From Marinobacter sp. (lineage in GTDB: Bacteria; Pseudomonadota; Gammaproteobacteria; Pseudomonadales; Oleiphilaceae), in the NCBI GenBank assembly GCA_022014155.1, contig JAKLLS010000022.1:1-36943 (forward strand): a stretch of DNA of 36,943 nt, written 5' to 3'. The position numbers and the translations under genes were made by a program. The notes beneath the pieces are model-generated. The model made no database searches. It saw only the letters and a list, made by a program, of their open reading frames with translations, and had not been told where the DNA came from. How positions within the stretch are numbered: position 1 is the first letter of the stretch; every line of letters begins with the position of its first letter. Positions 1 through 36,943 of the stretch are shown piece after piece.

Positions 1-1
1 A

Positions 2-982
2 GCTGCCGATCATGCAGTCGAAGCGGGTCATGGCCACCATTTCGATGATGGTGGGCACGCCGCGGCCCTCTTCGCCGACCATCCAGGCCAGGGCGCCGCG
101 AAGTTCCGCTTCGCTGGAAGCGTTGGCAACGTTGCCCATCTTGTTCTTGAGACGCTGGATCTGCCAGGGATTCTTGCTGCCATCCGGACGCCAGCGTGGC
201 ATCAGGAAGCAGGACAGTCCGCTGGTTGTCTGGGCGAGTACCAGGAAGGCATCGCACATGGGGGCGGAGACAAACCATTTGTGGCCAACCAGTTCGTAGG
301 CCTGTCCCGGGCCTTCGATGCCCACCGGGTAGGCGCGTGTGCTGTTGGCGCGGACATCACTGCCGCCCTGTTTCTCGGTCATCGCCATGCCGATGGTCAC
401 GGACTGTTTCTGGTCATCGGGCAGGTTGCGGGGGTCGTACTGGTTGGCGAGGATCCGATCTTCCCAGAGGGCCGCGAGCTCTGGCTGCTTGCGGATGGAT
501 GGGATCGCCGCAAAGGTCATGGTGATGGGGCAGCAGTGTGCCGCTTCCACCTGGGAGTGCATGTAATATTTGGCCGCCCGGGCGACGTGGGCACCCTGGC
601 CGGGGTGAGTCCAGGGGCTGCTGTGCAGGCCGTGTTCCATGGCAATGGACATGAGTTGGTGATAAGCCGGGTGGAAGTCCACCTGGTCGATGCGGTGGCC
701 GAAGCGATCATGGGTGTTGAAGACCGGCTTGTTTTCGTTGGCGCGAAAGCCCAGCTCAATGGTTTCCCGGCTGCCGGCCAGCGCGCCAAAGGCCTGGAGG
801 TCGTCGGCAGCTGCGCTGCCCCCTTCGCGAGCCACCGCTTCCCTGAGCGCCGTGTCCTGGTCGAACAGGTTGTAGTCCTCCAGGGCGGGGGGCTGATTGA
901 CCACGTCATGGGTCACGGCCAGATATCGATCTTCCGGTCCGGTTGCGTCGGTGGTAGTTGGTGCAGGCTGACGGGCGTTCAT
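2..982 (-). CDS. aidB: AidB-family acyl-CoA dehydrogenase, N-terminal ~327 aa (3' end beyond window)
   Basis: Reverse-strand reading from ATG at 982 stays open to the window edge (absent from the ORF track because it is truncated). Translation MNARQPAPTTTDATGPEDRYLAVTHDVVNQPPALEDYNLFDQDTALREAVAREGG...CPITMTFAAIPSI...IGMAMTEKQGGSDVRANSTRA...GHKWFVSAPMCDAFLVLAQT..GLSCFLMPRWRPDG..N..QIQRLKNKMGNVANASSEAEL...MTRFDCMIGS resembles E. coli AidB closely. Confidence 0.9.
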   Translation of the reverse strand, partial: MNARQPAPTTTDATGPEDRYLAVTHDVVNQPPALEDYNLFDQDTALREAVAREGGSAAADDLQAFGALAGSRETIELGFRANENKPVFNTHDRFGHRIDQVDFHPAYHQLMSIAMEHGLHSSPWTHPGQGAHVARAAKYYMHSQVEAAHCCPITMTFAAIPSIRKQPELAALWEDRILANQYDPRNLPDDQKQSVTIGMAMTEKQGGSDVRANSTRAYPVGIEGPGQAYELVGHKWFVSAPMCDAFLVLAQTTSGLSCFLMPRWRPDGSKNPWQIQRLKNKMGNVANASSEAELRGALAWMVGEEGRGVPTIIEMVAMTRFDCMIGS

Positions 983-983
983 G

Positions 984-1616
984 TTACCTCCTGGTACCGG
1001 TCAGCCCCTGCATGCAAAAACGTAGGATGGAGTTGACCAGTGGCTCGTAGTTGTCGTTTCTCGGTTCGGCCCGGCTATTGGTCTGGGCCGGGGACAAGGG
1101 GCCTACCAGGCTTTCGGCGATAGCACCTACCAGGCATGTACTGCTCTGGCGCGCGTCCTGATCGGGAATGCACCCCTCTTCAATGCCTTCGCTGATGGCC
1201 TTTTCGAACAGCTCGGCGTAGGCCTGTCGGTAGGCCAGCCGCTCTTCCTCCACTTTCGGGTCGACCGGTTCGGCAATCAGTGACCAGGCCATGACGGGGC
1301 CCCGCAAGGCGCGTTCGGCAAACTGGCGCAAGGCTGCCTCAAGCCGTACGGTGGCATCCCCTTGGGTGGACAGTGCTTCCGCGACCTTGTCGACTTCCCT
1401 TTGGGTTGCCAGCCGGAAAATTTCCGCAAACAGGTCTTCCTTGGACTCGAAATGGCGGTAGATTGTTCCTGTCGCAACGCCTGCCATGGCCGCAATGGTT
1501 GTGACTCTGGCGCTGTGAAAGCCGCTTTTCGCCACGCATTGATAGGCACAACTGACAATGCGCTGACGAGCCTCCGCCTTGCGTATGCGCATCTTTTCCG
1601 TTTCCCGGTAGGCCAT
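984..1616 (-). CDS. TetR/AcrR family transcriptional regulator
   Basis: MAYRETEKMRIRKAEARQRIVSCAYQCVAKSGFHSARVTTIAAMAGVATGTIYRHFESKEDLFAEIF: typical TetR HTH. ATG at 1616 preceded by GAGAGGAG. Stop lies one base before the aidB ATG. Confidence 0.9.
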   Translation of the reverse strand: MAYRETEKMRIRKAEARQRIVSCAYQCVAKSGFHSARVTTIAAMAGVATGTIYRHFESKEDLFAEIFRLATQREVDKVAEALSTQGDATVRLEAALRQFAERALRGPVMAWSLIAEPVDPKVEEERLAYRQAYAELFEKAISEGIEEGCIPDQDARQSSTCLVGAIAESLVGPLSPAQTNSRAEPRNDNYEPLVNSILRFCMQGLTGTRR

Positions 1617-1635
1617 ATTGGCTCCTCTCAAATAG

Positions 1636-1649
1636 TGAATCATTATTCA
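1636..1649. promoter_or_regulatory. candidate operator for the TetR-aidB pair
   Basis: TGAAT-CATT-ATTCA inverted repeat 20-33 bp upstream of the TetR start codon. Confidence 0.5.
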
Positions 1650-1891
1650 TTTCTTGTGTCAACCAAGAAAGAGTCGGTTGGTGTTTTATGTTATCGTTTA
1701 AAATCAGTTAATTATAAGTTGTTACAAAAATTTACAAAAAATCCTTTGCCTGTAAATGGCGTTGTCTGAAAAAGCGGATTATAAAGACGCCAAGGCACAC
1801 TGATCGGTCGGTTGTTGCCGAGGTGGAGCGGCCCGCCCATGCCGGGTCAGGTGCGCTCGTAGTTTTGTTTTCGTTGATGGAGGTAAAGGCC

Positions 1892-2113
1892 ATGAGTGAA
1901 TTCGACGAAAGCAACGTGGAGCCATCCGGAGGCTGGAGCAGCGACAGTGAGGACAACCACTCTGTTGCTGGTCGTGCCCGGGTGCGTGCACAGTTACAGG
2001 CGGATATTGAGGCGTTCCTGAGCCAGGGTGGGCAAATCCAGGAAGTGGACACATCGTTCCGTTCCGATCCTTCCCGCAAGGTGGATGTCGGCTTCAATAA
2101 CCGATCCCTCTGA
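1892..2113 (+). CDS. SutA-like small RNAP-associated regulator (73 aa)
   Basis: MSEFDESNVEPSGGWSSDSEDNHSVAGRARVRAQLQADIEAFLSQGGQIQEVDTSFRSDPSRKVDVGFNNRSL; RBS GGAGGT. C-terminal pattern 'ieaFLsqGGqiQEvd...sDPsrK' resembles Pseudomonas SutA. Confidence 0.6.
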   Translation: MSEFDESNVEPSGGWSSDSEDNHSVAGRARVRAQLQADIEAFLSQGGQIQEVDTSFRSDPSRKVDVGFNNRSL

Positions 2114-2121
2114 TAGTCCGG

Positions 2122-2152
2122 ACCCACAGCCAGAGGCTGTGGGTCTGTTTTT
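2122..2152 (+). terminator. Rho-independent terminator
   Basis: ACCCACAGCC-AGA-GGCTGTGGGT perfect stem followed by CTGTTTTT. Confidence 0.9.
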
Positions 2153-2259
2153 GAACGCTGTCTCAGCGTGCCTTCAACCATTGCTCTATTCTGGGTCCTT
2201 TCAGTACCAGTCGTGCTTGTAAATGGCTGAGCCATAACTCCAACAAGAAGCTGTACATT

Positions 2260-3288
2260 ATGAAAGTTCTCTCCTGGCTGGCAACGGTTTTGCTGTTGAT
2301 CATAGCAGCCATAGTCATCTTTGCACTTGCATATCCCCGACCCGGGATCGACCCGGAGCCGTCTCGACCAGACAGCGACCAACGGGCCGATCACTTGTCC
2401 GGGGCCTCCGGTTCAGACAATGTCGGTCTACCTTCACGGTGGATCGGTCAGTCGAATACGGCAGTGATTCCGGAAACCCTGCCGGCCTCCCTGAGTGGAA
2501 CGTCCGCTCCGTCAGGCTGGGCCAGGGTGGATAGCAATGGCAATCTGATACCAACACCATCGTTGCGTCAGTTATTTGAATATTACCTGTCGGCGCTGGG
2601 GGAGGAGCCCCTGCGGCAACTGGTTGCGCGCATTGAACAGGAGCTGGGCAGGTTGGTTGAGCCAGCGCGCTCGGAGGCCTTGAATATTCTTGGAAATTAC
2701 CTGGATTACAAGCTGGCGCTGGGCGATCTCGAGGCATCCTATGGCCAGGGTTCGGTGGATAGCCTGGGGGAGACTGAGCGCCGTATGCAGGAAATTCAGG
2801 GGTTAAGGCGGGCCTGGCTGGATGCTGATACCGCCGAGGCGTTCTTTGCCAGGGAGGAGGCCGTGGATCGTTTTCAGTTGGAGCAGCGTCGTATCGCCGG
2901 CGATAACACCTTGACGGAAGAACAACGCGCACAGGCCCGGGCGGCGGCAGAGCAGGCCTTGCCGGGGCCGTTACGCCGGGCGCGTGAGGATACTCGGCGT
3001 TTTGCTGAGTATGAGCTGGCGCGACAGAACCTTGCGGATAATCCCGATGCCCTGAGGGCCTGGCGCGAGGAGGCCTTTGGCGTCAAGATTTCGCAACAGC
3101 TGGCGGAAGTGGAGGCACGGCAACAGGCTTGGGAGCAGCGCTGGCAGGCCTACCGTCAGGAGCGTCAGGTGCTGGAGCGTGCCGGGCTGGCGGAGCCAGA
3201 GAGAGAGGCCGCCATCAAAGATTTGAGGGGCCGCTATTTCAGTGGCCCGGACCGGGTACGGGCCAGGGCTCTGGATTCCCTGCAGTAA
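2260..3288 (+). CDS. lipase secretion chaperone / lipase-specific foldase (Lif)
   Basis: N-terminal TM anchor, Pro-rich linker, then RQLFEYYLSALGEEPL, matching the Lif signature RxxFDY(F/C)LSALGE; charged helical C-terminal domain. Confidence 0.85.
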   Translation: MKVLSWLATVLLLIIAAIVIFALAYPRPGIDPEPSRPDSDQRADHLSGASGSDNVGLPSRWIGQSNTAVIPETLPASLSGTSAPSGWARVDSNGNLIPTPSLRQLFEYYLSALGEEPLRQLVARIEQELGRLVEPARSEALNILGNYLDYKLALGDLEASYGQGSVDSLGETERRMQEIQGLRRAWLDADTAEAFFAREEAVDRFQLEQRRIAGDNTLTEEQRAQARAAAEQALPGPLRRAREDTRRFAEYELARQNLADNPDALRAWREEAFGVKISQQLAEVEARQQAWEQRWQAYRQERQVLERAGLAEPEREAAIKDLRGRYFSGPDRVRARALDSLQ

Positions 3289-3389
3289 TCTTGCTGTCAT
3301 ACCGTTTTGGTAAACTTCTGCAATCCATGAAAAAAGGGCCCAACCGGAGCCTGCCCCGAGTAGTGCGGGCGTGTATGATGAGATGACGG

Positions 3390-3412
3390 ACCGACCGGAT
3401 TGTCCGGTCGGT
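3390..3412. other. inverted repeat upstream of hemB
   Basis: ACCGACCGGA-TTG-TCCGGTCGGT perfect 10-bp stem without a clear T-tract. Confidence 0.6.
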
Positions 3413-3418
3413 GTGTGA

Positions 3419-4471
<1,053 letters not shown>

Positions 4472-4483
4472 CGGATAATGTCA

Positions 4484-4515
4484 GGTTCCGGTAAATCAGG
4501 CGTTTTGCCGGAACC
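4484..4515. other. intercistronic hairpin between hemB and ppk
   Basis: GGTTCCGGTAAA ... TTTGCCGGAACC, 12-bp stem with one G:T pair, no T-tail. Confidence 0.6.
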
Positions 4516-4538
4516 CCTAAAACTGGAATCAGTGAGTC

Positions 4539-6677
4539 ATGAGTAGTGAATCTGTCAGAGAACTGAGCGCGGAGGAAGAACAGAGTGTCCCTGCGCCCGT
4601 CGAAGTACCGCATGTCGGCCAGGAGCTTGACCTGGGGGCCAGTGAGAACTTCTTTAATCGGGAACTCAGCCAGCTGCAGTTCAATTACCGGGTGCTCAAG
4701 CAGGCGCTGGACACCACTCATCCGCTGATCAACCGCCTGATATACTGCTGTATCTTTAGCAGCAACATGGACGAGTTCTTCGAAATCCGGGTCGCCGGTC
4801 TGCGCCAGCAGATGAAGTACGGCCGGGAGACCGTCAATTCCGATGGCATGATGCCCGAACAGGCCCTGGCAGAAATCAGCCGTGTGGCCCATGAATACAT
4901 TAGTGAACAGTACGACATTCTCAATAACGTACTGATTCCGGAAATGGAACAGGAAAATATCCATTTTGTCCGGCGTCGGGAGTGGACTCCGGCCCAGGCG
5001 GAATGGGTGCGCAGCTATTTCGAGGAAGAGATCCTGCCGGTGGTCAGCCCGATCGGGCTGGACCCGTCCCATCCTTTCCCGCGACTGGTCAACAAGAGCC
5101 TGAACTTCATTGTGGAACTGGATGGCAAGGATGCCTTTGGTCGCGAAACCGGCATGGCGATCGTGCCGGCACCGCGTTCCCTGCCAAGACTGGTGAGGCT
5201 GCCCGATGATGTCTGTGAGGGCGGCGATAACCTGGTGTTCCTGTCCTCGATGATCCACGCTCATGCCGATGAGCTGTTCCCGGGCATGGAGGTCAAGGGA
5301 TGCTACCAGTTCCGTCTGACCCGCAACGCCGACCTGGAGCTGGAGGACGACCTGGAAGACCTCGCCTCGGCATTGCGTGGTGAATTGCTCAGTCGCCGCT
5401 TTGGTGATGGCGTGCGCCTGGAGGTGGCCGATAACTGCCCGGAGGAGCTGGTCCATTTCCTGTTGCAGGAATTCAAGCTCACCGAACGTGACCTCTACCA
5501 GGTTCATGGTCCGGTTAACCTGACTCGCCTGATGGCGGTCGGGGGACTTGTGGATCGCCAGGATCTGACCTATTCCGGATTTTCGCCGTCCATTCCGCGA
5601 CAGATTCGCAGCAAGGAGTCTATGTTCGACGCCATTCGCAAGCGTCCGCTCCTGTTGTTGCACCCCTATCATAATTTCAGCCCGGTGATTGACCTGTTGC
5701 GGCAGGCGGCCAAGGACCCTCAAGTGTTGGCCATCCGTCAAACCCTATACCGTACCGGCGCCGACTCCGAGATCGTTGAGGCGCTGGCGGATGCCGCCCG
5801 GCGCGGAAAGGAAGTCACCGCGGTGATCGAATTGCGCGCCCGTTTCAGTGAAGCGGAAAACCTGGAGCTGGCCAGCCGTCTGCAGGAAGCGGGGGTGATT
5901 GTGGTATACGGGGTGGTGGGCTATAAAACCCACGCCAAGATGATCCTGATCGTGCGCCGGGAAGAGGGGCGGCTCCGGCGCTATGTCCATTTGGGGACCG
6001 GCAACTACCACGCTGGCAATGCCCGCCTGTACACGGACTACAGCTTCATGACCTGCGATGAATCCATTGGTGATGACGTCAATAAGCTGTTCCAGCAACT
6101 GACCGGAATGGGCAAGGCGCTGAAGATCAAGAAACTGTTCCACGCCCCGTTTACCCTCCATAGCAGCTTGCTGAGTCTGATTGATCGGGAGGCGGGTTTT
6201 GGCCAGAACGGGAGGATCATTTTCAAGCTCAACGCCCTCACCGAGCCGCAGCTGATCAAGGCGTTGTACCGGGCATCCCAGGCCGGGGTGAAAATCGACC
6301 TGATCATTCGTGGCATCTGTTGCCTGCGGCCGGGAGTGCCCGGACTGTCCGAGAATATCAGGGTTCGGTCCATTATCGGCCGCTTCCTGGAGCATACCCG
6401 GGTTTATTACTTCGGCAATGACGGTCGTCCGGACGTCTATTGCTCCAGCGCGGATGGTATGGAGCGCAATTTGTTAAGCCGTGTGGAGACGGCGTTTCCC
6501 ATCGAGGATCCCAGTCTGATTGCCCGGGTGCGAGAGGATCTGGACACCTACCTGGCGGATAACTGTCAGGCCTGGGTCTTGCAGCCGGATGGCAGTTACC
6601 TACAGAATCAACCGGCGGAAGGGGAAGATCGACTGGCATCCCAGCTGGTGTTGCTGGAGCGTCTGACCGGACAATAA
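4539..6677 (+). CDS. ppk1: polyphosphate kinase 1
   Basis: FNRELSQLQFNYRVL, KRPLLLLHPYHNFSPVIDLLRQAAKDPQVLAIRQTLYRTG, HAKMILIVRRE, YVHLGTGNYHAGNARLYTDYSFMT, FGNDGRPDVYCSSADGMERNL. Confidence 0.97.
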   Translation: MSSESVRELSAEEEQSVPAPVEVPHVGQELDLGASENFFNRELSQLQFNYRVLKQALDTTHPLINRLIYCCIFSSNMDEFFEIRVAGLRQQMKYGRETVNSDGMMPEQALAEISRVAHEYISEQYDILNNVLIPEMEQENIHFVRRREWTPAQAEWVRSYFEEEILPVVSPIGLDPSHPFPRLVNKSLNFIVELDGKDAFGRETGMAIVPAPRSLPRLVRLPDDVCEGGDNLVFLSSMIHAHADELFPGMEVKGCYQFRLTRNADLELEDDLEDLASALRGELLSRRFGDGVRLEVADNCPEELVHFLLQEFKLTERDLYQVHGPVNLTRLMAVGGLVDRQDLTYSGFSPSIPRQIRSKESMFDAIRKRPLLLLHPYHNFSPVIDLLRQAAKDPQVLAIRQTLYRTGADSEIVEALADAARRGKEVTAVIELRARFSEAENLELASRLQEAGVIVVYGVVGYKTHAKMILIVRREEGRLRRYVHLGTGNYHAGNARLYTDYSFMTCDESIGDDVNKLFQQLTGMGKALKIKKLFHAPFTLHSSLLSLIDREAGFGQNGRIIFKLNALTEPQLIKALYRASQAGVKIDLIIRGICCLRPGVPGLSENIRVRSIIGRFLEHTRVYYFGNDGRPDVYCSSADGMERNLLSRVETAFPIEDPSLIARVREDLDTYLADNCQAWVLQPDGSYLQNQPAEGEDRLASQLVLLERLTGQ

Positions 6678-6702
6678 TGAGCGGTTTGTTGCGGAGAAAA
6701 CA

Positions 6703-7992
6703 GTGAAAAAGACATGGATGATGGTTGGTGGCGTTGTATTGGTGGTTGGCGCAGTAGCTCCCTGGGGTGTGGGCCTGGTTACCGAGAAGCAGTGGCAGGA
6801 GGTGACCACGGAAGTCAATTCGGCGCAGCCGTTTGTACGGCTGGAGACCCGCGATTACCGTCGTGGTTATCTCAGCGCTCGTTTTGAGGGCACAGTGACG
6901 TTTGAAGATCCCGCCAGTGAAGATGTTCACCAGATAGAGTACGAAGCGAGAGTCTCCCATGGAGTCACCGGCAGCTTGCTGGATTTCGCTCCGCTCTCCG
7001 GCGTGCCTGAAGAGGCCGCAGACCTTTTCCCGGATGAAAAACCGAGGCTGACCCTGGAAACCCGACTCTGGGGAGCCGCCATTGCAGAGTTGACGGTGCC
7101 GGCACTGTCGGTCACCGACGACAACACCGGGGAATCCCTAAACATGTCCGGCGGATTTGGCCGGGTCGATATCGGTGGCAACGGGAGCGAGGCGGATATT
7201 GTGATGGTGTGGCCGGGGATGGTGCTCGACACACCGGACCTGCAGGTTCACCTGAAGGACTTCCAGCTTGAGCAGACGCTGCACTACCTGCGTGGTGAAG
7301 TCTGGACTGGTGAGGGTGAGGCCGGACTTCAGTCCATGGAGCTGGCCTCTGGGGACCAGGCTCCGCTGCGGATGGAGGGGTTCAGGATGGTCAGCAAGAC
7401 CTGGCCAACCGACAATGACCGCCGGGTGAATTCTGAAACCATTGCCACCCTGGATACGCTGAACTCAGACGGTAAAAGCTTCGGGCCCCAGCGAGTAGAG
7501 TTTGTCATGAACGGCCTGAATGTGGACAGCTGGAGTGAGCTGACCAGCGCGATGACGGACCTGCAGGTTGCTGCCCTGGATAATCAGGCTGGTTCGCCGG
7601 CTGCTTTTGAGCAGCAAATGGCCAGCATGAACCAGATCAGTGGCGCACTCCTGGACCTGGCCGCTGACGGAATCAGTTTTGGTTTTCCGGATATCAGTCT
7701 GGTGACCCCGGAAGGTGAGGTTAACGGAGAGCTTATGATTGAGCATCCGACCCTATCGGATGAGGAGCGCTCACAGATGCTGATGGTCATGCAGCGACTG
7801 ACCGGGCATATGAAGTTGAGCCTGCCTCTGGCTCTTGCCGAGAATCACCCGGACCTGATGATGCAATTGGCGCCGTTGATCAAGGAAGGGATGATGACCC
7901 GGAACGGTGATCGTCTGGCCATGTCCGCGCAGCTGAAGGACCTGGCGGTCGACGTCAATGGCACGGTGATACCGTTGCCGCCTCTATTCTGA
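6703..7992 (+). CDS. YdgA-like DUF945 family protein
   Basis: Signal/anchor MKKTWMMVGGVVLVVGAVAPWGVGLVTEKQW, then a long beta-rich region with RRGYLSARFEGTV, typical of DUF945/YdgA. Confidence 0.75.
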   Translation: MKKTWMMVGGVVLVVGAVAPWGVGLVTEKQWQEVTTEVNSAQPFVRLETRDYRRGYLSARFEGTVTFEDPASEDVHQIEYEARVSHGVTGSLLDFAPLSGVPEEAADLFPDEKPRLTLETRLWGAAIAELTVPALSVTDDNTGESLNMSGGFGRVDIGGNGSEADIVMVWPGMVLDTPDLQVHLKDFQLEQTLHYLRGEVWTGEGEAGLQSMELASGDQAPLRMEGFRMVSKTWPTDNDRRVNSETIATLDTLNSDGKSFGPQRVEFVMNGLNVDSWSELTSAMTDLQVAALDNQAGSPAAFEQQMASMNQISGALLDLAADGISFGFPDISLVTPEGEVNGELMIEHPTLSDEERSQMLMVMQRLTGHMKLSLPLALAENHPDLMMQLAPLIKEGMMTRNGDRLAMSAQLKDLAVDVNGTVIPLPPLF

Positions 7993-8029
7993 GGCGGTAA
8001 CGCGTTGGCCATCATCTGCGCCAATCACC

Positions 8030-8527
<498 letters not shown>

Positions 8528-8565
8528 TCAGAAGCCCATAGGATACCCGGGCATTCACTGCTTTG

Positions 8566-10158
8566 TCAGCCTTTGAGCTTGCCAGCCAGCCGGGTGCTGT
8601 TCCTGGCTGCCAGGGTATACACCGACAGCTGGGGGTTGGCACCGATGCTGGTGGGGAAGATTGAGGCGTCATGGACGCTCAGGTTGCTGACGTGGTGGTG
8701 CTCGCCAAAACCATTAACCACGGACTGTCGCGGGTCCTCACCCATGCCACAGCCACCCATCTGGTGAGCGGTGAACAACCGCACGCGATGCAATTCCATG
8801 GGCAGCTCGTCGATGGCGGCCCTGGCCTCTGACCAGCTGTTGAACCAGGGCGAGTCCAGGTGCATCAGGCGGACCTGCTCGGCGCCGGCGGCAAACTGGA
8901 TTTCCGCCATGGTGTGGAAGGCCTTGCGTAACCCTTGCCATAGGTAGTCAGTCACCGGGTAATCGAGAACCGGGCTGCCATCGTCCCGCAGGTTGACGGT
9001 TCCGCCGGGGCTGTCGGGGTGGAAGCCATCCCTCAGCAGGGCAATAACGGACTGCATCCAGGGTAGTTGCTTCAGGCTGTCCCGCTGCTCCTCGCCGTGG
9101 CCCGGTACCACACCACTGGACATCGCCGGGTGCAGGGGCGGGACTTCCAGTTTGTAGCCGGCCGGGCCATCCACGCCCTCGCGGAAATTGAACTCGTCCG
9201 AGTAAATCGACTGGGGCGCGCCGTAAAACGGATCGACTTTCTCCGGCATGCGCGCAACGGTGGCGTTCACCGGGTGGATGAATGAGCGCTTGCCGATACG
9301 ATTGTGGGGGTCGGGAATGTCTGAGCGCAGCAATAATCCGGGTGAACCAATGGCGCTGGCGGCCACCACAAAGTGCCGGGCTTTCAGGTGGACCTTCACA
9401 CCGGAGGGCGTCACGGTATCCGCGGACATGGCAGAGGCCACCAGGTGATCGATCCGGTCCTGCTTCATGACCAGCTTGTCGGCGCGCAGGCCATGGAATA
9501 ACCGGGCATCGTTATCCAGTGCGCCCGGGATGGTCGTGGTCAGGGCGCCTTGTTTGGCATTGGTGGGGCAGCCGACGCCACAGTACCCCAGGTTCCAGCA
9601 ACCCTTGACGTTGCGGGGGATCACGTTCCAGGAATACCCCAACTTGTCGCAGCCCTGGCGCAAGATGTCGTTGTTGACATTGGGATCGGTCAACCAGGGT
9701 GAAACGGTATGCCGTTCTTCGCGGCCATCGAACCAGGGTTTCATTGCCTCCGGTCTCAGGCTCTCAAGTCCGAAGTTGTCTGCCCAGTAGTTCAGGGTGG
9801 GTTCTGGTGTGCGGAAGCTGGAGGTCCAGTTGACGGTGGTTGATCCACCGACGCAGCGCCCCTGGAGAATGGCAATGGCACCGTCTTTGGTGACCCGGCT
9901 CATGCCCTCCTGGTACAGCGAGGCATAAGCCGTCAGCTCGTCCATCTTGAAATCTTTCTGGTAATACAGTCGGCCTTCCTCCACGAGGATGACGGACAGC
10001 CCGGCACGGGCCAGAATTTCGGCAGTGGTGCCGCCGCCGGCGCCGGTACCGATGATCACGACATCTGCTTCATGGGTCTGGTTGTCTGTCAGGGTGCTGG
10101 CGTCTGTGACTTTCCAGCCGGCCTCAAGGCCCCTGGCAATGCGATCGGTTAACGACAT
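8566..10158 (-). CDS. GMC-family FAD-dependent oxidoreductase (alcohol/sugar dehydrogenase type)
   Basis: FAD-binding GTGAGGGTTAEILARAGLSVILVEEG; CVGGSTTVNW; C-terminal HQMGGCGMGEDP ... FPTSIGANPQLSVYTLAARNS; contains GCWNLGYCGVGCPTNAKQG. Confidence 0.9.
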   Translation of the reverse strand: MSLTDRIARGLEAGWKVTDASTLTDNQTHEADVVIIGTGAGGGTTAEILARAGLSVILVEEGRLYYQKDFKMDELTAYASLYQEGMSRVTKDGAIAILQGRCVGGSTTVNWTSSFRTPEPTLNYWADNFGLESLRPEAMKPWFDGREERHTVSPWLTDPNVNNDILRQGCDKLGYSWNVIPRNVKGCWNLGYCGVGCPTNAKQGALTTTIPGALDNDARLFHGLRADKLVMKQDRIDHLVASAMSADTVTPSGVKVHLKARHFVVAASAIGSPGLLLRSDIPDPHNRIGKRSFIHPVNATVARMPEKVDPFYGAPQSIYSDEFNFREGVDGPAGYKLEVPPLHPAMSSGVVPGHGEEQRDSLKQLPWMQSVIALLRDGFHPDSPGGTVNLRDDGSPVLDYPVTDYLWQGLRKAFHTMAEIQFAAGAEQVRLMHLDSPWFNSWSEARAAIDELPMELHRVRLFTAHQMGGCGMGEDPRQSVVNGFGEHHHVSNLSVHDASIFPTSIGANPQLSVYTLAARNSTRLAGKLKG

Positions 10159-10189
10159 GGAAATCTCCGATAATCAGCGAGCGACAGGG

Positions 10190-10819
10190 TCAGGCGTTGT
10201 TGAACTGGGGCAGGGCGTTCATGGCCCATTCCGGTGGCCCGGCGTAGCCCGACAGGTGCCAGTGCTCGGGGTGGCCGTAAAACGCCACGTTGCTGATCTT
10301 GGTCAGGGCGATGTAGCCATTGTTGAACAGGCCAATACCGCTGGTGCGCCAGCGTTCCAGAAAGGCGCCTGCCTCTGCGGTGGTGACATTGGGCCAGCTG
10401 GACCAGACACGGGCAACGGTGACCCGGGTCAGGCCGAAGTTGAGCAGATCAAACAGTTTGCGCAGTTCCTTCTGATTGGCCGGGCCGAACCGGACCATGC
10501 CCTGGTCGATCCGCTCGATGGTGCCGGTAATCGCCTGTCGCCTTGGCTCCGGCTCTTCGGTCAAAGCCGGCCCGACAATGGCCGGTAGCAGAGCCCGGAA
10601 CAGCGCAATGTCATCTTGGGTGAGAAACTGAAATTGATAGCCAGCATCAGTCTGCGGAGTGGCCGCATCCAGACGACCCGCCGGTGTGGTTGCGCAGCCG
10701 CTGAGGCCCGCCGTGACGCTGACGGTACCGAGGAAAAAAGCGCCGCCCAGACCAGTACGCAGGAAGCTGCGTCGGTCCAGGTCGGCGAAGGTTTCCTGGG
10801 TGTGTGGGGGGTGGGGCAT
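10190..10819 (-). CDS. Tat-signal lipoprotein, probable small subunit partner of the GMC dehydrogenase
   Basis: DRRSFLRTGLGGAFFLGTVSVTAGLSGCATTPAG: Tat RRxFLR motif plus lipobox LSGC. Same strand and directly upstream of the GMC gene. Confidence 0.75.
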   Translation of the reverse strand: MPHPPHTQETFADLDRRSFLRTGLGGAFFLGTVSVTAGLSGCATTPAGRLDAATPQTDAGYQFQFLTQDDIALFRALLPAIVGPALTEEPEPRRQAITGTIERIDQGMVRFGPANQKELRKLFDLLNFGLTRVTVARVWSSWPNVTTAEAGAFLERWRTSGIGLFNNGYIALTKISNVAFYGHPEHWHLSGYAGPPEWAMNALPQFNNA

Positions 10820-10889
10820 GGTGGACTCTCTTATTGTTCTCGTTGAAAAAACGTATACCGGGCCGGCGAGGCTGCCGGCCCGGTATACA

Positions 10890-12335
10890 TCAGCGAATAA
10901 ACAGCTTGTAGACCATCTTGTGGGCAGTGGTGCCGTGAGGTGCGTAGACGTATTTTCCGCTGTTGAATTTTTGTTTGCTGAAGATGGCGCGGTGATGTGA
11001 CAGCGTCAGGAAGCCTTCCTTGCCGTGGTAATGCCCCATGCCGGAATCACCAATGCCGCCGAATGGCAGGTCGTCCTGCGCCACGTGCATAAGGGCGTCA
11101 TTAATACACATACCGCCGGAGTGGGTGTTGTCCACCACCTGTTGCTGCATGGAACGGTCGTAGCCGAAGAAATACAGGGCCAGTGGGCGCGGGCGATCGT
11201 TGATGTAGTGGATCGCCTCGTCCAGGCCGCCGTAGCTGACTACGGGGAGGATGGGGCCGAAAATCTCGTCCTGCATCACCTTCATTGCCGGGGTGGTCTT
11301 CAACACCAGGGTCAGGGGAATCTTGCGGGTGCCGTCCTTGAGGTTTTCCCGTGCCGGGTTGAGCTCGACGATCTCGGCGCCTTTCTCCCGGGCGTCGTCC
11401 AGATAACCCTGCAGCCGCTCGTACTGTCGCTCATTGATAATGGCGGTGTAGTCGTCGTTGTCCCGCAGGCTGGGGTACATTTCAGCAAAGCGGGCGCGGA
11501 ATTCGTCGACAAAGGCCTGGACCCGATCCGCAGGGCAGAGGACGTAATCCGGCGCTACACAGGTCTGGCCGGCATTGAAGGCTTTGCCAAACGCAATGCG
11601 CTGGGCAGCATCCTCCATGGGCACATCGGAGGAGACAATCGCGGGGGACTTGCCACCCAGCTCCAGGGTAACCGGCGTCAGGTTCTCCGACGCTGCCCGC
11701 ATCACCAGTTTGCCCACGGAGGTGGAGCCGGTGAATAGCAGGTGATCAAACGGGCGGCTGGAGAAATCCGCGGCGACATCCGCTTCACCGGTGATCACCG
11801 ACACCAGGTCCTCGGGGAAAGTGGACTCAATAATCTCTTTGAAAAGTGCGGAGGTGTGCGGGGTGAATTCCGACATCTTGATCATGGTACGGTTACCCGC
11901 GGCCAATGAGGCAACCAGTGGCCCCACGGCCAGATACAGCGGGTAGTTCCAGGGCACAATAACGCCGACCACGCCCTTGGGTTGGTAGTGCACCTTATTA
12001 CTGGCGGGTTGGAACAGAACGGAGACATGACGCTTCGACGGCTTCATCCAGCCGCCGAGGTTTTTCAGGGTGTAGTTGATGCCCTGAATGGACGGCATGA
12101 TCTCGGCAATCAGCGATTCGTCCTTAGAGCGGCAACTGAAATCCCGGTCAATGGCATCGGTCAGCTTGTCCTGGTTGCTCAGCAGCGCCCGTTTCAGTCG
12201 CTTCAGATTCTCCTGGCGCTCGGTCAGTGAAGGCATCGAGTTATTGCGAAATGCTTTTTTCTGATCGTCGAATACACGATGCGTGCGCTGGATCTGCTTC
12301 TTGCTTTCGGTAAGCTGGACGACACTGGCTCCCAT
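10890..12335 (-). CDS. aldehyde dehydrogenase, coniferyl aldehyde dehydrogenase-like
   Basis: PKGVVGVIVPWNYPLYL, LLFTGSTSVGKLVMRAA, VTLELGGKSPAIV, KAFNAGQTCVAPDYVL, DEIFGPILPVVSY, NDALMHVAQDDLPFGGIGDSGMGHYHGKEGF: class-3/CALDH type. Start MGASVVQ at 12335 preferred over 12365. Confidence 0.9.
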   Translation of the reverse strand: MGASVVQLTESKKQIQRTHRVFDDQKKAFRNNSMPSLTERQENLKRLKRALLSNQDKLTDAIDRDFSCRSKDESLIAEIMPSIQGINYTLKNLGGWMKPSKRHVSVLFQPASNKVHYQPKGVVGVIVPWNYPLYLAVGPLVASLAAGNRTMIKMSEFTPHTSALFKEIIESTFPEDLVSVITGEADVAADFSSRPFDHLLFTGSTSVGKLVMRAASENLTPVTLELGGKSPAIVSSDVPMEDAAQRIAFGKAFNAGQTCVAPDYVLCPADRVQAFVDEFRARFAEMYPSLRDNDDYTAIINERQYERLQGYLDDAREKGAEIVELNPARENLKDGTRKIPLTLVLKTTPAMKVMQDEIFGPILPVVSYGGLDEAIHYINDRPRPLALYFFGYDRSMQQQVVDNTHSGGMCINDALMHVAQDDLPFGGIGDSGMGHYHGKEGFLTLSHHRAIFSKQKFNSGKYVYAPHGTTAHKMVYKLFIR

Positions 12336-12427
12336 GGTACTCTCCCCTCGGGTCGCCGGATGCATGCCGGGCGCCCTGTTGTTGTTTGTGTGGTGGCGAA
12401 AAAATACTCAATTTGCGCTTGGTGGTA

Positions 12428-12456
12428 TTATTAGAGTATATACTCTAGGTAGTCAA
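12428..12456 (-). promoter_or_regulatory. predicted sigma70 promoter for the ALDH-Tat-GMC operon
   Basis: On the minus strand: TTGACT - 17 nt - TAATAA. Confidence 0.6.
12432..12447. promoter_or_regulatory. candidate TetR operator (perfect palindrome)
   Basis: TAGAGTATATACTCTA, perfect 16-bp palindrome in the divergent intergenic region, within/overlapping the predicted promoter spacer. Confidence 0.65.
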
Positions 12457-12518
12457 GGAAAGCCGAATGGCGGATCAGGCCATCCGCCGGTCACACAACA
12501 ACAAAGCTTGCTGAACCT

Positions 12519-13220
12519 ATGAAAACCAGAGACAAGATCCTGTTATCCAGCCTGGAGTTGTTCAACGAGAGGGGTGAACGAAACGTCACCACCAATCACA
12601 TTGCTGCCCATCTGGCCATTTCTCCGGGTAACCTCTATTACCATTTCCGCAACAAGTCGGACATCATTTACGAAATCTTCCTGGAATACGAAAAGCTGGT
12701 GGATTATTACCTGGATATTCCAGAGGATCGGCCGCTGACCCTGGACGACATGATGTTTTATCTGGAATCCGTATTTGATGGGCTCTGGAGCTACCGGTTT
12801 TTTCATCGTGACCTGGAACACCTATTGGATGGTGATCGGCGATTACGCCAGGACTACCGGGAATTTACCGATCGTTGCCTGGACGCCATCAGTCGGATCT
12901 TCGAGAAGATGGCGGAAGCAGGCATTATCGAGCCCCAATCGGACGAGTTGCGTTCGGCCATGTCGCTGAACGTCTGGCTGGTCATCACCAACTGGATGGC
13001 GTTCCTGAAGACCGCCCACGCCTGCGAAGAATCCGCCAATCTCACGTTGACGGAACTCAAGCAGGGAATCTATCAGGTGTTGACCCTGGAAATTCCCTAT
13101 CTCACAGCGGCCTATCGGGAGAGAGTGCTGGCGCTGAGAGAGAAGTACCGCCCACAACTGCCGGAAGCCCGTGAGGTCGAATTGCCGGTCGGAAAAACCG
13201 TTGGGTGGAATGCGGTTTGA
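12519..13220 (+). CDS. TetR/AcrR family transcriptional regulator, divergent from the ALDH operon
   Basis: MKTRDKILLSSLELFNERGERNVTTNHIAAHLAISPGNLYYHFRNKSDIIYEIF: TetR HTH. Confidence 0.92.
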   Translation: MKTRDKILLSSLELFNERGERNVTTNHIAAHLAISPGNLYYHFRNKSDIIYEIFLEYEKLVDYYLDIPEDRPLTLDDMMFYLESVFDGLWSYRFFHRDLEHLLDGDRRLRQDYREFTDRCLDAISRIFEKMAEAGIIEPQSDELRSAMSLNVWLVITNWMAFLKTAHACEESANLTLTELKQGIYQVLTLEIPYLTAAYRERVLALREKYRPQLPEAREVELPVGKTVGWNAV

Positions 13221-13351
13221 TTAATTATTGATCGATCCCGGAACTTTCGGGATAGCCTCATGTCACAGTTATGACGCTGGGGATCCGGACATCCTTGGCG
13301 TTACCCTGAGTGAGTTCTCAGGTTTTAGCACGTCGCAAACCCTGACGTTTC

Positions 13352-13382
13352 ACCGGCCTGTCTGATGGCAGGCCGGTTTTTT
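13352..13382 (+). terminator. Rho-independent terminator
   Basis: ACCGGCCTG-TCTGATGG-CAGGCCGGT followed by TTTTT. Confidence 0.9.
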
Positions 13383-13423
13383 ATTCCTGCCTCCCGTTTC
13401 TCTCTGGTTTCTCCAACACATCC

Positions 13424-13452
13424 TTGTCAGCGCTTTTCAAATCCAATAGACT
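13424..13452 (+). promoter_or_regulatory. predicted sigma70 promoter of the gluconate TRAP operon
   Basis: TTGTCA - 17 nt - TAGACT, directly upstream of the palindromic operator. Confidence 0.45.
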
Positions 13453-13457
13453 CGCCA

Positions 13458-13473
13458 ATGTTACCGGTAACAT
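13458..13473. promoter_or_regulatory. GntR (LacI-family) operator
   Basis: ATGTTACCGGTAACAT: perfect palindrome matching the E. coli GntR operator pattern ATGTTA-N4-TAACAT; gntR lies at the end of the same cluster. Confidence 0.8.
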
Positions 13474-13506
13474 ATGCCGGCACAAAAACAATCAGGAGAT
13501 TCCAAT

Positions 13507-14517
13507 ATGTTTCCGACAAGACACGCAGTTGGCCTATTTCTGGCCACGCTTGCGTTTAATGCCTTCGCCGCCGATTTCACCTTCAAGTTCCAGTCTTCAG
13601 ACCCTGCTGGTGTCAAAAACTTCGAAATTCAACAGGCATGGGCCGACCGTGTGGAATCCATGACCGGTGGCCGTGTTGAAATCGATTTGCTGCCGGTTGG
13701 CAGTGTCGTCAGCCACACCGAAACCCTTGGAGCCATGAAAATGGGGGTGTTGGACGGCCACATCTCGGTCACTGGTTATTTTTCCGGTAAGGACCCGGCG
13801 TTCGGACTGATTGGCAATACCGTGGGTGCCTGGTCCAGTCCTGATCAGCTCATCGATTACATCAACTACGGCGGCGGTTACGAGTTGATGAATGAGCTGT
13901 ATGAACCGTACGGCGTCAAGTTTGTTGGTGGTGGCGGTACCGGCCTTGAGTCGTTCGTGTCGAAAAAGCCGCTTGACGGCGTGGAGGATCTCAAGGGGCT
14001 GAAAATGCGTGCGCCCGAAGGGCTGGTGCAGTCGGTCTTTGCCGCAGCCGGTGCGTCGCCGGTCAACCTTCCCGGTTCCGAGGTTTATACCGCATTGAGC
14101 AAGGGCGTGATTGATGCGGCCGACTACACGGTGTTCTCAACCAACCATGAGGCCGGCCTGAACGACATTGCCTCACATCCCGTCAATCCGGGGTTTCACT
14201 CGCTGCCCCTGCTGGAAATCGCCATGGGTCTCAAGGCGTGGGAAAAGCTGCCGGAAGACATTCAGGTCATCATGACGGTGTCCGCCAGGGACTTTGCGCA
14301 GGACATCAGCACGCAACTGGCGATGGCTGATCGGGAGGCCGTCAATGAGGCCCGTGCCAATCCGGAGATTACCATCCACGACTGGTCCGCCGAGGAGCGC
14401 CGCAAATTCCGCGCGATTGCCCGCGATCAATGGAAGGTCTACGCAGAGCAGTCCCCCAACGCCGGCAAAGTGTACCAGTCGGTCACCGCATACCTGGAGT
14501 CCCAGGGCCTTCTCTGA
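13507..14517 (+). CDS. dctP: TRAP transporter substrate-binding protein (DctP family), predicted gluconate
   Basis: Signal peptide MFPTRHAVGLFLATLAFNAFAA; FKFQSSDPAGVKNFEIQQAWADRVESMTGGRVEIDLLPVGSVVSHTETLGAMKMGVLDG: DctP family. ATG at 13507 with RBS CAGGAG. Confidence 0.9.
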   Translation: MFPTRHAVGLFLATLAFNAFAADFTFKFQSSDPAGVKNFEIQQAWADRVESMTGGRVEIDLLPVGSVVSHTETLGAMKMGVLDGHISVTGYFSGKDPAFGLIGNTVGAWSSPDQLIDYINYGGGYELMNELYEPYGVKFVGGGGTGLESFVSKKPLDGVEDLKGLKMRAPEGLVQSVFAAAGASPVNLPGSEVYTALSKGVIDAADYTVFSTNHEAGLNDIASHPVNPGFHSLPLLEIAMGLKAWEKLPEDIQVIMTVSARDFAQDISTQLAMADREAVNEARANPEITIHDWSAEERRKFRAIARDQWKVYAEQSPNAGKVYQSVTAYLESQGLL

Positions 14518-14541
14518 GTAGCAGGTTCCCTCGATATCAGA

Positions 14542-14568
14542 CTCCGGGCGCCCTGGCGGGACCCGGAG
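14542..14568 (+). other. intercistronic GC-rich hairpin between dctP and dctQ
   Basis: CTCCGGG-CGCCCTGGCGGGA-CCCGGAG, with a small inner CGC/GCG stem. Confidence 0.7.
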
Positions 14569-14581
14569 CGAGGAGTTCATT

Positions 14582-15112
14582 ATGTCCGTTGAAAATAACG
14601 AAGATGTGGGATTCACCTGGCTGGACAGGGCCATCGTTTGGCTGGGTCAGAAACTGAGCCTGGTGTTTGCGGTGATTGTTCTGGTGTCTTTTTACGAGAT
14701 CATTCGCCGCTATGCATTTGATGCGCCGACACTCTGGGTACACGAAACCGTGACCTTCGCAGGCGCCACACTGTTTGTCCTTGGTGGGCTGTATGCCCTG
14801 GCCACCGATCGCCATGTCCGCATCGTACTGGTCTATGACGCGGTCTCGCCCCGCGCCCAGCGCTGGTTGCGGGTGGTCCATCACCTGCTGGGGCTTGCCT
14901 TTTGCGGCATGCTGCTGTTTGCGAGCTGGTCAATGGCGACAGAAGCGGTGCTGGCACCTTGGGGAGACTGGCGCCTTGAGACATCCGGCTCGGCCTGGAA
15001 TCCGCCGTTCCCCGCGTTCCTGAAAGTGATCATTCTGGTGGCTGTTGCCGTCATGACCCTTCAGTTTCTGTTGCACCTGGTGCGCGATCTCCGTGGCAAG
15101 GGAGGTCTCTGA
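14582..15112 (+). CDS. dctQ: TRAP transporter small permease (DctQ)
   Basis: Four hydrophobic helices; SFYEIIRRYAFDAPTLWVHETVTFAGATLFVLGGLYALATDRHVRIVLVYD: DctQ-like. Confidence 0.9.
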   Translation: MSVENNEDVGFTWLDRAIVWLGQKLSLVFAVIVLVSFYEIIRRYAFDAPTLWVHETVTFAGATLFVLGGLYALATDRHVRIVLVYDAVSPRAQRWLRVVHHLLGLAFCGMLLFASWSMATEAVLAPWGDWRLETSGSAWNPPFPAFLKVIILVAVAVMTLQFLLHLVRDLRGKGGL

Positions 15113-16428
15113 TGTTTGAACTGGCTTCCCTCGGCATCGGTTATGGCAGTCTGGTCATGCTGGTCATGCTGATAGTGCTGCTGCTCACCGGCATGCAGCT
15201 GGCCTTCGCCACGGGTCTGGTTGCCCTGGTCTTCGCCTTGGGCTGGTTCGGCCCGGATGCGTTGCCTATCGTCAGCAGTCGTCTTTACAGCTTCATTGGT
15301 AACTATGTGTTCCTGGCGGTGCCGATGTTCGTGTTGATGGCCTCGCTGCTGGACCATTCCGGCATCGCCCGTGATCTGTTCGACGCCATGGCTCGCCTGG
15401 GGCGCAAGCTTCGTGGCGGCGTGGCCATACAGACGTTGGTGGTGGCGGTGATTCTGGCCTCCATGTCTGGTGTTATAGGTGGCGAGACGGTGCTTCTGGG
15501 TATCCTGGCGCTGCCGCAAATGCTGCGCCTGGGCTATGACCGCAAACTGGCCATTGGCACCACCTGTGCCGGTGGGGCGCTCGGCACCATGTTGCCGCCC
15601 AGTATCGTGCTGATCATATACGGGCTGACGGCCAATGTGTCCATTGGCGACCTGTTCAAGGGGGCTTTCGCGCCCGCACTGTTGTTGGCACTGCTTTATA
15701 TGGGTTATGTCCTGATCCGTGTCTGGCTGAAGCCGGAGATGGCACCACTGCCTTCGGATCAGGATGCGCCCGAGACCCCGGCACCGAATTTTTTCAAGGC
15801 GTTGTTGTTTCCGCTGCTTTCGGTCGTGGTGGTGCTGGGTAGTATTTATGGCGGCGTGGCCTCGGTCACCGAGGCGTCGGCCCTAGGTGTTATGGGGATC
15901 GCCATCAGTACCTGGATTCGTGGGGAGTTGTCGCTGGCCATGGTGCGCAAGGCTACCATCAGCACGCTGCGGGTATGTGGCATGATTATCTGGATCGGGA
16001 TTGGTGCAACTGCGTTGGTCGGTGTCTACAACCTCATGGGCGGTATCGATTTCGTCCGCGACATGGTCTTTGCCGTCAGTGGTGGCCATGGCCTGGGCAC
16101 CATCCTGTTCATGATGTTGATTCTGCTCATCCTTGGCATGTTCCTGGACTGGGTGGGTGTCGCGCTGCTGACCATGCCGATCTTCGTGCCCATCGTGACA
16201 GAGCTGGGGTACAGCCCGATCTGGTTCGGGGTGGTGTTCTGTATGAACATGCAAGTGTCCTTCCTGTCGCCTCCATTTGGGCCGGCGGCGTTCTATCTCA
16301 AGACGGTGACGCCGAAGGACATTTCCCTGGGTGAGATCTTCCGCGCCCTGCTGCCATTCATCGCACTCCAGGTAGTGGCTCTGGGGCTGCTGATTGCGTT
16401 CCCTCAACTGGCGTTATGGTGGCAGTGA
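15112..16428 (+). CDS. dctM: TRAP transporter large permease (DctM)
   Basis: VFLAVPMFVLMASLLDHSGIARDLFDAM, GGALGTMLPPSIVLIIYGLTANVSIGDLFKGAFAPALLLALLY, FLDWVGVALLTMPIFVPIV: DctM. Confidence 0.95.
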   Translation: MFELASLGIGYGSLVMLVMLIVLLLTGMQLAFATGLVALVFALGWFGPDALPIVSSRLYSFIGNYVFLAVPMFVLMASLLDHSGIARDLFDAMARLGRKLRGGVAIQTLVVAVILASMSGVIGGETVLLGILALPQMLRLGYDRKLAIGTTCAGGALGTMLPPSIVLIIYGLTANVSIGDLFKGAFAPALLLALLYMGYVLIRVWLKPEMAPLPSDQDAPETPAPNFFKALLFPLLSVVVVLGSIYGGVASVTEASALGVMGIAISTWIRGELSLAMVRKATISTLRVCGMIIWIGIGATALVGVYNLMGGIDFVRDMVFAVSGGHGLGTILFMMLILLILGMFLDWVGVALLTMPIFVPIVTELGYSPIWFGVVFCMNMQVSFLSPPFGPAAFYLKTVTPKDISLGEIFRALLPFIALQVVALGLLIAFPQLALWWQ

Positions 16429-16429
16429 T

Positions 16430-16948
16430 ATGACGGCGTTAAAAGTGATCGTAATGGGGGTGTCCGGATGCGGTAAGAGTCTCACCGGCACCATGCTTGC
16501 CAGCGAATTGGGGGTCCGGTTTTGCGATGCGGACGATTATCACAGTCCTGCCAATGTAGAAAAAATGGCGGCGGGCATTCCGCTGACTGACGAGGACCGG
16601 CGGGGCTGGCTGGATGATCTCGCGGAGCTGATCCGGCGGGAGGAGGGTGGCTTGGTGCTGGCCTGCTCGGCGCTGAAGCGTTGCTACCGGGCGCGCCTTC
16701 TGGACTGCAATCCAGAGGCACGTTTCGTCTACCTCAAGGGGGATTTTGACACCATTTGGGCCCGGCATTCCAGGCGAACGGACCATTACTTTAATGGTCA
16801 TGCCATGCTGGAGAGCCAGTTTCAATTGCTGGAGGAGCCGGCCCCTGACGAAAACGCCATTGTCGTGGATGTGTCGGGGACGCCTGAGCAGATCATCAGG
16901 CAGTGCCTTGCCGGGCTTGGCCTGAGGAAAGGAAATGTCCGGAACTGA
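16430..16948 (+). CDS. gntK: gluconokinase
   Basis: VIVMGVSGCGKSLTGTMLASELGVRFCDADDYHSPANVEKMAAGIPLTDEDRRGWL...CSALKRCYRARLL: GntK. ATG at 16430 preferred over the track start at 16394. Confidence 0.95.
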   Translation: MTALKVIVMGVSGCGKSLTGTMLASELGVRFCDADDYHSPANVEKMAAGIPLTDEDRRGWLDDLAELIRREEGGLVLACSALKRCYRARLLDCNPEARFVYLKGDFDTIWARHSRRTDHYFNGHAMLESQFQLLEEPAPDENAIVVDVSGTPEQIIRQCLAGLGLRKGNVRN

Positions 16949-17004
16949 TTTGGTGGCCTGCTCGCGGGTATGATAGACAACTTTAATCATGACTGGAGTC
17001 GTAG

Positions 17005-18003
17005 ATGGTAAAGAACAGGCGTCCTACTTTGCAGGATATTGCCGATCGGGTCGGAGCGACCAAGATGACCGTCAGCCGGTGTCTGCGGGGCGCGGATAAC
17101 GTTTCTGAGCCCATGCGGGAGCGAATCTTTGCCGAGGCTGAAGCACTGGGCTATATCCCCAACCGTGCTCCGGATCTGCTTTCCAAGTCCACCAGCCATG
17201 CGATCGGTGTCTTGTTGCCGTCACTGACCAACCAGGTCTTTGCGGATGTCATCAAGGGGGTGGAGTCGGTCACCGAGCCGGCGGGGTACCACCTGATGCT
17301 GGCGCACTACGGATACAGTCCCGAAATTGAGGAGCGCAGTCTGTCCTCGCTGCTGTCCTATAATGTCGATGGCGTCATCCTGTCTGAGAGTCAACATACC
17401 GATCGTACTCTGAGAATGCTGCAAACTGCCGGGGTGCCGACGGTGGAAATCATGGACACGCACACGGCACCGTTTGAGCAGGCTGTGGGATTCGACAACG
17501 TCAGTGCCGCCTACGATATGGTGCGTGAAATGATCCGGCTTGGTCGCCGGAGGGTGGTCTATCTTGCGGTCCGGCTGGATGCCCGCACGCTCCAGCGTCA
17601 GGAGGGCTATAACCGGGCCATGGAGGAGGAGGACCTGACTCCGGTAACGCTCCGCAGTGAGCAACGTTCGTCCTTCAGTGTGGGTGCCACCCTGATGGCG
17701 CGGATACTGGAGGAGAATCCGGACACCGATGGCATTTTCTGCACGAATGATGACGTTGCCATCGGGGCGTTTTTCGAGTGCCAGCGCCGGGGCATCCCCG
17801 TGCCGCAGCGAATTGCCATCGCCGGCTTTCACGGCCACGATGTGGGGCGCGTTATGGTTCCGCCACTGGCAAGTGTGATCACGCCACGGGAGCAGGTGGG
17901 GCAGCGAGCCGCTGAAGAGCTGATTGCGCGCCTGGGTGGCGCGGCTATCAGCGATCAGCGAATTGACCTGGGATACCGGATTGAGCGGGGCGGAACTCTC
18001 TGA
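17005..18003 (+). CDS. gntR: LacI-family gluconate regulator GntR
   Basis: RPTLQDIADRVGATKMTVSRCLRGADNVSEPMRERI...LGYIPNRAPDLLSKSTSHAIGVLLPSLTNQVFADVIKGVESV...GFHGHDVGRVMVPPLASVITPRE: very close to E. coli GntR. Confidence 0.95.
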   Translation: MVKNRRPTLQDIADRVGATKMTVSRCLRGADNVSEPMRERIFAEAEALGYIPNRAPDLLSKSTSHAIGVLLPSLTNQVFADVIKGVESVTEPAGYHLMLAHYGYSPEIEERSLSSLLSYNVDGVILSESQHTDRTLRMLQTAGVPTVEIMDTHTAPFEQAVGFDNVSAAYDMVREMIRLGRRRVVYLAVRLDARTLQRQEGYNRAMEEEDLTPVTLRSEQRSSFSVGATLMARILEENPDTDGIFCTNDDVAIGAFFECQRRGIPVPQRIAIAGFHGHDVGRVMVPPLASVITPREQVGQRAAEELIARLGGAAISDQRIDLGYRIERGGTL

Positions 18004-18004
18004 C

Positions 18005-18658
18005 CTAGCCCATCATTTCGTCTGTGGCGTCGTCACTGCCAGCTTCCAGCCATGCTGTCAGCGCGTCACGACATTCATCAACTCCCCGCTTTGACGTTGC
18101 CGAGAACATGATCAGGTGCTCGACGCACTGGAACTCTTTCAGCTTTCCGGCGATCCCCAGCATGGCCGTCTTGGCCTGCCCGAATTTCAGTTTGTCGGCC
18201 TTGGTGGCCAGAATCATCAGCGGCAGGTTGTTATGTTCACACCATTCCACCATCATCTGGTCGAAATCGGTCAGCGGGTGACGGATGTCCATGACCAGCA
18301 CCAGGCCTCGCAAGCAGCGGCGGTCGTTGAGGTAGTGCCCCAGATGTTTTTGCCAGTCATCCTTCATGTCCCGGGAGACTTTGGCATAGCCATAGCCGGG
18401 CAGGTCCACCAGGCGGCAGTTTTCGCGATTAAGCGTGAAAAAGTTGATCAGGCGGGTGCGGCCGGGCGTCTTACTGGTGCGCGCCAGTTTGCCGTGGGCG
18501 GTAATGGAATTGATCGCGCTGGATTTGCCGGCGTTGGAGCGTCCCGCAAACGCGACTTCCGCACCGGAGTCCAGCGGACACTCTTCCAGCCGCGAGGCGC
18601 TGATCAGGAATCGGGCGCTGTTGAATGAGATCGATTTTTGAGTCAGATCAGATGACAC
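18005..18658 (-). CDS. engB: ribosome biogenesis GTP-binding protein YihA/YsxC/EngB
   Basis: VAFAGRSNAGKSSAINSI, KTPGRTRLINFF, LVDLPGYGYAKV, ATKADKL. Confidence 0.95.
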   Translation of the reverse strand: MSSDLTQKSISFNSARFLISASRLEECPLDSGAEVAFAGRSNAGKSSAINSITAHGKLARTSKTPGRTRLINFFTLNRENCRLVDLPGYGYAKVSRDMKDDWQKHLGHYLNDRRCLRGLVLVMDIRHPLTDFDQMMVEWCEHNNLPLMILATKADKLKFGQAKTAMLGIAGKLKEFQCVEHLIMFSATSKRGVDECRDALTAWLEAGSDDATDEMMG

Positions 18659-18680
18659 GGTGGTTGGGATTCCTATTGGA

Positions 18681-18708
18681 TTTCAGTTATCAGGGATTAA
18701 TGTATAAT
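18681..18708 (+). promoter_or_regulatory. predicted sigma70 promoter of cytochrome c4
   Basis: TATAAT at 18703-18708 with a weak -35 (TTTCAG) 16 nt upstream. Confidence 0.45.
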
Positions 18709-18832
18709 GCTACACCAATTCCGGGCAGCACGCTGAGCGTTGCTGCTGACCAGCCCCGGTTTGTGCCTTTCGGGCCAGTGCCTGCCGGCTGCATAACGAA
18801 GAATACTTTTGGATGAGAGAAGCGGAGCGAGC

Positions 18833-19441
18833 ATGAAAAAACTGATCGCAGGAGTTGTTCTCGGTGTTGGCCTCACAGCGATGGCACACGGGGCTGGAGA
18901 TCCTGAAGCAGGCAAGGAAAACGCAGCGGTTTGTGCCGGTTGTCACGGTGCAGGTGGTGCCAAGCCAGTAATGGCGGCATACCCCAAGCTGTCCGGGCTG
19001 GGCGAGAAATATCTGTACCAGCAGCTGTCAGCCATCAAAAATGGTGACCGTCAGATCGCAGAGATGACCGGGCTACTGGACAACATGTCTGACGAGGATC
19101 TGCAGGATCTGGCTGCCTACTTCAACGATCAGGATATGGTGGTTAATCAGGCCGATCCGGAGCTTATTGAACAGGGGCAGGCGTTGTATCGTGGTGGTAA
19201 CCTGGCGTCTGGTGTGCCGGCTTGTTCCGGTTGCCACAACCCTCAAGGTAAGGGCAACGAGCCAGCGGGCTTCCCGCGTCTCGGTGGCCAGCAAGCCGCC
19301 TACATTGAGAAGCAACTGAAAGCCTACCGGGATGGTGAGCGGAATGGCTCCGCAAACGCCTCCATCATGATGGACGTTGCTGCCAAGCTGACCGACTCGG
19401 AAATCGAGGCAGTGGCCAATTATGTTTCCGGCCTGAACTGA
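18833..19441 (+). CDS. diheme cytochrome c4
   Basis: Signal peptide MKKLIAGVVLGVGLTAMAHGA; two CxxCH motifs (CAGCH, CSGCH) in tandem domains; c4-like PKLSGLGEKYLYQQLSAIKNGDR and PRLGGQQAAYIEKQLKAYRDGER. Confidence 0.93.
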   Translation: MKKLIAGVVLGVGLTAMAHGAGDPEAGKENAAVCAGCHGAGGAKPVMAAYPKLSGLGEKYLYQQLSAIKNGDRQIAEMTGLLDNMSDEDLQDLAAYFNDQDMVVNQADPELIEQGQALYRGGNLASGVPACSGCHNPQGKGNEPAGFPRLGGQQAAYIEKQLKAYRDGERNGSANASIMMDVAAKLTDSEIEAVANYVSGLN

Positions 19442-19457
19442 TCCGTCTTCCGGGCAC

Positions 19458-19495
19458 AAAAAACCGGTTTCCATGTTCTGGAAGCCGGTTTTTTT
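19458..19495 (+). terminator. Rho-independent terminator (possibly bidirectional)
   Basis: AAAAAACCGGTTTCCA-TGTTC-TGGAAGCCGGTTTTTTT. Confidence 0.92.
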
Positions 19496-19501
19496 ATTTC
19501 C

Positions 19502-19587
19502 GCCGATCAGGGGGGCAGGGGCTTCCAAAACGGAGAAGCGTGGCTTCTTTGAATGTTTTGGAAGCCCCTGCCCACCCCCTGATCGGC
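19502..19587. repeat. long near-perfect inverted repeat / nested hairpin
   Basis: GCCGATCAGGGGGGCAGGGGCTTCCAAAAC (19502-19531) pairs with GTTTTGGAAGCCCCTGCCCACCCCCTGATCGGC (19555-19587) except for a 3-nt bulge; the loop holds a second stem, AGAAGC-GTG-GCTTCT (19534-19548). Confidence 0.9.
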
Positions 19588-19668
19588 TACCATCTTTGGT
19601 TATTGCCGTCTGAGAAGCATGGATTGGTTTGTCGTTATTGCCTTTCCTGTCTTTAATTTGCCGGCGGT

Positions 19669-19696
19669 GGAACTTTTTGCGCGCGCTGGGTCATAA
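19669..19696 (+). promoter_or_regulatory. possible sigmaE/AlgU-type promoter of dsbA
   Basis: GGAACTT - 15 nt - TCATAA, about 40 bp upstream of the dsbA ATG. Confidence 0.35.
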
Positions 19697-19734
19697 TCAA
19701 TCCCAGAATGAACCAATAAAACCGGAGACAGTCG

Positions 19735-20370
19735 ATGTTGAGAAGTCTGAGTACTGCAGTCACCTTTCTGGCGGCCTTCGCCATAGCTGGCCAGGTCAAT
19801 GCAGCCGAATGGCAGGAGGGCACTCACTATCGGGAGCTGAGTTCTCCGGTCCGTACCGACAGCAGCGAGAGTATCGAGGTGGCAGAGGTGTTCTGGTATG
19901 GCTGCCCCCATTGTTACGCGTTCAAGCCGTTGGTAGAAGCCTGGGCTGAGGGTCGCCCGGACAACGTTGACTATGTGCAGATTCCCGCTGCCCTTGGCAA
20001 ATCCTGGGAGCCCCACGCCAGGGCGTTCTACGCGCTGGAGGCCATGGGTGAGCGGGGCAAGGTTCACGATGCTCTGTTTGATGCCCTGGCTGGCGAGCGG
20101 CGACCGCTGAATTCCGGAGAAGCGCTGGCGGAATTTGTCAGTGATTATGGTGTGGACGGCGAGCAGTTTCTTGAGAACTACAACAGTTTCGGGGTCAACA
20201 TGCGAATGCAGAAAGCCCAGGCTAAAATTCGCGGCGCGCGTATCACCGGTACACCGACTATGCTTGTTAATGGTAAGTACACGGTCAGTGCCTCTATGGC
20301 AGGTGGCCATGAGGCTGTACTGGAGGTCGTTGACTATCTGATCGAGAAAGAGCGCGGCTCCGCAGAGTAA
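19735..20370 (+). CDS. dsbA: thiol:disulfide interchange protein DsbA
   Basis: Signal peptide MLRSLSTAVTFLAAFAIAGQVNA; VAEVFWYGCPHCYAFKPLVEAW; GTPTMLVNGKY (cis-Pro). Confidence 0.95.
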   Translation: MLRSLSTAVTFLAAFAIAGQVNAAEWQEGTHYRELSSPVRTDSSESIEVAEVFWYGCPHCYAFKPLVEAWAEGRPDNVDYVQIPAALGKSWEPHARAFYALEAMGERGKVHDALFDALAGERRPLNSGEALAEFVSDYGVDGEQFLENYNSFGVNMRMQKAQAKIRGARITGTPTMLVNGKYTVSASMAGGHEAVLEVVDYLIEKERGSAE

Positions 20371-20417
20371 GCAGGCTTTGTCTCGGGGTGTGTGCCACAG
20401 TCGGATGAGCCGGTAAC

Positions 20418-21278
20418 ATGTACAGACACATTCGCAAGCAGCTGGATGGGTTTCTCCGACCGACCGGAGAGCCCAGGGGGCGTTGCTCCGGTAGTGAGCA
20501 TGTGCCCGAGTTTGAACCTCACCGGTATATCCGGCTGCTGACCTTCAATATACAGGTGGGTATCAATACCTCCTCCTACCGCCATTACCTGACACGAAGC
20601 TGGCAGCATTTCCTGCCGCATCGCAATCGCATCGGGAACCTGGATCGCATTGCTACCCTGCTACGGAATTACGACGTGGTAGCGCTGCAGGAATGTGATG
20701 GTGGCAGTCTGAGGAGTGGCTACATCAATCAGGTTCAGTATCTGGCGGAAGCGGCTGGTATTCCATACTGGTACCAGCAGCTGAACCGAAACCTCGGGCA
20801 GATCGCCCAGCACAGTAACGGTTTGTTGAGCCGGTATCGGCCGCTGGATGTAACCGAGCACAGGTTGCCGGGGCTGATTCCGGGGCGCGGTGCCATTATT
20901 GCCCGCTACGGTTCGGAGGATGATCCGCTGGTGCTGGTGATGATGCACCTGTCCCTGAGTCGGGCGGCGCAGCAGCGGCAGTTGGGATATATCCGGGAAT
21001 TGATCGGTGATTACCAGCATGTGGTGTTGATGGGGGATATGAATAACCACGCGGAGGAGTTGCTGACGCAGACGCCACTGAGGGAAACCGATCTGATTCC
21101 ACTACCGGATACTGCTCACAGTTTCCCGAGTTGGAGGCCAGAAAAGGCCCTGGATCATATCCTGGTGAGTCCCAGCCTGGAAATCCGCCGCTCCGAGGTG
21201 GTCAGCTATCCAATGTCGGATCACTTGCCCATTGCCATGGATGTGGCGCTGCCGAAAGGCTATCTTGAGTCCTTCTGA
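20418..21278 (+). CDS. endonuclease/exonuclease/phosphatase family protein
   Basis: RLLTFNIQVGIN, DVVALQECDGGS, HSNGLLSRY, VLMGDMNNH, LDHILVSPSLEIRRSEVVSYPMSDHLPI: EEP fold motifs. Confidence 0.88.
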   Translation: MYRHIRKQLDGFLRPTGEPRGRCSGSEHVPEFEPHRYIRLLTFNIQVGINTSSYRHYLTRSWQHFLPHRNRIGNLDRIATLLRNYDVVALQECDGGSLRSGYINQVQYLAEAAGIPYWYQQLNRNLGQIAQHSNGLLSRYRPLDVTEHRLPGLIPGRGAIIARYGSEDDPLVLVMMHLSLSRAAQQRQLGYIRELIGDYQHVVLMGDMNNHAEELLTQTPLRETDLIPLPDTAHSFPSWRPEKALDHILVSPSLEIRRSEVVSYPMSDHLPIAMDVALPKGYLESF

Positions 21279-21295
21279 GGTCACTTTCAGGCAAT

Positions 21296-21325
21296 AAAAA
21301 AACCCGGCACATGGCCGGGTTTTTG
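21296..21325. terminator. bidirectional Rho-independent terminator between the EEP gene (+) and rpmG (-)
   Basis: AAAAAAACCCGGC-ACATG-GCCGGGTTTTT. Confidence 0.9.
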
Positions 21326-21341
21326 TCGGTCACCAGATCAA

Positions 21342-21497
21342 TTACTTGATCTTGGCTTCCTTGTACGCAACGTGCTTGCGGACAACCGGATCGTACTTTT
21401 TGATCTCGATTTTTTCCGGAGTGTTACGCTTGTTCTTGTTGGTCGTGTAGAAGTGACCAGTACCTGCTGATGAAACCAGCTTGATTTTCTCGCGCAT
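21342..21497 (-). CDS. rpmG: 50S ribosomal protein L33
   Basis: [51 protein letters not shown], below the ORF-track length cutoff. Confidence 0.97.
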
Positions 21498-21508
21498 GAT
21501 GCGGCTCC

Positions 21509-21745
21509 TTAAAATTTCTCGCCGCGGGCACGAAGATCGGCCAGCACAGCGTCAATGCCTTTTTTGTCGATGATGCGCATGCCCTTGGTGGAAATGCGCA
21601 GCTTCACGAAACGCTTCTCTGATTCAACCCAGAAGCGGTGGTTCTGCAGATTCGGCAGAAAACGACGACGAGTGTGGTTCATCGCGTGGGATACGTTGTT
21701 ACCGGTGACCGGACGCTTACCGGTAACCTGACAAACTCTGGACAT
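21509..21745 (-). CDS. rpmB: 50S ribosomal protein L28
   Basis: [78 protein letters not shown]; the track ORF has a spurious N-terminal extension. Confidence 0.97.
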
Positions 21746-21872
21746 ACTTGCCTCCGACCTGAGCAATGGTCTTAATATACGAATTCGTTTAATCGCGCCT
21801 CTGGTTGCTACTTGCGCCTCAAATTGCACGCTGCTCGCCAGACGCCGCCAGAAAGGGACGCTTTTATACCAG

Positions 21873-21930
21873 AACTGGCCCCCCAACGCAAAAAATTGTT
21901 GGGAATTTGGCCAGTTTTTTGTGTCTGGCC
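21873..21930. other. overlapping inverted repeats (mutually exclusive hairpins) between rpmB and radC
   Basis: AACTGGCC/GGCCAGTT (21873-21880 / 21909-21916) with inner CCCAAC/GTTGGG, then TTTT; a third arm, CTGGCC (21925-21930), can pair with GGCCAG (21909-21914) instead. Confidence 0.6.
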
Positions 21931-21939
21931 CGGGCTGGC

Positions 21940-22614
21940 TTACATCAGTCCTCGTTCGGCCAGGGATATTACCTCACCGTGGCCCACAACCATATGGTCA
22001 AGAACCCTGATATCCACCAGGCCAAGGGCCTCCTTGAGGCGTCCGGTCAGGGCAATATCTGCCTGGCTGGGCTCGGCAACACCCGATGGATGATTGTGGG
22101 CAAAAATGACCGCAGCGGCATTATACTCCAAAGCCTGACGGACTACCTCCCTGGGATAGACTGCGGCGCCGTCAATGGTGCCACGAAACAGTTCACGGTA
22201 TTGGATCACGCGGTGCCGGTTATCCAGAAACAGGCCGGCAAACACCTCATGGGGATAAGTGCCAAGACGACTGCACAGGAACCTCCGGGTGTCCGCCGGA
22301 GAGCGAAGGGGGTCTCCCTGTTTGAGGGGCTCATCCATCACCCTTTGCGCCATTTCCATGGCCGCCTGTACCTGGGCGTATTTGGCCGTCCCCAGCCCCC
22401 TGACGTCGCAGAACTGCCGCCGGGAGGCTGTCATCAGGCCCCGGAGACCGCCAAAGGTATCAATGAGATGTCGCGCCAGTTCCATGACTGGCATGCCGGC
22501 GGTGCCGGTGCGAAGAAATATAGCCAGTAATTCGGCATCGGAGAGGCTGTCGGGCCCATGGGCCAGTAGTCGTTCCCGCGGGCGCTCGTCCGCAGGCCAG
22601 GGGTGGGTTGTCAT
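21940..22614 (-). CDS. radC: RadC family JAB-domain protein
   Basis: [51 protein letters not shown]...[39 protein letters not shown]...[20 protein letters not shown]. Start MTTH at 22614 likely. Confidence 0.95.
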
Positions 22615-22779
22615 GATCGCGTCCTTGCTGTTTACAGGCGATGGCTTGAATACCGTGGCGGCGCTCCCTGCGCAGGCCACTGAAATGCAGACGGAAGTCT
22701 AGCATGGGATGCAGGCTGCCGGGAGGCGTCTGCCGTGCTATCTTATAGACCTTTTATTTTTGCCGGATACGGAGCAATT

Positions 22780-23967
22780 ATGGCCGCGAAACGAATTCTG
22801 CTGGGGATCACCGGTGGTATTGCAGCCTACAAGAGTGCGGAACTGGTGCGGTTGTTGAAGAAAGCCGGGCACCAGGTGCGAGTAGTGATGACTCGGGGCG
22901 CAGAGGCTTTCGTAACGCCAATGACCTTTCAGGCGCTCAGTGGCGAACCGGTGCGGACGTCACTGTTGGATCCGGAAGCGGAGCAGGGCATGGGACACAT
23001 TGAACTGGCCAAGTGGGCGGATCAGGTGGTCATTGCTCCGGCGACCGCCGACTTTATTGCCCGCCTGGCCCAGGGTATGGCAGATGACTTGCTGACCACT
23101 CTGTGTTGTGCCACCGAAGCGCCGATCGTGGTGGCACCTGCGATGAATCAGGCCATGTGGAATAACCACCGGACCCGGCGCAACATCGGATTGCTGGAAT
23201 CGGATCCGCAAGTCACGCTCTGGGGACCGGATCAGGGAGCCCAGGCCTGCGGGGATACCGGGCCCGGTCGTATGCTGGAGCCCCAGGATTTATTTGAACG
23301 CATTACCGCAGTCTGCAGCGGGCCGCTGTCGGGCAAGCGAGTCGTTATTACCGCGGGTCCAACGCGGGAGCCCATTGATCCGATCCGCTACATCAGTAAC
23401 CACAGTTCCGGGAAAATGGGGTATGCCATCGCTGCCGCCGCCAGGGATGCCGGCGCTCAGGTGGTGCTGGTCAGCGGGCCGGTGTCGATCCCGGCACCCA
23501 CTGGCGTGGAGGTTCGTCCAGTGATTACGGCCGACGACATGCTGACCGTCGCCGGGCAGGCGGTGGATGAGGGCTGTGATGTGTTCGTTGCCACCGCCGC
23601 CGTTGCCGATTACCGGCCGGACACCTGCGCCAGTGACAAGATCAAGAAGACCCGTGAGGATATGACGCTGGCGCTGGTGCGGAATCCAGATACCCTGGCC
23701 ACTATCGCGGCCCGTCCCGATGCACCGTTTACGGTGGGCTTCGCCGCCGAAACCCGCGACGTGGAGCACTATGCCCGGGACAAGATGCAGCGCAAGAAGC
23801 TGAACATGATTGTGGCCAACGATGTATCGGCGCCCGGGATCGGATTCAACAGCGACAACAATGCCGTCACGGTGTTCTGGCGTTCGGGGCAGCAGGCCCT
23901 CGGGCCAGAAAGCAAAGCCGGCATCGCCCGCCAACTGGTGGCTCTGATTGCCGAAAAGATTCAATGA
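22780..23967 (+). CDS. coaBC: bifunctional phosphopantothenoylcysteine decarboxylase / phosphopantothenate-cysteine ligase
   Basis: [90 protein letters not shown]. Confidence 0.97.
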
Positions 23968-23990
23968 CAGACCTTCGCACAGGAAACTCC

Positions 23991-24452
23991 ATGACACGAC
24001 AGACTTTCCAGGTTCGCATTCTGGATCCACGCATCGGCGACAGCATTGCATTTCCCGAATACGCCACGACCGGCTCGGCAGGGCTGGACCTGAGGGCTTG
24101 CCTGGACGAACCGTTAACCCTGAAGCCCGGAGATACCCAGCTGATCAGGACCGGGCTTTCCATCCATATTGCCGATCCATCACTGGCGGCCATGATTCTA
24201 CCCCGCAGCGGTCTGGGGCATAAGCACGGTATCGTATTGGGCAACCTGGTGGGACTGATCGATTCCGATTACCAGGGGGAACTGATGGTGTCCTGCTGGA
24301 ATCGGGGACAAAGCGACTTCACCGTGGATGTCGGGGAGCGTCTGGCACAGCTGGTGCTGGTACCGGTGGTGCAGGCTGATTTCGAAGTGGTGGAGTCGTT
24401 TGATGCCAGCGCCCGCGGCGCCGGTGGCTTTGGGTCAACGGGGACCCGCTGA
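23991..24452 (+). CDS. dut: dUTP diphosphatase
   Basis: [69 protein letters not shown]-terminal [10 protein letters not shown]. Confidence 0.97.
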
Positions 24453-24558
24453 CGGGGTAGCGGAGCCGGTAACAGTCTGTAAACGCGGAGACATTGCCCG
24501 AGGTCTATACTTGGGTAACTCAATGCCGCGGGCGAATAATATAAGTACAGGATGGACT

Positions 24559-27180
24559 ATGAAGCTGGGTAGGAAGAAATCGGACGAGGCTGTTGCGCAG
24601 ACAGCGGGTCAGCCGGCTGGCAAGCAGAAGCTGAAGAGCCGGGACGCCAAAGGGCCTCGCTTGAAGCGGCTGGGGGGCGTGGCTGGTGTCCAGGCTGCCA
24701 CCGTGCTGGCGGCAGGACTGCTGGCAGCGGCCCTGCTCTACCTGCTGGTGCTGGGGCCGGCGGAATTGCGCCGCGCCGACCGTCTGGCGGCACAGGAGGT
24801 TGACGCAGCTGCCAGCCGGATGAATCAACACCTTGCCATCTTGCAATCTGCGGTAGAGGGCCTTGCTGTCCAGCGCCATGTTCGTGAGGCCCTGGACAGT
24901 GGTGAGGGGATAGAAACGGTGGCTGCGGAACTCGGTCGCACCCTTCCGGACGTCCGGGCGGTTCACCTGTTTCCCTACGGGGATATCCCGCGCAGGACCG
25001 GTGGCTCTGACACCCTCGGGTTTGCCGGCCTGGACCTGGCACGCCGAGCTGAATCCGGCAAACCGCTTCACCCCGACGCCTTCCCGCGGGACGGCCAGTG
25101 GTACTTCCAGATGGCAGCCGCCATCCGCAAGCCCGAAAACCGCGCCATGGCGGGCAGCATGCTGGTGGTCTTTGATGCGTCCGAATTGCAGCCGCTGCTG
25201 ACGGTGAATAATCGTGAGCTGGGCGGAAAAATGGCGCTGGTACAAAGTGTCAATGGTTCTTCCCGTGTAGTGGCAAGCAGGGGGACTGGTGATGGCGATA
25301 CGGTGGAGCAGGCACTGGCTGCGCCGGGGTGGTCTCTCAGCTACCAACCCGCTTCCTTGCCCGCGCCAGTGTTCAATACCGTCCTGGCCATGATCCTGAT
25401 CCTGGTTCCAGCCCTGATCGCCGCCATTGTGGTCTGGGTGTTGCTGGGGAATGCCCAGCGCAGTCTTCGTCAGGATATATCGGTACTGACCCAGTGGGCT
25501 CACAAGGTGTTCAGTGGTGAGCGACTCAAACTGCCCGTATTGAAGTGGGATCTGGTGGCTTCAATGGGTGAGGTGCTCCATCGCTTGTCCCGGATGGTGG
25601 AAAAGCGGGTGGTCAAGAAGGCGGAGTCCACGCGTACCCGCACTCCGGAGGGAGACGACAGTGTCACCGATGAGCCGTTGTTCCAGGACAAGGACATGCT
25701 GGATATCGACATGCTGGACGGTGACGATGATGTCCTGGGCCTCGGAAGCGGCGCTGATGACGATGATGCGACCGCCCCTGCAGTGGAGGAAGTGGCGCTG
25801 CCCCAGGTCGACATATCAGCGGGCATCTTCCGTGCCTATGACATTCGCGGTATTGTCGGCGAAACCCTGTCTGAGGAGATCGTCCACGTTATTGGCCGGG
25901 CCATCGGCAGTGAAGCAGCGGAGCGTGGCATTGACAGCCTCTGTATCGGTTATGATGGACGGCATTCGAGTCCGGATCTGGCCGACGCCCTTGCCCGGGG
26001 GATTATGTCCGCTGGTTGTAATGTGATTCACGTGGGCGCCGTACCCACGCCGGTGCTGTATTTCGCTACCCATCACCTGCAAACCGGTTCCGGTGTGATG
26101 GTGACCGGGAGCCATAACCCCGCCAACTATAACGGCCTGAAGATCATGCTGGGGGGTGACACGCTCTCCGGGGACGCTATCCAGAAGCTTTACCAGCGCA
26201 CCCAGACCGGAGATATGGTCAGCGGTCAGGGCGCACAATCGTCGGAAGATGTACGCCGCGCCTATCTGGACAGGATCGTCGGAGACATTGCCGTCGCAGC
26301 GCCGTTGAAAGTGGTGCTGGACGCCGGCAACGGTATTGCCGGTGAGCTCGCACCCATATTGGTGGAAGAGCTTGGCTGTGAGGTGATTCCTCTCTACTGT
26401 GAGGTGGATGGCGACTTTCCCAACCATCATCCTGATCCGGGTAAGCCCGACAACCTGGTGGACCTGATTGCGCGGGTGAAGTCTGAACAAGCGGATATTG
26501 GGCTTGCATTTGATGGTGATGGGGATCGCCTCGGAGTGGTCACCAACAGTGGCAAGATTATCTGGCCGGACCGCCTGTTGATGCTGTTTGCCAGGGATGT
26601 CGTGTCCCGTAATCCTGGCTCCGATGTGTTGTATGACGTGAAGTGCAGTCGGCGCCTGGCAGGGGTGATTTCCGAAGCGGGCGGTCGCCCGATTATGTGG
26701 AAAACCGGTCATTCCCTGATGAAGGCCAAGATGAAGGAAACCGGAGCTCTGCTGGCCGGGGAGATGAGCGGGCACATCTTCTTTGGTGAGCGCTGGTATG
26801 GCTTTGATGATGGTCTTTACTCGGCGGCGCGTCTGCTGGAGATCCTTGGTGTTGAGGATCGTCACAGTGACGAGGTGTTCGAGGACTTTCCGGAAGACAT
26901 CAGTACCCCGGAATTGAATGTCGAGGTTACCGAAGACAGCAAGTTCCAGTTGGTGGAGCGTCTGGGCAGCGAGGGTAAATTCGGTGATGGCAGCATCAGT
27001 ACCATTGATGGTATCCGGGTGGATTACGCCGATGGCTGGGGCCTGTGTCGTGCTTCCAACACCACACCGGTGCTGGTGCTCCGGTTTGAGGCAGAAACCG
27101 AAGAGGCGCTGGAGCGGATCAAAAGCGTTTTCCGCGACCAGCTGAAGATAGTCGCTCCCGACCTTCGTGTAGACTTTTAA
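24559..27180 (+). CDS. algC: phosphomannomutase/phosphoglucomutase with N-terminal membrane-anchored domain (AlgC long form)
   Basis: N-terminal ~430 aa with two TM helices (VQAATVLAAGLLAAALLYLLVLG; VFNTVLAMILILVPALIAAIVVWVLLG), acidic linker, then a PMM/PGM domain: FRAYDIRGIVGETLSEE, VMVTGSHNPANYNGLKI, AFDGDGDRLGVV, GEMSGHIFF. ATG at 24559 preferred over the track start at 24328, which overlaps dut. Confidence 0.92.
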   Translation: MKLGRKKSDEAVAQTAGQPAGKQKLKSRDAKGPRLKRLGGVAGVQAATVLAAGLLAAALLYLLVLGPAELRRADRLAAQEVDAAASRMNQHLAILQSAVEGLAVQRHVREALDSGEGIETVAAELGRTLPDVRAVHLFPYGDIPRRTGGSDTLGFAGLDLARRAESGKPLHPDAFPRDGQWYFQMAAAIRKPENRAMAGSMLVVFDASELQPLLTVNNRELGGKMALVQSVNGSSRVVASRGTGDGDTVEQALAAPGWSLSYQPASLPAPVFNTVLAMILILVPALIAAIVVWVLLGNAQRSLRQDISVLTQWAHKVFSGERLKLPVLKWDLVASMGEVLHRLSRMVEKRVVKKAESTRTRTPEGDDSVTDEPLFQDKDMLDIDMLDGDDDVLGLGSGADDDDATAPAVEEVALPQVDISAGIFRAYDIRGIVGETLSEEIVHVIGRAIGSEAAERGIDSLCIGYDGRHSSPDLADALARGIMSAGCNVIHVGAVPTPVLYFATHHLQTGSGVMVTGSHNPANYNGLKIMLGGDTLSGDAIQKLYQRTQTGDMVSGQGAQSSEDVRRAYLDRIVGDIAVAAPLKVVLDAGNGIAGELAPILVEELGCEVIPLYCEVDGDFPNHHPDPGKPDNLVDLIARVKSEQADIGLAFDGDGDRLGVVTNSGKIIWPDRLLMLFARDVVSRNPGSDVLYDVKCSRRLAGVISEAGGRPIMWKTGHSLMKAKMKETGALLAGEMSGHIFFGERWYGFDDGLYSAARLLEILGVEDRHSDEVFEDFPEDISTPELNVEVTEDSKFQLVERLGSEGKFGDGSISTIDGIRVDYADGWGLCRASNTTPVLVLRFEAETEEALERIKSVFRDQLKIVAPDLRVDF

Positions 27181-27196
27181 TTGACAAGAGTATTAA

Positions 27197-28102
<906 letters not shown>

Positions 28103-28134
28103 AGCAGCCCTCAGCGCTGACATCTCGTGGTTCA

Positions 28135-28161
28135 GTCCGTCGGGCCCAATCCCGGACGGAC
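28135..28161 (+). other. intercistronic hairpin downstream of argB
   Basis: GTCCGTCGGG-CCCAAT-CCCGGACGGAC (10-bp stem, one bulge). Confidence 0.65.
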
Positions 28162-28175
28162 AAAAGGATAAATGA

Positions 28176-29417
28176 ATGAAACGCCTGCTGACCTTTATTG
28201 TTGTTGTGGTTCTGCTGGGCTGGCTGTTATTCAAGGCGGCGGTCTGGTGGCTGGCTGACCAGCGTCTGGCTGAAACCAGGGATGCGATGGAGAGCACCGG
28301 GGTCATTGAGCGGGGCAGGATCAGCTCCGGAATAGAAGGACGTCTGTTGTTGATCGGTGCCAGTTATCAGGACTTTCGCCTGGCACAGTCGGTGGACATC
28401 GGCCGGATGGTGTTTGATGCAGGCTCGCCGCTGGATCTCCTGATGGCCCTGGTGGACCCTGGTCGTGCGCCGGCCGCCTGGTCCCTGCGGGCCGAGAATG
28501 TTGAACTGAGCCTGGAAGCGACCATGTTCCGAAACTGGGTCACCGCTTCCGGAGAGGCAACCCCGGCGCTGTTTGCCCCCGTGTGTGGTCCCGACCATCG
28601 CCAGCAGTTGGGTAGCGGAGACCTGGTCCGCATGGGCGTTAATGGCATCACCGGTGAAGCCCTGATCCGTCAAACTCCTGAGCGGTTGTACCTGGAGCTG
28701 ACGACTGCGAGCACCGGTAGCCTGGAGATTGACTGGCCCGGGGCGCGGGTGGACGTCATGAATCGCGAACGAATCGTGCGGGGTGGTGAGGGGCCGATGA
28801 CCTTGACCATTCGCGACGGTGGTCTGATGCGCCGGGTTGCAGCCTACTGTGCCCGTGAGTCCTCGGTGGCGACCACCGAATGGACCAGTATCGTCATGGA
28901 TGCGTTCCGCCAGGCATTGAATGCACGCGGCTATGAAGCCAGTGGCCAGTTGCTGGCGCTCTACCGGCAGTGGTTGACCGAGGGTGGTGAACTGACGTTG
29001 GTGCTGGATCCCGAACAGCCAGTCAATGGCGTACCCGTGCAGCGAGTCGATCAGGAGCGCGCCCCCGGGTTGCGGGTCAGTTACAATGGTCAGGCGGTGC
29101 CGGATGTCTATTTGAAGGAGGTTGAACCACCGGAGCCGGTGGTTTCCGAGCAGGCATTGCAGCCTGTGGTGCCGGAAGGCACGGACAACCAGGTGGCGGG
29201 TTGGTACCCTGCGGAGGTGGCGAAAGCCGGACGTTGGGTTGGGCACACAGTGAGAATTACGCTGTCCAATGACAATGTGGTTGAGGGCCGGCTGGTCAGT
29301 GTTGGCGAGCAGACCCTGGAGGTTGCCCGAACGGTCGGTGGTGGCGAGATCGCCTATCCAATGATGATTCGTGCAATCGATATGTTTGAGGTCTGGCAGC
29401 GTGGCCAGACCCGGTGA
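28176..29417 (+). CDS. hypothetical membrane-anchored periplasmic protein with C-terminal LSm-like segment
   Basis: N-terminal anchor MKRLLTFIVVVVLLGWLLFKAAVWWLA; C-terminal VGHTVRITLSNDNVVEGRLVSVGEQTLEVARTVGGGEIAYPMMIRAIDMFEVW. Open frame with good spacing between argB and argE. Confidence 0.85.
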   Translation: MKRLLTFIVVVVLLGWLLFKAAVWWLADQRLAETRDAMESTGVIERGRISSGIEGRLLLIGASYQDFRLAQSVDIGRMVFDAGSPLDLLMALVDPGRAPAAWSLRAENVELSLEATMFRNWVTASGEATPALFAPVCGPDHRQQLGSGDLVRMGVNGITGEALIRQTPERLYLELTTASTGSLEIDWPGARVDVMNRERIVRGGEGPMTLTIRDGGLMRRVAAYCARESSVATTEWTSIVMDAFRQALNARGYEASGQLLALYRQWLTEGGELTLVLDPEQPVNGVPVQRVDQERAPGLRVSYNGQAVPDVYLKEVEPPEPVVSEQALQPVVPEGTDNQVAGWYPAEVAKAGRWVGHTVRITLSNDNVVEGRLVSVGEQTLEVARTVGGGEIAYPMMIRAIDMFEVWQRGQTR

Positions 29418-29443
29418 CCCGTAACCGGGCCAGGAATTCTGAT

Positions 29444-30613
29444 ATGTCTGAGTCCACAAACAAAGCCGACGTGGTTCCCGGTATCCGCGAGATGCTGACC
29501 CGGCTGATTGCCCTGCCATCCATCAGCAGTGCAACACCGGACTGGGATCACAGCAACGAGGCGGTAGTAAGAACGCTGGCGGAATGGCTGGAACCGCTGG
29601 GGTTCACGGTGGAGCTGATGGAAGTGCCTGGCATGCCAGGCAAGTTCAACATGATTGCCACCCTGGGCAGTGGGCCGGGTGGGCTGGTGTTGTCGGGGCA
29701 CACCGATACCGTGCCTTTTGACGATAAGCGTTGGCAGAGCGACCCATTTACCCTGACCGAGCGTGATGATCGCTGGTACGGGCTGGGTACCTGCGATATG
29801 AAAGGGTTTTTTCCGCTCGCCATTGAGGCGGCGCGCGAGTTTGCTGACCAGGATCTGAAGCAGCCGCTGATCATTCTTGCCACGGCGGATGAAGAAAGTT
29901 CGATGAACGGTGCCAGGGCCCTGGCGGAAGCGGGACGTCCGAAAGCCCGCTATGCCGTGATCGGGGAACCGACCAATCTCAGGCCGGTGCGAATGCACAA
30001 GGGGATCATGATGGAGCGGCTGGCGTTCGAGGGCCAGTCCGGTCATTCCTCAGATCCTTCCCTTGGCCGCAACGCCCTGGAAGGAATGCACGAAGCGCTC
30101 GGAGAGCTATTGTCCTTGCGCTCGGTCTGGCAGGAGAAATACCGGAACCCGAATTTCAGGGTTGAGGTACCGACCATGAACCTGGGATGCATTCATGGTG
30201 GCGATAACCCCAACCGGATCTGTGCCAACTGTGAGTTGCATTTTGATTTGCGGCCCCTGCCCGGGATGGATATGGCCTCCCTGCGCCAGGCAATCCTCGA
30301 CAAGCTGCAGCCGGTTGCTGAGCGTCGCGAGCTGTCCATGGTATTTGAGCCGTTGTTTGATGGCGTGCCGCCGTTCGAAACGCCAGCGGATGCGCAGCTG
30401 GTCAGGGCCTGTGAGAAACTGACCGGCCATACCGCCCATGCCGTGGCGTTTGCCACCGAAGCACCCTGGCTGCAGAAGCTGGGGCTGGAAACCCTGGTCA
30501 TGGGGCCAGGGTCGATTGATCAGGCGCACCAGCCGGACGAGTTCCTGGAACTGTCCCAGCTGGATCCGACCGTACGTATCCTCAAGGGATTGATCAAACA
30601 GTTTTGCCTGTAA
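29444..30613 (+). CDS. argE: acetylornithine deacetylase
   Basis: VLSGHTDTVPFD, GLGTCDMKGFFPLAIEAAREF, ATADEESSMNGARALAEAG, IGEPTNLRPVRMHKG; M20 peptidase fold. ATG at 29444 preferred. Confidence 0.93.
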   Translation: MSESTNKADVVPGIREMLTRLIALPSISSATPDWDHSNEAVVRTLAEWLEPLGFTVELMEVPGMPGKFNMIATLGSGPGGLVLSGHTDTVPFDDKRWQSDPFTLTERDDRWYGLGTCDMKGFFPLAIEAAREFADQDLKQPLIILATADEESSMNGARALAEAGRPKARYAVIGEPTNLRPVRMHKGIMMERLAFEGQSGHSSDPSLGRNALEGMHEALGELLSLRSVWQEKYRNPNFRVEVPTMNLGCIHGGDNPNRICANCELHFDLRPLPGMDMASLRQAILDKLQPVAERRELSMVFEPLFDGVPPFETPADAQLVRACEKLTGHTAHAVAFATEAPWLQKLGLETLVMGPGSIDQAHQPDEFLELSQLDPTVRILKGLIKQFCL

Positions 30614-30637
30614 GGTACAGGTCATCAGGAGAAACGA

Positions 30638-31945
30638 TTGAAATCTAACGACTGGCTGCATGGGTTCCGCCATTCTTCCCCCTATATCAACACCCACCGT
30701 GGGCGTACGGTGGTGTTGACCATCGGCGGGGATGCGATCGCCCATGACAACTTCATCAACATTATCCATGACATCGCACTGCTGAGCAGTCTGGGTATAC
30801 GTCTGGTGGTGGTGTTCGGAGCCAGGCCGCAGATTCAGCAGAGACTGGACGAAGCCGGGGTTGAATCGTCGTTTCATCGTGATCTGCGGGTGACCCGTGA
30901 ACAACAATTGCCCCTGGTGTTGCAGGCCATAGGCGGGCTGCGGGCTTACCTGGAAAGTCAGCTGTCCATGGGGCTGGTGAATTCACCCATGCACAATGCC
31001 CGCATTCGCGTCAGTGGTGGCAATTTTGTGGCCGCACGCCCGGTTGGCGTTCTCGACGGTGTCGATTTCGGGTATACCGGCCGCGTTCGTCGGGTGGATG
31101 TGGCCGGCATAGAGAAGCTGCTGGAGCTTGGGCATATCGTCCTGTTGCCGCCCCAAGGGTATTCCCCCACCGGAGACGCCTTCAACCTGTCCTACGAGGA
31201 TGTCGGCAGCCAGGTGGCGGCAGCCCTGCAGGCTGAAAAACTGATCATGTTCATCGACGATCAGGGGCTGCTGGAGTCTGATGGCTCACTGATTCGCGAA
31301 TTGTCCGCACGACAGGCCAATGAGCGGCTGGCCGCAGGCGCTGTCACCGGCCACGATGCGGCATTACTGAAGGCCGCCGGCGACGCCTGCGTCAAAGGCG
31401 TGCGCCGGTCACACATCATCAGCTACGTGAACGACGGTGCGCTGCTGGAGGAACTGTTCACCCGTGATGGCTCCGGTACGCTGGTCAGTGGTGACCATTA
31501 CGAGCAAATCCGCCAGGCCCGGGTGGAGGACATTGGTGGGGTGCTGGAACTGATTCAGCCACTGGAAGAGCAGGGCATTCTGGTGCGCCGTTCGCGGGAG
31601 ATGCTGGAAACAGAAATTGACCGGTTCGTGGTCGCGGAGCGGGACGGCACCATTGTCGGTTGTGCCGCGCTGTATCATTACCCTGATGAAGGCGCGGGTG
31701 AGCTGTCGTGTTTCGCGGTGGATCCGAACTATCGTCGTTCCGGAAGGGGGGACGATATACTCGCGATGGTGGAAAAGCTGGCACGGGAGCAGGGCGTTCA
31801 GCGGTTATTTGTGCTGACGACCCAGACGGAGCATTGGTTCCGGGAGCGGGGTTTCCAGCCCTCCACGGTGCAGGCGTTACCGGGGCCCAAACTGGCGTCG
31901 TATAACACCCAGCGTAATTCAAAGGTGTTCGTCAAAACGCTGTGA
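30638..31945 (+). CDS. argA: amino-acid N-acetyltransferase (N-acetylglutamate synthase)
   Basis: TTG start with RBS AGGAGA; INTHRGRTVVLTIGGDAIAHDNFINIIHDIALLSSLGIRLVVVFGARPQI (AAK-like domain), C-terminal GNAT domain LSCFAVDPNYRRSGRGDDILAMVEK. Confidence 0.95.
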   Translation: MKSNDWLHGFRHSSPYINTHRGRTVVLTIGGDAIAHDNFINIIHDIALLSSLGIRLVVVFGARPQIQQRLDEAGVESSFHRDLRVTREQQLPLVLQAIGGLRAYLESQLSMGLVNSPMHNARIRVSGGNFVAARPVGVLDGVDFGYTGRVRRVDVAGIEKLLELGHIVLLPPQGYSPTGDAFNLSYEDVGSQVAAALQAEKLIMFIDDQGLLESDGSLIRELSARQANERLAAGAVTGHDAALLKAAGDACVKGVRRSHIISYVNDGALLEELFTRDGSGTLVSGDHYEQIRQARVEDIGGVLELIQPLEEQGILVRRSREMLETEIDRFVVAERDGTIVGCAALYHYPDEGAGELSCFAVDPNYRRSGRGDDILAMVEKLAREQGVQRLFVLTTQTEHWFRERGFQPSTVQALPGPKLASYNTQRNSKVFVKTL

Positions 31946-32989
31946 CAGCTGTTCGAGTATCTGTACACGTTGTTCTTCGTCCTGCTCAGACAGCGCCATG
32001 ACCCGGTCAAAAAAGTCGTCAAAGCGGTAATCCTGTTCCTTCAGTAACTGTCGAAAGCCGGGGACATACTGGTTGTATTGACGGAACAGGGCAATGTTGG
32101 CGTTGTTGAGTGACTCAACGTGCTTCCCCAATGGGCCGGGCTCCTCCCAGTACATGGCCTGTCGGTTGTATTCGCTGACCAGTTTCGCGAACAGCTGTTC
32201 TTTTTGCTGCCTCATGGTGTCCCTGGATAGCTCTCCCTCGCGTTGGTAAAGGGTTTCCAGCTCCCGGGATGTGTTCTCTACCAGGGCCAGGGTCTGATTG
32301 CGCTGTGCCTGACGTTGCAGTGCCGCCTCGAACTGTTCGCCCTCGCCCCGTGCCTCCAGCCACAGCCGAAGACCTTCCAGTTCCACCGCGGTAGCAAAGC
32401 TCTCGTTGAACGCGGTGTCTTCGTCGATGTAGAGCACTCGATGGGCCAGTTCATGGAATATCAGTGCGACCATGCGATCATCGGACAGACTCGTGAACCC
32501 GCTGTGGAGTGGGTCGTCAAACCAGCCCAGGGTTGAATAGGCGGTCACACCGCCTATGAAGGTGTCATAGCCGCGCTCGTGGAACTGACGCTGTTCTGTT
32601 CGTGCCCCGTCAAGGTCGAAATAACCCCGGTAAGCCTGGCACCCGAGAGCCGGATAGCACCATTGATGGGGCTTGAGGGAGAATTCCGGTACCGCCACGA
32701 GGTTGACCACGACCCAGGGTCTGCCCAGTTCGGAATAGTCGGTGTAGGCATCCCCTGTGGGCAGAGCGAGGCGATTCCTGGCGAATCGTCGGGCCTGGTC
32801 CGCCAGGGTTAGCTTGCGTTTCAGTTCGGTGTCGGTGTCGGGATCGGCTACCAGGTCGTCGACCGGCTGTGAGGCCAGCATTAGCGAGACGTGACCACTA
32901 ATCGCCTGGCTGTAGTAGCCAATGGTCGAACACCCAGGGAGCACGGTTACCAGTAGCAAAAGAAGATAGATCTGATTAAGCTGTATCAT
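31919..32989 (-). CDS. predicted zinc aminopeptidase lipoprotein (DUF2265-type)
   Basis: Lipobox VTVLPGCSTIGYYSQAISGHVSLM; HELAH zinc-binding motif followed by NESFATAVE. Confidence 0.85.
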   Translation of the reverse strand: MIQLNQIYLLLLLVTVLPGCSTIGYYSQAISGHVSLMLASQPVDDLVADPDTDTELKRKLTLADQARRFARNRLALPTGDAYTDYSELGRPWVVVNLVAVPEFSLKPHQWCYPALGCQAYRGYFDLDGARTEQRQFHERGYDTFIGGVTAYSTLGWFDDPLHSGFTSLSDDRMVALIFHELAHRVLYIDEDTAFNESFATAVELEGLRLWLEARGEGEQFEAALQRQAQRNQTLALVENTSRELETLYQREGELSRDTMRQQKEQLFAKLVSEYNRQAMYWEEPGPLGKHVESLNNANIALFRQYNQYVPGFRQLLKEQDYRFDDFFDRVMALSEQDEEQRVQILEQLSQRFDEHL

Positions 32990-33070
32990 GGTTCACAATG
33001 TTATGGTGAGGCTGTCTCGCAACGGGGTTGTCCGCTATATATATTACAGACATGTTCCCCGTATAGTAGC

Positions 33071-33091
33071 AGGTGGCTCTGGCCACCTTTT
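33071..33091 (+). terminator. terminator-like hairpin in the upstream region of the PilZ/DUF1631 gene
   Basis: AGGTGGC-TCTG-GCCACCT then TTT, ~63 bp before the ATG at 33154. Confidence 0.5.
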
Positions 33092-33153
33092 CAGGGACGC
33101 TGGTCAGGGTGGATAGCTGCACCACTCTGACATTTCCGAATATCAGGTAGTTC

Positions 33154-36100
33154 ATGGACCCCAGAGAACGTCGCACAAGCCCCCGACAGCCGATCAAACT
33201 TGCGGCCCAGCTGGACCTTGGGGCAGGGGAGGCGTGGCCATGTCAGATTGCGGATTTTTGTGCTGAAGGGTTGTTTATTCGTTACTCGGGCGAAACGTCG
33301 CGCAAGCTGGAGCGCGCGATAGCCCGGGGTGCCCCCGACGAGATCACCGTTCGTTTCCGCTCCGCCGACGGTAACCGCCGTCACGAGTTGCATGTCAGTA
33401 TCGTTCGGCGAATTGAAGGCGCGATGGGGGTGCATTTTGTCCGTGCCAATCCAGATGCTGTCAGTGCGATGCTGAAGCAGTGTGGTGGCAGCCGCCACCA
33501 GGAGCGTTCCGCCCTTCGCGCACCCAGTGACCGGGTGCAGTTTATCCTCCACCAGTCCGCTCGTGCGGTTGTCCAATTTATTGAACCGCTGATGGATAGC
33601 TGTCTCGCGCAGATGATCGTGGCGCTGAAGCAGGCAGCTCAGAAAGCCTGCAGTGATCAGATGGCCAATGAGTACATGGATGCTTCTGGCCAGCTCCAGG
33701 CCCGGCAACGGGTGATTTGGCATCAAATGGCACAAAGCCTGGAGTCACCGCTCAAACCTGCCCCCAAAGGATTTCCCGGCTCTGAACTATCGGTGGTGGA
33801 TAAGGGCGAGTTTGAGGACTGGCTGACTATCCGGGTGATGGTGACCAAGGCCGACACCCAGTACAGGGGGGAGCTGCTGCAGCTCAAGCTGCGACTGGAC
33901 AAGTTAGGCATTGCCAATTCCACTGGTCACCACAACCCGCTGGGACCGTCGCTGGTGTGTGAATCATTCCATGCCGGACTGAGTCACCTGAAAGCCAGTC
34001 GTGAAGTGGAGAAAGTCTGTTTGAAGGTTTTCGAGCAGGCGGTGCTACAACAGCTGGCTCCGCTCTATCAGGAGCTGAACAACATCCTGATCCGTCATGG
34101 TGTCATGCCGGATCTGGATTTGAGTAAGTACCTGTCCGAACGGTCCACAGAGAGTGATGATCGAGCCCGGGAAGTGGCCACCAGTCAAGCGGCGGCCACA
34201 AATGAGTCCCATCAGCATACGGCTTCAGTCGCATCAGCGGCACCTGCCTCAGGACAACGGTCCGGGGGCGCCACTTCCGGTAAAACCGCGCCCGCCGAGT
34301 TTCGCAGTTACGCCAATGCTGCGCAGACAGCTTTCGCCACGGTTCGCAACCTGATCGGGACGTTGGCTGCGAGTCGATTGGCTCGGGGAGACACGGAACC
34401 CATGGCCTTCGCTCCCAATGCCCGACCACTTTCGGTCGGAGAGTTACACCGGGAACTGCAGCATTTACAGGTAGAGTCAACAGCATTACCAGAGGAGCCG
34501 GTCACACTCAGGGATCGCGTCGTCGAACACATCAGAGGCAGTGGTGATGTTGCTCTCAACGACGAGCAGCAGGAAACCCTGGATGTGGTCGATCGCTTTT
34601 TCCGCAGCGTGGTGGAAAGCCCAAAGCTCAGCGATTATGCCCAAAGCCGTATGCGCCAACTGGAAGTGCCTGTGTTGAAGGTGGTGATGCGGGATACGGC
34701 CTTTTTCGACGACAAGGAGAGCCCTGTCCGCGGGGTTATGAACCGATTGGCCCAGCTCGGTGTCAAGGGTGGGCGTATCAACCCCGTAGTGCAGCGTCGG
34801 GTTGACGAACTGATCCATCGCATTGTCACTGATTTTGAACAGGATACCGGGGTCTTTGAAGCCACGGTACAGGAACTGGATACCCTGATTGACCGTCAGA
34901 ATCTGGTTTATCGTCGCAATGTAGAGCGGGTCACTGCGGCGGCGGAAGGTGCGCAGAAAGTGTCTGACTCCAAGTCGGCCGTTACGGAGGTGCTCAACCG
35001 GAAACTGGCGGGTCGTAAAGTTCCCAAGGCGCTGTTGAGTTTGTTGGAAGGCGGATGGCGTGACCTGCTTTCGTTGACCTGGATTCGTCAGGGACCGGAC
35101 AGTCAGCTGTGGCAGGATTACCTGTCCGTGATCGACTTGCTGCTGGCATTCGCGGATGATCCCCGCGCGGGGATCAATCTGCCCGAATTGTTGCGGGTGA
35201 TTCAGGACGGTTTGTCCTCTATCTCAAGTAACCATATGCCCTCATCCCAGATTCGGGAAGAATTGAAACACTTCCTGGTGCGCAGAACCGATAAACCGCC
35301 GGAAATGGTTGAAATGCCTCCCGTCCAGACCGAAGACGACAAGCGCAAGGTGCTGTCCGAGCGGGAACGGCGCAGTCTTCAGCGCTGGGCCCAGCGTGCC
35401 CAGCAATTGCGCACCGGCGACTGGTTGAGGGACCAGGAGGATCCTGAAGATCCCCAGTACATCCGCCTGGTGTGGATCGCCCGGGGTTTCAGTCGTTTTG
35501 TGTTCGTGAATCACCAGGGTATGAGGGTGGTGGAGCTGGACCTGGATGCCCTGGCGCGTCAGATGCGCAAGGGTGTTGTCGTCCCCGACGCTCAGTATGA
35601 GCGGCCGTTGGTGGATGAAAGCCTGGATCGAATGGTCCGCAAGGTCTATGACCAGTTGTCCTGGGCCTCCACCCATGACGAATTGACCGGGCTACTGGGA
35701 CGCCGGGAGTTCGAGCGGATGTTGGACCAGCAACTGGCCCGCCATGAAGACGAACGGGCCCTGGTAAGACTGGACCTGCGTCAGTTCCGGTTGCTGAACG
35801 ATACCGCTGGTTATCAGGCAGGCGATGATGCTCTCCGCAAGGTTGCGGACCTCCTCCGTGCCCGGGTGGGTGATGGCATGCCGCTGGCGCGCTTGTCGGG
35901 GAATGAATTCGCCTGGTTATTGCCGGCAGAAACCGCATTGGCAATCACTCAGGCCATTGTGGCTGAAATCGAAGCCACGGAATTTGCCTTTGACGGTCGC
36001 TGCTACAAGTTGTCGGCCAGTGTCGGACTGGTGCCGGAATTGCCGGCCCTGACGGCCGGTGAGCGCTGGCTGCGCGCGTCTGAACACGCCCTGAAGGCGT

Positions 36101-36921
36101 CTAAGCAGCAGGGGAATGGCAGGGTTATTGAGTACTCTCTGGATGCCACTGATCAATCCCGGCAGGAACAGATTGCCGCAAAAGTGGCCAGCCTGGGCAA
36201 CCTGGACGAAGAACGCATGTTGTTGCGTTGCCAGAAGATCATTCCGTTGCATGCCAATACCCGGATGTTGTCGCAGTATGAAGTGTTGATCAGTATGTAC
36301 GATGACAGGGGTGACCTGATCACCGGTAACGATTTTGTTCGCATGGCTGAACGTTATGATCGTATGCAGGCGGTAGACCGCTGGGTGGTGGGGCGCATGC
36401 TGGACTGGTTGCGGGATAGGGCTCCGGACCCGGATCACCTTGGTGGCGTGTGTATTAACCTGTCGGGTTACTCCCTCAATGATCAGTCGTTGCTGGAATT
36501 CATTTACGACAAACTGAGTCAGAAGGAAGCGCCCATTGAGAGACTCTGGTTTGAGTTGACGGAAGCCACCGCCATCAATGACCTGAACCTGCTGGCGGAG
36601 TTCATGTCGGAGATGAAGGAGCTGGGCTGCCGTTTCTGCCTCGGCAATTTCGGTAGCGGTCCGGTGTCGTTCCAGTTGATGCGCAGCCTTCCGGTCGATC
36701 TGATCAAGCTGGACAGCGTGTTCACCAATCAGGTGGACATCAATGAAACCGACCGGGCGATGGTGCGGTCCATGGTGGATATGGCGCACTATATGAAACG
36801 GGAAGTGATCGCCTCTCAGGTTGAATCCCGTGAAGTTCTCGATATGCTGAGGCATCTGGGTGTGGATTATGCTCAGGGTTTTGTGATCGAAAAGCCTCGG
36901 CTGCTGGACAGCCTACACTAA
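33154..36921 (+). CDS. PilZ - DUF1631 - degenerate GGDEF - degenerate EAL protein (1255 aa)
   Basis: N-term RRTSPRQPIKLAAQL...DFCAEGLF (PilZ RxxxR / DxxxxG); long alpha-helical DUF1631-like central part; GGDEF-like domain with SGNEF; EAL-like domain with QYEVLISM, FELTEATAI, GNFGSG, ASQVESREVLDMLRHLGVDYAQGF. Confidence 0.88.
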   Translation: MDPRERRTSPRQPIKLAAQLDLGAGEAWPCQIADFCAEGLFIRYSGETSRKLERAIARGAPDEITVRFRSADGNRRHELHVSIVRRIEGAMGVHFVRANPDAVSAMLKQCGGSRHQERSALRAPSDRVQFILHQSARAVVQFIEPLMDSCLAQMIVALKQAAQKACSDQMANEYMDASGQLQARQRVIWHQMAQSLESPLKPAPKGFPGSELSVVDKGEFEDWLTIRVMVTKADTQYRGELLQLKLRLDKLGIANSTGHHNPLGPSLVCESFHAGLSHLKASREVEKVCLKVFEQAVLQQLAPLYQELNNILIRHGVMPDLDLSKYLSERSTESDDRAREVATSQAAATNESHQHTASVASAAPASGQRSGGATSGKTAPAEFRSYANAAQTAFATVRNLIGTLAASRLARGDTEPMAFAPNARPLSVGELHRELQHLQVESTALPEEPVTLRDRVVEHIRGSGDVALNDEQQETLDVVDRFFRSVVESPKLSDYAQSRMRQLEVPVLKVVMRDTAFFDDKESPVRGVMNRLAQLGVKGGRINPVVQRRVDELIHRIVTDFEQDTGVFEATVQELDTLIDRQNLVYRRNVERVTAAAEGAQKVSDSKSAVTEVLNRKLAGRKVPKALLSLLEGGWRDLLSLTWIRQGPDSQLWQDYLSVIDLLLAFADDPRAGINLPELLRVIQDGLSSISSNHMPSSQIREELKHFLVRRTDKPPEMVEMPPVQTEDDKRKVLSERERRSLQRWAQRAQQLRTGDWLRDQEDPEDPQYIRLVWIARGFSRFVFVNHQGMRVVELDLDALARQMRKGVVVPDAQYERPLVDESLDRMVRKVYDQLSWASTHDELTGLLGRREFERMLDQQLARHEDERALVRLDLRQFRLLNDTAGYQAGDDALRKVADLLRARVGDGMPLARLSGNEFAWLLPAETALAITQAIVAEIEATEFAFDGRCYKLSASVGLVPELPALTAGERWLRASEHALKASKQQGNGRVIEYSLDATDQSRQEQIAAKVASLGNLDEERMLLRCQKIIPLHANTRMLSQYEVLISMYDDRGDLITGNDFVRMAERYDRMQAVDRWVVGRMLDWLRDRAPDPDHLGGVCINLSGYSLNDQSLLEFIYDKLSQKEAPIERLWFELTEATAINDLNLLAEFMSEMKELGCRFCLGNFGSGPVSFQLMRSLPVDLIKLDSVFTNQVDINETDRAMVRSMVDMAHYMKREVIASQVESREVLDMLRHLGVDYAQGFVIEKPRLLDSLH

Positions 36922-36943
36922 CGCCTGACCACGGTTTGCCATG

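Follow-up and report, generated by a model that had tools for sequence, protein, structure and literature searches.

A Marinobacter laoCBA operon with a divergent laoR gene and a predicted exported Fe-S alcohol dehydrogenase

We analyzed a lao locus in the window, here the whole 36,943-nucleotide stretch of Marinobacter sp. DNA under study (Table 1). The source is a Marinobacter closely related to M. lipolyticus. The three same-strand genes described in the earlier note, for an aldehyde dehydrogenase (ALDH), a Tat-signal lipoprotein and a GMC oxidoreductase, are all present as open reading frames, and Pfam supports the assignment of both the GMC protein (LaoA; GMC_oxred_N, E = 7.9e-50; GMC_oxred_C, E = 8.8e-24) and the ALDH (LaoC; Aldedh, E = 5e-90). 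The product of the divergent gene, laoR, matched TetR_N (E = 2.8e-11) and PF13972 (E = 1.6e-42). That note had passed over both laoR and the palindrome between laoR and laoC.

Table 1 Features of the lao locus and its surroundings (positions in the window).
Feature	Position	Strand	Basis
laoA: catalytic subunit, a GMC-type FAD dehydrogenase of 530 aa that lacks a signal peptide	8566..10158	-	ORF, Pfam
C187-x5-C193-x3-C197 (CWNLGYCGVGC) of LaoA, predicted [3Fe-4S] ligands	9568..9600	-	conservation, alignment
laoB: small, predicted Tat-exported lipoprotein subunit ("hitchhiker"), 209 aa	10190..10819	-	ORF, remote PF13618 homology
Twin-arginine signal (R16 R17) to lipobox cysteine (C41) of LaoB	10697..10774	-	sequence; RR invariant, LSGC conserved
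laoC: ALDH that appears to be cytoplasmic	10890..12335 (start MGASVV; longer ORF from 12365)	-	ORF, Pfam
Predicted laoC promoter: -35 TTGACT, 18-bp spacer, -10 AATAAT	12427..12456	-	consensus scan, 10 of 12
Perfect 16-bp palindrome TAGAGTATATACTCTA, a predicted operator for LaoR that overlaps the spacer of the promoter	12432..12447	.	conservation
laoR: TetR-family regulator, divergent from laoCBA	12519..13220	+	TetR_N, PF13972
c4-type diheme cytochrome c, a weak candidate for the electron acceptor	18809..19441	+	sequence, synteny

Nearly every Marinobacter and Pseudomonas lao locus shared with the window the order laoC-laoB-laoA and a divergent laoR. LaoA, LaoB, LaoC and LaoR were 81, 72, 92 and 86% identical, respectively, to the proteins of M. 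nauticus, the present name of the species M. hydrocarbonoclasticus. Identities to the lao cluster of P. laurylsulfativorans AP3_22, named as such in PMC6107682, were 57, 33, 59 and 47% in the same order. The genome itself holds a single laoA orthologue, and a plasmid search for LaoA returned distant GMC proteins only, all below 60% identity. In one further locus (L095), LaoB and LaoA shared one open reading frame, which we judged to be a frameshift in a MAG and rejected as a real fusion. The lao cluster has also been described in Marinobacter hydrocarbonoclasticus SP17, Alcanivorax, Oleispira (alkane-induced) and Thalassolituus (PMC7318663). The system is already known as LaoABCR, Marinobacter included, and is not a new find. 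To our knowledge, the lao cluster of Marinobacter has had no functional test. We read the locus as a Marinobacter laoCBA operon that encodes an exported Fe-S alcohol dehydrogenase, LaoAB, and has a divergent repressor gene, laoR (probability about 0.88). The view taken from the DNA letters previously, of an exported, Tat-partner-dependent, Fe-S-type GMC dehydrogenase that acts on an alcohol and has its own ALDH, agrees with the evidence given here and with published LaoABCR. Without any tools, that reading had arrived at the layout of a dehydrogenase described by experiment.

Since the consensus scan for promoters yielded about as many sites as chance would, the case for the predicted laoC promoter rests on the conserved palindrome that it contains. 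By chance, 0.01 would be expected in the window; the motif was present in 64 of 90 laoR-laoC intergenic regions, and 55 of the 61 Marinobacter genomes had it, mostly in a single copy, with 0 for the reversed control. A literature search on LaoR palindromes gave nothing relevant. A further palindrome was observed at C11:5467, and the counts obtained with a loose pattern were close to those of the control.

Tandem sites related to the lao palindrome were found upstream of fatty acyl-CoA reductase (FAR), an enzyme type employed by engineers for fatty alcohol production, in 32 of the 36 promoters tested. The FAR sites consist of two mostly imperfect palindromes 33–34 bp apart, whereas the lao site is one perfect palindrome. 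LaoR may therefore couple fatty-alcohol synthesis and oxidation: we give even odds to Marinobacter LaoR controlling two opposing steps, alcohol oxidation through laoCBA and the formation of fatty alcohols (for wax esters) from acyl-CoA by FAR. Trailing this only somewhat is the alternative that the FAR-promoter palindromes are bound by another TetR regulator and that LaoR does not link alcohol synthesis with oxidation. A LaoR paralogue, 35% identical, does exist at C152, adjoining a phasin-like gene; the FAR sites also occur in a genome (G589) that lacks the exact lao palindrome, and symmetry is weaker in most FAR sites than in the lao site. Against this alternative, L053 and L134 have in their lao intergenic regions a palindrome that matches the FAR site of the present genome, TAGAGTAATTACTCTA, letter for letter, and the paralogue's own region carries no such palindrome. 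In the P. aeruginosa lao system, acyl-CoA esters act as inducers (PMC10779009). If LaoR does govern both steps and responds to an inducer of that type, a single switch would decide between storage and use of fatty alcohols. The lao enzyme itself is ordinary; this regulatory link is the testable novelty.

We then considered LaoB, which has the sequence DRRSFLRTG, followed by the lipobox LSGC (C41), and a C-terminal GYPGPP tail. The RR pair was invariant among 39 sequences, and the lipobox was kept in Marinobacter and Pseudomonas and lost in one distant subgroup; judged by sequence, LaoB carries a Tat signal and LaoA none. LaoB matched no family in Pfam or NCBIfam, and so stayed under the Pfam gathering score of PF13618. 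A profile-profile comparison of its mature part with Gluconate_2-dh3 (PF13618) gave a probability of 89.6 (E = 1.9e-6), and shuffled and reversed controls gave 0.1–0.4. When the LaoB model was searched against the PDB with Foldseek, the BcGDH/FDH small subunit was absent among the 50 matches listed, none of which had E ≤ 0.001; similarly, the LaoB profile searched against PDB sequences recovered Tat signals and noise only and missed the BcGDH/FDH small subunits. A search with PF12318 in the class gave a single weak match. The profile-profile comparison suggests that LaoB is a remote homologue, a divergent relative of the Gluconate_2-dh3 Tat-hitchhiker family, and its lipobox suggests that it tethers the complex to the membrane.

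The C-x5-C-x3-C motif previously noticed in the signal-less GMC protein was confirmed as C187, C193 and C197 of LaoA. The triad was invariant in an alignment of 38 sequences (47–91% identity to the window LaoA), as was the GMC pair His465/Asn508, and C-x5-C-x3-C was found in 100 of 100 extracted LaoA sequences, so the spacing is not due to chance. The same spacing is seen in Cys212/218/222, the ligands of the [3Fe-4S] cluster of BcGDH (PMC6719666). Furthermore, the triad lines up with the Cys cluster of GMC proteins that have a hitchhiker partner, with C197 aligned to C226 of fructose dehydrogenase, and three BetA-like GMC proteins of this genome have no Cys cluster in those alignment columns.

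For structural comparison, a linked LaoB-LaoA model was built from loci in which laoB and laoA lie in one frame, with stops read through. Its quality was mediocre (pLDDT 73.7, pTM 0.77, Cys loop below 50); in the PDB search, ranks 1–7 were fructose dehydrogenase large subunits, and BcGDH alpha appeared at ranks 8 and 12. A LaoA profile searched against PDB sequences gave no match at a strict threshold of 1e-20, and fructose dehydrogenase as the best match at a relaxed one. On this modeling, the nearest solved folds appear to be two [3Fe-4S] enzymes, Burkholderia FAD-GDH and fructose dehydrogenase. From homology, we infer that LaoA very probably carries a [3Fe-4S] cluster on C187, C193 and C197; an Fe-S cluster in every LaoA enzyme is a testable prediction. 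It is unlikely that the triad is structural or holds another cluster type, with FAD electrons passing straight to quinone or a soluble acceptor. LaoA does have Trp188 where BcGDH has C213, the interfacial disulfide cysteine, and, in a weak alignment, a residue other than His stands at the position of the covalent-FAD His; C-x2-C-x2-C-x3-C occupies the triad columns in two further GMC proteins of the genome (C210, C222), so a Cys cluster at this place is not confined to hitchhiker enzymes. Weighing against such a role are the invariance of the triad, its spacing and columns, which are those of proven [3Fe-4S] enzymes, and the standing of such enzymes as the nearest folds.

As to the acceptor of the electrons, no triheme cytochrome c subunit was seen beside lao in the loci read. 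The earlier note's statement that no multiheme cytochrome adjoins the genes holds for at least 4 kb on each side; it does not extend to the whole window, which includes the diheme cytochrome c of Table 1. The genome search for an unlinked cytochrome partner that it proposed yielded no triheme subunit in this 82% complete genome, the best match being a one-heme protein that adjoins a cytochrome oxidase subunit I-like gene. In most Marinobacter, engB and this diheme cytochrome form a pair next to laoR, an adjacency that may only be old engB-c4 synteny.

LaoAB of P. aeruginosa is described as a Tat-dependent dehydrogenase complex for long-chain alcohols (Panasia 2021, as cited in PMC10779009). 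Counting against our reading, deletion of the laoAB homologues in P. putida left growth on C16 or C20 alcohol unimpaired (PMC13291428). A role in the oxidation of aromatic alcohols (coniferyl or benzyl alcohol type) in place of fatty alcohols is highly improbable: the best NCBIfam model for LaoC was the benzaldehyde dehydrogenase MdlD, with a score under its cut-off, whereas lao orthologues are tied to C12–C24 alcohols and alkane growth, and a lao-type palindrome also lies upstream of FAR.

Taking the fatty-alcohol reading, we propose that LaoA would fold around its FAD and a triad-bound [3Fe-4S] cluster while still in the cytoplasm, pair with LaoB, and be exported with it by Tat on LaoB's signal, after which LaoB would be lipidated at C41 and the complex tethered. 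In the periplasm, LaoA would convert long-chain primary alcohols to aldehydes with His465/Asn508, and electrons would pass from FAD through [3Fe-4S] to an unlinked respiratory acceptor, perhaps quinone or a cytochrome of the periplasm. The aldehyde, which is lipophilic, might cross the membrane or partition in it, and LaoC would oxidize it to fatty acid in the cytoplasm. LaoR would repress the operon by binding the palindrome between -35 and -10.

Compared with LaoABCR of P. aeruginosa (PA0364-PA0367; Panasia and Philipp 2018, Panasia et al. 2019, 2021), the gene content and order are alike, a comparison made through the P. laurylsulfativorans cluster, the PAO1 sequence not being among our loci. 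Shared features are the divergent TetR gene, the GMC protein LaoA, the ALDH LaoC and a Tat signal on LaoB only. Marinobacter LaoB, which has an insert following the lipobox and is extended at the C-terminus, is longer than that of Pseudomonas, and the palindrome is TAGAGTATATACTCTA in Marinobacter, whereas the Pseudomonas loci examined have TAGAGCAATTGCTCTA, TAGAGTAATTACTCTA or none that is clear. MARHY_3473-3476 of M. hydrocarbonoclasticus SP17 (PMC7318663, 2020) are organized as in the window.

Like Burkholderia FAD-GDH (gamma-alpha(-beta)) and Gluconobacter fructose dehydrogenase, the lao system has a signal-less GMC subunit with C-x5-C-x3-C, a His/Asn pair 43 residues apart and a Tat small subunit. 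Unlike them, it is without a triheme cytochrome subunit, would act on a different substrate, and lacks both the inter-subunit disulfide Cys and a His aligned to the covalent-FAD His; its small subunit, which appears only remotely related to theirs, is predicted to be lipidated. In gluconate 2-dehydrogenase-type pairs (PF13618 + GMC), of which this genome has one at C5:12401-14282, a Tat small subunit likewise adjoins the GMC protein and the Cys cluster lies in the same columns; their spacing varies (C-x5-C-x3-C or C-x2-C-x2-C-x4-C), and LaoB, unlike their small subunit, falls under Pfam detection.

Gene content, gene order and identity to published lao clusters place the window locus in a known, already described system: it is a LaoABCR-type locus. 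The earlier note had described three same-strand genes, for an aldehyde dehydrogenase (LaoC), a Tat-signal lipoprotein (LaoB) and a GMC oxidoreductase lacking a signal peptide (LaoA); ORF and domain analyses showed this inventory to be accurate, except that the divergent TetR gene (laoR) had been overlooked. Its overall interpretation, an exported Fe-S-type GMC alcohol dehydrogenase with a Tat partner and an aldehyde dehydrogenase, is supported, the system itself having been published previously. A presumed coaD-like ORF (phosphopantetheine adenylyltransferase) follows laoA in the same orientation after a gap of 53 bp, and is possibly co-transcribed with it.

Features of the lao region (window coordinates)
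Feature	Position	Strand	Basis
coaD-like ORF (presumed)	8030-8512	-	sequence
laoA, GMC oxidoreductase without signal peptide	8566-10158	-	ORF, Pfam
laoB, 209 aa, twin-arginine signal and lipobox	10190-10819	-	ORF, sequence
laoC, aldehyde dehydrogenase	10890-12335 or 10890-12365 (alternative starts)	-	ORF, Pfam
Perfect palindrome TAGAGTATATACTCTA, between laoR and laoC	12432-12447
laoR, TetR family, divergent from laoCBA	12519-13220	+	Pfam
TRAP transporter genes and LacI-type gene	13474-18003
engB-cytochrome c4 (diheme) pair	18.0-19.4 kb

We then considered the cysteine motif of LaoA. C-x5-C-x3-C was present in 100/100 LaoA sequences, its cysteines were invariant in a 38-sequence alignment, and its spacing is identical to that of the cluster ligands of Burkholderia FAD-dependent glucose dehydrogenase (BcGDH; Cys212, Cys218 and Cys222, PMC6719666), as the earlier note had claimed. 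The triad shares alignment columns with the cysteines of GMC proteins encoded beside Gluconate_2-dh3 subunits, and is absent from three BetA-like GMC proteins of the source genome in the same alignment. The suggested structure prediction of the GMC-small subunit complex was made on a natural M. antarcticus MAG locus, with the intergenic stop read through to give a linked LaoB-LaoA chain; among solved structures, fructose dehydrogenase (FDH) was its best match and BcGDH the next. The LaoA sequence profile likewise ranked FDH first in the PDB, with C197 aligned to FDH C226. The invariant His465 and Asn508 (same 38 sequences) are 43 residues apart, as are H1147 and N1190 of FDH, residues altered in its solved variants. 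From these comparisons we infer that LaoA carries a predicted Fe-S cluster at the triad. The motif alone is no proof of export, since two other GMC proteins of the source genome (contigs C210 and C222; loci L034 and L033), which are cholesterol oxidase-like, carry a related C-x2-C-x2-C-x3-C cluster in the Fe-S columns; these may be Fe-S GMC proteins of a different kind.

LaoB matched no Pfam or NCBIfam family. Profile-profile comparison with the Gluconate_2-dh3 ("hitchhiker") set gave a probability of 97 for the full-length protein and, when restricted to its mature part, 89.6 (E=1.9e-6), against 0.1-0.4 for column-shuffled, reversed and LaoR controls. The W...GYPGPP conserved at the LaoB C terminus is the counterpart of the family tail W...GFPG. 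Structure and sequence searches against the PDB did not recover this relation; we therefore term LaoB a remote homologue and no more than a putative member of the family. The lipobox cysteine occurs in Marinobacter and Pseudomonas and is missing from a distant subgroup. The source genome encodes a second pair of Tat small subunit (PF13618) and GMC protein (C5:12401-14282; L138:4156-6304) with the motif CQVTGFCMQGC and, as with lao, no adjoining cytochrome gene.

Apart from a diheme cytochrome c4 and a few isolated CxxCH reading-frame matches, no heme protein was found beside lao in the sampled loci, in agreement with the earlier observation that no multiheme cytochrome subunit adjoins the GMC gene. 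The proposed genome search for an unlinked partner recovered no triheme subunit in the source genome (82% complete). As the engB-cytochrome c4 pair adjoins laoR in most full-length loci (46/72), cytochrome c4 is a candidate electron acceptor of LaoA; this linkage may also be plain synteny. In the window, the TRAP/LacI segment separating laoR from the pair looks like an insertion.

The palindrome overlaps the spacer of the predicted laoC promoter. The lao motif occurs in 64/90 laoR-laoC intergenic regions, with TAGAGCAATTGCTCTA in its place in some Pseudomonas. Across 61 Marinobacter genomes, TAGAGTAWWTACTCTA was found in 55, as a single copy except in three genomes with two, and the reversed control in none. 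In all three, the second copy lies ~180 bp upstream of the gene for a 661-aa protein resembling a fatty acyl-CoA reductase (FAR), a name given for its two Pfam domains and a presumed likeness to Maqu_2220, the FAR of M. aquaeolei VT8. All 30 FAR promoters tested next carried a lao-type site, 27 of them with two AGAG-N6-CTCT sites 33-34 bp apart; with two further promoters having the site and the four most divergent lacking it, the total was 32/36 Marinobacter FAR promoters. The source genome has two related sites (C162:18916-18964) about 140-180 bp upstream of FAR. It also encodes a LaoR paralogue (35% identity; C152:38593-39207; L215, L218) beside a phasin-like gene, with no lao-type palindrome nearby. 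Either LaoR or this paralogue may be the protein that binds the FAR promoter sites.

The lao arrangement was kept in most of the 101 loci examined; it was incomplete where a contig ended and in a distant subgroup that lacks laoC and laoR. The distant LaoAB pairs (L049-L052, L055), from other Gammaproteobacteria, also lack the lipobox. One Marinobacter locus (G138, L037:4713-4978) keeps laoB, laoC, laoR and the palindrome, with laoA reduced to remnants matching residues 1-23 and 454-528, through either natural deletion or an assembly fault. Over the published system, our analysis adds the predicted Fe-S cluster, the LaoB kinship and, as a by-product, the palindrome common to lao and FAR promoters. 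The window is Marinobacter DNA, its LaoA sharing 97% identity with the M. lipolyticus SM19 counterpart. The same gene organization is reported in Alcanivorax, Thalassolituus and Marinobacter hydrocarbonoclasticus SP17, as well as in Oleispira antarctica, where the cluster is induced on tetradecane (PMC7318663). The four genes match LaoABCR of P. aeruginosa (long-chain alcohol oxidation) in content and order, and their products share 57, 33, 59 and 47% identity (A, B, C and R) with the cluster named as its homologue in P. laurylsulfativorans AP3_22 (PMC6107682).
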